From Rhodospirillales bacterium (GTDB taxonomy: Bacteria > Pseudomonadota > Alphaproteobacteria > Azospirillales > Azospirillaceae), in NCBI GenBank assembly GCA_003165295.1, contig PLTC01000266.1, forward strand, positions 1-64,000: a stretch of DNA of 64,000 bases. Direction: 5' to 3'. Of the stretch, positions 1-64,000 are shown in pieces; positions within the stretch are counted from its first letter, which is position 1, and each line of letters starts with the position of its first letter. The translations under genes and the position numbers were made by a program. The notes under the pieces were generated by a model that did no database searches, had not been told where the DNA came from, and saw only the letters and a program-made list of their open reading frames with translations.

Positions 1-42
1 ACCCACGTGTCGTAGCGAGGAGCCACATATCTGAACCCAATT

Positions 43-77
43 CCGACCATAAGCGTGCGTAACTTACTTATGGTCGG
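43..77 (-). terminator. Inverted repeat overlapping the stop codon of the 64-858 gene
   Basis: A perfect 11-bp inverted repeat (CCGACCATAAG at 43-53, CTTATGGTCGG at 67-77) encloses a 13-nt loop that contains the TAA stop of the leftward gene. It is placed as a 3' end hairpin, but no clear T-run follows on the minus strand, so termination is an inference. Confidence 0.45.
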
Positions 78-858
78 TGGCGGCAGCCCCGGAATTTCCC
101 CGATTTTGTTCCCTTATATTAACTTTTGACGCTTCAGGCACGTTGGAATTGGCCAGCAGCGCCTCCAAATCCTTCACCGGAAGCGCGGCCCCGTGACTGA
201 GAAAGCCGATCGCGGCGTCGGCGTCACCGGCCTGGATGGCCAGACGCAACCCATCGATGTCGCTGTAGGGAGCCGTGGGCCGGACCTGTTGGTCGGGCTT
301 GCCTTTGGTCCAGGGGGCGCAGGGGGCCATCCTGAGAGAGGATTGGGTGGCGGCATCAGTCGCCGACTGCTGGATTACCACCTTATTAATCTTGATCCCG
401 CTCAGCAGAATGGTACTATGGTCGATTGTGTAAAGTTCTGAATTATCATCATCGATAGCAAATTCGACGGTATCATTGGAAACGTGATGGTAGCCGCCGG
501 TAATATAGCGCATCATGGTGCCATCCACGTAATGGATAAGATAATCTTCACCGAACGCAACGCCATTCTCCATCCTTCGGTTCTTTACGCAGTTGGCGCT
601 GACGAATCTGCCGGCGAATTGGGTAGTAAATGTCTGGAAAATAGAATTTTCCTGACCGGCGACGGCCGGCGTCTTGTCGGTACCACCGGCTTGGTCGTCT
701 CGAGATGGAATTTGCGCGGCCGGCGCAGCGGCTGGTGGCGCCACCGTTGGCAGTCCGTTCGGACCCGAGCCGTCCAACAGGCTGAGAGTCCCAAAGCCAA
801 TGCCCGCGCCCACCGCGACCAGCAGGAGATAAATGGTCAGCTTGACAAGTACGGCCAT
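64..858 (-). CDS. Membrane-anchored protein of unknown function
   Basis: I do not recognise the family. The 264-residue product starts MAVLVKLTIYLLLVAVGAG, a single N-terminal membrane helix or uncleaved signal anchor, followed by a Pro/Ala linker (about residues 30-60) and a soluble, probably periplasmic domain. That domain has two separated cysteines (in SANC and APC) and an Asp-rich stretch. The start at 858 is preferred over an upstream start at 999 because a G-rich Shine-Dalgarno run lies just upstream and the helix follows immediately; the longer version would place Arg/His-rich residues coded by a tandem DNA repeat in front of the anchor. It is transcribed away from the hemerythrin gene at 1046. 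Confidence 0.7.
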   Translation of the reverse strand: MAVLVKLTIYLLLVAVGAGIGFGTLSLLDGSGPNGLPTVAPPAAAPAAQIPSRDDQAGGTDKTPAVAGQENSIFQTFTTQFAGRFVSANCVKNRRMENGVAFGEDYLIHYVDGTMMRYITGGYHHVSNDTVEFAIDDDNSELYTIDHSTILLSGIKINKVVIQQSATDAATQSSLRMAPCAPWTKGKPDQQVRPTAPYSDIDGLRLAIQAGDADAAIGFLSHGAALPVKDLEALLANSNVPEASKVNIREQNRGNSGAAATDHK

Positions 859-883
859 GCCCCCCCCTTTCCCTTCCTCGCGC

Positions 884-940
884 GAATGATGCCTCGAGCG
901 AATGATGTCTCGAGCGAATGATGCCTCGCGCCAATGATGA
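884..940. repeat. 16-bp tandem repeat, about 3.5 copies
   Basis: Units gaatgatgcctcgagc (884-899), gaatgatgtctcgagc (900-915) and gaatgatgcctcgcgc (916-931), then a partial copy to 940. The array lies in the divergent region between the membrane-protein gene (start 858) and the hemerythrin gene (start 1046). Its spacing would suit repeated protein binding, but it could also be simple slippage. Confidence 0.8.
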
Positions 941-1045
941 TTGACAAACATGGCAGGCGTTCGGAATTTGAGGTTTTCCGGCCGCTCCAAATAGACCACG
1001 GTTCCGCCGGATTTTCGCAGTCAAACCGAGAAGGGTCGTAACAAA

Positions 1046-1453
1046 ATGGACGCAATCAGCCTGGGGTCCAACGATATAAATGTCGAGTCAATCGATATAA
1101 CAAAAGAACATGATGAGCTTAGGCGCCTGATAGACCAAGTTTACGCCCTGATGACGGGTGAGCCGACCGGCAACAATTATATTGATGAAATCGTTGCTGC
1201 GGTTGAAGCCATCGGGGTGGTATTTACGCTTCATTGTGAGCATGAAGAGCTCGTGATGTATAGTACCGGTTGCGCTGGCCTTGACGAGCATCAACGTTAT
1301 CACCGCCATGTCCAAAACATCTTAGCTGCTTTTGTCGCAATCCTCAAGGTCAAGCTATTTCCAATAACGTCGAACACGGCATCGCACGTTAAGCAATGGC
1401 TAACCTTTCACATCATGAAACATGATGTCGATTTCCGCAACAATCACGCCTAG
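1046..1453 (+). CDS. Bacteriohemerythrin / hemerythrin-domain protein
   Basis: A 135-residue single-domain protein with the di-iron ligand pattern of bacteriohemerythrins: an early His (KEHDEL, about residue 21), His plus Glu in helix 2 (LHCEHEE, about 63-68), two His spaced by four in HQRYHRH (about 81-87), and HIMKHD near the C-terminus (about 121-126). Such proteins bind O2 reversibly at a diiron centre and are thought to store or deliver O2, or sense it, in the cytoplasm of microaerophiles. No signalling domain is attached. A GAGAAGGG Shine-Dalgarno sequence precedes the ATG. A second, diverged copy lies at 21153-21590. Confidence 0.88.
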   Translation: MDAISLGSNDINVESIDITKEHDELRRLIDQVYALMTGEPTGNNYIDEIVAAVEAIGVVFTLHCEHEELVMYSTGCAGLDEHQRYHRHVQNILAAFVAILKVKLFPITSNTASHVKQWLTFHIMKHDVDFRNNHA

Positions 1454-1782
1454 CAACCCAGTGTCGAGATATAACCAAAAGCTGCGGGTGCGGTTGATTT
1501 TTTTCGCAACCGTCTGACCATCGGACAATCGCCCGCTCGTCCGATCAGGGGCGAACATATCGGGTTGCCGCGAGGAAGCGTCAAGGGGCTCGAAGGCAGG
1601 AACGACGCCGCCAGCGAACCGGCGACTCCGCGGTTTTGAACGGCGCGGCCCGGTCCGTCCGGATCGCGTCGTCGTTCGCTTCCCTATGCCCCGCGACTTT
1701 TCGGGTTGACGTCGACGGAGGCAACACTTCGTCGCTAGGAATGTTACAGTAACCGGGCCACGATCGGTCAAGGAATGATGCC
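1454..1782. other. Intergenic, no gene seen
   Basis: About 330 bases between the hemerythrin and pentapeptide genes. Open frames here are short or antisense with Arg-rich, unconvincing translations. I see no RNA gene or clear terminator. Confidence 0.6.
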
Positions 1783-2292
1783 ATGCGCCACACCACGATG
1801 GTTATGGTTTTACTGCTCCTCACCGGGACCGCCGGTGCCCAGACTCCGGGCACCGGGACGTCCCACGGCCCCGGCAATGCCGCGCCTGATCCCAAGGCCG
1901 GCCGAAATTCCTGTCAGATTCGGGACCTTGCGCCATGTGCGCGCGCGAAACTGGCCGGCGCTGCGCTTGCCGGCGCTGCGCTCGCCGGTGCCAACCTGAC
2001 CGAGGCCGATCTGGCCGGCGCCGACCTCAAACAGGCACATCTGGCTCGGGCAAACCTTGCCGGTGCGGATCTTGGCGGTGCCAAACTCAGCGAGGCCGAC
2101 CTGGTCGGCGCCGATCTGAGGGACGCCAACCTGGGGAATGCCGACCTTACGGGTGCCGACCTGCGGAGCGCCGATCTTAGCGGTGCCGCGCTCGACGGAG
2201 CAAAGCTGGAGGGTGCGGTTCTGAGTGGCGCGACCTGGACCGATGGCCACAAGTGCCGCCATGGCTCGATCGGCACTTGCAAGCACCAGTAG
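1783..2292 (+). CDS. Secreted pentapeptide-repeat protein
   Basis: The 169-residue product begins with a signal peptide (MRHTTMVMVLLLLTGTAGAQ) and, from about residue 55 to 150, consists almost entirely of A(D/N)LxxA-type pentapeptides such as ADLAG, ADLKQ, ANLAG and ADLGG. This pattern folds into a right-handed quadrilateral beta-helix. A Cys before the repeats (in NSCQIRDLAPC) and a C-terminal tail with two Cys (HKCRHGSIGTC) may cap the solenoid with disulphides in the periplasm. The function of secreted members is generally unknown; DNA-mimic members such as Qnr are cytoplasmic and not comparable. AAGGAATG upstream serves as the ribosome site. Confidence 0.85.
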   Translation: MRHTTMVMVLLLLTGTAGAQTPGTGTSHGPGNAAPDPKAGRNSCQIRDLAPCARAKLAGAALAGAALAGANLTEADLAGADLKQAHLARANLAGADLGGAKLSEADLVGADLRDANLGNADLTGADLRSADLSGAALDGAKLEGAVLSGATWTDGHKCRHGSIGTCKHQ

Positions 2293-2371
2293 TTTAGTCC
2301 TTTTGGCTGCCGGCTCCGTCCACAAGTGACGGAAGCCCCCGGCCGGGAACCGGCGGGCGGCACCGACGCGG

Positions 2372-2791
2372 TCAGCTTTGTCTCCAGGGCAGGTCCTCCG
2401 CCTTCCAGCCGTTCAGGGTACCACGATGGCCGGCGGCATCAATCTGTCCTTCAAAGCCGTTGGCGACATTGTAAGTGGTGTAGCCAGCGTCAGCCAACAA
2501 CCCGGCGGCTGCCAGCGAGCGCACGCCGCTACGGCAGATCAGATAGACCGGATGCTCCGGCCCGACGCCCTTGGCCGCCACCTCGTCGGCAAATTTCGGA
2601 TTGAGCGTGCCGTTTGGAAACTGCTGCCATTCCACCTGGATGACCGGACGCTTCAAACTGGAAAGATCGGGGCCGCCCACATAAGCCCACTCCGCCCGGG
2701 TTCGGACGTCGATCAGCACCGCCTCTGGGTCGGCGACCAACCCCTGCCAAGTTATGCGCGGGCTGACATCCCCAACGAACCTTCCGACCAT
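2372..2791 (-). CDS. Single-domain rhodanese-like sulfurtransferase
   Basis: A 139-residue rhodanese domain. LIDVRTRAEW marks the N-terminal half and the active-site loop is CRSGVRS, with the persulfide-forming Cys and basic loop residues typical of active single-domain rhodaneses. It would move sulfane sulfur to cyanide, thiols or partner proteins in the cytoplasm. The ATG at 2791 is chosen over one at 2827 because GGGGAGAAGG sits just before it and the paralogue at 23423 starts at the equivalent residue (M-GRF-GDVSP). The two share the unusual run GGPDLSSL and most of the active-site region. Confidence 0.9.
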   Translation of the reverse strand: MVGRFVGDVSPRITWQGLVADPEAVLIDVRTRAEWAYVGGPDLSSLKRPVIQVEWQQFPNGTLNPKFADEVAAKGVGPEHPVYLICRSGVRSLAAAGLLADAGYTTYNVANGFEGQIDAAGHRGTLNGWKAEDLPWRQS

Positions 2792-2847
2792 TATAACCTT
2801 CTCCCCTTGGAATAATTCCCCCCGCAACCCCTGCGGAAACTCCTGCT

Positions 2848-3381
2848 TCAGACAAATTCCTCAAGATAATTGCGACTTTTTGCAAGTAAACCCTCAATAA
2901 TGCCGATCGTTTCGTCGATCATCCCCAGTGTTCGGTCAAGCTGATCGGACAGTTTATCGTCGACGGCCTGCTCCATCAGCATATTATTAAAGAAAGTTCG
3001 TGCCTCTGAGAAATTTCTCATCTCATTATCTAAAACATCACGAGCGGTTAAGGACCCAGTTAAGGTCAATGGCGGATTGCGAACAAATTCCAGGCTTATT
3101 TCGACAAAAATCGAGATCGCTCGCAACTTTGCCGTCATCAACCACGTATCCATTCCGGCTGGTAACAGATCAGAAATTTCCGCCATCTTATCCCGAATGA
3201 CGAAGACCAATCCCTGTATTTCATTGTGATGGTTACGAATCCGACAAAAATCAAAAAAAGCCTTCGGCGGCTGGTCGGCCCGATATCTCTGAAGAATGCC
3301 AATATCCCGTTGCAGCTTCTTCGCCATTTGAAGAACCAACCGTACCTTCCGTACCTGTTGCGGATCTAAAGGCAGCGCCAT
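2848..3381 (-). CDS. Conserved-looking all-helical cytoplasmic protein, unknown
   Basis: The product is 177 residues with no signal peptide or membrane helix. It is predicted by eye to be mostly amphipathic helices (QVRKVRLVLQMAKKLQRDIG near the start; DKLSDQLDRTLGMIDETIGI near the end). I recognise no domain. The start at 3381 follows a GAGGGGAGG ribosome site; an upstream start at 3420 is less likely. It ends 56 bp before the rhodanese start and probably shares its transcript. Base composition is slightly A+T-richer than the neighbours. Confidence 0.7.
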   Translation of the reverse strand: MALPLDPQQVRKVRLVLQMAKKLQRDIGILQRYRADQPPKAFFDFCRIRNHHNEIQGLVFVIRDKMAEISDLLPAGMDTWLMTAKLRAISIFVEISLEFVRNPPLTLTGSLTARDVLDNEMRNFSEARTFFNNMLMEQAVDDKLSDQLDRTLGMIDETIGIIEGLLAKSRNYLEEFV

Positions 3382-3773
3382 CAGCCTCCCCTCGCTCAAT
3401 GGTTTGGACGCCGCCGACACTGCGCCCGGCCTCCCCGAATCCTGCTCAAGAACCTGGCACGTGGCCGGAAGTCGCCAAAAAAAGAAAACGATGCCGACAT
3501 ACCGGAAAATGGATGATACCAGCCAAAGGAGGCGGAAGAAAGCCGGAAGCGGTCCCGGTCACCTGCCACGCGCAGCCGACACTGCTATCCGTCTCGCCGG
3601 CCCAGGGTAGTGCCGCGGGGCCGACTCCAGAAACCCTGGAGTCGGAGGGTGATGGTCAGGGCGTCTCGATCTTCGGCTCGTCCCGACCTTCTGCTTTTTC
3701 AGACATTGACCATATTATAGCGGGTGGAACAAAAACTCCGGCCGCGGTTGCCGGAGCCGCCGGGGAGGACGCC
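3382..3773. other. Intergenic region with a perfect 10-bp hairpin
   Basis: No convincing gene lies here, although the frame of the next gene stays open upstream. CCGACTCCAG (3621-3630) and CTGGAGTCGG (3636-3645) form a perfect stem with a 5-nt loop. Neither strand has a following T-run, so it is more likely a protein-binding or RNA structural element than an intrinsic terminator. Confidence 0.55.
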
Positions 3774-4088
3774 ATGGCGGACTCGGTCAGAAAATATCTC
3801 GATGCCATGCATCAGTTGGACGAAATCGCTGACGAACTTGGTGGCGTCTTCAACACCATCGGGATGGTTGCAGAGGCCCTTAGAACCAAGCCGGCGCGCT
3901 TCATATTCAGTGACGTCGCGCCAGACTTGCCCCCCGAGGTGGTTCTTGGCCACGCGACCCGGGTGGAGGGCGACAAGTGGCCAAGCGCCGAAATAATTCA
4001 GGAGTTGCTGTTGCGGTGGCATACCGCAAAAAAAAACAGGCGCTTGCCGCCTGGGGCGCAACGTCAAAGGTCGATCAGGCCCACCTGA
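3774..4088 (+). CDS. Small conserved-looking cytoplasmic protein, unknown
   Basis: The product is 104 residues beginning MADSVRKYLDAMHQLDEIAD, with a helical N-terminus and a mixed C-terminal part that ends in a basic tail. No domain is recognised. The start is set by GGGGAGGAC seven bases before the ATG; an upstream frame to 3399 is open but gives low-complexity, Pro/Gly-rich sequence that looks non-coding. It converges on the gene ending at 4209. Confidence 0.6.
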   Translation: MADSVRKYLDAMHQLDEIADELGGVFNTIGMVAEALRTKPARFIFSDVAPDLPPEVVLGHATRVEGDKWPSAEIIQELLLRWHTAKKNRRLPPGAQRQRSIRPT

Positions 4089-4208
4089 AGCCCCCGGACC
4101 ACTGAGTGTCTGCGGCGGGCATGGCCGGGCGCTGGGGGCGTTCTCTTCTTCTCCCGGTCGAAGTTGATCCGTTTCGTTTCAACGGGGGAGCAGCAGTGGC
4201 GGATCAGG

Positions 4209-4622
4209 CTATTTCACCGCCTTTAGTTGGGTCTGGATCTCTGTTGCGATCTTCTGCACCGCGGCGAGTTCGTTAACGGCGAGCCCGGCCGTCGCGTGTT
4301 CGAGTGCGGCCTCCAGAGCCTTTCTCTGGGTTGTATCCGTCGTATCGGGAAGAGCCCCATCGCCCATGTGCACGCAAGGGTTCATCTCGTTGCCGTCATA
4401 GCCGGCGCCCCTGGGACCCACCAGGCAATTGATGGTATGATGCAGATGGATGTGCGCCAACAGGATATCCTTGGACGCGGCAGCAAGACCCGCATGGATC
4501 GCTGCCGTTTCGACTTCCTTGGCCTGATCGGCGGCATCAGCCGGCGCCGATCTCAGCATGAGCCAGCCGGCGCCGATAGCCGCCAGACCGAGAGCAACGG
4601 TCGGCATAAATGTCCTGCGCAT
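4209..4622 (-). CDS. Periplasmic His-rich small protein, unknown
   Basis: The product is 137 residues with an N-terminal signal peptide (MRRTFMPTVALGLAAIGAGW, cleavage probably after PADA). The mature part carries a His cluster HIHLHHTINC, a second Cys in NPCVHMGD, and helical segments. The His/Cys arrangement suggests metal or cofactor binding, but there is no CxxCH haem motif. I recall similar uncharacterised alphaproteobacterial proteins but no function. Confidence 0.7.
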   Translation of the reverse strand: MRRTFMPTVALGLAAIGAGWLMLRSAPADAADQAKEVETAAIHAGLAAASKDILLAHIHLHHTINCLVGPRGAGYDGNEMNPCVHMGDGALPDTTDTTQRKALEAALEHATAGLAVNELAAVQKIATEIQTQLKAVK

Positions 4623-4887
4623 GTCCTCGCCTCCCCGCCGTGTCGCAAGTGCCGGTATTCCGCCGGTCCACTAAGACCTTAGGCCGCGATCGGGCGTCGG
4701 CAAGAGTCGATATTCCCGCAAGCAGGGATAAGAAATCTCAATTGTGGCGACGGCGTCCTCCGAGCCCCTGGCACGTCTGCCCGGGCTCGTCCGATTGCCG
4801 TGCTGGCCCCTTGTCATACCCCGGGGCGGTATGGCAGGGTGCCAATGCCTGGGGTGCTGGCCGGGCAGGGGGCCGGGAGGAAGCCAC

Positions 4888-5172
4888 ATGAAGCGGAGCC
4901 TGTTGGGCCTTGGACTCGGCCTGTCGTTGGTCATTTCAGTACCGGCACGGGCAGCTGGCCCCGAAGAGGCACTCCCGGTAGGGGAGATCCTTCATATGGA
5001 AACCGACCATCTGCTGGCGTTGGGGGCCGGTGTGTTGGTTGGTGCGACGATCATCGGCCCTTATCTGCAAATCAGCGAGCTGACCGGGGTGGTCATTGGC
5101 GTTATCGGTGGTGATTTGCTGTATCGCTCGGGCTTTTGGCCGTTCGAACAGCATCATGGCTGGTTTCAGTAA
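4888..5172 (+). CDS. Small Gly-rich membrane protein with signal peptide
   Basis: The product is 94 residues: signal peptide MKRSLLGLGLGLSLVISVPARA, then a short polar stretch with His (HMETDH) and a Gly-rich hydrophobic hairpin (LALGAGVLVGATIIGP ... TGVVIGVIGGDLLY). The GxxxG-type spacing suggests tight helix packing in the membrane. Architecture resembles the three small proteins at 59891-61096. GGGAGGAAG precedes the ATG at 4888, excluding longer upstream starts. It lies 18 bp before the DUF1439-like gene and is probably co-transcribed with it. Confidence 0.7.
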   Translation: MKRSLLGLGLGLSLVISVPARAAGPEEALPVGEILHMETDHLLALGAGVLVGATIIGPYLQISELTGVVIGVIGGDLLYRSGFWPFEQHHGWFQ

Positions 5173-5190
5173 AAGGGGCGGCCTGGTCGG

Positions 5191-5889
5191 TTGCGGAGCA
5201 AAGAAAACAGGACCGTGGGGAACCGGGGCAGACTGCTGATCGCGCTGGCGATCGCTGCCGGGGTGGCTGGCCTCCCGGTCTTTTGGCTGCTGAGCGATAC
5301 CACCATCGGCATCAGGATTCCCCAGTCGGCGGTCCAGCAGGAGATCGACCGGAAGCTGCCCGTCGAGGGGGCCAGGGGGTCATTGCATTATCAGGTGCGG
5401 GAGGCCAGGGTCGATTTCCGCGCCGGTGGCCGGATCGGCCTTTCCGTTGTCCTGCACGCCGACATGGGCCAGCGTCAGGCGGTCGGCTATCTGACCGGGT
5501 CAGCGGTCCTGAGTTATGTCGACGGCGCCTTTTTTCTGCACGACTTCCAAGCCGACCCCCAACAGCTCGATATTCAGGTGACCGGCCCGTCGAAGCCGGA
5601 CCCAGGGCCATGGGATACGCTTGTCTCAAAGGCCAACGGCCTCCTTGACCGGGTGGACCCAGACGATCGCCGGCGCGATCTGTTTGATGCCGGGGAAGCT
5701 GAACTGACGGCAAGGATCAAAGTTGCGATCATCGATTTTCTGCGCATCATTCTTGACCGGCTGCCGGTTTATCGGCTGAAGGATGGTGATACCAGGCAGG
5801 AATTGGCGAAGCTGGTGTTGCGCGGGGTGCGGAGCGAGCCGTCATTCCTGTATGTTACTCTAGACCTGGGGACCGGCGCCGAACCTTGA
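5191..5889 (+). CDS. DUF1439 / YceB-like membrane-anchored protein
   Basis: The product is 232 residues with an N-terminal hydrophobic helix (LLIALAIAAGVAGLPVFWLL) followed by a segment typical of the DUF1439/YceB family: IRIPQSAVQQEIDRKLPV, then beta-strand-rich sequence. E. coli YceB is an outer-membrane lipoprotein of unknown role; this version has no lipobox Cys, so it is more likely anchored in the inner membrane facing the periplasm. The start is a TTG at 5191 or a GTG at 5215; neither has a decisive ribosome site. Confidence 0.7.
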   Translation: MRSKENRTVGNRGRLLIALAIAAGVAGLPVFWLLSDTTIGIRIPQSAVQQEIDRKLPVEGARGSLHYQVREARVDFRAGGRIGLSVVLHADMGQRQAVGYLTGSAVLSYVDGAFFLHDFQADPQQLDIQVTGPSKPDPGPWDTLVSKANGLLDRVDPDDRRRDLFDAGEAELTARIKVAIIDFLRIILDRLPVYRLKDGDTRQELAKLVLRGVRSEPSFLYVTLDLGTGAEP

Positions 5890-6049
5890 TTACGACCGGC
5901 ACCTCGCGGCCAGCATGTAGACCGACGACCGGGGTCAGCTTTTCCGGGAATGCTTACGGCGCTTTAGCTTGATTTATCCGGCGTTGCTTTCCACTTGCGT
6001 CGGAGCGTCGCCTTGTGCAAACTGGGAAAGCAATCGAACGGGGTTGTAC

Positions 6050-6125
6050 GGGCCTGTAGTTCAGTGGTTAGAACCCGCCGCTCATAACGGTGTTGTCGCA
6101 GGTTCGAATCCTGCCGGGCCCACCA
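6050..6125 (+). tRNA. tRNA with CAU anticodon (tRNA-Ile2 or elongator tRNA-Met)
   Basis: A full 76-nt cloverleaf: acceptor GGGCCTG/CGGGCCC (one G-T pair), D-stem GTTC/GAAC, anticodon stem CGCCG/CGGTG with loop CTCATAA (anticodon CAT at 6083-6085), T-stem GCAGG/CCTGC with TTCGAAT loop, discriminator A and encoded CCA. It is not initiator tRNA, because the first acceptor pair is G-C and the initiator GGG/CCC anticodon stem is absent. The body resembles what I recall of alphaproteobacterial tRNA-Ile2, whose C34 is converted to lysidine by TilS, but elongator Met cannot be excluded by eye. A T-run follows at 6139-6145. Confidence 0.93.
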
Positions 6126-6273
6126 GATTCGCACCCATCCCTTTTTTTCGTAGCGTCGCAGCGGTACCCGTTGCTGCCAAAAGGGCATGCCAACTGCGGT
6201 TGCCGGCATCCGGGATGCCGGCATGGGTCCGCTCCCGGTGCGGCGCCCGGAATTTGTCAGGTACCGGAAAGAG

Positions 6274-6303
6274 GGGCACAGTCCCTGAGTCAGGACTGCG
6301 CCC
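6274..6303 (-). terminator. Hairpin downstream of rplI
   Basis: On the minus strand GGGCGCAGTCC pairs with GGACTGTGCCC (11 bp, one G-U) about 40 bases after the rplI stop, followed by CCTCTTTCC. It is well placed to end the rpsF operon transcript, although the T-tract is weak. It also lies 150 bases past the oppositely oriented tRNA. Confidence 0.55.
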
Positions 6304-6345
6304 CCCCTTTATCCAAAGATACCAAACAGCGAGCAGCAATGTCGG

Positions 6346-6891
6346 TCAGGTGTTTGCTGCGGCCTCGGCGTCAGCGGCCTGCTCCTCCGCGGCCAAATCG
6401 GCGGCCGTAACCTTGCCGCCCCGTTGGGCCTGCAACACGGCTTCTTCCCGAGAGCGCGCGACATTGACGCTGACGGTGACGTTAACTTCGGGGTGCAGCA
6501 CCACCCGCACCTGGAACAGGCCAAGCGTCTTGATCGGCTGGTCGATGGCCACCTGGTGGCGCCCGATCTCATAGCCATCGGTCGTCACCGACTCGGCGAT
6601 GTCGCGGGCGCTGACCGAACCATAGAGGATGCCGGTCTCGCCCGCCTGACGGATCACCGTAACCACAAGGTTGCCCATCTTGCCTGCGACGTATTCGGCG
6701 TCTTTGCGCTTTTCCAGGTTCAACGCCTGGAGGGCCGCCTTCTGGCTCTCGAAGTAGGCCATATTCTCTTTAGTGGCCCGCAACGCCTTCTTTTGCGGCA
6801 ACAGATAGTTGCGAGCAAACCCCGGGCGGACCTTGACCACCTGACCCATCTGGCCAAGCTTCTCGACCCGCTCCAACAGAATGATGTCCAT
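6346..6891 (-). CDS. rplI: 50S ribosomal protein L9
   Basis: L9 of the large subunit, bound near the base of the L1 stalk, where it limits frameshifting and adjacent-ribosome collisions. The 181-residue product has the hallmark N-terminus [32 protein letters not shown] in the N-domain, the connecting helix, and the C-terminal domain ([26 protein letters not shown]). A 25-residue Ala/Glu-rich tail extends past the usual end, as is common in alphaproteobacteria. The ATG overlaps the stop of the DUF2232 gene by one base (TGATG) and has GGAGG upstream, so translation is probably coupled. Confidence 0.97.
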
Positions 6892-7862
6892 CACACGCCT
6901 CCCCGATCCGAACTGCCGGCGCCAAACCGTCGACGCAGTCCGGCCCATTGGTCGATGATGCCCAGACCGATCACCGCGAGGACCAGCCAGGCCACAACTG
7001 TTACGAGAATATAAAAGACCACCAAAATCGTCGCCCTGGACGATCGCCCGGCGGCAAACGCATGAACCACCGCCAACCCGGCAAACAGGAACGGAACCAC
7101 CAGAACGATGCTCAGATTGATGGCGAGGTAGCGCGCCTGACCGTCCAGCAATACAGCCCCGGCCAGAGTCAGTGCCAGGACCAGCGGCGTCCAGCCGGGC
7201 AGGTCCACCTCGGACATCCGCAAGCCCGGTCGCCGCAAGCGACCGCAGCGAGCCAGCGCCGCCTGTGCCAGCAAGCCATTCACGATCACCATCAGCAGCC
7301 ATGTGACCACGATCATGCCGGGAAAGACCGACGTGATCACCTCGGCGACGGCGTCGCTTTGTGCCTGATCGGGGGTGATGCCGCTACCCTGGAACAGCAC
7401 CGGCAGCGCCTGCACCAGAAGATCGTGGATCGCCCCCTCGAGTCCGCCATCGTTCCCCAGGATAAAGCCGAGACCACATGCCACGATGACCAGCAAACCG
7501 CCGAGTCCGCTCACCAGCACCAACAGCAACCCCGCCGGGTACCACTCGGCGGTACCATCGGTGTGCTGTCGTGACAGCAACGCCTGGCGGACCAAGAGCA
7601 GCACCGGCACTCCCGATGTGACCAGAAACGCCAGCGGCAGGGCAACGGTGCCGGCAACCAGGACGGCCAGAACCGTTGCCAGCGTCACCGCCACCAGCGC
7701 CGCGCCGGCCCCGAAGGCCAGGCCGACGACGAATAACGGGAACGGGACCAGATAGACCATCATCATCCCGAGGGCGGAGCCGGTGAGTACGGCCAGGTAC
7801 ATGACCGCGGCAACAACTCCGCCGCCGGTGGCGGCAAGCAAGGCTGGGGAAAGACGGGGCAT
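6891..7862 (-). CDS. DUF2232 family multi-spanning membrane protein
   Basis: A 323-residue hydrophobic protein with about eight predicted membrane helices, starting [19 protein letters not shown]2232 proteins are regularly found between rpsR and rplI in alphaproteobacteria and this gene occupies that place. Relatives include S-component-like and YybS-type membrane proteins; no transport substrate is known. Polar loops are short, with one longer loop after GTAEWYP. It ends overlapping the rplI start. Confidence 0.85.
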
Positions 7863-7902
7863 CGGTGGGCGCCGGGTTGCTGCCGGCTCAGCCGGCCGTT
7901 AC

Positions 7903-8163
7903 CTACTTGACCATGTAGGGCAGCAGGGCGAGAAACCGGGACCGCTTGATTGCCCGTGCCAATTCGCGCTGCTTCTTGGCCGAAACCGCGGTGATGCGGC
8001 TTGGCACGATCTTGCCCCGTTCAGAAATGAAGCGCGACAGCAGCTTCACATCCTTATAGTCGATGGCGGGGGCGTTGGCGCCGGAAAACGGGCAGGTCTT
8101 GCGCCGGCGAAAAAAAGGCCGGCGGGTGCCGCCCATCCGCGGGCTGGATGCTTGCATGCTCAT
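7903..8163 (-). CDS. rpsR: 30S ribosomal protein S18
   Basis: An 86-residue S18: [13 protein letters not shown] near the N-terminus, [19 protein letters not shown], and the basic helix-turn of [19 protein letters not shown], all diagnostic. S18 binds S6 and the platform of the small subunit. The ATG overlaps the rpsF stop (ATGA), giving the strict co-translation expected for the S6:S18 heterodimer. Confidence 0.97.
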
Positions 8164-8642
8164 GAGGCTTCTCCTTCAACGGGCTCGACACGACGAGGGC
8201 CACGACCGCGATCTCCACGATCTCCACGATCGCCCCGCTCGCCGTCGCCGCGACGGCCGCGCTCCCCACGTTCGCCCCGCTCCCCGCGCTCTCCGCGTTC
8301 GCCCCTTTCGCCACGCTCTCCGCGTGCCAGCATCATCGCGGACTGCCCGGGCTCCAGCGCCTCGATGCGCGTGGTCATGAGCCGAAGCACGTCTTCGTTA
8401 AGGCCCATGTTGCGTTCCATCTCGGCCACCGCGTCGTGCGGCGAGTCCAGTTGGAACAGCACATAATGGCCCTTCCGGTTCTTCTTGATCTTGTAGGCCA
8501 GGGTCTTGAGACCCCAGTACTCGGTCTTGGCCACCTGTCCGCCGTTGGCCTTGACGATGCCGGCGAAGGTTTCGGCCAAACTTTCGACCTGGGCGGCCGA
8601 AATGTCCTGGCGTGCGATGAACACGCTCTCATAAAACGGCAT
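8160..8642 (-). CDS. rpsF: 30S ribosomal protein S6 with collagen-like Gly-Glu-Arg tail
   Basis: A 160-residue S6. The core (residues 1-110) has [15 protein letters not shown], the [20 protein letters not shown] segment and GHYVLFQLD, typical of the S6 fold that pairs with S18. The final 45-50 residues are a low-complexity tail of repeated GER and GDR triplets, encoded by short tandem DNA repeats at about 8180-8335. Charged C-terminal tails on S6 are usual in alphaproteobacteria, but a run of Gly-x-Arg triplets this regular is notable. The start at 8642 matches family length and has GGGGAG upstream. Confidence 0.96.
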
Positions 8643-8751
8643 AAGACTCCCCACGGCTGTTACACGGCACGGCGCTGTACCGCCAACCGGCCAGCCGCCC
8701 GCGCCTAGCCGCCGCAACAACAGAGCGACGGCAAGGAGTTTCGGAGGCGGC

Positions 8752-8779
8752 ACTATACACAGCGGAGTCCCGATTGCAA
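8752..8779 (-). promoter_or_regulatory. Promoter of the rpsF-rpsR-DUF2232-rplI operon
   Basis: Read on the minus strand, TTGCAA (8779-8774), a 16-bp spacer and TATAGT (8757-8752) make a good sigma-70-type promoter. Transcription would start near 8745, leaving a leader of about 100 bases before the rpsF ATG. That leader is G+C-rich and could carry the S6:S18 autoregulatory RNA structure known from other bacteria, but I cannot assign the fold by eye. Confidence 0.65.
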
Positions 8780-8867
8780 GGGATACCATGAAAAATTTGT
8801 GAAGCATTTTCCCCTGAAGGAGAACGTCGCGCGGACGGCTTCCGTCCCTCACCATGGGTCTTGGACA

Positions 8868-10604
8868 CTATGAATCAGGTCCCGTCGGCACCCCGGTTCC
8901 GGTCGTACCGGGCCGCTCCCGATCTGACCGGTCGGACCGGTCGGACCGGCCGAGAATCGCGGCCCCGTAGCCATTCAGCAACAGCGTACAGGGGTCATGA
9001 CCCCGGGTCGGATCGATGTTGTTCAGACCGGTATCGGCCAAACCGGTGAAGCCGGGAGGCACCGCCACCCTAGCCGGGTCGGCACCGAGATTGAAGGCGC
9101 AGAAGCGATGCCGGTCGCCCAGGCTGCGGGTGAAGGCCAGCACCGGTTCGGCTGTGTCTGAAAAGATAAGGTCGCCCAAACGCAGCACCAGATCGGTGCG
9201 ACGCCAATTAAGAAAATGTCGAGTAAATACCAGCACGCTATCCGGGTCAGCCTGCTGGTCAGCAATCGAACGCCGACCATGACTTTCCGGGATCGGCAAC
9301 CACGGCAGGGTGCGGGAAAAGCCGGCGTAGGGTTGCCCGCTGTCCCAGGGCATGGGCGTGCGGCAACCGTCACGTCCCTTATAGATCGGCCACAGGGCCC
9401 GCCCGAAGGGATCCTGGAGCCGCTCGAAGGGAATCTCGGCCTCGGGCAATCCCAACTCCTCCCCCTGATACAAGAACGCTGTTCCTCTCAGGCAGCCAAG
9501 CAAGGTGATCAACAGCTTGGCAAAGGCGACGGGCGACTCGGGGCCGCCCCAGCGACTGACGGCCCGCGGAACGTCATGGTTGCTGAAAGCCCAGGCGGGC
9601 CAGCCGCCCCCGGGTTCGGCCGCGAAGGCCTCCACGGCATCTCTGATCAACGCAGCACTCAGACACGGGCCAAGGAGCGCGAAGCTGTAGGCGGTATGAA
9701 GACGACCGGTACCGGCAGTATACTCGGCCGCGCGGACAACGTTATTATCGTCATGAATTTCCGCCACGGCAACCTTATCGGGATAGCGATCGAAGAGATC
9801 GCGCAGACGTCCGAGAAAAACCAGATTTTCTGGCCGAGACTTGTCGTAAAGATGACTCTGACGGCCGTAGGGACTGATTTCGGGAATGCCCGGTGTCACC
9901 GGCCGGTCCGGCGGGCGGGGCGGATTGTCGCGCAGTCGCGGATCATGCAGGTAGTAGTTGGCCACGTCGAGACGGCAACCGTCGACGCCGCGCCGGAGCC
10001 AGAACTCTGCCTCCGCCAGCACCGCTTGCTGGACTGCCGGCTGATGCAGGTTAAGGTCCGGCTGGGCCGGCAGGAAGTTATGCAGGTAGTACTGAGCCCG
10101 CCGCGGTTCCCACTGCCAGGCGGGACCGCCGAACACCGAGAGCCAGTTGTTCGGTGGGGTGCCGTCGGGTTTGGGGTCGGCCCAGACATACCAGTCGGCC
10201 CTGGGGTTGGTGCGGTCGCCACGGCTTTCGCGGAACCATGGATGACATTCTGAGGTGTGACTCAGCACCAGGTCAACGATCAGGCGCAGGCGCAGGCGGT
10301 GGGCGGCGGCAAGTAACCGGTCAAAATCGTCCAGGCTACCGAACAGCGGGTCGACGGTACGGTAATCCTCGATGTCATAACCAAAATCAGCCATGGGCGA
10401 CTTGAACACCGGTCCCAACCACAGGCCGTCAATCCCGAGTCCGGCCAGATAATCGAGTCGCATCAGCACGCCAGCCAAATCGCCGACCCCATCGCCGTTC
10501 TGGTCCTGGAAGCTGCGCGGATAAACCTGGTAGAGCACTGCACCGCGCCACCAGGGGGCGGCGGTAGGGATTGAGGGGCAGGTGTGTGCCAGGCAAATGG
10601 TCAT
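8868..10604 (-). CDS. GH13 family alpha-glucosidase / oligo-glucosidase
   Basis: A cytoplasmic 578-residue retaining alpha-glucosidase of the GH13 oligo-1,6-glucosidase type. Conserved regions in order: WWRGAVLYQVYPRSFQD at the N-terminus, LIVDLVLSHTS (region I), GCRLDVANYY with the nucleophile Asp (region II), VAVAEIH with the acid/base Glu (region III) and FSNHDVPR with the stabilising Asp (region IV). It probably hydrolyses maltose- or trehalose-derived glucosides, or transfers glucose between them. ATG at 10604 is chosen over TTG at 10619. The last 25 residues are a Ser-Asp-Arg-rich tail coded by 9-bp repeats (gaccggtcg, 8926-8950) and are not part of the fold. No sugar transporter is adjacent. 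Confidence 0.93.
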   Translation of the reverse strand: MTICLAHTCPSIPTAAPWWRGAVLYQVYPRSFQDQNGDGVGDLAGVLMRLDYLAGLGIDGLWLGPVFKSPMADFGYDIEDYRTVDPLFGSLDDFDRLLAAAHRLRLRLIVDLVLSHTSECHPWFRESRGDRTNPRADWYVWADPKPDGTPPNNWLSVFGGPAWQWEPRRAQYYLHNFLPAQPDLNLHQPAVQQAVLAEAEFWLRRGVDGCRLDVANYYLHDPRLRDNPPRPPDRPVTPGIPEISPYGRQSHLYDKSRPENLVFLGRLRDLFDRYPDKVAVAEIHDDNNVVRAAEYTAGTGRLHTAYSFALLGPCLSAALIRDAVEAFAAEPGGGWPAWAFSNHDVPRAVSRWGGPESPVAFAKLLITLLGCLRGTAFLYQGEELGLPEAEIPFERLQDPFGRALWPIYKGRDGCRTPMPWDSGQPYAGFSRTLPWLPIPESHGRRSIADQQADPDSVLVFTRHFLNWRRTDLVLRLGDLIFSDTAEPVLAFTRSLGDRHRFCAFNLGADPARVAVPPGFTGLADTGLNNIDPTRGHDPCTLLLNGYGAAILGRSDRSDRSDRERPGTTGTGVPTGPDS

Positions 10605-11171
10605 TTGACCGTTCCGCAAGCGACAGGGTGAGCAACTGGGGCGATATCGGCAGCAGTTCTCCGACGGTTGTCCGGGTCACAACCTATCCCAAAGGATATA
10701 CGACAAAATGCTATTATCAAAGCATGCCGTCGGAGAGTAGAGTGCCTTTCCAAGAGGTAATAAGCCGGCGAGCGAAGCACTCCCGGGCCTGAAGGTGAGG
10801 AAATGCTGCGGTTGCGAAGGGCGAGGCGATCTTTTTTCGTTCAGTCCGATGACATCGGTCGCTTGCCGGCTCGGTCGTGTGGGTAGAGCGGGAAGCGGCC
10901 GGTGGTGGCCGAAACCAAAGCCGGCTTCGGTGGCGTGCATATGGCGCATGTTGCGCGGCGGCTTTGGCAGGCGGCCTTTTCGGTGGACGAGGCGGAAGCC
11001 GCCACCCTGATTTCGGCCGAATTGCCGATGGCGACAGGTCGAAGCGGGGCGGCAGGTGGTGAGGGCGTGTGCCGGGTGAGCAATGGGAGCTAAAAAGAAG
11101 AGCAAACGGGCGTGAGAGAGTGTTGCAATGAAGCTGGTTGATCCGACAATTCGTCGATCAGGGGGCCAAGG
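10605..11171. other. Intergenic region, at most one small doubtful gene
   Basis: About 570 bases between the glucosidase start and the next rightward gene. A longer minus-strand frame across this area is antisense to the 11172 gene and translates to an Arg/Pro-rich sequence that I take as spurious. The only frame with plausible codon use is at 10902-11093, listed separately. Confidence 0.5.
10902..11093 (+). CDS. Possible small protein, uncertain
   Basis: A 63-residue frame beginning with GTG. Third positions are mostly G or C, as in real genes nearby, and the middle (MAHVARRLWQAAFSVDEAEA) could be an amphipathic helix. No family is recognised and no strong ribosome site is seen, so it may be chance. 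Confidence 0.25.
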   Translation: MVAETKAGFGGVHMAHVARRLWQAAFSVDEAEAATLISAELPMATGRSGAAGGEGVCRVSNGS

Positions 11172-11486
11172 ATGCGGTGCCGGGACAAGCAATCCTGTCA
11201 GAAGTGGTACGAGCGTGAGCTGAAGGAAGCCGCGGAACGGCTGGAGTCCATGCGGAATGCCAGCTACACGCTCCAAGCCGATGTCCGGGTCGAGTGGGAA
11301 CGCCGGCTTGATGAGTCGCGCGGTTACCTTAATCGGGGTGTTGCCCGCCTCGAGGCGTTGCGGCGGGCCAACAGCGACAACTGGCGGACCGCTGCGGCAC
11401 ATGCCGAGGAGGCATTCACCACGCTGTCGGAAGCTTTGGCCCGACTCGACCATTGGCGCCCCGAACGGCGTTCCATGGCCGCCTGA
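11172..11486 (+). CDS. Small coiled-coil protein, unknown
   Basis: The product is 104 residues, highly charged and almost wholly helical, with heptad-like spacing (KWYERELKEAAERLESM; WERRLDESRGYLNRGVARLE). Two Cys lie near the N-terminus (MRCRDKQSCQKW). There is no membrane segment. AGGGGG six bases before the ATG supports the start. It converges on the GGDEF-EAL gene ending at 11568. No family recognised. Confidence 0.65.
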   Translation: MRCRDKQSCQKWYERELKEAAERLESMRNASYTLQADVRVEWERRLDESRGYLNRGVARLEALRRANSDNWRTAAAHAEEAFTTLSEALARLDHWRPERRSMAA

Positions 11487-11567
11487 GCGGCTTCGACACC
11501 GGATTGAACGGGCGGGGACTGCAAATAACCTCCTCAAGGGTTCCCGCCATCGCCTCCCTGGGGAAGG

Positions 11568-13709
11568 TCACTTACATCCCCAACATTCGTGGTCGGGTTG
11601 GCGGGCGTCGAGCCATCGTTCCAAATCGCCAATTTGCATCGGTCGGGCAAACAGGTAGCCTTGGCCAAGGTGGCAACTTGCATTCGTCAAAACTTCCACA
11701 TCGCCTTTGGTTTCGATTCCCTCGGCAACGACAATCATTTTCAGTGCCCGTGCCAAAGAAATGATCGCGTTTATAATTTCCAGGTTTTCGCGTCGATCGG
11801 CCAGACCGGCAACAAACGATCGATCGATCTTGATCACGTCGATCGGTAGCCGGGACAGGTAAGACAGGCTGGAATAGCCGGTGCCAAAGTCGTCAATGGC
11901 AATATTTATTCCCAGTTCACGGAGCTGAGCCAAGGTCGTAGCCGCCCGAATCGGATCGGCCATCACCGCGCTTTCGGTAATTTCGATCTGGAGATATCTG
12001 GAAGGAATGCTGTATCTTTCGATGCAGGATATGACCAACGCCACGAAGTCGCCCGAAAACAGTTGCTTCGGTGAGACGTTGACGGCGATCGGTACAGGTT
12101 GCCGACCTTCGCGAATCCATTTGGCAATCTGCTGGCAAACCGCTTCGAGAACCCATTCGCCAATTTCCACGATGAGTCCGGTTTCTTCCGCAAGCGGGAT
12201 AAATTCCGCCGGCGACACCAAGCCCCTCTCACCATGGCGCCAGCGGAGCAAAACTTCAACGCCACAGGGCTTCCTGGAGCGGAAGCAAACCTTGGGCTGA
12301 TAGTAAAGTTCAAACTCCTCTCTGCTGATTGCGTCCCGAATATCGCGCTCGAGATGCAGCCTTTCCATGGTTCTTTCGGTCATTTCGGCAGAAAAGAATC
12401 GAAAAGTATTGCGACCGCCGGCTTTGGCGACGTACATGGCGGTATCCGCGGCCTTCATCAACAGTCGGGCGTCGTGGCCATTATCGGGGAAGACCGCAAC
12501 GCCAATCGACGTCGTGACACGAATCGCGTCGCTTTCCGAGCCCCAGCGCAAGTCAAGGGTCGAGATAATTTTTTCGGTCAGGCGGGCAATATCTTCATCC
12601 TGGCCTGCCGGTTCAAGGAGGACGACAAATTCATCGCCGCCCATCCGTGCGACCGTATCAGTGACGCGCACCGATGACTGCAACTTTCCCGCCACCAAAT
12701 TCAGCAGTGCATCGCCGGAATCATGCCCCATCGTATCATTGACCGCCTTAAAGTGATCAAGGTCCAGGAACATCAGGGCCAACCGGCGGCCCATTCGCTT
12801 CGCCAAGTCGATCGCGTGCTCCAGGCGATCCTGTAAATAGGCCCGATTGGGCAAGCCGGTTAAGGCGTCGTGATGGGCAAGATGGAATATCCGCCGCTCG
12901 AAGGCCTTACGTTCGGTGATGTCGCTGGCAAGCATCGCTATCCGATGAACAGCCCCGTGGCCATTCGGAACCGGAAACATCGAAACAAGATAGGTATACT
13001 CACCCAGGCTGTCCTCAAACCGTTGGGGCATTCCTGAACTGGCAAGAGCCTCGAAATGGCGCTTATGGATGTTGGCATTGGGTGAGGGCAGGAAAGTCAG
13101 GAATTTTCTGCCCAGCATCGCGTCCTTCTCACCCCCCCAACGCCGGCAGGCGGTATCGTTGAGGGCCACGATGGAGCCATCTTTGTCGAGCAACAGTACC
13201 GAATCGTTGATCGCTTCGAACAGCGTTCTTAATTGCTCTTCTTGCGCGCGAAGCGCAAGGGCTTGGGCCCGCAGGGTTTTTTCCCTTATGGCCGAATTGG
13301 TTTCATCAATGATCTGGATCAGGCAGCCATTTCGCTCGGGTACCGACCCTTCCAGCGGGCGAATGATGATCACTGGATTGGTCAGTGGGGTGGTGTCGCC
13401 GTCGATCCGATGCAATCTCAGAGGCGGTGTGCGATGGAGCTTGGCGGAGAGTATCCCGGCCATACCCCGTTGGACGGCGTTGGAGATGGCATCTTCGAGG
13501 CGACTTTCCTTAATTTCGGGAAAGATAGTGACAAAGGGGGTATTAAGGACCTCTGCTCTCTCCTTCCCGGAGGCGCGCTCCATCCACCGGTTCCAAACCA
13601 GAACACGGAAATTCCTATCGATTACGATATATCCGATATCTGCCTTGTCGACGCCTTCACGCAAAAAGGTGGCGAGTTCATCCGGTGAACAAATCGTCGG
13701 AATAGTCAT
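11568..13709 (-). CDS. PAS-PAS-GGDEF-EAL cyclic-di-GMP protein
   Basis: A 713-residue soluble regulator. Two PAS-type sensor domains (about 15-135 and 150-270) precede a GGDEF domain with an intact MGGDEF signature, so diguanylate cyclase activity is possible. The EAL domain (about 455-700) has EVL in place of EAL but keeps the catalytic set: NVSP, EITES, DDFGTGYSS, KIDRSF, AEGIET and QGYLF, so c-di-GMP phosphodiesterase activity is likely. The ATG overlaps the stop of the CheC gene (ATGA), which couples its synthesis to the CheY-CheC pair and suggests that their signal feeds its PAS domains or its c-di-GMP output. Confidence 0.93.
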   Translation of the reverse strand: MTIPTICSPDELATFLREGVDKADIGYIVIDRNFRVLVWNRWMERASGKERAEVLNTPFVTIFPEIKESRLEDAISNAVQRGMAGILSAKLHRTPPLRLHRIDGDTTPLTNPVIIIRPLEGSVPERNGCLIQIIDETNSAIREKTLRAQALALRAQEEQLRTLFEAINDSVLLLDKDGSIVALNDTACRRWGGEKDAMLGRKFLTFLPSPNANIHKRHFEALASSGMPQRFEDSLGEYTYLVSMFPVPNGHGAVHRIAMLASDITERKAFERRIFHLAHHDALTGLPNRAYLQDRLEHAIDLAKRMGRRLALMFLDLDHFKAVNDTMGHDSGDALLNLVAGKLQSSVRVTDTVARMGGDEFVVLLEPAGQDEDIARLTEKIISTLDLRWGSESDAIRVTTSIGVAVFPDNGHDARLLMKAADTAMYVAKAGGRNTFRFFSAEMTERTMERLHLERDIRDAISREEFELYYQPKVCFRSRKPCGVEVLLRWRHGERGLVSPAEFIPLAEETGLIVEIGEWVLEAVCQQIAKWIREGRQPVPIAVNVSPKQLFSGDFVALVISCIERYSIPSRYLQIEITESAVMADPIRAATTLAQLRELGINIAIDDFGTGYSSLSYLSRLPIDVIKIDRSFVAGLADRRENLEIINAIISLARALKMIVVAEGIETKGDVEVLTNASCHLGQGYLFARPMQIGDLERWLDARQPDHECWGCK

Positions 13710-14317
13710 CGCTGCATTCTAATATAGGAATGGATCTGCGCCAGGAAGGTTGTGGTGAAATCGCTGTCAAACAAAAACACCAAATACCCCTTTATCATCT
13801 TCTTTTGTGTCGTAAAATCGATTCTCATTACCATATATATGGTGTTATCGGCTGTTGCCCGCTGTCCTAAAACTTTAGCGATGGAGCCACGAAACAATAC
13901 CGGCAGATCAATTTCCAAACGACAAGATAAGATGTTGATAAACGTGCCGAGACAGGCATTCAGCACGATATTGCCAACCTCCAAAAGGGATTCCTGTTCC
14001 AATTCGGTCAGAGATTCGATCGGCATATCCTCGTCAAGCAGCGAGCGCACAAGGTCAAGACTATGCTTTTCGGGAAATACCAGGATAGCGTCGCCCTGGA
14101 ACGCGCCGCTAAACCGCTCTTTGATCGCGGTGACTGCGGCATCGGTCTCAGTCCCGAGCATTGCCAGCACATTCGCATACTCCACCAGCTCAAGCGCCGG
14201 AATTGTGAGCAAGACGCGGTCATCAACCATTTTTCCCAGCGACCTGGCTGCTTGACCAATCCCGATATTAACCAGTTCGCAAATTGCATCGCGCTCAAGT
14301 TCAGATAGGTCCATCAT
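13706..14317 (-). CDS. CheC-family phosphatase
   Basis: The product is 203 residues with the CheC/CheX/FliY fold signature. Two copies of the phosphatase motif E-x-x-N are seen: CELVNIGIGQAARSL near residue 14-17 and LLEVGNIVLNACLG near 110-115, which is the double-site arrangement of CheC. Such proteins dephosphorylate CheY-P. It lies between a CheY-like receiver (1-base overlap upstream, TAATG) and a PAS-GGDEF-EAL protein (4-base overlap downstream). No CheA, CheD or receptor is adjacent, so the phosphodonor must be elsewhere. Confidence 0.85.
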   Translation of the reverse strand: MMDLSELERDAICELVNIGIGQAARSLGKMVDDRVLLTIPALELVEYANVLAMLGTETDAAVTAIKERFSGAFQGDAILVFPEKHSLDLVRSLLDEDMPIESLTELEQESLLEVGNIVLNACLGTFINILSCRLEIDLPVLFRGSIAKVLGQRATADNTIYMVMRIDFTTQKKMIKGYLVFLFDSDFTTTFLAQIHSYIRMQR

Positions 14318-14685
14318 TATTTCTCCACACTATCAAAAAAAACAGAAATTTTTTCCTCTTCGATGGGCTTCGATATAAACTCGACGCTTGATGCCCGCGC
14401 TTCCCGAACTAGATAGTCCTGAATATTGGCAGTAATTAAAGCTAAAACAATTCCTGGAAATAGCTGTCTTAGTCTTAGAGCGAGATCAAGACCGTTCATT
14501 CCCGGCATATTGTAGTCAATCAGACCGACATCTGGGCGCCGCCCGGCAACCTTCTCGAGCGCGTCGCGTCCATCTCTCGCTTCACAGATTTGCCAAGCCG
14601 GTCGTAATTTTACGATAAGCTTTTTTAGCATCATTCGGGCAAGAAGGCTATCATCAACCACCAAAATTTGGACCGGCGCGGTCAT
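14317..14685 (-). CDS. CheY-like single-domain response regulator
   Basis: A 122-residue receiver domain: acidic pair in ILVVDDSLLAR, phospho-acceptor Asp in LIDYNMPGMNG, switch Thr in ALITANIQD and Lys in ISKPIEEE. There is no output domain, so it acts by protein contact. The ATG at 14685 is preferred to 14700 because GGAG lies nine bases before it. It is first in the operon with CheC and the GGDEF-EAL protein; phosphorylation would be removed by CheC, and the downstream c-di-GMP enzyme is a likely target of the circuit. Confidence 0.9.
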   Translation of the reverse strand: MTAPVQILVVDDSLLARMMLKKLIVKLRPAWQICEARDGRDALEKVAGRRPDVGLIDYNMPGMNGLDLALRLRQLFPGIVLALITANIQDYLVREARASSVEFISKPIEEEKISVFFDSVEK

Positions 14686-15094
14686 GCTCAGCGACTCCAT
14701 GGCATGGTGTGGGCGGTAAGCATTTTTTGTTGAAGCTTACGCACCTCCAGGAGAGATCATATAGGACGGTTTTGAGGGGGCCAATAGTTCTGAACGGTGG
14801 TGACGGAACAATGGGGTACCGAGGCACGGTCCGGGCAGATGGACGTCGATGACGTTTCGGGGTGTCCGGGCGGCTGAAGGCCGATGCGGGTGACTCGGGC
14901 GCCATAGACCAAGGTCGGCGGGGCGCGGCCACCGGCGCACCGCCTGATCATGCCGCAGCCCGGCCGCATTGCGGCGATGCACGCGCGGGGATGGCGTGAA
15001 ACATTATTTCGTTGTTCTCCGGCATTTTTTCGGGTTTCCCGGAACCAAGGCGATATACTAAGACGATCACGTCGGAAGCCAGAGAGGCGTCAGG
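14686..15094. other. Divergent intergenic region, no gene seen
   Basis: About 400 bases between the CheY operon and the Rrf2 gene. Frames here are short or antisense. A possible -10 (TATACT, 15054-15059) lies upstream of the Rrf2 gene, but without a good -35, as is usual for promoters that Rrf2 proteins control. Confidence 0.5.
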
Positions 15095-15544
15095 ATGCTG
15101 TCCAAGAAGGCCAAGTACGGACTGAAGGCGTTGCTTTATCTCGCGGAACAGCCGGCCGAAAAGTCCACGTTGATCGCCGATATCGCGGCTCACGATGGCA
15201 TCCCCAAGAAATTCCTGGATATGATTCTCCTGGAGATGCGCAATGCCGGTTTGCTCCTCAGCCGTAAGGGCAAGGGCGGCGGTTATGCCTTGGCGCTGCC
15301 GGCGGAACGCATTCGCATCGGAACCGTCATTCGCCTGCTCGACGGGCCGCTGGCTCCGGTGTCGTGCGTCAGCAAGACCGCGTATCGTCCCTGCGAAGAT
15401 TGCGCCAGCGAGCAGGCCTGCCGCATCCGGCTGGTGATGGGACGGGTGCGCGATGCCATGGCCGAGGTTCTTGATGCCACAACTCTGGCCGACGTCTGTC
15501 GCGGTACCGGGGGGCACCCGATGGTGCTCAATTACGACATTTGA
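15095..15544 (+). CDS. Rrf2-family transcriptional regulator with Cys cluster
   Basis: The product is 149 residues: N-terminal winged helix (KAKYGLKALLYLAEQP, FLDMILLEMRNAGLLLSRKGKGGGYALA) and a C-terminal three-Cys region (VSCV-10-CEDC-6-C). IscR, NsrR and RirA use such cysteines to bind an Fe-S cluster that senses iron, NO or Fe-S status. The Cys spacing (C, then CxxC-like pair and a further C) fits this class, but specificity cannot be read from the sequence. It stands alone at the edge of the A+T-rich patch; no iron or sulfur operon is adjacent. Confidence 0.9.
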   Translation: MLSKKAKYGLKALLYLAEQPAEKSTLIADIAAHDGIPKKFLDMILLEMRNAGLLLSRKGKGGGYALALPAERIRIGTVIRLLDGPLAPVSCVSKTAYRPCEDCASEQACRIRLVMGRVRDAMAEVLDATTLADVCRGTGGHPMVLNYDI

Positions 15545-15747
15545 TCCGCGGCTTTGTTCCCCTTGAGTTGCTCGAAAACGGCGTTTCCCAAGCCGTCGAG
15601 GCCGGCGGGCACCTTCCGGGAAGCCGCTTCCAGACGATCAGGCGCGGCCATGGTGGCCAGATGGTTCCCGGCCGGGAAACAGGCTCAGCGTTTCGCCTAC
15701 GGCCCCATGAACCGGCTTTTGAGGTTCCAGTAAATCAGCGAAGGCGG

Positions 15748-16119
15748 GTGGTTGCCAATCAGGGGTTCCTGAACCGTGTCGGACCATTTGCCGCGCCGGC
15801 AAATAGGCCGTGGTGGTCGCTTAGCTCAAATGAGAAGAAGAAGCAGATTGAGCAAGCTGTAGAGTGGCATCTTTCGCAGGATTTCGAGTTGAGTAATATT
15901 CAGATTATGCTCTTACGAGATGCAATCGGCTATACATATAGTGGTCTATTTGGTGTGGCTGCCCAGGCCCTTTCTGATATGAATTTGCCAGGCAACGCGT
16001 GGGCTATAAGTGATAATGCCGCCGCCAAGATGATTGAGGGTATTGATCGAAGCAAGCTTTGGCGCATGCTAAACTCATTGAAGGCATCCGAGGCGCAGTG
16101 CTCACGAATATTTTGCTAA
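15748..16119 (+). CDS. Hypothetical protein at the start of the A+T-rich patch
   Basis: No family recognised. The reliable part is residues after about 30: a charged helical stretch (NEKKKQIEQAVEWHLSQ) followed by a mixed segment with LLRDAIGYTYSGLFGVAAQ. Composition falls sharply in G+C from about 15830. The start is uncertain; a GTG at 15748 with GAAGGCGG upstream is given, but the frame is open back to a TTG at 15541. The G+C-rich first part may be older host sequence fused in frame to incoming DNA. Confidence 0.4.
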   Translation: MVANQGFLNRVGPFAAPANRPWWSLSSNEKKKQIEQAVEWHLSQDFELSNIQIMLLRDAIGYTYSGLFGVAAQALSDMNLPGNAWAISDNAAAKMIEGIDRSKLWRMLNSLKASEAQCSRIFC

Positions 16120-16539
16120 CATGAATATTACGGTTTTGTTGACTTTGACCGGACAAACGGGGTGGCAACCCTTTCGATCGTGAAGAAGGCGGTCATGGCC
16201 GGTGAGTTGTATCTGGTGATGAAGGGTGCGACAGATGGTCGTAAGAAGGGTCGAGAGGCCGGTGGCAAAGTGGCTCCGGCTTCGGCACCAACGACCACCA
16301 CATCGGATCGATCGGCGAGCAAGATTGGAAAGTGAGCACGATGCCGGCTGGCCTCTTGAGTGAGACCGGCCGTCGTGCTTATGATGAGTGGTGCGATTGC
16401 GAGACGGAAACTTCGGGAACGCGTTGGCCGGTTGCTCGGATTAAATCGAAAAATCCAGGACCCGGATTTACCCGCAGATGCCGCGCGGACCGCCAAAGTG
16501 GCGTTGATATGTGTCAAGCGGCGGACTAATGAGTTTAAC
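16120..16539. other. Degenerate region, possible gene remnant
   Basis: Around 420 bases with no gene I can defend. On the plus strand an open frame without a good start runs from 16120 to 16335 (contains KKAVMAGELYLVMKGATDGR), and the frame of the next gene is open from 16360. A minus-strand frame also spans it. Mixed signals like these suggest a decayed gene. Confidence 0.35.
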
Positions 16540-17061
16540 ATGAGCAACGGATATGGCGGTTATGCACAGTTTATTCAAATATTAAGCGAAATTAGTAAGG
16601 CGTTCGATGCTGACGCGATTGTAGCGGCCTTGGCTATGGTATATGTTGGAATTGATACTATGGCACTACTCTCTTGTCCCGTTGGCCAGCAGAGTCAAAA
16701 GCGAGATGATTTCATTGCGTGGGTTGATAAGTACCTCAAGGCCGACCCTGTATCGGAATATCAATACGAGGGCATCGACGTGTACGCGGCGCGTTGTGCG
16801 GTGCTGCACAGCTATGGGAGCATCGCCGATCTACATAAAGGAACTAATCCGCCACGCAAATTCGGCTACACAGACAACGGGTTGCACAGGAAGGATGATA
16901 CAGAAAGGTTTGCGTTGATTAGCGTTGCCGTTCTGATTTACGACTTTTCGAGGGCTATTGAAGCGTTCGGCAATAAAATGCTGACCGATCAAGAGCTAAA
17001 GCGGCGAGTAGACAGCCGGATGGGTTCGCTATTATGGACAAGCCTCCTTGAGCGCGGGTGA
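16540..17061 (+). CDS. Hypothetical protein in A+T-rich patch
   Basis: The product is 173 residues starting MSNGYGGYAQFIQILSEISK. Soluble and mostly helical by eye; conserved-looking segments are DTMALLSCPVGQQSQKR, RDDFIAWVDKYLK, and YAARCAVLHSYG, a Cys/His-bearing helix. The last reminds me of uncharacterised accessory-region proteins, but I cannot assign a function. Codon use is A+T-richer than the neighbourhood, pointing to transfer. The frame is open 60 codons upstream, but the codon style changes there, so the ATG at 16540 is preferred. Confidence 0.6.
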   Translation: MSNGYGGYAQFIQILSEISKAFDADAIVAALAMVYVGIDTMALLSCPVGQQSQKRDDFIAWVDKYLKADPVSEYQYEGIDVYAARCAVLHSYGSIADLHKGTNPPRKFGYTDNGLHRKDDTERFALISVAVLIYDFSRAIEAFGNKMLTDQELKRRVDSRMGSLLWTSLLERG

Positions 17062-17163
17062 GTGAATCCGCTGGACGCGGTTGACTATAGGAGAGACAAT
17101 ATCGCCAATTATTGGCATATTGGCTTCTGAGTACTGGGGCTGTGTTGTGGGGATGCAACTGCA

Positions 17164-18216
17164 ATGTTGAGATGTTTTGCAATAGCGTTCGGCCTTTTGC
17201 TCGCGACAACGTCCTTGGCGGACGCGATGAGCTTCGATTGGCGCGACCACCTAACGGTGCGTGCTTCGGGGCCGATTGAACATGGTGACGCAGCAAAATT
17301 TGCAGCACTCCCAAAGTTTGACACTTTGGAGCTAAACAGCCCCGGTGGATTAGTCGGTGAGGCGCTGACGATAGCTGCTAACATGGATGCCCGCGGTGGC
17401 ATCCGAACCGTAGTCAAATCGGGTTCGTTCTGCGCGTCAGCGTGCTCGATGGCGCTGTTCGTATCTGGAAAAACCCGCATCGTCTATATGGGGGGACGGC
17501 TTGGAATTCACTCTTGCGCTAACCCGGATGGCACCCAGGCTCTGGAATGTAACAAAGAAATGGCTGCCAATGCGACCTCGCATGGGGTTCCCTGGGGGGT
17601 CATAGAGGGCTTCGGTAACGAAATCGCCCCTTCCAAGATGATGTGGCTGGGGGCCGAAGACGCGGAGTGCTGGGGGCTTATGAAATGGAGCGCCAAAGAT
17701 GAGTCTAACCATGGGGTGGGATGCTTCCTGCAAAGCCTGTATACCATCAACAATCAAGTTCCGGCCGAAGTTAATCTCGATAATGCTAATGATATCCTAT
17801 GCAGAATGAATGCACTTACTTCGCGAATACATATCTCAACAGGCCGCGAGAGGCAGGGTTTATCTGACACGTATCGTAGAGCTTGCGAACAAGTCGTAAT
17901 GGATACCAGGACGCCAAAATACGCAGCTATAGATATCATTATGTGGCTGATGCTTACTGACCCAAATATCATGAGGACGAAGCCTTGGTCATTGGCTTTT
18001 CGTATTTTGGATAGCGACATGGAACAAATTAACAATTGCTGGAAATGCCTTACAATACTCGGAATGTCTGGACTCTTGGCAGGTAACATGAAAGTTGGTT
18101 TGGAAGGATTGCAGGCTGCTCGCGAAGTCGTGAAGCGCGATTTAGGCTCAGTTCCCACGTGGCTCAATTCCCGAATTGAGATCGCAGCGCAGGCGGTCGG
18201 GGGTGGGCCACGGTAA
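17164..18216 (+). CDS. Periplasmic ClpP/crotonase-fold protein (COG3904-like)
   Basis: The product is 350 residues with a signal peptide (MLRCFAIAFGLLLATTSLAD). Residues about 50-140 have the ClpP/SppA-like pattern: LELNSPGGLVGEAL (oxyanion-type loop), then SGSFCASACSMALFVSG with the Ser expected as nucleophile, and GGRLGIHS with a conserved His. This matches the predicted periplasmic proteins of COG3904, which may be serine hydrolases; activity is unproven. The rest (about 200-350) is a helical C-terminal extension with several Cys that I do not recognise. It is the last gene of the low-G+C patch and is followed by hairpins at 18271 and 18342. Confidence 0.75.
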   Translation: MLRCFAIAFGLLLATTSLADAMSFDWRDHLTVRASGPIEHGDAAKFAALPKFDTLELNSPGGLVGEALTIAANMDARGGIRTVVKSGSFCASACSMALFVSGKTRIVYMGGRLGIHSCANPDGTQALECNKEMAANATSHGVPWGVIEGFGNEIAPSKMMWLGAEDAECWGLMKWSAKDESNHGVGCFLQSLYTINNQVPAEVNLDNANDILCRMNALTSRIHISTGRERQGLSDTYRRACEQVVMDTRTPKYAAIDIIMWLMLTDPNIMRTKPWSLAFRILDSDMEQINNCWKCLTILGMSGLLAGNMKVGLEGLQAAREVVKRDLGSVPTWLNSRIEIAAQAVGGGPR

Positions 18217-18270
18217 CCACTGCTGCGTGATCTCTTGCGCGGCAAGCGGTAGCCCCCGTTTACCACAGCC

Positions 18271-18306
18271 CCCCCAAGGGGCGCCGCTGCGTCAGCCTCT
18301 TGGGGG
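18271..18306 (+). terminator. Hairpin after the COG3904-like gene
   Basis: CCCCCAAG (18271-18278) pairs with CTTGGGGG (18299-18306) around a 20-nt loop, 55 bases past the stop. No T-run follows, so it is only a possible terminator. Confidence 0.35.
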
Positions 18307-18341
18307 CAAGGTCAGGTTGCACCCAGAACGCTCAAACCAAA

Positions 18342-18371
18342 AACCTCACATTCTCCAGAATATGTGAGGTT
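18342..18371. repeat. Perfect 10-bp inverted repeat
   Basis: AACCTCACAT (18342-18351) and ATGTGAGGTT (18362-18371) with a 10-nt loop. It lies between the convergent COG3904-like and enoyl-CoA hydratase genes. It is A+T-richer than a usual terminator stem and has no T-run; it may be a boundary element of the accessory patch or a 3'-end processing hairpin. Confidence 0.6.
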
Positions 18372-18431
18372 GCGCCCCAAGCCCCCGCAGATGAGGGTTG
18401 GGAAGGCCGCCATGACCAAACTGCGGACAGC

Positions 18432-19217
18432 TTAACGCCCGCACCATGCCGGCGCCCGCTTATCGATAAAGGCGTCAATGCCCTCTCTGGCATCGACCGC
18501 TTCCAGATTCTGCACCATGACGTCGCGGGTATAGGCGTAGGCGGCATCGAGAGGCAACTCGGCCTGGCGGTAAAAGGCATTTTTCCCGATGGCCAGGGTC
18601 AAGGACGACTTGGCGGCGATCTGATGGGCCAGCGCGGCGGTGCGGACCACAAGTTCCGCGGCGGGCACCACTTCATTGACCAGGCCGAAACGCAGGGCGG
18701 TGGCGGCGTCGATAAGATCGCCGGTCAGGAGCATTTGCATCGCCTGTTTGGGGGCGACGTTACGCGAAAGAGCGACCATCGGTGTTGAGCAGAACAGGCC
18801 GATATTGACTCCGGGAGTGGCAAAGCGGGCCTCTTCCGCGGCAATGGCAAGATCGGTGCTGGCGACCAACTGGCATCCGGCGGCGGTGGCGATCCCGTGA
18901 ACCCGTGCGATCACCGGCTTGGGCAAATGCACGATGGACAGCATTACCTCGGCGCAGCGGGCAAACAAGGATTCGGTATAGCGCCGGTCATAGCCGGCGG
19001 CACGCAGTTCCTTAAGGTCGTGGCCGGCACAGAAGGCCGGTCCGGTCCCGGCGAGGACCACCACCCGCACCGTTTCGTCGGCGACAAGTGCGGTCAAGGC
19101 GTCACCCAGCGCGTTCAGCATGCCGAGGGAAAGGGCATTGCGGGCTTGGGGCCGGTTGAGAGTCAGCGTGGTGACGCCGTCGTCGTCCTCACGCAAAACC
19201 AGGGGAGTGTCCGTCAT
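18432..19217 (-). CDS. Enoyl-CoA hydratase/isomerase (crotonase family)
   Basis: The product is 261 residues with the crotonase core: LNRPQARNALSLGM at the N-terminus, the oxyanion loops FCAGHDLKEL and GIATAAGCQLVASTDLAIA, and the C-terminal KNAFYRQ helix. In the second loop the usual catalytic Glu/Asp positions are not clearly occupied (AAGCQL rather than GGGxEL), so it may not be a standard hydratase and could act as an isomerase or hydrolase of the family. ATG at 19217 follows TATGGAGA. It lies 19 bp after the CoA-transferase pair and is probably the last gene of their operon. Confidence 0.85.
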   Translation of the reverse strand: MTDTPLVLREDDDGVTTLTLNRPQARNALSLGMLNALGDALTALVADETVRVVVLAGTGPAFCAGHDLKELRAAGYDRRYTESLFARCAEVMLSIVHLPKPVIARVHGIATAAGCQLVASTDLAIAAEEARFATPGVNIGLFCSTPMVALSRNVAPKQAMQMLLTGDLIDAATALRFGLVNEVVPAAELVVRTAALAHQIAAKSSLTLAIGKNAFYRQAELPLDAAYAYTRDVMVQNLEAVDAREGIDAFIDKRAPAWCGR

Positions 19218-19236
19218 GGGTATTCTCCATAGGGTC

Positions 19237-20031
19237 CTAATTCTTTCGTAACGCCCCGGTTTCATCCACCCGGCGCAACGCCGCCAGTTCGGCGACACTG
19301 GGTTCCGGGATTTCCTGCGCGCCCGGAGCGATCTTCAAATCCCACCCGGTGTTGGCGCGGATGTCCGCGATGCTGGAAAAAGAATACCAACCATCCAACT
19401 GGAACTCCCGGGTTTCGGGGTCGGGACGCAGTATACCCAAAGTGGTGACAATGGCGCTCGGCCCGCCGCCGCGAAGCCCATGACGGGTGCGGGCGTCGCC
19501 ACCCTCCAGATAGCCGGGCGAACTGATGTAACTGACCCGCTCGGCGAAACGCTTGGGCTCGTGAGCGACCATGATGATAAACCGCTTTGCGCCGGACGCG
19601 ATGTCGTTGGCGCCGCCGGCGCCATTGAGCCGGGTCTTGGGCGGCCGGTACCGGGTGCCGATAACGCCGCCCTGGTCCCAGACGCCGGTGGTGTTGACAT
19701 TGCCATACTTGTCGACCTGGGCCGCGCCGATGACGCCCACGTCGCAGCGTCCGGAGGCAACGAGGCAGCCAAGGGCGTCGATGGCCGAGGTAAAGCTGGT
19801 GGCGTTGGCCGAGATGCGGTTGCATTCGATGCCCCAGGGCAGGCCGCCGACCGGGGTGGCGCCGTAAACACCGCCCTCGGTCATGGCGCGGACGCCGGGC
19901 GCGTGGTGGGCCTGCGCGAAGAAGCCGGCAAGCATCGACAGGCCGACACCGAAGATTGCCAGTTCACCGTCGCGGATTTCGCGGCCGGTGGCAATGGCCA
20001 TCATCTCCTGACGGGTGCAGGGCCGGGTCAT
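19237..20031 (-). CDS. CoA-transferase family I, beta subunit (glutaconate-type)
   Basis: The product is 264 residues. The run RAMTEGGVYGATP places a Glu where the catalytic Glu of family I CoA-transferase beta subunits lies; in the reaction it forms a glutamyl-CoA thioester. Later motifs LNGAGGANDIASGA and RHGLRGGGPSAIVT fit the same family. It pairs with the alpha subunit upstream, whose stop overlaps this ATG (ATGA). Substrate cannot be told from sequence; glutaconate, 3-oxoacid or a ring-cleavage acid are all possible. Confidence 0.85.
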   Translation of the reverse strand: MTRPCTRQEMMAIATGREIRDGELAIFGVGLSMLAGFFAQAHHAPGVRAMTEGGVYGATPVGGLPWGIECNRISANATSFTSAIDALGCLVASGRCDVGVIGAAQVDKYGNVNTTGVWDQGGVIGTRYRPPKTRLNGAGGANDIASGAKRFIIMVAHEPKRFAERVSYISSPGYLEGGDARTRHGLRGGGPSAIVTTLGILRPDPETREFQLDGWYSFSSIADIRANTGWDLKIAPGAQEIPEPSVAELAALRRVDETGALRKN

Positions 20032-20996
20032 GACAGCGCCTCCGCCGGCAGAATCCATTGGCGGTACGGGTCGAGCAGGAAGGAGGTCGGCCCCTGGCTC
20101 AGCGATGCCACCTTGTCCCGGCCGATCAGGTCAAGATAGGTGTCGATGTCCGAATAACTTTCGACATAGTCGCGAAGATAGGCCGCCGTGCCGTCCTCGG
20201 TAGCGAGGGCCAGATTCATGAGTTTCATGTGCTCCTCGTCGACATCGTAAAGGCCGGGTGAACTCTGCGGCCAAGCGGCAAAGGGCCACCAGACCACCGC
20301 CTCGACCACCAGATCCGGAATTCGGACCAGATTTGGGTACTGACGCATGCAGGCGGTATCGACGATGGCATCGGCAATCAGCACCACCCGCTTGGCCGCC
20401 CGCGAAAGTTCGAACCGGCTCCACTCGGTGCCGAGCATGATGGCGTTGCCCAACGGATCGGCAAGAGAGACATGGATTGCGGCCAGATCCGGGACCAGCG
20501 GCGGCAAAGCTCCGATCTCCCGGCCGCTGAACGGGTCGGTGACGGTGGGAATCTTGGACCGACTGGGATAGTCGTCCGGGGCGAAGGCCGAGCGGGCCTG
20601 AATGTCCGAGGCGATATTGACGGTGGCCGGGACGAACGGCCAGCCCAGCGCGCCGCCCAGCAACCGTAGCGCCATGGACAGGTTGGAATAATCCTCGAGC
20701 GCGAGTCGGCCGCTCTCCACCGCCCGCCGGAGGCCGTTGGCGAAACCAAACACCTCGAGACCGGAAAAACCGCATTCGGCCCGGCTGACCGCGCCCGCCG
20801 CGGCCAGCAGGTTGAGCTGCTGGCTGTTGCAATGAAAAATTGCATGCAGATCCTTACGTCCCTGGCGCAAGAGTTCGCGGCCAAACACGATGGCATCGGA
20901 ACCCACTGGCAACGCGGCACCGCTGGCGTACTGCATGCCATCCCAACTGGTACGGCCGACGGCTTCTGCGAGGGAAATCAGTTTTCCTGGGGGCAT
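20028..20996 (-). CDS. CoA-transferase family I, alpha subunit (glutaconate-type)
   Basis: The product is 322 residues, alpha subunit of the heterodimeric or heterotetrameric enzyme. Features are FGRELLRQGRKDLHAIF, IHVSLADPLGNAIMLG and the Gly-rich GGALGWPFVPA segment. It is first in the operon alpha-beta-enoyl-CoA hydratase. Together they would activate an organic acid with CoA and process the unsaturated thioester, a short beta-oxidation-like or ring-degradation branch. No regulator or dehydrogenase of the pathway is adjacent. Confidence 0.85.
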   Translation of the reverse strand: MPPGKLISLAEAVGRTSWDGMQYASGAALPVGSDAIVFGRELLRQGRKDLHAIFHCNSQQLNLLAAAGAVSRAECGFSGLEVFGFANGLRRAVESGRLALEDYSNLSMALRLLGGALGWPFVPATVNIASDIQARSAFAPDDYPSRSKIPTVTDPFSGREIGALPPLVPDLAAIHVSLADPLGNAIMLGTEWSRFELSRAAKRVVLIADAIVDTACMRQYPNLVRIPDLVVEAVVWWPFAAWPQSSPGLYDVDEEHMKLMNLALATEDGTAAYLRDYVESYSDIDTYLDLIGRDKVASLSQGPTSFLLDPYRQWILPAEALS

Positions 20997-21152
20997 CAGC
21001 GGATGTCCTTTTGGTGCCGGCCGCTAGGACCCGCAATCCTGGCGACGGTTTGGTCAACATCGCGGTGTGGCAAGAGCGAGTCCCCGTGAGCCGCAGGCGG
21101 CAATGGCCTCAACAGCGGTATTGCAACTCCAGGAGACGATCGTACCTTGGAG

Positions 21153-21590
21153 TCAGATGCCACTACCATCAGATACGTCGTTAAGGCTGTCCCTATCGAG
21201 CAAATAACGATAAAACACCTGATCCTGATTCCTTAGGTGATGTTCATGAATGCGGATCAGCAACTTTTCGAGATTGCCGATCGTAACAGTTCGGGTTGTT
21301 AATCCATTGACGACGGCCGTAATCTGATCGCGAAAGCTCTTATGTTGCTGGGCATGGGTCATCAACAATGGATATCTGCGGTCCAGCATCACTCTTTCCT
21401 CAAATTCCATATGCGCGTCGACATGCGCCATGAGCGCCGCGCGCCGCCTCGCCACTTCGCCAGCGGTGCCGCCGCCGTTCAGTGCGCGGTGGAACTGTCC
21501 GATCAGATGCCGGAATACATCGTGGTCCTGGTCGATCAACGACAGTTCCGCAGGGACCATCTGCACGGCGACCATCGCCATCCCGTCCAT
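21153..21590 (-). CDS. Bacteriohemerythrin / hemerythrin-domain protein
   Basis: The product is 145 residues, a single hemerythrin domain. Ligand-like residues: DQDHDVF (about 24), HVDAHMEFEE (about 56-65), HAQQHKSF (about 79-83) and HEHHLRNQDQVF (about 114-123). This matches the His/Glu/Asp set for an O2-binding diiron site. It is only distantly similar to the copy at 1046-1453, so the two probably differ in role. A G-rich run precedes the ATG; starts at codons 1, 4 and 6 are all possible. Confidence 0.87.
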   Translation of the reverse strand: MDGMAMVAVQMVPAELSLIDQDHDVFRHLIGQFHRALNGGGTAGEVARRRAALMAHVDAHMEFEERVMLDRRYPLLMTHAQQHKSFRDQITAVVNGLTTRTVTIGNLEKLLIRIHEHHLRNQDQVFYRYLLDRDSLNDVSDGSGI

Positions 21591-22264
21591 GCACCCCCCC
21601 CCAGCGAAAGCACCCCGCCGGACACCCGCCGGCGATCAGGTGGCGACACATCCCCCGATCTACGAGGAAGGACATTCCCAAACACACATGACGTTACTGT
21701 GCAATAGGCCGCAGCCGCCGCCGGTTATGGCAGACGCGCCAACTGCCGTCAAGGCATCTCCACTACAATGATGGTCAATTGGCCTGACGATATAACATCT
21801 GGCATAAGTTATAACGGAGCCGGCACGCTCCGAGTGAAGGGCCCGGCGGTGGGAAGCGCCGCTCCATATCGGATAAAAAATGCCCGGTAAATATGTTGTA
21901 ATGGCATGAGTGTCCACAAGGTGGAATTGCCGCAATCGATAAACCGGGAGTTTTGTCGCCGTAGAGACCGGCATGACAGCGACCCCGCCGCCGTCCGCCG
22001 CCCTGGGAAACTATACATGTCAAGCGAGGTGCAAACGTTTTGGTTGATGATCATGTATTTCCTCGCGTAACCAAGTAAGCGCAAACTTCCTTAGGCGGCG
22101 TCCCGTCACTTTTTTTGGCGGGCTGTTGCCTCGCTTACCGCTGTTGTTCGGGCGCCAGGGCTCGGTCTTGGTCGTGGTTTACGGCCCGGGCGGTCCGCTT
22201 AATTTAACGAGGCTGATGCGCTATTATAGCCAGTAAAAAAACAAATTCGCTCGTCAGTCAGGGA
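21591..22264. other. Long divergent intergenic region, no gene seen
   Basis: About 670 bases between the hemerythrin gene and the cysE promoter. Open frames on the minus strand are short with unconvincing translations. Composition is mixed, with A+T-rich stretches around 21775-21920 and 22220-22250 that may carry promoters for the hemerythrin gene. Confidence 0.5.
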
Positions 22265-22293
22265 TTGACGGTTCGGCGCTCAAAGTGTGTAAT
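22265..22293 (+). promoter_or_regulatory. Promoter of cysE
   Basis: TTGACG (22265-22270), 17-bp spacer, TGTAAT (22288-22293). Transcription from it would start near 22300, so an ATG at 22302 would be leaderless; this supports the ATG at 22368 as the cysE start. Confidence 0.6.
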
Positions 22294-22367
22294 CTGACCG
22301 GATGTTGCACCGCACCGGCGATGATCCGTACTCGGATGTCGGGGGCGGGATCAAGGAGACTCCGGGC

Positions 22368-23225
22368 ATGCACAAGATCGCCCTTGCCGCCCAGCGGGTT
22401 TTGTCGGCGCCCCGGTGGCCCGACGAGATCGGGACCGAGGTCTGGGAAGCCCTGCGCGGTGAAGCCTTCAGGGTTCTGGCCACCCAGAAGGCTCTTCGCG
22501 GTTTCATCAACACCACGATCCTCGCCCATGAGGACTTTTCCTCGGCGCTGACCGCCCACCTTGCCCGTAAGCTCGGCGACCGCTACCTGTCTCCGGAACG
22601 TTTGGAAGATGTGATCCGGGAGGCGACCGCCAACAATCCCGAGCTGATCGAGACTGGACTTCGCGATCTGATGGCGGCTCTGGCCAGAGATCCCGCGGCA
22701 GACAGTTATCTGACGCCATTTCTCTACTATAAAGGATATCATGCGCTGCAATGGCAACGGATCAGCCATTGGCTCTGGAATAACCGGCAAAAGGATATCG
22801 CGCGATTTTTGCAAAACCGGATGTCGGAGGTGTTTGCCGTCGATATTCATCCGGCGGTGCCAATCGGGCGCGGCGTATTCATTGACCATGCAACCGGTGT
22901 CGTGATCGGCGAGACCGCAACCATCGGCAATGATGTTTCGATTCTCCAGAATGTCACCCTGGGCGGGACGGGTAAGGAACAGGGGGATCGCCATCCTAAA
23001 ATCGGGGACGGCGTGCTGCTTTCCGTGGGGGCCAAGGTGCTGGGCAACATCACGGTCGGGGCACGAGCGAAGGTTGGTGCCGGCAGCATCGTTCTGAAAG
23101 AGGTCCCGCCCTGCGCCACCGTCGCCGGCATTCCGGCCCGGGTGGTCGGCTGGTGCCGTGACGTGGTGGTGGCGCCTGGCTTGTCCATGGACCAAAGTCT
23201 CCCGGAGCCTGATTACACCATTTGA
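22368..23225 (+). CDS. cysE: Serine O-acetyltransferase
   Basis: CysE transfers acetyl from acetyl-CoA to L-serine, giving O-acetylserine, the acceptor for sulfide in cysteine synthesis. The 285-residue product has the helical N-terminal domain (about 1-150) and a C-terminal left-handed beta-helix of hexapeptide repeats. Catalytic and structural motifs: DIHPAVPIGRGVFIDHATGVVIGETA with the Asp-His pair, GGTGKEQGDRHPKIGDGV, and the IPARVVG end. ATG 22368 has AAGGAG nine bases upstream; a start at 22302 is possible but lacks a ribosome site. The tail after residue 265 is where cysteine feedback inhibition usually acts. Confidence 0.95.
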   Translation: MHKIALAAQRVLSAPRWPDEIGTEVWEALRGEAFRVLATQKALRGFINTTILAHEDFSSALTAHLARKLGDRYLSPERLEDVIREATANNPELIETGLRDLMAALARDPAADSYLTPFLYYKGYHALQWQRISHWLWNNRQKDIARFLQNRMSEVFAVDIHPAVPIGRGVFIDHATGVVIGETATIGNDVSILQNVTLGGTGKEQGDRHPKIGDGVLLSVGAKVLGNITVGARAKVGAGSIVLKEVPPCATVAGIPARVVGWCRDVVVAPGLSMDQSLPEPDYTI

Positions 23226-23353
23226 TTGGACCTGATCCGAGGTGATCCGACACCGCCCCCGCCGAAGCGGCCAGCGGGAGCGGTCATAGCCCTGCGTCGG
23301 CCGCAGCAATAATAACAATATTAAACTGTATTTTTATGGCACGCACTTTCCAT

Positions 23354-23381
23354 TTTACAATGTCAAACTGCTATGTATAAT
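23354..23381 (+). promoter_or_regulatory. Promoter of the second rhodanese gene
   Basis: TTTACA (23354-23359), 16-bp spacer and a consensus TATAAT (23376-23381) in a locally A+T-rich stretch, 42 bases before the ATG. It is among the strongest promoter matches in the window. Confidence 0.65.
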
Positions 23382-23422
23382 GATGCCTATCAACACATAA
23401 TCATCGTTGAAAGGAGACCACG

Positions 23423-23830
23423 ATGCCCGGACGTTTCGGCGGCGACGTTAGTCCGCAGCAGGCCTGGCAGAAGCTACGGGAAAATCCGGCGGCGGTGCTC
23501 ATTGACGTTCGAACCCAGGCCGAGTGGGACGATGTCGGAGGTCCCGATCTGTCCAGTCTGGGCCGGCCGGTGTTCCATGTCGACTGGCAGGGACTGTCTC
23601 CGGCAGAGCGGGCTCAGAAATTCGCCGCCGAAGTCTTCGCCCACGGTGTTTCGCCGGAGCAACCGGTGTTTTTGATCTGCCGCAGCGGTATCCGCTCTCG
23701 CGCCGCCGGTGAGGTGCTGGCGGGCAGCGGCTTTCAAACCTTCAATATCGCCGATGGCTTCGAGGGCAAGCCGGCAGCGGGACGTCGGGGCTGGAAGGCC
23801 ATTGGTCTGCCGTGGACGGCGCACCACTGA
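23423..23830 (+). CDS. Single-domain rhodanese-like sulfurtransferase
   Basis: The product is 135 residues with LIDVRTQAEW and active-site loop CRSGIRS. It is a paralogue of the rhodanese at 2372-2791: both start M-GRF-GDVSP, share GGPDLSSL and end with a short Trp-bearing tail (GWKA...LPW). A strong AAGGAG lies before the ATG. Position after cysE suggests a role in cysteine-derived sulfur traffic, but the genes have separate promoters. Confidence 0.9.
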   Translation: MPGRFGGDVSPQQAWQKLRENPAAVLIDVRTQAEWDDVGGPDLSSLGRPVFHVDWQGLSPAERAQKFAAEVFAHGVSPEQPVFLICRSGIRSRAAGEVLAGSGFQTFNIADGFEGKPAAGRRGWKAIGLPWTAHH

Positions 23831-23863
23831 CGTACCGAACCTGCGAGGAGCGAAAAGGCGGAT

Positions 23864-23896
23864 TCCTCCCTCTCCGGCAATGCGGCAGAGGGAGGA
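23864..23896. terminator. Bidirectional terminator between rhodanese and malyl-CoA lyase genes
   Basis: TCCTCCCTCT (23864-23873) and AGAGGGAGGA (23887-23896) form a perfect 10-bp stem, extended by inner CCG/CGG pairs. It sits between two convergent genes and is followed by a T-rich stretch on the plus strand. Confidence 0.65.
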
Positions 23897-23923
23897 TGTG
23901 TCATTTCTTCGCACCCGCCGGTA

Positions 23924-24967
23924 TCACAACCCGTATTGTAGCGCCATTTCCGGGTCCTTGAGTGCCACCAGCCGGGCCAGATCGACCATGACCTTGGCCT
24001 GCTTCCAGGTGGCATCGTCCTGCATCCGGCCATCGATCATGACCGCGCCGGTTCCGTCGGGCATGGCGTCAAGAATGCGCTTGGCGAATCGGACCTCCGC
24101 CACATCCGGGCTGAACACCTGTTTGGCGATGGTGATCTGGCTGGGATGCAGCGACCAGGCCCCGGCACAACCTTGGAGGAAGGCGTTGCGGAACTGCGCC
24201 CGACAGGCGGCTTCATCCTGAAAATCGCCGAACGGTCCGTAAAAGGCCCGCAGGCCCGCGGCCATGCAGGCATCGACCATTCGGGCAATGGTATAGTGCC
24301 AAAGATCCTGTTGGAAAAACGCCCTCTCGCCGCCATCGGGTCCGGCATCGGCGATGACGCCGTAAAAGGGGTGGCCACCGCCGACCCGGGTGGTCTTCAT
24401 GCCCCGGGACGCCGCCAGATCCGCCGGCCCCAGGCTCATGCCATGCATCCGCGGGCTGGCCGAGGCAATCCCGTCGATATTGTTGACCCCCTGGGCCGTT
24501 TCGAGGATGGCGTGAATCAGGATCGGCCGGGTGAGGCTGTGCCGGGCTTCAAGCTGTGCCAGCATCTGGTCGAGATAATGGATGTCCCAGGCGCCTTCGA
24601 CCTTGGGCAGCATGATGACGTCGAGCTTGTGGCCAATCGCGCCCACCACCTGGAGCAGGTCGTCAAGAACCCAGGGGCTGTTCAGGGCATTGATGCGGAC
24701 CCAGAGGCCGGTCGGGCCGAATTCGGTCTTGCCGGCGGCCTCAATGAACCCGGCGCGCGCTGCTTCCTTCGCGTCGGCGGGAATCGCGTCTTCGAGGTTA
24801 CCGACCACCACATCAACCTGCCGGGCGATCTCCGGCAGCTTGGCCCGCATCTTGTCGAGATGGGGCGGAAAGAAGTGGAGCATGCGCTCCAGCCGTACCG
24901 GCAGTTCGCGCACCGGCTGAGGCGCGCCAATGGCCAGCGGCTTGTAGAAATTGATGGGCAGTTTCAA
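23924..24967 (-). CDS. mcl: L-malyl-CoA / beta-methylmalyl-CoA lyase (Chloroflexus MCL type)
   Basis: A CitE/HpcH-HpaI superfamily lyase that cleaves L-malyl-CoA to acetyl-CoA and glyoxylate, and beta-methylmalyl-CoA to propionyl-CoA and glyoxylate, reversibly and with Mg2+. The 347-residue length and runs such as [58 protein letters not shown] and [12 protein letters not shown] match closely what I remember of the Chloroflexus aurantiacus enzyme of the 3-hydroxypropionate bicycle. Metal-binding Glu/Asp lie in NLEDA and in ETAQG/GPADLA. The start is a TTG at 24967, set by AGGAGGA six bases upstream. In proteobacteria the same reaction serves the ethylmalonyl-CoA pathway. No ccr, mch or mct is in the window. 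Confidence 0.88.
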
Positions 24968-25168
24968 GGGCCATCCTCCTGGGCGGGCACATCGCAAGGT
25001 CGGCACAGGCGGACATAAAATTATCGCGCCGGGCCAAAAGATGATGCATCATTACAATGTGAAGGGAATTCCGGTCAAGAAGGAACTCTCCCGCCGCATT
25101 CGGGACCATACCCGATCGGAGCCGCGAACGACCCGGCGGTCGGATGCCCCGCCTCGTCCCGGCCGGTG

Positions 25169-25627
25169 CTATTCGAAATAAACGGAATAGGTCTGACGGT
25201 CTTCCAATTCCTTCTTTTCGCGCTTTCTGGCCTGTTCTTCGAGTCGCTGCTCCCGTTCGACGGCCCGCTGCTCCCGACGGTGGAGGCGCTCGATCAGTCG
25301 GTCCCGACGCCGTGCGGTCTCGCCAGGGGGCACGGTGTCGTGTTCTTTGATCCACTGCCGCAAATGCCCGATACGGCGCTTCAACTCGGAAGGGCTGAAT
25401 TTCTCTACCACAAACGTCTTAAGTGCCGGCCAGCCGGTCCGCAACAGGCCTTCGGTCCGGTCCAGCACCCGCCGGAGCCAGGGACCCAACCGCCGGATAC
25501 CGCTTCCGGCCGCCGCCGGCAGTGTCTGGCGGAGTTGAACCATCCGCGCCCGGAGTTGAACGATCCGGGCGCGCACCACAGCGATCCGTTGATGGATCCG
25601 CGCGGTCAGTCGGTGGATGAAAGACAT
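25169..25627 (-). CDS. Basic coiled-coil protein, unknown
   Basis: The product is 152 residues, Arg-rich and nearly all helical. The N-terminal helix (MSFIHRLTARIHQRIAVVR) and the C-terminal one (RRDRLIERLHRREQRAVEREQRLEEQ) have coiled-coil spacing. There is no membrane segment or signal peptide. ATG 25627 is chosen because GAGGGAAG lies upstream and the earlier frame carries Arg-rich non-coding-like sequence. It lies about 200 bases upstream of mcl, in the same direction. Family not recognised. Confidence 0.6.
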   Translation of the reverse strand: MSFIHRLTARIHQRIAVVRARIVQLRARMVQLRQTLPAAAGSGIRRLGPWLRRVLDRTEGLLRTGWPALKTFVVEKFSPSELKRRIGHLRQWIKEHDTVPPGETARRRDRLIERLHRREQRAVEREQRLEEQARKREKKELEDRQTYSVYFE

Positions 25628-25735
25628 TTGGCCGTGACTTCCCTCGTGTCGTAACCGGGATACCCGGTCACCGGGGATTATAGCGCAATAAGGCCGATCG
25701 GCGACCAGTCGCCTGCACCACACCGGGACCCGGCA

Positions 25736-26686
25736 TTACAGGGCCGCCACCAGCGCCTGGGCGCGGGCCAGCAGGTCGAAAATATCCGATGGGGTGCGGC
25801 CGCGAATCAGCGGTGGCACCGGGATTCGGCTGGCGATGCCCAGGGTGGCCTCGATCGCCCCAAGCTCGGCCAGCAGACTGTTTTCCAGATCAAGGATATC
25901 GTTCGGGGTCAGGGGTGGATCGCGGCGATTGGGCAGGACAATGCCGCCCAGTATCGTGAGGCCGGGGTCGGCTTCGACCTTGGCCCGCAACCGGTCAAGA
26001 ACGGTATACGCCTGGGCGTAAACGTCTTCGGGCGTCTTGCTGCCGGTACCGGGTGCCGCGATAAAGGCCGGCTGCGTCCGCTTACGGGCGACCAGGATGC
26101 CTTCCAGTTCTTCATTGATCATAACCGCCAGCCGGCAAACGTCGTTGGGCATGGTTCTCGGCACGCCCAGTGCGTCGAGGGTGTCGCTGGCACGCTGGAG
26201 ACCGGCATAGACGTCGGTGGGAGTCTTGCCGGCGACCTCGGGAGCCGGCAAGACCGGCGTGGTGACGTTGAATTTGCTTCGCAAATCAAGAACATCACGA
26301 AGAATGGCGGTAACCATGAGCTTGGAATCGGCCGGTGTGGCCTCGGTGGTGGGGAAGGGCGGCAACTGAGTTTCGGGCAAGCCGTTTTCGGCGCGGAGGA
26401 CCTGAACCTTGAGCATGACCTCCCGGGCCTTCTGAAGGACGTGCCGGGGCTGGCGCCGGGTTGGCAGCGGCCGGTCCACGACCGGCCCGGAATAGCCGCC
26501 ACTGGCCGCCAGCAAGGCCGACAACTCGCCATTGATGGTCTCGACAACCTGATAAACCCCTGAAGGTGTCACCTCACCGCTGTTGCCGGGGCGACAGGAC
26601 CAGATCAGCAAAAACGCCGCGGTGATGACCAGGCTCCGGCTGAGCAGCGATCGACCGCGGTCCGGGACGGGGTGGTTCAGGGGCAT
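25736..26686 (-). CDS. Putative lipoprotein with internal TPxD(V/I) repeats
   Basis: The product is 316 residues. The N-terminus (RSLVITAAFLLIWSC) looks like a lipoprotein signal with Cys at about 31, although Trp at -2 is atypical. The rest contains five spaced copies of a motif TP-x-D/G-(V/I)-(Y/F) followed by a helix: TPSGVYQVVETINGELSALL, TPTDVYAGLQRASDTLDALG, TPEDVYAQAYTVLDRL, TPNDILDLENSLLAEL and TPSDIFDLLARAQALV. This suggests helical-hairpin repeats in the periplasm. Its ATG lies 10 bases inside the upstream hybrid kinase gene with GGAAGG before it, so the two are translationally coupled; it may be the kinase's periplasmic partner. Repeat family not recognised. Confidence 0.75.
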   Translation of the reverse strand: MPLNHPVPDRGRSLLSRSLVITAAFLLIWSCRPGNSGEVTPSGVYQVVETINGELSALLAASGGYSGPVVDRPLPTRRQPRHVLQKAREVMLKVQVLRAENGLPETQLPPFPTTEATPADSKLMVTAILRDVLDLRSKFNVTTPVLPAPEVAGKTPTDVYAGLQRASDTLDALGVPRTMPNDVCRLAVMINEELEGILVARKRTQPAFIAAPGTGSKTPEDVYAQAYTVLDRLRAKVEADPGLTILGGIVLPNRRDPPLTPNDILDLENSLLAELGAIEATLGIASRIPVPPLIRGRTPSDIFDLLARAQALVAAL

Positions 26687-29433
26687 TGCGAACCTTCCCG
26701 ACTCTCGGGGCCTGGCTCTGTGGTTCGCCACAACGGCCACGGCCCGGGGGGTGCGGTGACGAGGGTCGACAACGCTTCGAACAGTGTAATCCGGTTGAAG
26801 GGCTTGTGCAGAATGGCCAGTCCCGCGGCAGCGGCCTGGCGGAGCCGTTCGCGATCGGTGTCTCCGGTGACCAGCACCGCAGGAATTTCCCGACCGACGA
26901 GGCGGCGGATTTCGGCGATGGTCGCGATGCCGTCGGACAGGCCGGGCAGGCGAAGATCGCTGATGATCAAGGTTGGCACCGCGGCCCAGGCGGCGACCCG
27001 ATTGCGCGCCTCGTCGGAAGAAGCGGCATCAATCACGGCATGGCCGGACTCTTCCAACAGCAGGCGCAAGGCATAGCGTTGCCGCTCGTCATCCTCGATC
27101 ACCAACACCCGCTGTGTCGTCATCGCCGCGGTGTCGGGTGGTTGGAACAGGGCCGGTGCGGTCTCGGCGACCGCTACCGGCACGGTAATCGAGAACATGG
27201 AGCCACGACCGGGAGTCGAGCGCATCGCCAACCGATGCTCGAGCAACCGGGCGGTGCGGGCGACGATGCCGAGGCCCAGGCCCAGGCCCTGGGCCGGGTG
27301 TCGCTCGGGATTGCCGACCTGAAAGAAGTCTTCGAATACCAACTCGTGCTGGTTCGCCGCAATACCAACGCCGGTGTCGCAGACCTGGATTTCCAGCCCG
27401 TTGCCCCGACGACGGCAGCCGACCAGAATGTGGCCTTGGGGAGTATAACGAACGGCGTTGGTCACGAGATTGCGCAGCATGCGTTCCAGCAAAACCCGGT
27501 CACTTCGCACCACGGCTCGGGTTTCGACCAGACGCAGGACAATGCCAAGGCTGGCAGCCTGTTCCCGGAATTTGGCGATCAGGCCGTTCAGGGACGGCTG
27601 AAGCGGGAAGGCCGTTACCTTTGGAGTGATGGTGCCGGCGTTGAGGACCGACACGTCGAGCAGGGCGGTCAGGAGTTCCCGGCCGGTTCGGATCGACTCG
27701 CCGAGGTGCCGGCACAGGTCCTGGTGCCGGGGATCGGTAACGCGCATCGACAGCAATTCGTGATAAAGTTGCATCGCCTGAAACGGCTGGCGCAGGTCGT
27801 GACTGGCCGCCGCAAGAAAGCGTGACTTGGCGGCATTGGCGTGCTCGGCCGCGATCAGCGCACCGCTCAATTCTTCCTTCATTCGTCTGGCTTCGGTTAC
27901 GTCGATGGCCACGCAAATGATACCGGTGATGGTACCGTTCCGGTCGCGGAGCGGCTCGATCCGGAGATCGCTGAAATGGCGCTGACCGTCGACCGTCAGT
28001 TCGACCTCGCGCCGGGTGCCGCTGCCGGTCTCGATCACCGAACGCTTGACGGCGTCAATCTCGTGGTTGGACTCGACCGGAAACAGTTCCTGGTGGCGCT
28101 TGCCGATCATGTCCCTGGCGTCGATGCCGATACGCGGATTGTAGACCCAGGTATAACGAAACTCCCGATCCTGACTGAACACTGCCACGTTTGAATCGCG
28201 CAGGGCCATCCGAAACCGGTATTCGCTGGCCCGAAGCCGCTGCTCGACCGTTTGCCGCCTGCTGACCTCGGCGGTCAGCAGGCTGTTGGTCCATCGCTGA
28301 CGGGCGAAGAACACGGTCAGGATGGTGGTCAGCATCAGCCCCGACACCAGCATCAGCCAGGCGGTGGGTGAACTCTGTTCGGTCCAGGGCCGCGGCAACG
28401 ATACGAAGGCCAGGGTAAATTCCCGGCCACCCAGTTCAAGCCACTCGGTTCGGACTCCTGGCGCCGCCACCGGCACAACCGAAAGTGGGGTAAAGACGCC
28501 GTGATCGCGGGGTGCCGGAGCGACGCCGACCTGCTGCCTTCCCGGGGGCGCCGCGACATCCAGCAGGTAGACGTCGGCGGCGACCGGCGCCAAGGCGCGA
28601 AACGATGTCGCCATCAGCACATCCAGGCGCAGAATGGCGCCGACATACCCCATCAGCCGGGAACAGGCCAGGTACGGATAGGTCGTGGCCAAGTTGGCGT
28701 CATAGACCGCGAGGTACAGAAGGAGGTAGCCAAAACCCGCGGTCATGCTGAGCATGGTGGGAAAGACGGCCGCCACCATGTCGCCGCTGGCACAGGCACG
28801 CTCCAGGACACGCCGGCGCTCTGGCGCCGAGGTGACATTGACTCCAATGGGCGGGGTGCCGTTGTCACGGAAGCCGACACGGGTAATCCGGTAATAGATC
28901 GGGAACACATCGTCATCGGGCGACTGGCTGTCGGCCGGGGCCGAGCCGTCGCTGTTTCTGATCCTGAAGCCGGTGATGCCCTCGGCCGCCGCCGCCCGTT
29001 CGGCGGCCGGAATGTCCCTGACTTTGATTCGCGGCAGCCAGGAAATCACTTGCAGGCCCGGAAAGTACCGCCGGATATCCGTCGCGAGAGAGGCGAAATC
29101 TTCCTGTGACGCCGGCTTGGCCCCGTGAAAAGTGGCGCGAACGGCGTGGAGCAAAATCTCGGTGTTGGACAGGGATTGCTGAAGTGCCTCGCGATAGGTG
29201 CGGGCTTGTGCCGCCTGCACGGTGTCGCTGTCACGCCAGAACTGGACGGTAAGCACCGCAAAGATGGCGATGGAGGAGGCCACGCCGACGAAGGCGAACA
29301 GGGCAATCCAGAAACCGGCAATCGGCTTCTTTGCCGGGCCATCCCCGTCCGCAGCCAGCGCCGTCGCCAGAGAATCGAGATCGGCGGCGCTCTTGACGGT
29401 TTGCCGATCCTGCTCGGGAATCCGGGGCGACAT
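26677..29433 (-). CDS. CHASE-domain hybrid sensor histidine kinase
   Basis: The product is 918 residues. Order: cytoplasmic N-terminus, TM1 (about 41-64), a periplasmic CHASE-type sensor (about 75-345; typical YRITRVGFRDNG and VNVTSAPERRR), TM2 (about 355-377), PAS (about 400-515), HisKA with the phospho-accepting His in AASHDLRQPF (about 545), HATPase with N-box LVTNAVRYTP and G-boxes DTGVGIA and GLGLGLGIV, then a C-terminal receiver with Asp in LIISDLRLPGL and Lys in LHKPF. The HDLRQP box belongs to a kinase subgroup with orphan receivers. CHASE domains bind small extracellular ligands; the ligand here is unknown. The last 10 bases overlap the repeat lipoprotein gene. Confidence 0.93.
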   Translation of the reverse strand: MSPRIPEQDRQTVKSAADLDSLATALAADGDGPAKKPIAGFWIALFAFVGVASSIAIFAVLTVQFWRDSDTVQAAQARTYREALQQSLSNTEILLHAVRATFHGAKPASQEDFASLATDIRRYFPGLQVISWLPRIKVRDIPAAERAAAAEGITGFRIRNSDGSAPADSQSPDDDVFPIYYRITRVGFRDNGTPPIGVNVTSAPERRRVLERACASGDMVAAVFPTMLSMTAGFGYLLLYLAVYDANLATTYPYLACSRLMGYVGAILRLDVLMATSFRALAPVAADVYLLDVAAPPGRQQVGVAPAPRDHGVFTPLSVVPVAAPGVRTEWLELGGREFTLAFVSLPRPWTEQSSPTAWLMLVSGLMLTTILTVFFARQRWTNSLLTAEVSRRQTVEQRLRASEYRFRMALRDSNVAVFSQDREFRYTWVYNPRIGIDARDMIGKRHQELFPVESNHEIDAVKRSVIETGSGTRREVELTVDGQRHFSDLRIEPLRDRNGTITGIICVAIDVTEARRMKEELSGALIAAEHANAAKSRFLAAASHDLRQPFQAMQLYHELLSMRVTDPRHQDLCRHLGESIRTGRELLTALLDVSVLNAGTITPKVTAFPLQPSLNGLIAKFREQAASLGIVLRLVETRAVVRSDRVLLERMLRNLVTNAVRYTPQGHILVGCRRRGNGLEIQVCDTGVGIAANQHELVFEDFFQVGNPERHPAQGLGLGLGIVARTARLLEHRLAMRSTPGRGSMFSITVPVAVAETAPALFQPPDTAAMTTQRVLVIEDDERQRYALRLLLEESGHAVIDAASSDEARNRVAAWAAVPTLIISDLRLPGLSDGIATIAEIRRLVGREIPAVLVTGDTDRERLRQAAAAGLAILHKPFNRITLFEALSTLVTAPPGPWPLWRTTEPGPESREGSQCP

Positions 29434-29733
29434 TCATCCAACACCAGAAAAGATGGTTTTGCCGGCCCGGGGGGCACCCCCTCGCGCGCGACTTTACGAA
29501 GCCAAAGAGACTACCCCCAATCGTCGTACTCCCTCGCGGGCTTACGCAGCCAGGGTCGTGACACTCCAGGATGCCAGCCGAGCCTGCGCGAAACCGGGGG
29601 CCGAGTCAAGCGGACTGTCTTCGGCCGACTGCCTCCCGGGGCATTGTTACGGACAAGAAGTGCGGTTGCTCAGGATCGCCGCCGGTTTACTGCCTCGATA
29701 GTTGTTCTTGCCGGCTTCCGAGGGCAGGACGCC
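29434..29733. other. Intergenic, no gene seen
   Basis: 300 bases between the hybrid kinase start and the serC end. An imperfect direct repeat (CCCTCGCG followed by TTACG.AGCC) occurs at about 29480-29505 and 29531-29551. No terminator hairpin for serC is evident. Confidence 0.45.
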
Positions 29734-30879
29734 TCAAGCGAGCGCCGTCATGAACGCCCAATCCAGCCAGGGCAGCAGAGCCTGGAGGTCGGAGGTTTCG
29801 ACGGTGGCCCCGCCCCACAGGCGCAGCCCGGGGGGGGCGTCGCGATAGGCGGCGATGTCGTTGGCCACCCCTTCCTTCTCCAGGAGGCTGGCGATCTTTC
29901 CGGCCACCTCGGTCAGGGCAGCGGAACCCCGCGCGACCACCTGGGGATCGGTGACGGTGAGGCAGATTGCGGTGCAGGACCGGGTGGCGGGCACCCGGGC
30001 CAGGAAACCGGCCCAGCCCGAGGCCGCCTGCCACGCCGCAACCGCCGAGAGGTTGGCCTCGGAGCGGGTGATCAGCGCCGGCAGGCCGCCGAGTGCCTGC
30101 GCCCATTTGAGGCCGTCGATGGCGTCCTCGACCGCGAGCAGGGACGGCGTGTTGATGGTCTCGCCCTGGAAGAGACCTTCGTTAAGTTTGCCGTTTTTGG
30201 TCATGCGGAACAACTTGGGTACGGGCCAGGCCGGTGTGGTGCTCTCCAGGCGTTCGACGGCACGCGGGCTGAGTACCAGCATGCCGTGTGCGGCCTCCCC
30301 ACCCAGCACCTTCTGCCAGGACCACGTGGCGACATCGATCCGGGACCACGGGATATCCATGGCGAACACCGCCGAGGTGGCATCGCAAATGGTCAGGCCC
30401 CGGCGGTCGGTTGCAATCCAGTCGCCATCCGGCACCCGGACGCCGGAGGAGGTGCCATTCCAGGTGAACACCACGTCATGGTCGAAGTCCACCCGGGAAA
30501 GATCGGGCAACTCGCCGAAGTCGGCCTCAAACGCCCGGGTGCCTGGGAGCCTGAGCTGTCGGGTGACATCAACCACCCATTCCTTGCCGAAGCTTTCCCA
30601 GGCCAGCACGTCCACCGGCCGCGTCCCCAGCAGCGACCACAGCGCCATCTCGACCGCACCGGTATCCGAGCCGGCGACGATGCCCAGTCGGTAGTCCGCA
30701 GGCAACCCGAGCACCGCCCGCGACCGGTCGATCACCTCCCGGAGCCTGGCCTTGCCGGCCTTTGAGCGGTGTGAACGGCCGAGACAAGCCTGCTCGAGGG
30801 CAGCCAGGGACCAGCCGGGGCGCTTGGCACAGGGACCCGAGGAAAAGTTGACGTTGGCCGGCCGTATCACAGGCTTCAT
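29734..30879 (-). CDS. serC: Phosphoserine aminotransferase
   Basis: SerC converts 3-phosphohydroxypyruvate and glutamate to phosphoserine in serine synthesis, and also serves pyridoxine synthesis. The 381-residue product opens with the family signature [13 protein letters not shown] and binds PLP through Lys in [15 protein letters not shown]; other signatures are [11 protein letters not shown] and [14 protein letters not shown]. It belongs to the long SerC type seen in alphaproteobacteria and methanogens rather than the E. coli type. AAGGAG lies nine bases before the ATG. serA is not adjacent; downstream partners are absent, and the upstream leftward genes concern sugar chemistry. Confidence 0.94.
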
Positions 30880-31000
30880 GGAAGACGCTCCTTACCAGAG
30901 TGGAACAATCCGGCGCCGGCGGCAAAAAAATCCAGGGCTTTGCAATGCCGCCGGCTGTTGGCGACGGGATCCGGGGAGCCGCGCACTCCCGCACCCGCAT

Positions 31001-32404
31001 TTACGGCCGGAACTCGCGCAAAAACAACTCGGCGGTCCAGCCCACCGGCGACTGACTGTCGTGCCGGGACGGAGGTCCCGGCTCGGGGCGGCTGTCGGTG
31101 CAGCGCAGGGTGTAGATATGGTCGTGGATCGGCAGGATGCCGACGCGCTCTCCCAGCAACTGGCCGCGGCGGACCACCGAGGCTTTGGTGGCGCAGCCCA
31201 ACCCGTACAGCGAGCGATAGAGCGCCGGCTGGTCGGGTCCGGGACGGATGCTTTCGGTGATGCGGCGGAAGGTGCCGGCGGCGGCGTTGGCCCAGTGGTC
31301 GTTATAGTCGATGAAGCCGGGAAAGACCGTGTCCAGGCCCTTATACTGCTGCTCGGTAACCAGCTCGTCGAACAGGCCCTCGGGCCGGAACGGGCACAGG
31401 TAATTTACGTACAATACGGTTTGGGGATAGTCACCGCCCTTTTCGATCTCTCCCAGGGCGTATTGCAGAACTTCACCCAAGGTACGGTCACGGGCACGCA
31501 GGGATTCGGGACGGCGGAGGAAGCGGGCACCGGCCCGCTTCGTGGTCTCCTGAACCGCGTCGCTCTCGGAAAAGGTGTAGACCGAGCGGATATAGCCGGC
31601 CCGGCCAAGCTGGCGCAGCAGGCCCGCCAGCAGGTCGATGCCCTGAAGGTCACGGGGCTCGCCCAGCACCGGGGCCACCGCCACCACATTGCAGTTCTCC
31701 GGCTTGAGGCTGTCGGGAAGCGCCGTGACCAGATCGCGTTCCAGCAGGTCGAGCATGGCCGAGACACCGCCGGCCCGATCGCCGTCATTGGCCTGGTTGA
31801 TGCCGTGATGATGATAGACGGCGGCTTCGGGCTCGTAGAGCAGACGCCAGCCGGCCTCGGTCACCGCCTTGCCCCAATGGCGGTCTTCGATATTGGTCAG
31901 GGTCTCGTCGAACGGAAACCGTTCCCACACCTCGCGCCGGATCATGCTGTTGGCATTGTGAAAGAAGTAGTCGCGGGTCTGGACCCGGCGATCGAGTCCG
32001 AACACCGTCAGCAGGTCGCGTTTGTCCACGGCGCCGCTGAAAGCCAGCGGCAATTGCCGGCCGTAGACCCCGGCGATGCCCGGGTCGGCGAAACCCGCGA
32101 CCAGGGTCGACAACCAGTCGGTGCGCTGGGGGATACAGTGGGACGACAGGCAGGCGATGAAGGCGCCGGTGCTGGCCCGAATGCCCAGATTGAGAGACAG
32201 CCCCGGCCGGTAGGCGTCGATGGTCAACACCTCTTTGACCGGGTAGCGTCGGACCACCTGGAGGGTGTGATCGGTGCTGTTGTTGTCGACCAGGATCACT
32301 TCGAAGTCGGGATAATCCTGGGCAAACACCATATCCAGGCAATGGCCGACCCAGGACTCCTCGTTCCTGGTACGGATGATCAGCGAAACGCGGAGGGCAG
32401 GCAT
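31001..32404 (-). CDS. Two-domain protein: family 2 glycosyltransferase fused to a cytidylyltransferase-like domain
   Basis: The product is 467 residues. The N-terminal domain (about 1-220) is a GT-A family 2 glycosyltransferase: SLIIRTRNEESWVGHCLD, ILVDNNSTDHT, and a late EDRHWGKAVTEAGW catalytic-type segment. The C-terminal domain (about 235-430) resembles NeuA-type CMP-sugar synthetases: VVAVAPVLGEPRDLQGIDLL, then VLYVNYLCPFRPEGLFDELV and the FPGFIDYNDHWAN segment. The usual nucleotide loop (ARxGSKRxPxKN) is missing, so this domain may be catalytically inactive or recognise a different ligand. It sits with an aldolase and a dehydrogenase, suggesting assembly of a special acidic sugar or decoration of a surface glycan. 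Confidence 0.8.
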   Translation of the reverse strand: MPALRVSLIIRTRNEESWVGHCLDMVFAQDYPDFEVILVDNNSTDHTLQVVRRYPVKEVLTIDAYRPGLSLNLGIRASTGAFIACLSSHCIPQRTDWLSTLVAGFADPGIAGVYGRQLPLAFSGAVDKRDLLTVFGLDRRVQTRDYFFHNANSMIRREVWERFPFDETLTNIEDRHWGKAVTEAGWRLLYEPEAAVYHHHGINQANDGDRAGGVSAMLDLLERDLVTALPDSLKPENCNVVAVAPVLGEPRDLQGIDLLAGLLRQLGRAGYIRSVYTFSESDAVQETTKRAGARFLRRPESLRARDRTLGEVLQYALGEIEKGGDYPQTVLYVNYLCPFRPEGLFDELVTEQQYKGLDTVFPGFIDYNDHWANAAAGTFRRITESIRPGPDQPALYRSLYGLGCATKASVVRRGQLLGERVGILPIHDHIYTLRCTDSRPEPGPPSRHDSQSPVGWTAELFLREFRP

Positions 32405-32470
32405 CGCTACAAAACTTTCAGTTCAAGGTCGTCTTCCAACCCCAAAAGCTCTTTCAAGCCGGAACCTTTT

Positions 32471-33244
32471 TCAGGTCAGCCCCTTGAGTTCAGCCAGGGC
32501 CTGCTCGTAAGACCGGCGCAGCATGGCCCCATCCACGCACAGCGTGACGAAGCCGATGCCGAGATCCAGCAGCCGTCTGGCCGCAACGGGGGTGGCGGCG
32601 TAGCAGCCGACGGTGACGCCGTGGCCGGTGATGCGGCGGACCGCATCGGCAAACAGCCGCTGGAAGCCGGGATCGTCGAGGTTGCCCCTGAGCCCCAGGC
32701 TTTGGGACAGATCGTAGATGCCGATGAACAGCACGTCGAGGCCGGGCAGGGCGCAGATGGCGTCCAGGTCTTCGAGGGCGCCGCTGTCTTCGACCATCAG
32801 GATCGAGGTGATCAGCGCATTCTGGCCGTCGAGATGGGCACGCTCGTTGCGACCGTCGAACAGCGAGGCGCGGGTCAGGGTCGCCACCCCGCGATTGCGT
32901 GCGGTGGGGCCGTAAACCATGGACTCCAGGGCCCGCGCCGCCGCGGCGGCGTCTTCCACATGGGGCACCATCACCCCTTTGGTGCCGGAGTCCAGGCAGC
33001 GCAGGATATTGCTGTTGTCGGGGCCGGGAACCCGGGTGACCGGCACCATGCCCTGGCTTTCGGCAGCGAGGTAGAGCGCCGGCAGGTCGCCGAAGGAATG
33101 GGGGCCGTGCTCCAGATCGAAGACGATGAAGTCGAGGCCGGCGGCACCGATGATTTCGACCACGGTAGGATCGGGCAGGTGACTCCAGGTCCCGATCACC
33201 GGCTCCCGGCGCTTGAGCCGGGCCTTGAATTCGCGTGCGTCCAT
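32471..33244 (-). CDS. HpcH/HpaI-family class II aldolase
   Basis: The product is 257 residues of the metal-dependent pyruvate-aldolase family (HpaI, GarL, RhmA). Motifs: GTWSHLPDPTVVEIIGAAG, FIVFDLEHGPH with the His base, VPHVEDAAAAARAL, MVEDSGALEDLDAI with the metal-binding Glu, and LFIGIYDLSQSLG with the metal-binding Asp. It would cleave or form 2-keto-3-deoxy acids from pyruvate and an aldehyde. It ends 67 bp before the glycosyltransferase gene and starts 43 bp after the SDR gene, probably one operon. Confidence 0.88.
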   Translation of the reverse strand: MDAREFKARLKRREPVIGTWSHLPDPTVVEIIGAAGLDFIVFDLEHGPHSFGDLPALYLAAESQGMVPVTRVPGPDNSNILRCLDSGTKGVMVPHVEDAAAAARALESMVYGPTARNRGVATLTRASLFDGRNERAHLDGQNALITSILMVEDSGALEDLDAICALPGLDVLFIGIYDLSQSLGLRGNLDDPGFQRLFADAVRRITGHGVTVGCYAATPVAARRLLDLGIGFVTLCVDGAMLRRSYEQALAELKGLT

Positions 33245-33287
33245 GGCGTGTCCAGTCTCCGCATGACCCGTTGACTCAAGGTTTGGT

Positions 33288-34034
33288 TCAGAGCACGGCG
33301 CCGCCGCTGACACTCAGGACCTGGCCGGTCATGTAGTTCTGTTCGTCCGAGGCCAGAAACACGCAGGCCGAAGCGACATCGGCCAACGTCCCGGCCCGCT
33401 TGAGCAGCGTCATTTCGACGATGCGGGCTCCGGCCGGAGAGGCCAGTTCGTCGGCGGTCTGCTCGGTCAGCATGATTCCCGGTGCCACCGCATTTACCAG
33501 GATATTGTGCCCGGCACCATAGCGGGCCACGACCTTGGTCAGGCTGTTCAGCCCGGCCTTGGAGACCGCATAATGGACCGTCTTGGGGCCGTGATATTCG
33601 CCGGCCACCGAACTGATATTGACGATGCGACCGCCGCCCCGGGCGATCAGGTGGGGAAACGCTTCCTGGCAGCAGATGAACGGTCCCTTGAGGTTGACCG
33701 CCATGATCCGGTCCCAGCCGTCGTCGGTGAGTTCCTCGAACGTACAGCGTTGGTTGATCCCGGCATTGTTAACCAGAATATCCATGCCGCCCAGCACCCG
33801 CACGATTTCGGCGAAGCCTTCGCGGATTTGGTTCCGATCGCGGACATCAAGAGCCACCGCGACCGCGCGACCGCCCAGCGCGTCGATTTCGGCCACCACC
33901 TCAAGAGCCCTGTCCCGCTGCTCGGCATATCCGACCGCCAGCGCCGCACCCTGGCGGGCAAACTCGAGGGCGATTTCACGGCCAATGCCGCGGCTGGCTC
34001 CGGTGACGACGGCGATTTTACCGGCAAGACGCAT
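33288..34034 (-). CDS. Short-chain dehydrogenase/reductase (FabG-like)
   Basis: The product is 248 residues, a classical SDR. NAD(P)-binding TGASRGIG, NNAG at about 87-90, catalytic Ser in NISSVAG, YxxxK in YAVSKAG, and the PGIM segment are all intact. A basic Arg after the Gly motif and the DVRD motif suggest NADPH or NADH use cannot be separated by eye. FabG-like enzymes beside HpaI aldolases often oxidise sugar hydroxyls or 3-hydroxyacids. It is first gene of the leftward SDR-aldolase-glycosyltransferase group. Confidence 0.9.
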   Translation of the reverse strand: MRLAGKIAVVTGASRGIGREIALEFARQGAALAVGYAEQRDRALEVVAEIDALGGRAVAVALDVRDRNQIREGFAEIVRVLGGMDILVNNAGINQRCTFEELTDDGWDRIMAVNLKGPFICCQEAFPHLIARGGGRIVNISSVAGEYHGPKTVHYAVSKAGLNSLTKVVARYGAGHNILVNAVAPGIMLTEQTADELASPAGARIVEMTLLKRAGTLADVASACVFLASDEQNYMTGQVLSVSGGAVL

Positions 34035-34251
34035 GAGGCGAGGGTCCTCTTCAGCAGTAATGGTGGAAACCTGGACGGGGACGGGAATCATGGCATATCG
34101 GATGTCCCGCGACCAGTGCCTTTACCCGACGCGCCTTTACCCGACGGTGCGGCCAGGGCCGGCGGAGAGCGACCGCCGTCCGAAGCCATGCTCTGACCAG
34201 TGAAAGCGGGGACTCTGCACCCTGCCGGCCGCCGGGGAGGCCGCGGCCGCC

Positions 34252-35463
34252 TCAGCCGTTTCGGTCAAGCCGGCGCGATGCCGGCAGATGGACGCGCACG
34301 ATGGTACCCCGGCCGGGCTCGCTGTCGAGTTCCACACGGCCGCCATGGAGTTGGGCGTAACGCTGGACAATGGGCAAACCCAGGCCGATGCCTTCGTGGC
34401 GTCGGTCGAGAGAGCCTTCGCCCTGGGTAAACGGGTCGAAAATACGCGCCTGCATCTCCAAGGCGATGCCCGGACCGTTGTCGGTGACGGTGACCGTCGG
34501 GCCGGCCGCGTCATCGGTCAGTTCCACTCTTACCATGCCGTGTTGGTAGTGGAACTTGATGGCATTGTCGAGAATAGACAGAAGCAGTTCCCGCAACCGC
34601 CGCTCGTCGCCACGAACCCAGAGGAGCGGCGACGGCGCCATGATCACCGAAACCGCTTTAGCGACGGCTTTCGGTGTCAACATGGCAATACAGCGGTCGA
34701 TCATCTCCCTAAGGAACACCGGCTTTTCCTCGAGACTGACCGCGCCGGTGGAGCCCTTGGTGTATTCGAGGATCCGATTGACCATGTCGAGCAGGTGCTT
34801 GCCACTCTCCTCGATCAGTCTCGCGTAGTCGAGATAGTCGGCGGGAATCGGCGGCCGGGTATCCTGGGCCGAGATGACCTCGGAAAAGCCGATGATGGCG
34901 TTCAGCGGCGTGCGCAGTTCATGGCTCATCACCGAAAGAAAGTCGAGTTTTGCGCGGTCGGCCTTGCGGGTGGCGGCCAGGGCCTCGGTCAATTCCCGCG
35001 TCCGCTCCGCAACCCGCTGTTCCAGTTCGCGGTTTTGCTCCCGGGTCTTCTTGTAGAGCATGCGGATCTGCAACATATTGCGGACCCGCTGGAGCAATTC
35101 CCAGGCGACAAAAGGTTTGGTCAGGAAGTCGCTGGCGCCGACTTCCAGCGACTTGCGCCGGGTCTCCTGATCGGTCTGGGCGGTGAGCACCAGGATCGGG
35201 ACATAGTCATCGGCGAAAATCGGCCGCAGCATCTCGATCAACTGAAAGCCACTGATGTGCGGCATGCGGATGTCGAGCAGCAGTATGTCATAGCGGGTGG
35301 TCCGACAGAGGTCGGGGATCAACCGCGGGTCGGTTTCGCCGCGAATCTGGGTATAGCCCTGGTGCCGCAGAATCTCCCGTAACAGGTCGACGTTGGACAG
35401 GTTATCGTCGACGATCAGGATCGCGGCGTCCTTGGTTTCGCGGTTGATTTCGTCGTTGATCAT
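34252..35463 (-). CDS. Receiver-histidine kinase protein
   Basis: The product is 403 residues, soluble. An N-terminal receiver (about 12-130; acidic pair in ILIVDDNLSN, acceptor Asp in ILLLDIRMPH, Lys in FLTKPF) is joined by a coiled coil (about 135-170) to HisKA with His in SVMSHELRTPLNAI and an HATPase with LDNAIKF, DNGPGIA and GIGLGLPIV. Such REC-first kinases usually receive phosphoryl groups from another kinase, acting as the middle of a phosphorelay. It is preceded by holC, 117 bp away. Confidence 0.92.
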   Translation of the reverse strand: MINDEINRETKDAAILIVDDNLSNVDLLREILRHQGYTQIRGETDPRLIPDLCRTTRYDILLLDIRMPHISGFQLIEMLRPIFADDYVPILVLTAQTDQETRRKSLEVGASDFLTKPFVAWELLQRVRNMLQIRMLYKKTREQNRELEQRVAERTRELTEALAATRKADRAKLDFLSVMSHELRTPLNAIIGFSEVISAQDTRPPIPADYLDYARLIEESGKHLLDMVNRILEYTKGSTGAVSLEEKPVFLREMIDRCIAMLTPKAVAKAVSVIMAPSPLLWVRGDERRLRELLLSILDNAIKFHYQHGMVRVELTDDAAGPTVTVTDNGPGIALEMQARIFDPFTQGEGSLDRRHEGIGLGLPIVQRYAQLHGGRVELDSEPGRGTIVRVHLPASRRLDRNG

Positions 35464-35580
35464 GGAACGCCCATCCCTCTGGCCCGCCGGTCAAGCGCGA
35501 CCTGGGAAATCCTACAGTCGCGAAAAGAGAAGGGGAACTCAAAAACTTTGCGACGGCCTTCCGTAATCGCCGCCGCCGCC

Positions 35581-36036
35581 TCAGCCCTTGCGTTCCCAGC
35601 CGCCCTGGGGCGATTGCTGCCAGTAGGTGAGCTGGTGGCCGGCGGCCTTGCACGACCGCCAGCGGCCCCGGGCCGCCGCGACCGCGGCCGGGTCGTTGCC
35701 GTCGAACAGATCGCAGACCAGGGTGAAGCCGCCGGCACCGGCGGTTCCGGTGGCGGCGCCATCGGTCAGCACCAGAACCTCCGCGCGGTTGGGGTTTTCG
35801 GCGGCGGCGGTCAGCCACACCGGCTGCTGATCCGCCGATCCGTCACGGTGGCTGCCATGGGGCAGGAAGGCCGCAGGGTCCCAGGTCCAGAGCAGTTGAT
35901 TGAATGCTTCCACCCGTTCGTCCGAGCCGGCCATCACCACCGCCCTCAGGCCGCGCTCCAGGACTTTCTGGAGCAGGGGCGGCAGCGCCTGTTCCAAGGT
36001 CTTGCGCTGAAGATGATAAAATCGGACGTCGGCCAT
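35581..36036 (-). CDS. holC: DNA polymerase III subunit chi
   Basis: The product is 151 residues of the HolC family: N-terminal DVRFYHLQRKTLEQALPPLLQ, the RAVVMAGSDERVEAFNQLLWTWDPAAFLPHG block with the diagnostic LWTW-x-PAAFLPHG, and the VWLT/NPN segment. Chi links the clamp loader to SSB. In most alphaproteobacteria holC follows pepA; here pepA is not adjacent. The start at 36036 has AGGTGG upstream and gives usual length. Confidence 0.92.
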   Translation of the reverse strand: MADVRFYHLQRKTLEQALPPLLQKVLERGLRAVVMAGSDERVEAFNQLLWTWDPAAFLPHGSHRDGSADQQPVWLTAAAENPNRAEVLVLTDGAATGTAGAGGFTLVCDLFDGNDPAAVAAARGRWRSCKAAGHQLTYWQQSPQGGWERKG

Positions 36037-36088
36037 CGCGCAACCACCTGAAAGCTGCCGGGGGAGCACCCGCGGCAAATGGTGTCGC

Positions 36089-36176
36089 GGAAAACGAAGA
36101 GGGGCGGGCGGCACGCCGCGCAGACCCTTGGAAAACGAAGAGGGGCGGGCGGCACGCCGCGCAGACCCTTGGAAAA
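36089..36176. repeat. 41-bp tandem repeat, just over two copies
   Basis: Positions 36089-36129 and 36130-36170 are identical 41-bp units (beginning ggaaaacgaagaggggcggg) plus six bases of a third copy. It is in the divergent region between holC and the FHA operon. A perfect duplication suggests a recent event. Confidence 0.85.
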
Positions 36177-36350
36177 ATGATCGGCCTTTTCGGCCTGCGC
36201 AAGCGCGGTGCTGCGTCTTGTCGCAGAGGGGTGGGCCTGTTCCGCCGTTTTCTTCGATGTTCTCCTCCTGTCCGGGCCGACGCCGGCCGGCCGGGCGTCA
36301 CCTGCCCCGGACCAACCCGCAAAAGCGGCAAGGCGGCTCGCGTTTGTGCC

Positions 36351-36378
36351 GTGACACGAGCGATGATTTTGCTAACAT
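36351..36378 (+). promoter_or_regulatory. Possible promoter of the FHA-ExbD-ExbB operon
   Basis: GTGACA (36351-36356), 16-bp spacer, TAACAT (36373-36378), 41 bases before the ATG at 36420. The match is moderate. Confidence 0.35.
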
Positions 36379-36419
36379 GGCCCCACGAAGACGCGGACCT
36401 TCCGGCGGAGTAAGAGACG

Positions 36420-37406
36420 ATGGATGCTGTGTTCGGCGCAAGTGCCACCCTGATCCCCTGGTTTATAGCGGCTCTTGCCGCAATGCTGACGCTATGGGCG
36501 GTGCTGTCGGCTCTGGCTGCAACTAAGCTGGCCCGGGCAGCAGCCCAGGATGCCGAACGTGCCGCGGGCGGCCTGATCCAGCTTCAAAGGGAGGCGGAGC
36601 GGCTGCACGCGGCATGGCGCGCCGACATGGCGGCTCTGGCCCGTTTGCGTTCGGACGCTGCTCCACCGTCGCAGGTACCCCAGCACGCCCAGGCCCCCCA
36701 GCAGGCGGCACCGCCGCGACAGCCACAGCCGGCCCGGCCGGCGCCACGTCCGCCGCTGGTGGCGAACAAGACCCCGGAAGCCCTGGAAGACCGCACGGTG
36801 ACCATCGGCGCCTGGTTGCCTGCGTCAGATGCCACGACGAAGTTGGTCGAGGCCGGCGACGACGAGGTAAAAGGGTCCGAAACGACACTGATGTTCGGCC
36901 CGAAGCTCTCGCCGGTGGAGGCCAAGGACCAGTTCCATGGCCTGCCGTTGCTGCGGGTGACGGTCGGTAGCGATCCTGGAAAGGAATTTAAACTGCCGTT
37001 TCAGGCCTGTACCGTCGGTCGCGCCGGCACCAACCGCGTCGTGCTTTCCGAGAACAAGGCATCTCGGGTTCACGCTGAAATTCGATTCGACCACAATCGT
37101 TTTTTTCTAAAGGATTTGGACAGCACAAACGGCACGTTACGCAACGGCGCGGCGGTGACCGATGAAGCGCTGGAGTTTGGTGACATCATTACCATCGGCA
37201 AAACCGAGTTGTTGTTTACCTGCGAGGGGTTCGATCTCAAGGATAGTGAGCCGTCCCGGGCCATTGCCGCTTTCGCGCGTTTGCTCGAAAAGGAACCGGA
37301 TTTCATTCCCGCCTTACACAATCTGGCTTTCTTACTCGAACGCGACGTGGCCCGGCGCAGTGAAGCCGATGGCGTATGGAAGCGTTTGAAACGTCTGGAG
37401 CCATGA
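36420..37406 (+). CDS. Membrane-anchored FHA-domain protein
   Basis: The product is 328 residues. TM helix (about 10-33), a short coiled coil (38-80), a Pro/Gln-rich linker (82-115), then an FHA domain (about 180-265) with the phosphothreonine-binding set: TVGRAGTNRVVLS, SRVHAEIRF and LDSTNGTLRNG. The last 45 residues form a TPR-like helix pair (AIAAFARLLEKEPDFIPALHNLAFLLE). FHA domains read phosphothreonine, so a Ser/Thr kinase signal is implied, with the domain on the cytoplasmic side. It is 84 bp before the ExbD-OmpA gene and probably the first gene of that operon. GGAG nine bases before the ATG supports the start. Confidence 0.88.
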   Translation: MDAVFGASATLIPWFIAALAAMLTLWAVLSALAATKLARAAAQDAERAAGGLIQLQREAERLHAAWRADMAALARLRSDAAPPSQVPQHAQAPQQAAPPRQPQPARPAPRPPLVANKTPEALEDRTVTIGAWLPASDATTKLVEAGDDEVKGSETTLMFGPKLSPVEAKDQFHGLPLLRVTVGSDPGKEFKLPFQACTVGRAGTNRVVLSENKASRVHAEIRFDHNRFFLKDLDSTNGTLRNGAAVTDEALEFGDIITIGKTELLFTCEGFDLKDSEPSRAIAAFARLLEKEPDFIPALHNLAFLLERDVARRSEADGVWKRLKRLEP

Positions 37407-37490
37407 TCGTCCCGGTAGATTGGAAGGGAGGGCGCATGCCCGCGGTACCGGAACCGTGCCACCGGAAGGTCGCGCCGAGAGGAGGTCGGG

Positions 37491-38738
37491 ATGAAGCTAA
37501 GCGAGTTGCTGATCGAGCCTGAGGTGACCCTGGAACTGGCGCCGTTGATCGACGTGCTGTTCCTGATCGTGCTGTTCTATGCCGTGTCAAGTTCGCTGAT
37601 CAGCCCGGAGGATCTCGCCCGGCTGAAGGGGCAGCTTGCCACTGCGGCAACCGAGAACCGCACGCTGCTCGAACACGCCAACAGCCAGGAAGCGGTGTTG
37701 AGCCGGCTGCAAGCGGACCTTGCCCAAAGCACCCGGCAGGCGGCGACCCAGAGTGAGCGGGTCGCACGTCTTGAAGCCGAACTTCAGGCCGGGGCGGCAC
37801 AGGTCACCCGGTACGAAGGCGAGATCGCCGGACAACGGGAGCAGATCGGCCGACTCCAAGGCGACCTCGTCACCGCGAGTGCCAGTCTTGGCGACCATCA
37901 GACCCGCCTGGCCGAACAGGCACAGCAGCTGACCCGGGTTCAGGCCGAACTGGACTCGAAGGAGCAGGCGCTGGCGGCCCAGGCTCAGCGCATCGTGGTC
38001 ATGAATCAGTCGCTCGACGACGTGCGCGCCGGGCTGGCCCAAAGTCAGGCCAGCGTCGACCAGCAGACCCAGCGGGCGACCGCGGCCCAGGCGGCGCTGA
38101 CCCGGCTGGAAGCGGAAAGCAAGACGCTGGCCGCCGACCTGTCCCGGGAGCAGGCCGCCCACCAGGCCGACCAGGCGGCGGCCCAGGCCGAACTCGAACG
38201 CCTGCGGGTTCAGGTCACTGAACTGAGTTCCGAAAATGCGCGCTATCAAACTGTCAAGAAGGCCGAACTGGATCGCGCGGCCGGCATCGAGGAAACCCAG
38301 CAGCGCCTCGCCGAAAGCCTAAAATCCCTGATCGAAGACAAGTCGCTGGGGGTCCAGCGGGTCAATGACCGGCTGGTGCTGGAACTGTCGGATCGTATTC
38401 TGTTCGACTCCGGCAGCGAACAACTGCGTTCCGAGGGACTGCCGGTGCTCGCCAATGTTGCCAGGATTTTGGCGAGCCGGGTTCACACCATACAAATTCA
38501 GGTGGGCGGCCACACCGACAATATCCCGCTGGGACCCGGCAGTCACTTCGGCAGCAATTGGGCGCTGAGCGCCGCCCGGGCGGTCAACGTCGTCCGCTTT
38601 CTTGAACAAACCGGCGGCATCGAGCCGAACCGGCTGGCCGCGGTGGGTTACGGTGAATTTCAGCCCATCGCCAGCAACGCCACGCCCGAGGGGCGGACGC
38701 GGAACCGACGTATCGAAATCGTGCTGCTGGCCCAGTGA
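37491..38738 (+). CDS. ExbD/MotB-like helix fused to coiled coil and OmpA domain
   Basis: The product is 415 residues. Residues 15-38 form one membrane helix with the proton-path Asp in the ExbD/TolR/MotB context (LAPLIDVLFLIVLFYAV). Residues about 42-290 are a very long Ala/Gln/Glu-rich coiled coil. The C-terminus (about 295-415) is an OmpA/MotB-type peptidoglycan-binding domain: ILFDSGSEQLRS, GGHTDNIPLGPG, SNWALSAARA and TRNRRIEI. The design is that of a stator: proton flow through the partner ExbB/MotA protein moves the helix while the OmpA domain grips the cell wall. The coiled coil is longer than in MotB, so it could span a wide periplasm. Start set by GAGAGGAGG. Confidence 0.88.
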   Translation: MKLSELLIEPEVTLELAPLIDVLFLIVLFYAVSSSLISPEDLARLKGQLATAATENRTLLEHANSQEAVLSRLQADLAQSTRQAATQSERVARLEAELQAGAAQVTRYEGEIAGQREQIGRLQGDLVTASASLGDHQTRLAEQAQQLTRVQAELDSKEQALAAQAQRIVVMNQSLDDVRAGLAQSQASVDQQTQRATAAQAALTRLEAESKTLAADLSREQAAHQADQAAAQAELERLRVQVTELSSENARYQTVKKAELDRAAGIEETQQRLAESLKSLIEDKSLGVQRVNDRLVLELSDRILFDSGSEQLRSEGLPVLANVARILASRVHTIQIQVGGHTDNIPLGPGSHFGSNWALSAARAVNVVRFLEQTGGIEPNRLAAVGYGEFQPIASNATPEGRTRNRRIEIVLLAQ

Positions 38739-38774
38739 CGCCGCCGCCTGCAAGGAAGCCCCGGGGGAAGGGAA

Positions 38775-39440
38775 ATGGACATTACCGCGATCGAGGGTGC
38801 GTTGCTTGACCTTGCCGGCCGCTTTGGCAGCTTTGTTGTCCACCTGTTCCAACTGGGTGGAGTGGTGGTCTGGTTATTGCTGGTCACGCTGGTCTGGTGC
38901 CTGGGTATCGTCGTCTGGAAGCTTGGCCAGTTGCGCCACCATCGGGTAATCAATGCCAGGGTGATCGCGCAGATCGAGCGATTGTTGCTCGACAATAAGC
39001 TGGCCGAAGCCACCGCCTACTGCAAGAAGGTGTCGCTGCCGATGACCCGCATTATATTGGGCGGCATCCTCTACTATGATCGCAGCGAACACGAAATCAA
39101 GGAACGGTTGGAGGAGGCGGGGCGCCAGGAAATCCCGTGGTTGCGGGCACACCTGACGACCTTGCGCTCGATTGCCTCGGCGGCGCCGTTGCTCGGCCTG
39201 TTCGGCACCGTCATCGGCATGATCCAGGTTTTTGATGCCCTGTCCAAGGGCGGCACCATTCAGGCCAGCGACCTTGCCGGCGGCATCTCCGAGGCGCTGA
39301 TCACCACGGCCTGCGGTTTGGTGGTCGCGATCCCGGCCATCGTCTTTTACAACAACTTCACCAACCGCGTGACCAACCTGATCATCGAGATGGAAAAGAT
39401 CTCGCTGCACATGGTGGCGATCCTGAAGCGGGGTGGCTGA
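38775..39440 (+). CDS. ExbB/TolQ/MotA-family proton channel protein
   Basis: The product is 221 residues with three main membrane segments (about 20-48, 130-160 and 172-196). The family core is clear: LRSIASAAPLLGLFGTVIGMIQVFDAL and AGGISEALITTACGLVVAIPAIVFYN, with the Thr/Ser-lined channel helices. It forms the pentameric channel that couples proton flow to the ExbD/MotB-like partner encoded just upstream (36-bp gap). The gene order FHA, ExbD-OmpA, ExbB, without tonB or tolA/pal, points to a special motor and not TonB or Tol. Confidence 0.92.
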   Translation: MDITAIEGALLDLAGRFGSFVVHLFQLGGVVVWLLLVTLVWCLGIVVWKLGQLRHHRVINARVIAQIERLLLDNKLAEATAYCKKVSLPMTRIILGGILYYDRSEHEIKERLEEAGRQEIPWLRAHLTTLRSIASAAPLLGLFGTVIGMIQVFDALSKGGTIQASDLAGGISEALITTACGLVVAIPAIVFYNNFTNRVTNLIIEMEKISLHMVAILKRGG

Positions 39441-39617
39441 AGATGTTTCGGCAACAGGCGCTTTCGGCATGATCGCCGGTCGCCACACCTGCCCTCCAGC
39501 GTGTTGCGGCGGCAGAGGCTTTCTGCCATGATCGGTTCGGCAGGGTGCGGCGCCCTGGAGGGCGGCGGTGATGCGGTGTCCGTCGTTGCGTCGGTATGCG
39601 CTCCGGGACAGTGAACC

Positions 39618-40046
39618 ATGTTTGACATTAGCTGGACGGAAATCCTGGTTATCGGGGTGGTGGCCCTGATTGCCATCGGACCCAGGGAGTTGCCGCGGGT
39701 TCTTTACGAATTGGGCAGGTGGGTGCGCCGGTTGCGGGCCATGGCCGCCGAATTCCAGCGTCATTTCAGCGATCTGATGCATGAGACGGAGTTAGACGAG
39801 TTGCGTCGTCAGGCCCAGGCCGCCCATGACCTGACCAAACCCCATAAATTGGCGGAAATGATCGATCCGGGCGGCACCGTTCGTTACGGTGTGGATCACG
39901 CCGTGACCGGTGCCACCGGTTATCCCGGCAGTCCGCCGGAGCCGGTGCCGCCGCCGCCGGTCCCGACGGTAAGGTCGGTGGAATCACCGGCGCCGGTGAC
40001 TGCCGCGCCCGCGGACCGGGCGGCCACCGGCGGCGGGCAGGGGTAA
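39618..40046 (+). CDS. tatB: Sec-independent translocase subunit TatB
   Basis: The product is 142 residues: MFDISWTEILVIGVVALIAIGP is the classic TatB start with conserved Glu and Pro before the amphipathic helix RELPRVLYELGRWVRRLRAM. A Pro-rich C-terminal tail follows. TatB with TatC recognises twin-arginine signal peptides. tatA is not next to it, as would be usual, so it must be elsewhere. tatC starts 5 bases downstream. Confidence 0.94.
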   Translation: MFDISWTEILVIGVVALIAIGPRELPRVLYELGRWVRRLRAMAAEFQRHFSDLMHETELDELRRQAQAAHDLTKPHKLAEMIDPGGTVRYGVDHAVTGATGYPGSPPEPVPPPPVPTVRSVESPAPVTAAPADRAATGGGQG

Positions 40047-40051
40047 CCGCG

Positions 40052-40867
40052 GTGGAAGAGGATTTCGAAGAATCCCGGATGCCCCTGGTTGAACATCTTA
40101 TTGAGTTGCGCAATCGATTGATTTATTCGGTGGTGGCGCTGCTGCTGGGATTTGCCGTCTGTTATAGCTTTCATCAGGAGATCTACGCTTTCCTGGTCCG
40201 GCCGCTTGCGGAAATTCTGGAGGGTCAGGGGCGGCGGATGATCTATACCGGTCTGACGGAAGCTTTTTTCACCTACGTTAAGGTTTCGTTCTGGGCGGGC
40301 GCCTTTATCACCTTTCCATTCATCGCCTCTCAGCTTTGGCTGTTCGTCGCGCCCGGCCTTTACAAGCACGAAAAGCAGGCCTTTCTGCCGTTTCTGATCG
40401 CGACACCGATCCTGTTTTTCATGGGCGGGGCCGTCGTGTATTATTTGGTGTTCCCGCTGGCCTGGCGCTTTTTTCTCGGCTTTGAGCTGAATCCCAGCGA
40501 TCCGTCCACCCTGCCGATCCAACTGGAAGCCCGGGTCAGCGAATATCTGTCGCTGGTGATGACCCTGATCTTCGCTTTTGGGGTCGCCTTCCAACTGCCG
40601 GTGCTGCTGACGCTGTTGGCCCGGGTTGGTCTGGTCACGTCGAAGCAACTGGCGGCAAAGCGCCGCTACGCCATCGTCCTGGTGTTCGTCGCGGCAGCGA
40701 TTTTGACTCCGCCGGACGTCTTCAGCCAGATCAGTCTGGCCATTCCGCTGATGCTGCTCTACGAGGTTTCAATCTGGTCGGCGCGCTGGATCGAGCATCG
40801 GCGCAAGACCGACCATGGGGCGAGCACGGCCGGCGCACCCGGGAACACGACCGAACCGCCGGAGTGA
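40052..40867 (+). CDS. tatC: Sec-independent translocase subunit TatC
   Basis: The product is 271 residues with six membrane helices. MPLVEHLIELRNRLIYS, FFTYVKVSFWAGAFITFPFIASQLWLFVAPGLY, and the acidic and Pro residues of the first periplasmic loop are typical. TatC forms the receptor for folded twin-arginine substrates. The start is GTG at 40052, five bases after tatB, with GGGCAGGGG inside the tatB end as ribosome site. The 20-residue C-terminal tail is polar. Confidence 0.96.
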   Translation: MEEDFEESRMPLVEHLIELRNRLIYSVVALLLGFAVCYSFHQEIYAFLVRPLAEILEGQGRRMIYTGLTEAFFTYVKVSFWAGAFITFPFIASQLWLFVAPGLYKHEKQAFLPFLIATPILFFMGGAVVYYLVFPLAWRFFLGFELNPSDPSTLPIQLEARVSEYLSLVMTLIFAFGVAFQLPVLLTLLARVGLVTSKQLAAKRRYAIVLVFVAAAILTPPDVFSQISLAIPLMLLYEVSIWSARWIEHRRKTDHGASTAGAPGNTTEPPE

Positions 40868-40900
40868 TCGGGGCGACTCAGGCTGGGCCGTTAACGCCTG

Positions 40901-42622
40901 CTATTTGGTGGTGCGCCCGCCTTTCTGCGGCGCGTCGGGTGACGCGCCGGCTGCCCGAGGCAAGGTGGAGGCAGGCAAGCCGTGAGGCGTCCAGTGCGCC
41001 TGGGGTGTCGCGCGTCCATAGTACCAGCCCTGGGCGAACTTTACGCCCAAAGCCATCAACGACTTCACCTGGCCGGCGGTCTCGACACATTCGGCGATGG
41101 TTCCGATCCCCAGCTCCCGACAGGTAACTGCGATGCAGCGCAACATCGCATCATCGCGCGCCGACTGACCAATTTGCTGGACATAGACGCCGTCGATCTT
41201 GACAAAATCGACGGTTAAAGACCTTAGATACTGAAAAGATGCCGCTCCGGCGCCGAAATCATCCAAACACACGACAAAACCAATTTTTCTGATCTGTTGA
41301 ATGATTTCTTCGGCACGAACCAAGTCCTGCATGCGCGAGCTTTCGGTTATCTCCAAGGACAGCCACTTACAAAGTGACTTATGATCCTCCAAAATTTTCA
41401 AAAGCATGCCGACGAAAATTGAGTTCTCAATCGACCGGCCTGAAATGTTGATGGCCATACCCACCGCCTGATCGGCGGCGAGGCGCTGTTCCAACATGGC
41501 GATGGTCCGACCACAGACGGCCAGGTCAAACTGTTCAATGACGCCAATCTGTTCGGCAAAGCGAATGTTCTCGAATGGGCTCTCTCCGTCCTGAAATCTG
41601 GCCAGCACTTCGAAATGGTGCAGGCGGTTCGACTCCATACTGACGATCGGCTGAAACCAAAGTTGAAACCGCTGCTGCCGGACGTTGGCAATGAACTCGT
41701 CCATACGCTTGATGGTGTCGCCAACCATCGTCTCAAAGGCTTCGGCCAGGGAGGCCGGTGCCGGATCGCCCGGTGTCGGGTTGACAAATCGGTTGATGGT
41801 ATACTTGATGGCTTTGACCAGATCGTCATTGGTCAGGCTGCCGGCATCGACGCTGATACTGTCTTGAACACACGACAGGTTCAGGCCGGCGTTGGCACCC
41901 TCCTGTCCAATATCGGCGATCCGCTCGAACAGCACGTTGTCGCCGCGCTCGTGTAGCAGACCGAACTTGTTGTAGCCTAATCGTCCGACGGAATCGCCAT
42001 CAACTGAGGCACTACGCAGCAGGATTCCAATCTTTTTAATCAGGGCTGAAGCCCCGCCCTCAGCGTCCTCCTCGGTCAGGCCCTGAACATCGAGCAGGAC
42101 GATTTCGACCGGATACGGCGCAGATTTTGCGGCAAGGGCAAGATCGGCAGCAATTTCGGTAAATCCCTTGGCATCTAGCAAGTGACTTTCAACGTCGCGA
42201 CTGCGCGCTTTGCTTTGAAACGATAATGGAAGTCTCAGATGAGCGAGCGCGCAGGAAATGCGGTCCTCGGTTCCGGGCAGGCGGCAGGCACTGAACAGGG
42301 CGTAACGCTGTGCCCCGTCCTTGCCGGCAAGCGCAAGCCTGACCTGAATTGGTCCGCAACGGGTTCCCACCGTCATTTGCCCGGTGAGGGCCTTGAGGGC
42401 GTCATGATCGGCCAGATCGATGATGGTCAGCCAGTCATTCCCGACCAGTTCGGCCTCGGTACGCTCGGTCAGGCCCACCGTCGCACCCATGACAAAAATG
42501 ATGTTGCCGGTCAACCCAATTTCGAAGAGCAGGTCGGCACTCGCAAACGCCAGAGAAAGAAATCGTTGAGCGTTCTTGATGGGAGCGGTATCGGATTTAT
42601 CCCCGGGCATGATTGCTCGCAT
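40901..42622 (-). CDS. EAL-domain phosphodiesterase with PAS-like and degenerate GGDEF regions
   Basis: The product is 573 residues. The N-terminal 130 residues look PAS-like (FLSLAFASADLLFEIGLTGNI). The middle (about 150-300) has the length and spacing of a GGDEF domain but no GGDEF motif. The EAL domain (about 310-550) has EVL in place of EAL and retains INIS, EITES, LDDFGAGAASF, KIDGVYV, AECVET and QGWYYG, so c-di-GMP hydrolysis remains plausible. The DDFGAGAASF loop differs from the usual DDFGTGYSS. Starts at 42622 and 42610 are possible. It converges on tatC. Confidence 0.85.
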   Translation of the reverse strand: MRAIMPGDKSDTAPIKNAQRFLSLAFASADLLFEIGLTGNIIFVMGATVGLTERTEAELVGNDWLTIIDLADHDALKALTGQMTVGTRCGPIQVRLALAGKDGAQRYALFSACRLPGTEDRISCALAHLRLPLSFQSKARSRDVESHLLDAKGFTEIAADLALAAKSAPYPVEIVLLDVQGLTEEDAEGGASALIKKIGILLRSASVDGDSVGRLGYNKFGLLHERGDNVLFERIADIGQEGANAGLNLSCVQDSISVDAGSLTNDDLVKAIKYTINRFVNPTPGDPAPASLAEAFETMVGDTIKRMDEFIANVRQQRFQLWFQPIVSMESNRLHHFEVLARFQDGESPFENIRFAEQIGVIEQFDLAVCGRTIAMLEQRLAADQAVGMAINISGRSIENSIFVGMLLKILEDHKSLCKWLSLEITESSRMQDLVRAEEIIQQIRKIGFVVCLDDFGAGAASFQYLRSLTVDFVKIDGVYVQQIGQSARDDAMLRCIAVTCRELGIGTIAECVETAGQVKSLMALGVKFAQGWYYGRATPQAHWTPHGLPASTLPRAAGASPDAPQKGGRTTK

Positions 42623-42976
42623 CCTGGTGACGGCAAGAGGTACAGGCCAAGCTTCCGGCTCAGGCCGGAAGCCGCCCGGTGATTCACCTTAAACCCCAAA
42701 GCCCGGCGACACATAGCGGTATGCCAAAATCACCAGACAGCATTGTCTTCCATGAACACTTTATTTGCGTCCAATGGTTATGCCGGCAACAAACGCCGGT
42801 TAACGAACATAATCGGAACATCGGCGGGTTGTGCGGCGTCCGAGCCTTGGTGGCGGCGGCGTCGGTGGCGACTCGATGTCGGTCGTGGTCCGGTTGCCGG
42901 CAGCGGCATCGATGGCGCACCCCGCCCGGAGAACCCTGTGGATGGTGCCCCGGGAGGTTGCGACCGGGTATCGCGA
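42623..42976. other. Intergenic, no gene seen
   Basis: 354 bases between the EAL gene start and the creA end, both leftward. It should contain the promoter of the EAL gene. A+T-rich stretch at about 42715-42800. No RNA or repeat recognised. Confidence 0.45.
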
Positions 42977-43438
42977 TCATTGCCTCCAGGGCATTACCGG
43001 CACCGTCGAAATGCTGTTCATGGGTGAGCCTTCGATCAGCTTGGTGCTGTAAACCAGGTAAATCAGGGTGTTTCGCTTTTTGTCGAACATTCGGATGACC
43101 CGGGTTTCTTTGAACAGGATCGAGGTGTCCTCACTGAAAACCACCTCATTGTCCTTGAGTTGGGAGGGCATGGTGATCGGCCCGACCTGCCGGCAGGCGA
43201 TGGAAAATTTCGACGGGTCGGAGGCGAGCCCCAGAGAGCCGGCGAGGCCCCCGGTGCGCGCCTGACTGAGATGACAGGTGACACCGGGAATCGCCGGATC
43301 GTCAAATGCCTCGACACAGATTTTGTGATTCGCCCCGATCAGCTTCCAGGCCGTCGTCACGCAACCGATTTCTTCGCCATACGCCTGACTGGATGCGAAG
43401 CCCAGCATCAGGGTCAGGAGTGCTGCTTTCGTTTTCAT
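42977..43438 (-). CDS. creA: CreA family periplasmic protein
   Basis: The product is 153 residues with a signal peptide (MKTKAALLTLMLGFASSQAYG). The mature part is typical CreA: IGCVTTAWKLIGANHKICVEAFDDP, GVTCHLSQARTGGLAGSLGLA and SIACRQVGPI, with four Cys probably paired. Despite its historical name, CreA is not a DNA-binding regulator and its role is unknown. It stands alone. Confidence 0.93.
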   Translation of the reverse strand: MKTKAALLTLMLGFASSQAYGEEIGCVTTAWKLIGANHKICVEAFDDPAIPGVTCHLSQARTGGLAGSLGLASDPSKFSIACRQVGPITMPSQLKDNEVVFSEDTSILFKETRVIRMFDKKRNTLIYLVYSTKLIEGSPMNSISTVPVMPWRQ

Positions 43439-43887
43439 GGCTGTTCTCGCAATGGTGTTATGGGCGCCAGTGGCATCGGTGACAGTCTTCCAATCCTTGC
43501 CCCCCGGGTCAACCCGGGTGGTTGTTCCCGCTGACCGCCGTTTCCCCGAACACCTGAGAGGCTGACAAAGAATGCGCGCCACGCCGGCTTTGAAGGAGAA
43601 AAAGCCAATGCTTCCAAAGGGCGTTCTTTGGCTGACCCGATTGCTTGCCACACTCTGAGCCCTTCGATCCGCCGTTGGCGCCGGGCGGTGGCAGGCTGCC
43701 GGACGCTGACGTCCGGCGATACCCGGTTCGGACAGCCAAATTCTCTGGCACCGGTCCGCTCCACTGGTTTATAAAAGCCCATCGGTTCCAGTCCGGGCCA
43801 AACCACGCAATGTCGCATCGGTTGCGACTGGAAGGCCAGAATTGCTGAACCCGAGTGGTTCTCTGTTTTTCAGCGAAGGTTCAGATC
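43439..43887. other. Divergent intergenic region, no gene seen
   Basis: About 450 bases between creA and the rightward 574-residue orphan. A minus-strand frame covers much of it, but the translation is Arg/Pro-rich and unconvincing. No repeat or RNA identified. Confidence 0.45.
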
Positions 43888-45612
43888 GTGCATCCCGACC
43901 CTGCTGTTGTCGGAGAGATCCGCATCACCTATGAGTTACACTCTTTTCGAGACCAGCAATGGTTTCGTTTGAATGTATGGGATCAGCGTTCCGAAGCGGT
44001 TGCTGCCGCCGAGCAAATTTTCTCGGAACAGACGGTCGATGGCGTCCGGGTGGTCCGACTCGAGTATTACGTCGAATACGATTTTACCGACAGCATCATC
44101 ACCTTCAAACGCCTGGCCGGCGACATCACAGAGGCCGATCCGCTGGCTCAGGCCTCCGATATCGGCACCAGTTTCTATTGGCGACAGGTCAGTGATTTTT
44201 TCCGGGACCGCAGCCGCGATGAATTGCGGGCGCAACTTGGCCGCTATCTGGAGGATCGAAGAGTTACGGCATTGGAGTTGGTCTATTCGGAAAAGCACAG
44301 TATCGACCTCGATAATGCCGGTACCATCCTGCAAGGTCTGATTCAGAAGGTTGCGTTACCGGTCGCCCAGGCCGGCAAGCTATCGGCAGCCGGTCTTTAC
44401 AAGGATATGATGTCGGTATGGAGCCAGTTGGTGCTCCAGTTGCGCAATGACTCCATGAACATCAAGCTGCCGCGCATGGAGCCAGGCCGCTTTCTCGAGG
44501 TTGCGGCGCAGATTGAGAAGCAGTTCGGGCCTGAGACCTCCACTTACCATATCTTCCGGGCGATTGTCTCATACCTGATTGAGGGGAAAAGCTGGCTTGA
44601 GAAGCTTGACCGTCTGGGCCAGCTTTTCGACCCCGAGTTCGAATGCCGTCACCTGCGTTTCCTCGACACCCTGGCCGCTGAAATCCTGTCCATGGCCGGT
44701 CCTTTTCGTGAATTGCTCGACGAGGGTGCCGACCGGGTCGCGGCATTCGGTACCGTCAGCAGTCTCTATGGCGGCAGCTACAGGCCGCCGGTGGGTGGCC
44801 TGCCGATGGGCGTGGCGGTGATCAACACCCTGATGGCCGATGGCCGAATGCCGCGCGTCCGTTCGACCCTGCGTCGGCGGCTGTTAAGGGAGATGATCAG
44901 TCGCCAGCCGCTGGTGCCCGGTCGGGCACTGATGTTGGAAATGGAGTCGCTGAACCAGATCATCCAGCATTTCCGAAGCAACGCCCCGAGTCTGTTGCAA
45001 GACGAGGAAATGAACGAAGCGTTGGTGTTTCGCGCCGCACGCACGATTTCCGTCCAGGGGGTCGCGGAATGCATCGCCACCGCGCCGCGCGTCGCCGACA
45101 AGCTGGCGGCGTTGAGCAAACTCGCCGCGCTGGTTCCTGGCGCGGCCAATAAGGCATTGGTCTTTCGCCATTTCCGTTCGGCTTTGCCGCCCGACGACCT
45201 GGTTCGGATTTGCGTTAGGGAAGGTACCAGCCGTATGGCCTCGGTCCCTCTGCTGGCCGACATCCAGAAAACGCTGCTGGCCGCCCCCATCGACGAGATC
45301 ACGCGATCCGAGGTGCTTAGCGCCATCGACGCGGCTTTGCTGGACATTTTCAAGAACGACATCCTGCAAGCCGCCAACCGCAGCTATGCCGATCGTCTCG
45401 TGCTGTTGCTGAAGGTGTGTTCCGGCATCCAGTTGCTGGATGGAAAGGCGAGAACACTGGCGGTGGAGACCATCAGCCGAGAGTTTCGTAATCCAAACTT
45501 CTTGCCGCTGATCAAGAACCGGTTCAAGAACCACGCCGAGCTCAAGGAAATGCTGATCAAGGTCAAGGCATTCCTGGCCAGCGATAAAACACCGGGAACA
45601 ACGCCGGGTTAG
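43888..45612 (+). CDS. Large cytoplasmic orphan protein
   Basis: The product is 574 residues, not recognised. The first 110 residues are beta-rich and aromatic (ITYELHSFRDQQWFRLNVWD, VRLEYYVEYDFTDSIITFKR), and the rest is mainly helical with repeated Leu-rich stretches (RHLRFLDTLAAEILSMAGPF; LMLEMESLNQIIQHF). No membrane helix or signal peptide. The start is placed at GTG 43888, with GAAGG eight bases upstream; GTG 43855 is an alternative. Overall form resembles the orphan at 48390-50057 in size and helical content, but no sequence relation is visible. Confidence 0.7.
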   Translation: MHPDPAVVGEIRITYELHSFRDQQWFRLNVWDQRSEAVAAAEQIFSEQTVDGVRVVRLEYYVEYDFTDSIITFKRLAGDITEADPLAQASDIGTSFYWRQVSDFFRDRSRDELRAQLGRYLEDRRVTALELVYSEKHSIDLDNAGTILQGLIQKVALPVAQAGKLSAAGLYKDMMSVWSQLVLQLRNDSMNIKLPRMEPGRFLEVAAQIEKQFGPETSTYHIFRAIVSYLIEGKSWLEKLDRLGQLFDPEFECRHLRFLDTLAAEILSMAGPFRELLDEGADRVAAFGTVSSLYGGSYRPPVGGLPMGVAVINTLMADGRMPRVRSTLRRRLLREMISRQPLVPGRALMLEMESLNQIIQHFRSNAPSLLQDEEMNEALVFRAARTISVQGVAECIATAPRVADKLAALSKLAALVPGAANKALVFRHFRSALPPDDLVRICVREGTSRMASVPLLADIQKTLLAAPIDEITRSEVLSAIDAALLDIFKNDILQAANRSYADRLVLLLKVCSGIQLLDGKARTLAVETISREFRNPNFLPLIKNRFKNHAELKEMLIKVKAFLASDKTPGTTPG

Positions 45613-45737
45613 TTTGGGCCGCTTTATTCCGGGCTCAAGGGGCCAACGACCTTTGGCGTCGGGGCCTGGGGGGTGCGGCGCCCCCAAGTCCGGTAATACC
45701 GGCATACCCACTATCGTTTTACTTTTGGAGTCCAATA

Positions 45738-46706
45738 ATGACAGCCGGCGCCCTGGCATTTACGGCGACCCCCGAGTTGGCCGAAGTGCTGTTGATGTGG
45801 CGGCGCTGGTTGGAGTCGGAACGTCGGGTCTCGCCGCATACCGTGGCTGCATATCTTGGCGATGTTGGCGCCTTTCTGGCCTTTCTGACCGATTTTCATG
45901 GCCGGCTTCCCGGACTGGCAGATCTGGGTGATGCCAGCCTGGCTGATTTTCGTTCGTGGCTGTCGGCCCGCGCTGCCGACGGACTGACCGCATCGAGTCG
46001 GGCCCGGGCACTCGCGGGAGTCCGTAACCTGTTTCGCTGGCTCGACCGGAGCGGGCGCCTGCATAACAGCGCAATCGGACTGGTGCGACAGCCACGGGTG
46101 CGGCGGCTGGTACCGCGACCGATGACGGAAGAGAAAACCGGCACGGTGTTGACCGACGCCGAAGTGCTACCGGATGCGGATTGGGTCGGCAAGCGCGACC
46201 GGGCGTTGCTTGTCCTGCTTTATGGCTGCGGTCTGCGGATCGACGAAGCCCTTAGCCTTAATCGTGGTCAGGCACCGCAGGCCGGCGCCGATGGTAAAAG
46301 TGTCGGCACGGTGGTTGTAACGGGCAAGGGACGCAAGCAAAGAGTGATACCGGTTTTGCCGGTGGTTACCGACGCCATACAAGCCTATCTGACGGCATGT
46401 CCGTTTGCCGGCCTTGCCGACGATCCGCTGTTCGTCGGGGTGCGTGGCGGGCGGCTCAATCCCGGAGTGGCGGAGCGTCAATTTCGCGCGGTGCGACGGA
46501 GGCTGCTCCTGCCCGATTCTGCCACCCCCCACGCGCTGCGCCACAGCTTTGCCAGTCATCTGCTGGGCAACGGTGCCGATCTGCGTACCATTCAGGAGTT
46601 GCTCGGCCACGCCTCCTTGTCGACCACCCAGCGCTATACTGAGGTCGACGCCGAACGCCTGATGGAAGTCTACCGATCGGCCCACCCGCGGGCGCAAAAA
46701 ATTTAA
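45738..46706 (+). CDS. xerC: Tyrosine recombinase XerC
   Basis: XerC resolves chromosome dimers at dif with XerD. The 322-residue product has the N-terminal SAM-like arm-binding domain (about 15-110; RRVSPHTVAAYLGDVGAFLAF) and the catalytic domain with Arg in GCGLRIDEALS, Lys in TGKGRKQR, HxxR in HALRHSFASHL, His in LGHASLSTTQ and the nucleophile Tyr in QRYTEV. It is chromosomal type rather than a phage integrase: no att-like repeats or mobile genes nearby. A strong terminator follows. Confidence 0.92.
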   Translation: MTAGALAFTATPELAEVLLMWRRWLESERRVSPHTVAAYLGDVGAFLAFLTDFHGRLPGLADLGDASLADFRSWLSARAADGLTASSRARALAGVRNLFRWLDRSGRLHNSAIGLVRQPRVRRLVPRPMTEEKTGTVLTDAEVLPDADWVGKRDRALLVLLYGCGLRIDEALSLNRGQAPQAGADGKSVGTVVVTGKGRKQRVIPVLPVVTDAIQAYLTACPFAGLADDPLFVGVRGGRLNPGVAERQFRAVRRRLLLPDSATPHALRHSFASHLLGNGADLRTIQELLGHASLSTTQRYTEVDAERLMEVYRSAHPRAQKI

Positions 46707-46744
46707 ACGCTCTTGCGGCCGATGGGATAGCGCACCGGACTCGG

Positions 46745-46785
46745 CGCGAAGCCTCCCCCGCAGGTCGTGCAGGGGAGGCTTCGCG
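46745..46785. terminator. Bidirectional terminator between xerC and the leftward gene
   Basis: CGCGAAGCCTCCCC (46745-46758) and GGGGAGGCTTCGCG (46772-46785) form a perfect 14-bp stem between two convergent genes. T-runs are weak on both sides but the stem is long and G+C-rich. Confidence 0.75.
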
Positions 46786-46829
46786 ACAAGGAAATCTCCT
46801 GGAAGGGGATGATATCGGCTTCCCAAACG

Positions 46830-47762
46830 TTACTTGCTGACGACCGGCGCCACCAGGGCGCCGGCGGCACAGCCGGTAACCAGGGCGGCGCCGATCACGG
46901 TGCTGACAACCCGCAGGGTGGCAGGCAGCACCACGGCACCGGTTGCCCAGGCGGCAATTTCCGCAGGACCAATCAGCAGCGTGACACCGGTCCCGGCTAC
47001 GCCACCAATGGCACACCCCTTCTGCGACACCGACCACGACCCGGCACTCCACAACTCGGTGGCCACCGGCTTGGGAGCTGCGGACGGCGGCAGAACCGGC
47101 GCCGGCGAAGCATCGACGACCTTGGCCGCCGTCGGGGCGGGCGCCGCCTTTCCTGACCCGGGCGCGGGGATCGGCGCTACCGGCTGGACCGTGGCAACGG
47201 GCGCCGAGACAACGGGCGCCGAGACAACGGGTACCGAGACAACGGGTACCGAAGGGGGCGCCGGAGGAGTTGAAGTCGGGGCCGGAGCAGGGGCGGGGGC
47301 GGGGGCGGCAGAGGCGACCGGCGGCACCGGTACGGGTTTGGACTCCGGTGCTTTCGCGGCAACCTGGGCGGGCGCTGGAGCCGGAGCAGTACCACCGATG
47401 CCCACCGACGAGGCGATCCCTTCGACGCTGTTCTTCACCCAGGCCGTGGCGCGGCTGATGGTATCACTGTTCAGTACGTCCTTGACGAAGCCCCCAGCGG
47501 CCACCTGGGCCTGGTGCAACGACGTGGTTGGCAGCCAGGGCGCCCGATCGGAAATCTGCCGGACCAGGGCCGGAAGCTCGCGCTCGGGTGTCGAAGTCGC
47601 CCAGGCGTACAGGGACGCGACGATTTCGACCGGCTGCGCCTTGGAAACCTTCGCCGACGGATCCCCGGTGTGGGTAACCTGCCAGCCCCGCTGGACGATG
47701 GCGCTGGCGCCAGTCAATATCAGAGCCGTCAAAAGCAAAAACATGACCAATCTGATCATCAT
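46830..47762 (-). CDS. Pro/Ala-rich membrane protein, unknown
   Basis: The product is 310 residues. N-terminal membrane anchor (MFLLLTALILTGASAIVQRG), helical periplasmic-type segment (about 35-110), a long Pro/Ala/Val-rich linker (about 115-235) with four near-identical VPVVS/APVVS units, and a C-terminal Gly-rich hydrophobic hairpin (GVAGTGVTLLIGPAEIAAW and GAALVTGCAAGALVAPV). The C-terminal part resembles the small Gly-rich membrane proteins elsewhere in the window. The start at 47762 follows GGGGAGGAAT. Function unknown; the domain order suggests two membrane anchors bridged by an extended linker. Confidence 0.75.
   Translation of the reverse strand: MMIRLVMFLLLTALILTGASAIVQRGWQVTHTGDPSAKVSKAQPVEIVASLYAWATSTPERELPALVRQISDRAPWLPTTSLHQAQVAAGGFVKDVLNSDTISRATAWVKNSVEGIASSVGIGGTAPAPAPAQVAAKAPESKPVPVPPVASAAPAPAPAPAPTSTPPAPPSVPVVSVPVVSAPVVSAPVATVQPVAPIPAPGSGKAAPAPTAAKVVDASPAPVLPPSAAPKPVATELWSAGSWSVSQKGCAIGGVAGTGVTLLIGPAEIAAWATGAVVLPATLRVVSTVIGAALVTGCAAGALVAPVVSK
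47195..47254. repeat. 15-bp coding tandem repeat, four copies
   Basis: Four adjacent units caacgggcgccgaga, caacgggcgccgaga, caacgggtaccgaga and caacgggtaccgaag lie inside the Pro/Ala-rich gene and code in frame for VVSxP repeats. The number of copies may vary between strains. Confidence 0.8.
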
Positions 47763-48389
47763 ATTCCTCCCCACCGGCTCAAAAAATCCGAGCACATTGA
47801 TCAACACCCAGGCGTCCAGCTCAGGTTTAACAGCATCGACCTGAGATGCAAGCCCAAACTGAGTTTGGCGGCATCAGCCCCAAAATTGGTAATCGCGACG
47901 ACGTCGGAAACGCTTCCGACGCCGGTCATACTCCGGCGACGGGAACCAATTTCCCGAAAGTCGTTCCGGTCTCGATTGACTTCGGTCGACCGGAACGACT
48001 CCGACCGACCAGTCCCGGCGGGAACCGCCTGTTTAGTTGCTGCCTCGCCGCTTGGGATATTTGAGTAAATTCATCCAGGCCGAAAAAACATAGACAGAGG
48101 ACTTGATCCAGAAGCGGGTGAACTCGTTACAATTCTGTGCCATCTTAGCTTGCCCCATCGCTGGCCTTGCCATGCCGTGCAAGTGCCGGAGTGCCCGGGC
48201 CGGACCGGGACCTGAACTGCCGTCAAGCTGCCATAGCCTTGTGCCGCCCGCAAGAGGGGCGGGGAGTCGAAACCGGGGTGGTCACGGATCTGAGTCCTGC
48301 CGGCAAATCGGCTGACCTTCGGCGATGGCTGTGGTAACGTGGCTCTTTTCGGGGAGCGGGCTGCGACCGGTTCCGATCAGGAGGGTGGC
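47763..48389. other. Divergent intergenic region with an inverted repeat
   Basis: About 630 bases without a convincing gene, between a leftward and a rightward gene, so both promoters should be here. Only the inverted repeat at 47959-48000 stands out. Confidence 0.5.
47959..48000. promoter_or_regulatory. Perfect 12-bp inverted repeat in a divergent promoter region
   Basis: AGTCGTTCCGGT (47959-47970) and ACCGGAACGACT (47989-48000) are perfect inverted arms with an 18-nt spacer. Located about 200 bases from one start and 390 from the other, it could be a dimeric operator or an RNA hairpin. Confidence 0.55.
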
Positions 48390-50057
48390 GTGCCGCTGAA
48401 CAGAATCGACGATCCCGCACGGGAGCGGACCACGGATACTCTTCAACAGCGCGTGATGGCGTTGCTGGGGTTGCTGCCCGCGCGTCAGGTGCGCGAGTTG
48501 CTGCGCCAGGTGTCGGGACTGCGGCAGGTTTCTTCGAGTCGCCTTGACGTCGTCAGACACGCGGTTATCGAATACCTGAACAGGCGGCGCCCTCAACGTT
48601 CCCGCCGCCTGTTTACGGAACTGTTCCAACCGATTCTCACCGCCGACGCGGTACTGTTGCGGGCCAGAAGACTCATTCCGGGGATGGTCCAGCGGGCGGA
48701 CGTTGCCGGCCTGTGGACAGCTTTGGGCGGCACCGCCTTTGCCAGGACCGCGGACGCGGTGCAGAAACGTCTGGACGAACTGGCCGCAACCACCGTGCTC
48801 GACGACGTGTTCCAGAATCCCGAAGTTGAACCGCTCCGCCAGCAGCTTCGGGAGCATGCCATCCGGGTGCTGGAACACCTTCTCGCGGAAGGGCACCAGC
48901 CCAAAGACTTTCTTGAGAGTCTCAACCGGCGGCGGCTGACCGAGGCGCGTCCGCAGACACTGTATCTCGAGACCATCGCGCCCGCAGACCTGTCGTTTCT
49001 CCGATTCGTCACCGAGTATCTGGCGGTTGCCGAGGCATGCCGGCCGATCCTCGGCGATTCGCTGGCCGGCCCGGAGGGCGAAAGCGGCAGCGAGGCCGAG
49101 GCCGAGGCGGAACGGACGGCGGCACACCTGAACCAAGCGGCCACGCGGCTGCGCGAGTCGGTGCTGACACCACAAACCCGCTCCGAGTTGCGGCAACTGG
49201 CGCCACTGGTGGCGCTGAATGTCGGGCACCGCTATCAGGGCGTGGCGTTGTACATCCGGGAGAACGGCTATCAGGGCGATGCCGACGATGCTTTCATCAT
49301 CGAGGCTCTGGTCGCCCATTTTGCGGCGTGCTGTGCGGTTCTGCCGGCGATTCTCGGCAACGCTCTCAAACTCGAAACCCGACTGCCGACCGCTTCGATC
49401 CGGCTGACGGTTCGCGAGATCGCGGAGGTCGAGGCGGCGCTGCACCGGCTGGCCCGGTTGCTGCCGGCGCTGATTGTCGCCGGTCTGCTCGAAAACCGTC
49501 TGACCGAGCCGGTTTTCCGCTTTATCTGGCAGGATCTGGCCCGATTCCTGAGCGACCGGCTGGTGCCGGTCGCGGTCCAGCGCGCCACCGTCGTCATGAC
49601 CCAGCGGGCCGGTGCCAGCGTTGATCACAAGGATGTGGTCTGGTTGCTGCGGCTGATCTGGAACTGGCACCAGTTGGCCCGTAGCCACGATCAATCTTTC
49701 CCGATCTTCGACAGGTGGCGCGATCACATGCTCGCCGACCTCGAAGTGGCGGTGGAGAAGGCTGTCCGGTTCGAGGACGGGGAGGCGGTCGAAGAACGCC
49801 TCAATCACTTGTTAAGGCTGAACGAAATTGCGATAATCTTCAACCGGAGGCTCAGCCGTTATCTCTCGGTTTCGAGTCAGAATGTCGCCCGCATGGTCGC
49901 CTGTAGCCTCGGCCGGCAGCAGGAAATGTCGGTGGAGGAAAGGGCTCTTGCGATCGACTTTCTGGGCCTGGTTCGAACCGAAGTCGGCCGCTCGCGCAAC
50001 TGGCGAAGCCCGGAACTGGCGGAGCTGCTGCGACTGGCCGAGGCGCGGGGACTTTGA
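48390..50057 (+). CDS. Large helical protein upstream of cobT, unknown
   Basis: The product is 555 residues, mainly helical, Arg- and Leu-rich, with no membrane segment. N-terminal part has [16 protein letters not shown], then long helices ([39 protein letters not shown]). No recognised domain. GTG 48390 has AGGAGG six bases upstream and is preferred to GTG 48339. cobT begins 22 bp downstream with no room for a promoter, so the two are probably co-transcribed. cobS is the usual neighbour in that place, but this protein has no AAA+ motifs, so it is not CobS. Confidence 0.72.
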
Positions 50058-50079
50058 GGGATGGCAAGCGGATAAAGGC

Positions 50080-51966
50080 ATGGCGATGAGCGATAGGGAA
50101 AGCCCGGTCGACGTGTTCAAACGATCCACCGCCGCGGTGGTTCGGGCATTGGCCGAAAGGGAGGATATCCAGGTCGGCTTCGGCAACGAACCCGCCGGAA
50201 TCAACGGCCAGCGGGTCCGGGTGCCGATTCCGGCGCGTGACCTCAACCCGGCGGCGGTGGCCTGTGTCCGGGGCGCGGCCGACGCCGTGGCCCTGCGCCT
50301 GCGCTATCATGATCCGGCGATCCATGCCCGGCGCATGCCGGCTGGAGACGGGCCGCGGGCGGTGTTCGATGCCCTGGAACAGGTTCGTTGCGAGGCGTTG
50401 GGCGTGCGTATGCTGCCCGGGGTTGCGGCCAATCTGGCGGCGGCGGTGAACGAGCGGTGCCACCGGCAGGGCCTGGACCGCGCCACCGAACGGGAACAGG
50501 CACCGTTGGAGGAGGTGATGCGGGCGCTGGCCTGGGAGGTGTTGCATGGCCGTGCGGTGCCGGAGGCGGCGCGTCCGGCGGTGGCGTTGTGGCGGCACTG
50601 GCTCGACGAACGGGCGGGGCCGGACTGGCATGGTCTTGCGCGCAAGATCGACGATCAGGAAGCCTATGCCCGTGGGGTGCGCCGGCTGCTGACCGATCTC
50701 GGCTTCGACATCGGCGGAGAGCCCGAGCCGCGCCCCGAGCCGCCCGAAGACGATGCGGAGCGCAGCGAGGGCGAAGACGAAGACGGAACCAGCGCCGCCG
50801 ACGCCGAGGGCGGCGGCGACACCGAGGCCATGACCGGCATGATGGCCGATGGCGAGGAGAAGGGCGAAGCCCGGGAGGAGACCGCCGAGGAGTTGGACGG
50901 GGAATGCGGCGAGGCGGCTGCGGCCGACGATGCTCTGCCCTCGGGGCCGCAACGCCGGCACGCGCGGGAGCGCAACCTTGATCTCGACGCCGACGGCTAC
51001 AAGGTCTTTACCACCCGGTTCGATGAAGAAATCGATGCCGCGGAGTTGTGTGATGCCGAAGAGTTAACGCGCCTGCGCACCTTACTCGACAATCAGTTAA
51101 AGAATCTGCACGGCATCATCGCCCGTCTGGCCAATCGCCTGCAACGTCGATTGCTGGCCCAGCAACAACGGGCCTGGGACTTTGATCTTGACGAGGGCCT
51201 GTTGGATGCCGGCCGGCTGGCCCGGGTGGTGGTCAACCCGATGGTGCCGCTGTCATTCAAGCAGGAACGCGATACCGAGTTCCGCGATACTGTGGTCACG
51301 TTGCTGATCGACAATTCGGGCTCGATGCGCGGCCGGCCCATCACGATCGCCGCCCTCAGTGCCGACCTTTTGGCGCGGACCCTGGAGCGGTGCGGTGTCA
51401 AGGTCGAAATTCTCGGGTTCACGACCCGCGCCTGGAAGGGCGGGCAGGCACGCGAACTGTGGCTGACCGCGGGCAAACCGGATCATCCCGGGCGGCTCAA
51501 CGATCTGCGCCACATCATCTACAAAGCCGCCGACGCGCCCTGGCGGCGATCCCGCAAAAATCTGGGGCTGATGCTGCGCGAAGGCATCCTCAAGGAAAAC
51601 ATCGACGGCGAGGCGCTGTTGTGGGCGCACACCCGCTTGCTGGGTCGCGCCGAGCAGCGTCGTATTTTGATGGTCATCTCCGATGGCGCTCCCGTGGATG
51701 ATGCGACGCTGTCGGTCAATCCGGGCAACACCCTTGAGCGTCATCTGCGCAGCGTCATAGCCGCCATCGAATCGCGCTCGCCGGTGGAACTTCTGGCCAT
51801 CGGCATCGGCCACGATGTCACGCGCTACTATCGCCGTGCCGTCACCATCAACGACGTCGAGCAATTGGGCGGCATTATCGTTGAGAAACTGGCGGAATTG
51901 TTCGACGAGGACGCACGCCCCCGCGAAAAGGGCCGCCGTCCCGGCAGAAGGCGGTATGCCGCCTGA
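50080..51966 (+). CDS. cobT: Aerobic cobaltochelatase subunit CobT
   Basis: CobT and CobS form the ATP-driven complex that helps CobN insert cobalt into hydrogenobyrinate diamide in aerobic B12 synthesis. The 628-residue product has the family start ([19 protein letters not shown]), a very acidic middle (about 220-290), the [20 protein letters not shown] run, and a C-terminal VWA domain with [18 protein letters not shown] (DxSxS), Thr in LGFTTRAW, and the later Asp in [14 protein letters not shown] 50080 or 50086 both fit. cobS and cobN are not in the window, so the chelatase genes are split. Confidence 0.93.
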
Positions 51967-52026
51967 AAAACCGACGAGGATCGTCGGCCACTCGCGCAGA
52001 GAAATAACCGCCGTTTCCAGGGACAG

Positions 52027-54114
52027 TCATCGCAGTGGCACCCTGGCTCGGGCAAGCAAGGCCATGAGTTCACGGCCGGGGACCGGCGGGCTGTAGAGAT
52101 ACCCCTGGATTTCGTCGCAGCCGAAGCGGCGCAGGACCGCCAGTTGCTGAATGGTTTCGACACCCTCGGCAATGACCCGACGGCGCAGCGCATGGCCCAT
52201 GTTGATGATGGCTCTGACGATTTCGGCGTCCTCGGGATCGGAGGCGAGATCGGTGATAAAGGACCGGTCGATCTTGATGGTGTCGAGCGGCAGCCGCCGC
52301 AAGTGGCTGAGCGATGAGTAACCGCAACCAAAATCATCCATGGACAGCGGGATCCCCATGTCTGCGATTTCCCGCAGCAGACCGACCGCGGCCTGGCCAT
52401 CCTTGACGATCACGCTTTCGGTGATCTCCAGTTCGATATCCCCGGGCTCGAGACCGCTGCCGGCCAGCGCCGACCGGAGCGTGCCCAGGAACTCGCGGCG
52501 CACCTGGCGCACCGACAGGTTGATCGCCATTCTGACCTCGGTAAAGCCCGCCTCCTTGAGGCGGCGACGCTGGTCGCAGGCGGCCTCCAGCACCCAGTCG
52601 CCGACTTCGGAAATCAGACCCGTGCGTTCAAGGACCGGCACGAACACGTCGGGCGGCACCGAACCGAGATCAAGATTTCGCCAGCGCAACAAAGCCTCAA
52701 CCCCCCGTACCTGCCAGGTCACGAGGTCGACCTTCGGCTGATAGACGAGACTGAATTCCTCGCGCTCCATGGCGCGCGACAGGCCATTGTTAAGGGCTAC
52801 CCGATTCTTGACGGCCAGATTGAGCCCGTCTGTGAAAAATCGGTAGCCAACCGCAAAATCTTCGCGAACCCCGAGCAGAGCCGTGGCGGCGTTGCCAAGT
52901 ATCGTATCGGCGTCACGACCGTTATCGGGAAAGGTCGCGATGCCGATCGCCACCGGGACCATCACCTGGTAATCGCCGAGTTGAAATGGCCGGTGGAGGG
53001 CGGACAGGATACGCTCGGCCAGAGCCCCGGCGTCCTCGTCACCGTCCTGATCATCGATCATCACGGCGAATTCGGCGTCGCCCACCCGCGCCACCGTATC
53101 CCGGACCTGAACGGCGTCCGACAGGCGCCGGGCGACTTCGCGTCCCAGCGTCTCGGCGTCCGCTGGGCCAAGGCATTCATTGACGAGGGCGATGGTATCG
53201 AGACTGATCACCAGCACCGCGCCGGTGGCCGATCGGTCATCGCGACCATCAAGCACCCGGCGCAGGCGGTCGCGGAACAGCACCCGATTGGGCAGCATGG
53301 TGACCTGATCGTAAAACGAATGCTGTTGCAGGATAGCTTCGTTCCGCGTCGCCTCGCTGGTGTCCCGAGCCAGCACCGCCAGCAATGGCGTGGAGTCCGA
53401 AGGGAGCAGGTGCAGCCGAAGATTGACCTCGTAGGTGGAGCCATTGCGGCGCTGCTGAATACCCGGAAGCGTGATCTCCAGCGCCGGCGTGTCACGCAGG
53501 CGTCGATGAACGGCCACGAGTTGTTCGGCATCCAGGCCAGGATTGATATCAAGCAAGGTCAGCTGGTCAAACTCGGCAGGAGCGTAGCCCAGATTGTCTC
53601 GGGCGCGTCGGTTAACCAATTGAAAGCGCCAGCCACCGGGAACAACGACAAAAATTTCGTCATTGCTTTCTTCAATGATGGTGAGCAATCGCTGGCTGCG
53701 CCGATCCGCGGCGCCCTGATCGGTCACACCGTACAGCATCAGGACCCGGGACATCGGATCGGCCATGACCAACCGGCCCACGGCCACCCCCAGCGGAAAA
53801 CTTTCCCCGGTGCGATGCCGGCCGGTGAGATAGGCGACCCGGCCGGGAGCCATACGGCCAGGATCGAACTCTCCCGGCCAATCGGGCAGCAGCAGGCCCA
53901 CCGGCCGCTCCCGCAACTCATCGCTGTCGTAACCAAACAGCCGTGCCGCGGCATGGCTGACCGTCAGAATATGACCGCTTTCTGCCAGCACCAGGAAGCC
54001 GTTGCCTGTCATGTCGAGAACATCCAGGGGCAGCACCGCTGCCAAGCCGGCATTTCGGGAGCTTTCGCCACCAAAGCCGCCACCTTCCGGAGAAAACACC
54101 AGTTCTGCTTTCAT
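52027..54114 (-). CDS. PAS-GGDEF(degenerate)-EAL protein
   Basis: The product is 695 residues. Two PAS-like regions (about 35-150 and 160-280) precede a GGDEF domain whose motif reads RVGDAEF, so the cyclase site is broken and it may act as a GTP-sensing or structural domain. The EAL domain (about 450-690) is intact: VEALLRW, INLS, EITES, MDDFGCGYSS, KIDRSF, AEGVET and QGYLYS, so the likely activity is c-di-GMP hydrolysis. ATG 54114 has a GGAAGGGGGAC site upstream; a longer frame to 54243 is less likely. It converges on cobT. Confidence 0.92.
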   Translation of the reverse strand: MKAELVFSPEGGGFGGESSRNAGLAAVLPLDVLDMTGNGFLVLAESGHILTVSHAAARLFGYDSDELRERPVGLLLPDWPGEFDPGRMAPGRVAYLTGRHRTGESFPLGVAVGRLVMADPMSRVLMLYGVTDQGAADRRSQRLLTIIEESNDEIFVVVPGGWRFQLVNRRARDNLGYAPAEFDQLTLLDINPGLDAEQLVAVHRRLRDTPALEITLPGIQQRRNGSTYEVNLRLHLLPSDSTPLLAVLARDTSEATRNEAILQQHSFYDQVTMLPNRVLFRDRLRRVLDGRDDRSATGAVLVISLDTIALVNECLGPADAETLGREVARRLSDAVQVRDTVARVGDAEFAVMIDDQDGDEDAGALAERILSALHRPFQLGDYQVMVPVAIGIATFPDNGRDADTILGNAATALLGVREDFAVGYRFFTDGLNLAVKNRVALNNGLSRAMEREEFSLVYQPKVDLVTWQVRGVEALLRWRNLDLGSVPPDVFVPVLERTGLISEVGDWVLEAACDQRRRLKEAGFTEVRMAINLSVRQVRREFLGTLRSALAGSGLEPGDIELEITESVIVKDGQAAVGLLREIADMGIPLSMDDFGCGYSSLSHLRRLPLDTIKIDRSFITDLASDPEDAEIVRAIINMGHALRRRVIAEGVETIQQLAVLRRFGCDEIQGYLYSPPVPGRELMALLARARVPLR

Positions 54115-54434
54115 TACCTGTCCCCCTTCCTGCCCGCCGACGGTTCCGGCACCGGCTGGAAGGACCATGGGTTCGTTGCAGTTCAATTTCTCCGCAACAT
54201 CCAAAGAAACCATCATGTGTAAACCATTTGCACCATAAGCCAAGACTTACCGTCGCAACTTACGGTCAGCATCCTAGACAAAATGCTGAGAAGAACCTGC
54301 CTTTTTTTGAGGTGGCGGTAGCGATGATTGGATCCGGGGACGGGGTTGGAAATTTCACGCAATTGGCACCATTCTTGCTGGGAGATCGGCAGGGCCGTGA
54401 GATTACCGGGCATCCGGGCATTGAGAGGACGACC
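54115..54434. other. Divergent intergenic region, no gene seen
   Basis: 320 bases between the GGDEF-EAL gene and the lytic-transglycosylase-like gene. Both promoters should be here. A+T-rich around 54225-54320; no clear -10/-35 pair or repeat found. Confidence 0.45.
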
Positions 54435-55382
54435 ATGAGCATTCCCACATCCGGCGAGGCTTTGTTGAGCCAACAGGGCGCAGGCGTCGGCGCCCCGCGC
54501 GGGGTCGAGGCCGCAATCTCCCAGGCCAGTCGGGAAACCGGGGTCGATTTTGCCTACCTGATGGAAAAAGCTGCCGTCGAAAGCGGATTTCAGCCCGGTC
54601 TCAAGGCGTCCACCAGCAGCGCCACTGGTCTTTATCAATTCATCGACAGCACTTGGCTTTCAGCGATGAAGGCCCACGGGGCCGAGCACGGCCTGGCGCA
54701 GTATGCCGACGCCATCCAACGCCGCGGTGATGGCGGGTATTCGGTCGCAGATCCGCAACTACGGCGCCAAATTCTCGATCTGCGCAAGGATCCAAAAATA
54801 TCCGCCGAACTGGCGGCCGAGCTGACCAAGGATAATAAGGCCTATCTCGAATCGAAGCTGGGTAGCCAGGTCGGTTCGACCGAACTCTATCTTGCCCATT
54901 TCCTGGGTGCGGCCGGGGCCACCCGCTTCCTGTCCGCCATGCGCCAGAATCCCAGCCAGGCGGCCCGGGACGTCTGCCCCGAAGCCGCGTCCAGTAACAC
55001 CCCGATTTTTTATAACCGCCAGAGCGGGCAGCCAACCACCCTCGCTCAGGTTTACGATCGATTTGCCCGGAAATTCCAGGAGGCCACCGTCGATGTGGCC
55101 AATGCCACCAATAGCACCGCGCCGATTCCGAATGCCGCCCTCAGTCAGGTCATCACCAGCGTCGCCAGCGGCTCCAACCCGCTCTCGGCCTTGAACAGTT
55201 CCCCCCTGTCGAACTCGACCGTGCTGGCACTGGCCGCCCTCGAGACCCCCGACGAGGCCAGGGAAAAGGAGGAGCAACAGACCGCCTATGGCAGCCACCG
55301 GGTCGGCGCCACCGGAACCACCGCCGAAGCTGCCGGTTCGATCAACGAAGGTCATGGCCGGATGAGCCACAAGGGGTTCTGA
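54435..55382 (+). CDS. Lytic transglycosylase-like (SLT fold) protein
   Basis: The product is 315 residues. Residues about 25-170 match the goose-lysozyme/SLT pattern: AAVESGFQPGLKASTSSATGLYQFIDSTWLSAM has the catalytic Glu and the GLYQF motif, and the later ELYLAHFLGAAGATRFLSAM is the typical ending. Such enzymes cleave peptidoglycan glycan strands to 1,6-anhydroMurNAc products. There is no N-terminal signal peptide, so export may depend on a dedicated system, as with flagellar or secretion-associated transglycosylases. The C-terminal 140 residues are Ala/Ser/Thr-rich and of unknown role. Start set by GAGAGGAC upstream. Confidence 0.85.
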   Translation: MSIPTSGEALLSQQGAGVGAPRGVEAAISQASRETGVDFAYLMEKAAVESGFQPGLKASTSSATGLYQFIDSTWLSAMKAHGAEHGLAQYADAIQRRGDGGYSVADPQLRRQILDLRKDPKISAELAAELTKDNKAYLESKLGSQVGSTELYLAHFLGAAGATRFLSAMRQNPSQAARDVCPEAASSNTPIFYNRQSGQPTTLAQVYDRFARKFQEATVDVANATNSTAPIPNAALSQVITSVASGSNPLSALNSSPLSNSTVLALAALETPDEAREKEEQQTAYGSHRVGATGTTAEAAGSINEGHGRMSHKGF

Positions 55383-55465
55383 GGCGCCACCCGGCCAAAC
55401 GCGCCATTGCCGATGGGCAGAGAGTTTGTTACCAGTGACGATCCTGACAGGATCGGGAGGGACCG

Positions 55466-56185
55466 GTGTTGCGTTGTCTCGCCGCCGCTGTGGTGTTTTT
55501 GTTTGCCGCCATCTGGCTGCCCCCTTACGCACCAGCCGCTGGCGACGTCATTCGCCTGACCACCCAGGACTGGCCGCCGTATCAGATGTTGACGGGCAAT
55601 CGGGTGGACGGCATCGCGGTCCGCGTTGTCCGCTGTGTGCTTGGCCGGTTGGGGATCGAAGGGCAATTCACCGTTCTTCCCTGGTCCCAGGCACAGGAAA
55701 TGGTTCGCGATGGCCGGGCCGACGGTTTTTTCGGCGCCACCCGGAATACCGGACGGGATTCCTATGCAACCCTGTCGGCATCGATTGCCCCGGAGACCCG
55801 CCGCTGGTACTGGCGCGTCGACCATGCCGTCGACGTGACCGACAAAGCCCTCCACATCGGGGCTCAGGCCGGCACGGGCATGTACGACTGGTTGCGCGAC
55901 AATGGCTACACCAATATTGAGGCGGCACAAACCGTCAGCGAACTCGCGCGCCGTCTCGATATCGGCGCGGTCGACGCCATCCTTGCCAATCAGTTGGTTT
56001 TTGACTGGAATATCGCCATCGCAGGGATTCCTGGAACGAAATTTGCGTCGATAACCAACAGCGAGAACGGGGTAGGGGTGTACTTCAGCAACAATTACCT
56101 TGCCGCGCACCCGGCGTTTCTTGATCGCTTTAACGCCGAAGCCACCGACTGCCGCATGAACGCCCACCTTTTTCCCGACCACTGA
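55466..56185 (+). CDS. Periplasmic solute-binding protein, family 3-like
   Basis: The product is 239 residues with signal peptide (LRCLAAAVVFLFAAIWLPPY). The mature part follows the amino-acid-type binding protein fold: LTTQDWPPYQM, GIAVRVVRCVLGRLGI, FTVLPWSQAQEMVRDGRADGFFGATR. No ABC membrane or ATP-binding genes are adjacent, so it may be a stand-alone receptor or feed a sensor elsewhere. The start is GTG with GGGAGG six bases upstream. Followed by convergent purH. Confidence 0.85.
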   Translation: MLRCLAAAVVFLFAAIWLPPYAPAAGDVIRLTTQDWPPYQMLTGNRVDGIAVRVVRCVLGRLGIEGQFTVLPWSQAQEMVRDGRADGFFGATRNTGRDSYATLSASIAPETRRWYWRVDHAVDVTDKALHIGAQAGTGMYDWLRDNGYTNIEAAQTVSELARRLDIGAVDAILANQLVFDWNIAIAGIPGTKFASITNSENGVGVYFSNNYLAAHPAFLDRFNAEATDCRMNAHLFPDH

Positions 56186-56253
56186 CCCCGGCGCCCGATC
56201 TGGCCGTCCTGGAACGAAGCGGGTCGCCGGGGGCGCCGCTGTCGGAAATCGGA

Positions 56254-57837
56254 TCAGTGTCTGAAATGGCGGATCCCGGTGAAAACCATGGCCAGGTCGC
56301 GCTGGTCGGCGGCGGCAATCACTTCGGCGTCCCGAACCGAGCCACCGGGCTGAATCACCGCGGTTGCGCCGGCCTCGGCGGCGGTGATCAGCCCATCCGC
56401 GAACGGAAAGAAGGCATCGGACGCCACCACCGAACCCTCGGTCAGCGGCTCGGGCCGACCGGCTTGACGGGCGGCATCGGCGGCCTTGAGGGCGGCGACC
56501 CGGGAGGAATCGACCCGGCTCATCTGCCCGGCACCGATCCCGACGGTGGCACCGTCCCGGGCGTAGACGATGGCGTTGGATTTGGTGTGTTTGGCGACCC
56601 GAAAGGCGAACAGCAGGTCCGCCAGTTCCCGCGCCGAGGGCTGGCGTCGCGTCACCACCGTAACGTCACCGGCCAGAACCCGGGCGGCGTCCCGGCTTTG
56701 AACCAGATAGCCGCCGGCGATGGAACGCACCGTCAACCCCGCGGCACCGGCATCGGGCAACTCGCGGGTCAGCAGCAGGCGCAGGTTTTTCTTGGTTCCA
56801 AGGGCGGCACGAGCCTCGGCGTCGGCGTCGGGTGCAATGATCACTTCGACGAAGAGTTTGGCGATTTCGGTGGCGGTGGCGCCATCCAGCGGCCGGTTGA
56901 GCGCGATAATGCCACCGAAGGCACTTACCGGGTCGCACAACAGCGCCGCCCGATACGCGTCGACCGGGCTTTCGGCTTCGGCCACGCCACACGGATTGGC
57001 GTGCTTGATAATGGCCACCGCCGGCCGTTCGAACTCTGCCACCAACTCATAGGCGGCATCGGTGTCATTGAGGTTGTTGTACGAAAGCTCCTTGCCCTGA
57101 ACCTGGATCGCGGTGCCGACGCCGGGACGCGCCGGGCCGCCCAGGTACAGTGCCGCCTGCTGATGCGGGTTTTCACCGTAGCGCAGATGTTGCGCCAGCC
57201 GGCCGCCAAAAGTCAGCAGGGGCGGGAAGGTGTCATGAGCCTGCCCGGCAAACCAGCGGGCAATGGCAGCGTCGTAGGCCGCGGTGCGGGCATAGGCCAG
57301 ACCCGCCAGACGGCGGCGCAGCGCCAGCGTGGTCCCACCGTCACAGGCCGTCAGTTCGGCCAGCAACACCTCGTAGTCGGCCGGGTCGGTCACCACCGCG
57401 ACGAAGTCATGGTTCTTGGCCGCGGCACGAATCAATGCCGGACCACCGATGTCGATATTTTCGACACAGTCGTCGAAGCCGGCGTCCCGGGCCACCGTCT
57501 CCTCGAACGGATACAGGTTGACCACCACCAGATCAATGGGCGGGATGTTGTGGGTCGCCATGGACTCGCGGTGGGTTGCCAGGTCCCGGCGGCCGAGGAT
57601 GCCGCCATGCAGGCGCGGATGCAGGGTCTTGACCCGACCATCGAGAATCTCGGGATGGCCGGTGAAGTCGGCGACCTCGATAACCGGCACCTGACTTTCG
57701 CGCAGGCGCCCGGCCGAACCGCCGGTGGACAGGATTTCGACACCGCGGGCGGTCAGCGCCTGACCAAGCGCGACCAGACCGGTCTTATCGGAGACGCTGA
57801 TCAAGGCCCGAGTGATGCGGAGGGGGGAAGAGGTCAT
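56254..57837 (-). CDS. purH: Bifunctional AICAR formyltransferase / IMP cyclohydrolase
   Basis: PurH performs the last two steps of purine synthesis. The 527-residue product has the N-terminal MGS-type cyclohydrolase domain (1-195; [41 protein letters not shown]) and the AICARFT domain with the catalytic [17 protein letters not shown] and [25 protein letters not shown]. Length is normal. It lies 55 bp after the heparinase-like gene, the usual alphaproteobacterial pair. Confidence 0.97.
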
Positions 57838-57892
57838 GGCAAATCTCCGAAAGATCGGATGGAACGCCGCCCGGCGGGCGGACCGGGGGCCG

Positions 57893-59584
57893 CTAACCCG
57901 AAGACCGCTCGCGGTTAAAGGCCCAACTCACCGAAGTTGCCGTCGGGCCGGCTTCGCCGCTGACGACGATCTGAAGAGTCGGGCGCGGCGTCCCGATGGT
58001 GCCGCGATAGATGCTGTCGGTAAGGTCGATGGTACCGCCTTCGGCGGTGAAACGCCATGCGGCACCGCTGGGCGGTCGCACGATCGCAGCCAAGCCGTCG
58101 ACGCCCTCCACCAATTGCGCCTGAACGCTGGGGTGCAGGTGAAAGCGGATGGCGAAGGGGCGACTGGTGACGACGGCCCCGCCGGCCGGCTCGGTCCCGC
58201 CCGCCGGCTCCAGGGTGTCTTCGCCGTGCAAGGCGTCGCCATGCTGATCCAGGTGCAGAGTTCGACGGTGGAGCAGGCCGAAATTGGGTGTATAGCCGTT
58301 GTGATGGGTGACGACGGTAATTTCGTCCGCCGTTTCCCGACGCTCGCATCCGACCTCTCCGGGCAGACGGCCGAGTCCGCCCTGGGCCATGACCTCGGAC
58401 GAATTGGTTTCGTCCACGGTGAGGGTGGAATGGGCGGCGGTGCCGGCCAGCGCGGTGTGCCAGGCCTTGCATAATTCCGGGTGTGAACCGCAATTGACCA
58501 CCAGACGTTCCCGCCCGACGCTGAACTCGAAACTGAGGGTTCCGGCATGGGCGCGGCGATCATAGCCGGGTGGGGGAGGGGCACCGGCGTCCAGGATCAC
58601 CAGCGCCCGGCCGCCATGGAGCCGCTCGAACCGAAGGTCGGGGGCGTTACGCAATGGTCGGCTGCGGGAGTCGGCTTGAATTAGCACCGTCTCAATCAGG
58701 GCCGGGTCTTCCTCCCGGCTGCCGTTAAACAGCGCCAGGCCACCATCGCCGTGCCGGAAGAAGCGGAGCGCCGGCGTCATGCGATCGATGGCGTGGACCA
58801 GCTTGGCCGGGACCTCGGAACGAGCGGCGCGGAGTGCCGAGCGGATGTCGATCAGATCGCGTAACACCGCCAGATGAATCGAAGGATTACGTTCGATATG
58901 GCCACCATCGCCCAGAATCTCGGTGGCCAGCATGCGGTCGAGCAACCGCTTGGTTTCAGGCAAACGATGCTGGCCGTCGGGCAGGCACAAACTGCCGTAG
59001 GCCAGCCCCTTGAGCGCCGTAACCAGGGCCGCGCCACCCTTGCAGCCGGAAATTACCCGGCGCAGATGCCGGGTCTGACGGCCAAGGCTGTCAAAGATGC
59101 AGAACCGAAAGCCCTCGTCGGCGCTGGCAAAAAAGAAATCGTGCAGACCGATCCAGTTGGCGATGCGCGCACCGGCGACCGCGGGCGCCCACGAATCGCC
59201 ATTCCACAGGGCGTGGCAGTACAGCCAGCCGAACACCAGCGCCCGGGCCTGTCGCCGGGCCTCATCGCCGCCCAGCGCCCGAAGATCACGCAGCCAGTGG
59301 AAACTGTGCAGGCCGGCATACCAGGCGTCGGTGACCCCTTCCGGCTGCCAGAACGCTTCGGTCATGGGCGAGCCGTCGAGAGTCAGCGTTTGCTCTGCGA
59401 AGTGAAATTCGCCGTCGAGAATGGCACTGCCATTGGCGGCGTCACCGGGCCATGGGTCAAGGGGGACAGCGGGCAGCGCGGTCACCGCCGGCCCCGCCAG
59501 CATCATGTTATAAAGGGGATTGCCGAAGGTAAGCGCCTCTGCGCTGTCCTTCAGCCAACTCCAGGCGTCGCGTGAACCGGTCAT
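57893..59584 (-). CDS. Heparinase II/III-like protein
   Basis: The product is 563 residues: N-terminal alpha/alpha toroid (about 60-310; [37 protein letters not shown]) and C-terminal beta-sandwich with the heparinase_II_III signature ([25 protein letters not shown]). No signal peptide is obvious. The physiological substrate of this alphaproteobacterial branch, found beside purH, is not known; a cell-wall or capsule polysaccharide is possible. Start ATG 59584. Confidence 0.9.
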
Positions 59585-59890
59585 GATCGGGATGCTCCCG
59601 ACGGTCGGCTGATCGGCATGGCAACTTTTCCCACCAATTTACCGCGCCGGTCGCAAGACACCGGTACGCTCGTTCCGACAAGATTAGTCCTGTCGGCGCT
59701 CTGAGCCAAACCCTGAGTGCCGGTTGCCCGGCTTCCTTCGGAATCGGTTCCCGTGACGGATAAGGGCCGACGGAACTGCCCACAGGCCGATCGGTAACCG
59801 GAGCCACAAAACTGCCGGACCGGAAGCCCTTCAAGGCTTCCGGCAACCGGATCGTTGTTGGGCGTCGGCGGTCCGACGACGGCAGGGACC
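59585..59890. other. Intergenic region with terminator
   Basis: About 305 bases between the heparinase-like gene start and the end of the small membrane-protein array. Apart from the hairpin at 59820-59843 nothing was seen; it should hold the heparinase-purH promoter. Confidence 0.45.
59820..59843 (-). terminator. Hairpin downstream of the small membrane-protein array
   Basis: CCGGAAGCC (59820-59828) and GGCTTCCGG (59835-59843) form a perfect 9-bp stem with loop CTTCAA, about 50 bases past the last stop. On the minus strand it is followed by GGCAGTTTTGTG, a weak T-run. Confidence 0.55.
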
Positions 59891-60223
59891 TTATTTGCCG
59901 TAAAGCGCGCTGGCAATCCAGGCGCCGAACACGCCCGACGTGATAACGAAAATCCGGCTGGCCGCCGCCGCCGCCGGCGACACGATCGGAGCGGCGCTGG
60001 CACCGGCCAGGCCAACCGACAGTGGCAACGTCCCGACGCTGTAGGTCGCAACGTTTATGGCCGCCACGCCGGCCAGCGCACCCGCCGCGAGGACCAGCGG
60101 ATAGAGATAGTCGGTCTGCTCAACAGTGGCCGGGGCAGGGGTCGCGACCTGAGTCTGAGCCGAAGCGGCATAGGGTACCAATCCAATCGAGGCGATCACG
60201 GCGGCGAGAGCCAATCTGCGCAT
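59891..60223 (-). CDS. Small Gly-rich membrane protein, copy 1 of 3
   Basis: The product is 110 residues with signal peptide (MRRLALAAVIASIGLVPYAASA). Two hydrophobic Gly/Ala-rich segments follow (LVLAAGALAGVAAINVATYSVG and SRIFVITSGVFGAWIASALYG). The final segment is closely like that of copy 3 (SRMFAITSSVTGAWIANWFY). Probable inner-membrane or envelope hairpin with GxxxG packing; function unknown. AAGGAGA precedes the ATG. Family not recognised. Confidence 0.78.
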   Translation of the reverse strand: MRRLALAAVIASIGLVPYAASAQTQVATPAPATVEQTDYLYPLVLAAGALAGVAAINVATYSVGTLPLSVGLAGASAAPIVSPAAAAASRIFVITSGVFGAWIASALYGK

Positions 60224-60362
60224 AACGGGTCTCCTTGAAAGAAAAAAGTCGACGATGCAAAGCGGCACGACCGATCGACCCGGGCAAGCCCGCGGAGCGA
60301 CCGGCCCGGATGCCGTCGGCGCGAGGCAATGGGCGATCGGGCGATACCGTCATGATCCGTCA

Positions 60363-60680
60363 TCAGTCGGCGAACTCGGTGTAAAGGTAATGGGCGGCCA
60401 GACCGCCGGCGCCACCGGTCAGCGTAGCCAGTATCCGGCTGCCCAGCGCGATGTTGACCGGAGTCGGCGCCAGCGGCGCAGCCACAAACGGCACGGAACC
60501 CAGCGGGTAAGTCAGCATGTTGAAGACGACGATACCGATGATCGCGCCGGCGCCAACGGCAAGCAGGCGGTGATCCGAGGTTGCCGCAACAGTCGGCTGT
60601 TGGGCGGGGGTCTGAGCGTTGGCGGCAAGCGGCAGGATGCCGATCAAGGCAATCAGGGCAACGAACAGTAGTCTGCGCAT
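60363..60680 (-). CDS. Small Gly-rich membrane protein, copy 2 of 3
   Basis: The product is 105 residues with signal peptide (MRRLLFVALIALIGILPLAANA), then AVGAGAIIGIVVFNMLTYPLG and SRILATLTGGAGGLAAHYLY. It is the most diverged of the three but keeps the same order: signal peptide, polar QTP-type linker, Gly-rich helix 1, Pro-bearing loop, and helix 2 beginning SR(I/M). GAGGAGG precedes the ATG. Confidence 0.78.
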   Translation of the reverse strand: MRRLLFVALIALIGILPLAANAQTPAQQPTVAATSDHRLLAVGAGAIIGIVVFNMLTYPLGSVPFVAAPLAPTPVNIALGSRILATLTGGAGGLAAHYLYTEFAD

Positions 60681-60769
60681 GAATCCTCCTCGGAGGGTCT
60701 TTCAAGGGGCAAATGAAGCTCGGCGCGTCGGGCGCCGCAGCTGTGGAGACCGTGTCTGCGGAAGCAGGC

Positions 60770-61096
60770 TTAGTGGTCGTAGAACCAGTTGGCAATCCAC
60801 GCGCCCGTCACCGAGCTGGTAATGGCGAACATCCGGCTGACGCCCACCGAAATTTCAGGGGCGATCGCCGCACCCGGAGTGACAGTGCTGGCAAAGAACG
60901 GGAAGCCGGCCGGGCCGAACAGGATGTATTGCGAGGCCACGATGCCGGCGATGGCGCCAAGGCCGACAACGTAGGGATAGGGGGTTTCGGAAACGGGCTT
61001 GGCAACGGTTGGCGCTTGCGCCTGGGTCTGGGCATGGCCAGCCATGGGCAGGACGCCGACAAGGGCGACGACAGCGGTGATCAACAGTTTGCGCAT
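60770..61096 (-). CDS. Small Gly-rich membrane protein, copy 3 of 3
   Basis: The product is 108 residues with signal peptide (MRKLLITAVVALVGVLPMAGHA), helix 1 (VVGLGAIAGIVASQYILFGPAG) and helix 2 (SRMFAITSSVTGAWIANWFY). Each of the three genes has its own ribosome site and a gap of 90 to 140 bases, so they may be transcribed together or separately. The tandem array shows duplication and divergence. The pseudokinase gene starts divergently 350 bases away. Confidence 0.78.
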   Translation of the reverse strand: MRKLLITAVVALVGVLPMAGHAQTQAQAPTVAKPVSETPYPYVVGLGAIAGIVASQYILFGPAGFPFFASTVTPGAAIAPEISVGVSRMFAITSSVTGAWIANWFYDH

Positions 61097-61447
61097 AAGC
61101 TTCTCCGTCCTGGGAATGTCTGGAAGCGACCAACCGGCATATCTTTTCGGCGAGAGAGACGACGACAGGAACAGCCGGAAGACGAGATACTGTAGGACTG
61201 GTTCTGACAGAGGATTTGGGTGCGACCGTACTGGTCAGGGGTCCATGGGACGTAACCTCCGGGACCATACGGTTGCGACCGCCATGCTGCCAAGCAGGAT
61301 TTGCGGTCCGGCCACCTGTGTCCGGTTTTTCCCGACACCCCAATGGCCGCCGCATGCGTTTGGCGGTTCTGCATGGGGCGTGCCTGCGCTATGGTGGGTC
61401 GGTGCCGACCCCGGGAGAACGGGGAGGCGGGAGCCACCAGGACGACC
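61097..61447. other. Divergent intergenic region, no gene seen
   Basis: About 350 bases between the small membrane-protein array and the pseudokinase gene. The pseudokinase frame is open back to 61301, but the translation there is Cys/Arg-rich and unlike a protein start. Confidence 0.45.
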
Positions 61448-63487
61448 ATGCCCAGTGATTCGCACACTGCCGATGCCGGGAAAGACGGGGCCCAGGAACC
61501 CGTAACGCTGGGCGACCGTTTCGAAATCCTGCCGTCGCAATCGATTCCGGCACTGGACGGAGTCGCGGGCCCCGCCTTCGCGGCGCGGGCGGTACGCGGG
61601 CGCAAGGCCGAGTGCTTTGCCATCATCTGTAGCGGTCAGCTCCCGCCGCGTATCGACGCCACCACGATGTTGCTGACCATCGACAACCCAGGGCTGATCC
61701 GATTCCTGGACCAGGGTGTGATCCCCTGGGGCCCCGACGGCAGCAGGCGACTGGCGATGGTCTTTGAACGCCCGCTGGGACGGCGATTGCGTGCCACCCT
61801 CGACGCGGTGGCCGACCCGATGCCGGAAGACCAGATTCAGCGCACGGTCATGCATTCCCTGGTCCCCGTGCTCAAGGAACTGGCAGGACGCGGCATCACC
61901 CATGGCAGCATCCGTCCGACCAACCTGTTCCTGCGCGAGGGCGGCGGCGGCACCGGCCTGAGTTTCGGCGAGTGCGCCTCGACGCCGCCCGGTATCGGTC
62001 AGCCGGCGGTGTTCGAGACCATCGAACGGGCGATGAGCGAACCCGCCGGCCGTGGCACCGGGTCCCCGGCCGACGATCTCTTTGCCTTCGCCGTCACTTT
62101 GATGTTTCTGGCGTTCGGCCGCAACCCGGTGCAGGACCTTGACGACGAAGCTCTGCTGGCGGCCCGGATCGAGCGTGGCACTTACGCCGCCCTGGTCGGC
62201 GGCGTTCGCATCCCGACCAATCTGATCGAGCCCTTGCGCGGCCTGCTGATCGACGACCCCAAACAGCGTTGGGGCCTGAACCAACTCGACCTGTGGATTT
62301 CGGGGCGACGGCTCAGCCCCAAACAGGCGCAACTTCTCAAGCGCGCCTCCCGACCGCTGGAATTCGCCGGCCAGGACTGCTGGCACTGCCGCGGGCTGGC
62401 CCGGCTGCTGGTCCGCAACGGCGGTGCCGCGGCGATACTGATCGACAACGGCGAGCTTGACCGTTGGCTCCGACGCGGCCTGTCCGAAGATGTCCTCGCC
62501 GAATCGGTGGCGCTGGCGGCGGACGGAACGGTTGGCGGTGCCGGCAAAACCGTCATCGACCGAAAGGTGGCCCGGGTGGCCATGACCCTGGATCCGTCGG
62601 CGCCGATTCGTTACCGTGACAAATCGGTGATGCCCGATGGATTGGCGGTGGCCCTGGCCGATGCCTTTCTGCGTCGCGACGGCGTCCAGCCGCTGGCGGA
62701 AATCGTGGCCTGGCAACTGCCTGCTTTCTGGGCCGGCATCCAGGCCGAAGGCGGTGCCGAACTGGTCCCGATGGTTCAGGCGTTCGACACCCTGCGCGGG
62801 CTGCTGGAAAAAGCCGGCACCGGGTTCGGCATCGAGCGGGTGTTGTACGAAATGAACCCGTACCTGCACTGTCTCAGCCCCATCGTGATCGACTACCGGG
62901 CCACTTCGGCCGCGGAATTGCTGACCGCGCTGGAGGCCGCGGCCGGACGCCGCGATCGGACACGCGATCCCTTCGACCGCCATATCATCGCGTTCATCGC
63001 CAGCCGTCACCGCCACCTTGATGATGCGCTGTTTATCCTGTTGACGACATCCGCCGATCCGGTGCGGACGATCGCGGCGATGCTGACCATTCTGGCCGAT
63101 ATCCAATCGCGATTTGCCGTAGGACCGCTTCCGGCGCTGTGCCAGTGGCTATCGACCCTGATGGAACCGGCCTTTATGCGATTTCACAATCGGCCCCATC
63201 GGGAGATTGCCCGGCGGCAGGTGGAAAAGGCCGCAACGGATGGCAAGCTGGTCACGCTGCTCCGCTGCATTGACGACCCGGAGGCCATCAGCAAGGATGC
63301 CACGGGCTTCGCCGCGGCCCGGCGCAAGCACAAGGCGATCGTGAACGAAACTGAGAAATTGCGTGACATCATCTCGAAGCCGGATGAAATTACCGAAACC
63401 ACCGGTCGACAGGTTGCGGCAATCATTGCCTGCGTGGTGGGCGTGCTGGTTGCTGCCGTGCTTTGTCTCATGTTCCTGGTGAAGTAA
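61448..63487 (+). CDS. Tail-anchored Ser/Thr pseudokinase-like protein
   Basis: The product is 679 residues. Residues about 15-270 have a protein-kinase outline: N-lobe starting GDRFEILPSQSI, a hinge-like MVFERPLGRRL, the catalytic-loop equivalent GITHGSIRPTNLFL, and a PADDLFAFAVTLMFLAFG helix matching the conserved SDIYSLG helix of kinases. Key residues are changed: HGSIRPTN replaces HRDxxxxN (catalytic Asp lost), SFGE stands where DFG is expected, and the N-lobe VAIK Lys is not visible (AIIC). It is probably a pseudokinase or a very unusual one. The middle (about 280-630) is helical and unrecognised. A C-terminal helix (AAIIACVVGVLVAAVLCLMF) anchors it in the membrane, with the bulk in the cytoplasm. 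CAGGACG precedes the ATG. Confidence 0.78.
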   Translation: MPSDSHTADAGKDGAQEPVTLGDRFEILPSQSIPALDGVAGPAFAARAVRGRKAECFAIICSGQLPPRIDATTMLLTIDNPGLIRFLDQGVIPWGPDGSRRLAMVFERPLGRRLRATLDAVADPMPEDQIQRTVMHSLVPVLKELAGRGITHGSIRPTNLFLREGGGGTGLSFGECASTPPGIGQPAVFETIERAMSEPAGRGTGSPADDLFAFAVTLMFLAFGRNPVQDLDDEALLAARIERGTYAALVGGVRIPTNLIEPLRGLLIDDPKQRWGLNQLDLWISGRRLSPKQAQLLKRASRPLEFAGQDCWHCRGLARLLVRNGGAAAILIDNGELDRWLRRGLSEDVLAESVALAADGTVGGAGKTVIDRKVARVAMTLDPSAPIRYRDKSVMPDGLAVALADAFLRRDGVQPLAEIVAWQLPAFWAGIQAEGGAELVPMVQAFDTLRGLLEKAGTGFGIERVLYEMNPYLHCLSPIVIDYRATSAAELLTALEAAAGRRDRTRDPFDRHIIAFIASRHRHLDDALFILLTTSADPVRTIAAMLTILADIQSRFAVGPLPALCQWLSTLMEPAFMRFHNRPHREIARRQVEKAATDGKLVTLLRCIDDPEAISKDATGFAAARRKHKAIVNETEKLRDIISKPDEITETTGRQVAAIIACVVGVLVAAVLCLMFLVK

Positions 63488-63593
63488 AACGCAATTGCGG
63501 AATTTAGCTTTCTATCAAATAAAGTTTATTGAAAAATTGATTGAATTGGCATTCAAAGACTGCGGTATTTTCACCCGGCTTGGCGGATCAGCC

Positions 63594-63644
63594 TAGAGCC
63601 GATCCCGATCAGGCTGGTTCACCTGATCGGGTGAATCGGCTCTA
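63594..63644. repeat. Intergenic palindrome, member 1
   Basis: TAGAGCCGAT (63594-63603) with ATCGGCTCTA (63635-63644) as outer arms, and CCCGATCAGG (63604-63613) with CCTGATCGGG (63622-63631) as inner arms; loop of 8 and a 3-base bulge. I recall this sequence type as a dispersed palindrome in alphaproteobacteria. Confidence 0.75.
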
Positions 63645-63655
63645 TTATCAATAAG

Positions 63656-63697
63656 CTAGAGCGTTGTCCGATCCAACCTGATCGGATAACGCTCTAG
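63656..63697. repeat. Intergenic palindrome, member 2
   Basis: CTAGAGCGTT (63656-63665) and AACGCTCTAG (63688-63697) outer arms, TCCGATC and GATCGGA inner arms, loop CAACCT. It sits 12 bases after member 1. The core (CCGATC/GATCGG) is shared, so they belong to related families. They also may terminate the pseudokinase transcript. Confidence 0.8.
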
Positions 63698-63769
63698 GGT
63701 TCAGGTAAAGAAGGGGAGGGCGGATGAAAATCGGAATGCCAGTTTTCGCAACGACTTCGGACGGTGGCG

Positions 63770-64000
63770 ATGGCAAAGCGTTCTGACGGCCGCTCCCGCA
63801 AGCAGTCGGGGGGAGGCGGGGGAGGCGGCGTTGCCTTCTTCGTATTCGTGGTGGTGCCGGCCGCGGTGTTCGCGGCACCGACGGCGCTGCTGTTCGCGGT
63901 CGGGCTGGTCCCGACCTTCGTGGCCGCCATCATTGATCGCGATCCCGACAAAAGCGCACCAATGACCGTGGGTCCGCTCAATCTCTGCGGTATCCTGCCC
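63770..64000 (+). CDS. Membrane protein, truncated by the window edge
   Basis: 77 residues are visible and the gene continues past the edge. Polar, Gly-rich start (MAKRSDGRSRKQSGGGGGGG) then two hydrophobic segments (VAFFVFVVVPAAVFAAP and ALLFAVGLVPTFVAAIID) and a DRDPDKSAP loop. This looks like the beginning of a small multi-spanning membrane protein; no family assigned. The start may be changed by more data. Confidence 0.6.
   Translation, partial: MAKRSDGRSRKQSGGGGGGGVAFFVFVVVPAAVFAAPTALLFAVGLVPTFVAAIIDRDPDKSAPMTVGPLNLCGILP

Follow-up and report, generated by a model that had tools for sequence, protein, structure and literature searches.

Three adjacent genes, encoding an FHA protein, a fusion of an ExbD-type helix with a coiled coil and an OmpA domain, and an ExbB-type channel subunit, form one conserved unit, a conclusion that is well supported by their joint occurrence across genomes. 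We read this cassette, with a probability of roughly 0.5, as a proton-powered, wall-anchored ExbB/ExbD motor, in which the FHA protein would serve, on the cytoplasmic side, as a clutch or adaptor responding to phospho-threonine. The combination of FHA, ExbD-OmpA and ExbB genes has no name.

The analysed DNA comprises positions 36420–39440 of the window, the 64,000-nt stretch of contig PLTC01000266.1 (assembly GCA_003165295.1). Three co-directional open reading frames fill this interval, with gaps of 84 bases between the FHA and ExbD-OmpA genes and 36 bases between the ExbD-OmpA and ExbB genes. The features referred to in the following, in window coordinates, are:

36351–36378, + strand: promoter-like site GTGACA-N16-TAACAT whose second hexamer is preceded by TG, located 5' of the FHA gene (consensus scan)
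36420–37406, + strand: FHA gene, 328 aa (Pfam FHA E=2.5e-16, AlphaFold model, Foldseek; conserved in five genomes)
36879–36896, + strand: [DE]xT[VL]M(hydrophobic) island, E154-T-T156-L-M-F159, a candidate phospho-threonine tail (five-orthologue alignment)
37491–38738, + strand: fusion of ExbD-type TM helix, coiled coil and OmpA domain, 415 aa (OmpA 3.3e-18, ExbD 1.5e-4)
38775–39440, + strand: ExbB/TolQ-type channel subunit, 221 aa (MotA_ExbB E=3.2e-35)

Two blocks of the promoter region, GCCGTGACA and ATTTTGCTAACATGG, are identical across three species, with diverging bases on their flanks. The layout, coordinates and domains of the three genes had been given in a preliminary description of this DNA, and Pfam and the structural models bear them out. 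The coiled coil of about 250 residues described there is present as well, albeit ~240 residues long and strictly heptad, and the FHA reader is, as proposed, predicted to be TM-anchored, but it also carries a TPR-like three-helix tail that the description lacked.

To what extent the three genes belong together can be judged from their distribution. Among 60 genomes—the window's own and 59 relatives—close orthologues of all three occurred in the same five, always adjacent and in identical order, and the other 55 carried a close orthologue of none. Besides the window's genome, the five include two congeners and a single representative of each of two other genera of the family; all named cassette-bearing genomes are MAGs from this single family, and the cassette is rare and patchy across genus and family. 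When 82 genomes were sampled from the order, the same five full-length FHA orthologues reappeared together with two partial relatives; a class-level sample of 385 genomes yielded no FHA orthologue apart from that of the own genome. Scanning GTDB r220 contigs by pattern, with records close to the own genome possibly excluded and divergent relatives possibly missed, returned four loci, all in uncultured Rhodospirillales/Azospirillaceae MAGs. The preliminary description had called for such a neighbourhood search and had named separation of the FHA gene from the two channel genes as an argument against a joint system; the search, with its five genomes of 60 and four GTDB r220 loci, found the FHA gene adjoining the channel genes in 5/5 cassette-bearing genomes. 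The nearest other ExbB proteins of the class (L047–L050, L066–L069) reside mostly in ExbD/TonB-like neighbourhoods from which FHA is absent, and a check for plasmid carriage of the cassette gave only generic FHA matches.

In another genus of the family, two genomes (G074 and G080) contain a related FHA protein; in G080 its neighbourhood showed no motor genes, and in G074 the contig ends shortly past the gene.

Genes flanking the cassette are mostly housekeeping, the neighbours in the window including HolC, a histidine kinase, TatB and TatC. holC and tatBC lie next to the cassette in one genus, and the surroundings are different in the other two genera, so neither tat nor holC belongs to it. 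The tat genes were considered as cassette members and rejected, given that the tat neighbourhood is common only within the genus and that in G011 and G013 these genes lie on contigs other than the cassette's. The cassette-less congeners G002 and G003 have tatBC and the holC/histidine-kinase block on separate contigs, with no clean empty site visible. Selection on each of the three genes is purifying, strongest for ExbB and weakest for the FHA linker (dN/dS ~0.03–0.06 for ExbB, 0.06–0.16 for ExbD-OmpA and 0.10–0.19 for FHA, some dS values being near saturation). Kept together in five genomes whose neighbouring genes are otherwise unrelated, and under purifying selection, the trio thus shows a conserved adjacency that exceeds chance.

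The two channel genes carry the features from which we derive a motor. The best PDB matches of the ExbB subunit are TolQ structures, and its residues T145 and T178 align position by position with T145 and T178 of E. coli TolQ. On the side of the fusion protein, the ExbD match (22.3 bits, 1.5e-4) lies slightly below the Pfam cut-off of 25.4, and the PLIDV motif containing D21 is identical to that in the same genome's own ExbD. A PDB phmmer search with the N-terminal 60 residues of the B subunit gave no match, and the assignment of D21 consequently rests on this motif. D21, T145 and T178—the presumed proton path—are invariant among orthologues, and the hallmark of the 5:2 ion motor superfamily, conserved channel residues on both the A and the B subunit, is thereby found in T145/T178 and in the D21 of PLIDV. 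At the other end of the fusion, residues 304–406 form an OmpA domain (Pfam E=3.3e-18) whose site residues D343 and R363 are invariant among orthologues, and MotB structures match residues 247–413.

Helix and OmpA domain are connected by a coiled coil (~40–281, ~240 residues), which an AlphaFold model built on a shallow alignment of three sequences predicts as one unbroken helix from residue 39 to 281. Its hydrophobic residues are strictly in heptad phase throughout (power 27.8 at period 3.5; the highest value among 2000 shuffles was 7.2), and one orthologue that is exactly 21 residues shorter has lost three heptads and kept the register. From membrane helix to OmpA domain, the fusion spans 254 residues in G000 and G001, 233 in G004, 1117 in G011 and 836 in G013; as an extended helix, the coiled coil would measure ~32–36 nm in the first three, 164 nm in G011 and 122 nm in G013. 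Extended stalks of ~820 and ~1100 residues far exceed the width of the periplasm, and a simple stretched-stalk picture therefore fails for some members. Since the G013 fusion (996 residues) has a Pro-containing break near residues 425–450, and in the G011 fusion (1277 residues) heptads are local and the overall phase is lost, these long stalks likely fold back or lie along the wall. The natural series of coiled-coil lengths among relatives (about 220, 240, 820 and 1100 residues) allows the role of stalk length in a wall-anchored motor to be addressed. G011 additionally encodes, between fusion and ExbB, another protein of coiled coil and OmpA domain, which has a hydrophobic segment at its N-terminus and no ExbD motif.

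The FHA protein is predicted to face the cytoplasm. Its AlphaFold model (mean pLDDT 57, shallow alignment of five sequences) shows an N-terminal TM helix that continues as a cytoplasmic helix (residues 2–79), a disordered Pro-rich linker (81–169), the FHA sandwich (~170–273) and the TPR-like three-helix tail (278–326); no periplasmic domain is modelled, leaving a cytoplasmic FHA-TPR adaptor alone. With modest confidence, the best Foldseek matches include phosphorylated OdhI (pOdhI), GarA, DgcB and TPR proteins. The canonical residues for phospho-threonine binding—GR at 200–201, SRxHAE at 215–220 and STNGT (STNG at 235–238)—are invariant in the five orthologues.

A candidate ligand lies within the same polypeptide. 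Across the five orthologues, T156 and M158 alone are invariant in the stretch from 74 to 169; they lie in an island that ends in F, L or V and is located ~15 residues N-terminal of the FHA domain. In OdhI, phosphorylation of a tail threonine makes it a ligand of the FHA domain in the same protein (PMC2784874), and the FHA domain of DgcB likewise binds its own N-terminal tail (PMC6733907). Such self-binding tails prefer a hydrophobic residue at –3, Glu at –2, Ser at +1 and hydrophobic residues at +2/+3 (PMC6733907). The T156 island has the acidic –2 residue (Glu/Asp) and the hydrophobic +2/+3 positions in 5/5 orthologues, and differs at –3 and +1, lacking the hydrophobic residue and the Ser found there in the known tails. 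Judged by sequence context, it thus resembles the phospho-switch tails of the self-binding FHA proteins OdhI, GarA and DgcB. The cassette protein differs from these in being membrane-anchored, equipped with a TPR-like tail and linked to a motor, and it falls short of the OdhI cut-off; what they have in common is a flexible tail N-terminal to the FHA domain, whose conserved Thr sits in comparable sequence surroundings.

A phospho-threonine switch would call for a kinase. No kinase or phosphatase gene lies within or adjoins the cassette. Pfam Pkinase matches with E<1e-43 are present in 5/5 cassette genomes, compared with only ~1e-32 in two cassette-less congeners. On a separate contig (C246), the own genome encodes a cluster of FHA-protease, kinase, PP2C phosphatase and a further kinase. 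Of the five cassette genomes, four encode a close orthologue of a DUF4384 membrane kinase, as does one of 54 others; the exception is the window's own genome (91% complete), where none was found. This co-occurrence (hypergeometric 5e-5) is a lead only, as the kinase was chosen post hoc from a cassette-bearing genome and phylogeny was ignored. We also looked for a TVM motif shared by the linkers of the FHA protein and the kinase; among kinases it is not conserved. These observations show only that kinases are available in cassette genomes, none being tied to the cassette.

Putting these elements together, we propose that ExbB, probably as a pentamer, and the ExbD-type helix, probably as a dimer, would assemble into a proton-driven motor belonging to the ExbBD/TolQR/MotAB superfamily. 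In the B subunit, a long dimeric coiled-coil stalk would replace the free periplasmic domain of ExbD, its OmpA end gripping peptidoglycan; since the wall would hold B in this way, proton flow would drive ExbB around B. The cytoplasm-facing FHA protein most likely docks on the ExbB ring, the clearest precedent for such a contact being the GltG–AglR pair of Myxococcus (PMC3169522). A Ser/Thr kinase might then phosphorylate Thr156 or a partner, the FHA domain would bind that site in cis or in trans, and this binding would switch the contact between motor and partner. The output is most likely envelope maintenance, or a force exerted on the wall or perceived from it. A kinase-gated cell-wall motor, as raised in the preliminary description, is in our view a plausible hypothesis, which the invariant pThr-binding residues, the T156 island and the strong Ser/Thr kinases of all cassette genomes support only indirectly; the more specific version, a 5:2 motor switched by Thr phosphorylation via its own FHA subunit, on a stalk that ranges from ~32 to >160 nm (extended) between relatives, we put forward only tentatively.

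Known 5:2 ion motors drive flagella, gliding, Ton/Tol and Zorya. If our reading is right, a phospho-threonine-linked member would be added to them, and kinase gating, if true, would represent a mode of motor control for which we found no description.

The same parts might also transmit in the opposite direction, inward rather than from kinase to motor, as has been proposed for Zorya. Here, the OmpA domain would report the state of the wall, the channel would open or move, and the FHA protein would relay the signal to phospho-signalling, making the cassette a wall-tethered tension sensor. The ZorAB motor likewise requires the wall-binding domain of its B subunit and a long structured extension for function (PMC11890865), and an FHA protein reduced to a cytoplasmic FHA-TPR adaptor, as well as the highly variable stalk length, would suit such a relay. 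Against it stand the absence of an effector gene nearby, the flanks being mostly housekeeping, and the location of the long extension, which in Zorya sits in the cytoplasmic A subunit but in the cassette in B. We consider tension sensing possible, though improbable.

Somewhat less probable still is that the two channel genes constitute an ordinary wall-binding pair of the PRK09039 kind, to which the FHA gene is linked but functionally separate. Alphaproteobacterial MotA/ExbB + PRK09039 pairs share with the cassette two adjacent genes and a B subunit composed of TM helix, coiled coil and OmpA domain, and the own genome contains one (contig C261, MotA/ExbB-like plus coiled coil-OmpA) with no FHA gene in the stretch read. 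A comparable MotA/MotB pair exists in the non-flagellated Komagataeibacter, where MotA has four TM helices and overexpression altered cell length and cellulose pellicles (PMC6570709). The cassette, however, combines a short A subunit of the TolQ/ExbB type with an ExbD-type B helix and an added FHA gene, and its B subunit reaches at best 120.8 bits (PRK09039.1-1) against a cut-off of 388. Moreover, in all three genera the FHA gene accompanies the motor genes without exception, is missing where they are missing, and stays with them while the surroundings turn over, which is at odds with a merely linked gene.

A gliding or surface-force machine stripped down to Agl-Glt-like logic, with the FHA adaptor and a TolQR-type motor moving envelope cargo, we regard as unlikely. 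Its appeal derives from Myxococcus, in which AglRQS, a TolQ/TolR-type motor, is paired with the FHA membrane protein GltG, and two-hybrid data show GltG to contact AglR, which is of the TolQ type (PMC3169522). GltG is indeed among the weak FHA-domain matches of the cassette protein, but the 35.5 bits reflect the FHA part alone and are far from the cut-off of 650. GltG also has an N-terminal FHA domain and a TonB-like domain, whereas the cassette protein has its FHA domain C-terminally and no TonB domain in the Pfam scan; AglQ/S are listed with ExbD domains only and OmpA absent, and the Glt partners are not at the cassette locus.

A Zorya-like anti-phage defence motor is very improbable: rarity and patchiness within genus and family would be in keeping with it, as would the OmpA domain's match to ZorB models (1.6e-20), but ZorA is matched only at E=0.032, neither ZorC/D/E nor any other convincing defence gene was found among the flanking proteins tested, and within the genus the proteins seem to have diverged vertically (identities of 92 and 90% for ExbB and about 90% for TatC). 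Apart from that ZorB match, coiled-coil matches were the only significant hits to PADLOC models. Both Zorya and the cassette would feature a 5:2 motor, a B subunit that binds the wall through an OmpA-like domain, and a long structured extension; the cassette differs in its A subunit, which does not match ZorA (11 bits) and at merely 221 aa lacks the ZorA cytoplasmic tail, and in having no effector genes at the locus.

With Tol-Pal and TonB-ExbBD, the cassette shares the closest relationship of its ExbB, to TolQ/ExbB, and the proton-path residues. Yet the ExbB subunit scores 100.7 bits against the TolQ equivalog cut-off of 221 and 72.3 bits against the ExbB cut-off of 206, all equivalog cut-offs being missed, and TolA, TolB, Pal and a TonB transducer gene are absent from the locus. 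The preliminary description was accordingly right that this is not a Tol or Ton set, and that TonB, TolA and Pal are missing here, but the absence does not extend to the genome: TolB on contig C289 (447.8 bits, cut-off 343) indicates a separate Tol system, a TonB-like protein adjoins a different ExbB on contig C20, and a separate ExbB/ExbD pair is encoded as well. Flagellar MotAB, of which the genome carries a separate flagellar-type pair on contig C65, resembles the cassette in a B subunit that fixes the motor to peptidoglycan via an OmpA domain; it differs in having a plug and linker in MotB where the cassette has a coiled-coil stalk, and the best MotA/MotP score of the ExbB subunit is 23.4 bits, with cut-offs of 237 or more.

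Assignment to Tol-Pal, Ton, flagellar stators, Zorya, Agl-Glt or PRK09039 was thus rejected on missed cut-offs, with a partial resemblance to each. In line with the preliminary description, which knew of no described system with these three genes, neither the family cut-offs nor open-licence full text yielded one, the Glt paper being the sole text that matched FHA with ExbB/ExbD/OmpA or TolQ/kinase. A recent survey describes non-flagellar (ExbBD/TolQR-type) B subunits in general as devoid of an OmpA-homologous wall-binding domain (PMC12505986); with its TolQ/ExbB-type A subunit and ExbD-helix-OmpA fusion, the cassette appears to be an exception to this rule.

Among the genomes that carry the cassette, the two from other genera of the family (G011 and G013) encode ExbD-OmpA fusions with far longer stalks: the coiled coil spans ~820 residues in G013 (L041:4791-7781) and ~1100 residues in G011 (L040:4625-8458), lengths that, if extended, would greatly exceed the width of the periplasm. 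At the G011 locus, the genes for the ExbD fusion and ExbB are separated by one for a second coiled coil-OmpA protein (L040:8625-10301), which lacks the ExbD helix. Both genomes possess a full tatA-tatB-tatC set, whereas in the window's genus tatB-tatC lacks an adjoining tatA (window 39618-40867). A 585 aa protein (window 43855-45612), ~90% identical to a congener's copy, had no match in Pfam or NCBIfam.

The congener G001 encodes a membrane Ser/Thr kinase (L088:7981-10080) that carries DUF4384 at its C-terminus and has orthologues in G004, G011, G013 and one distant genome, G036. Its spread is almost that of the cassette, although it was not found in the window's own, 91% complete genome. Contig C246 of that genome holds a phospho-signalling cluster in its own right, apart from the cassette, in which an FHA-trypsin-like protease is joined by two Ser/Thr kinases flanking a PP2C phosphatase (L086:3998-9682); small envelope-like proteins follow. 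On contig C261 (L007), a long MotA/ExbB-like protein precedes a coiled coil-OmpA protein of the PRK09039 type, giving this genome a second motor-like pair of the non-flagellar kind.
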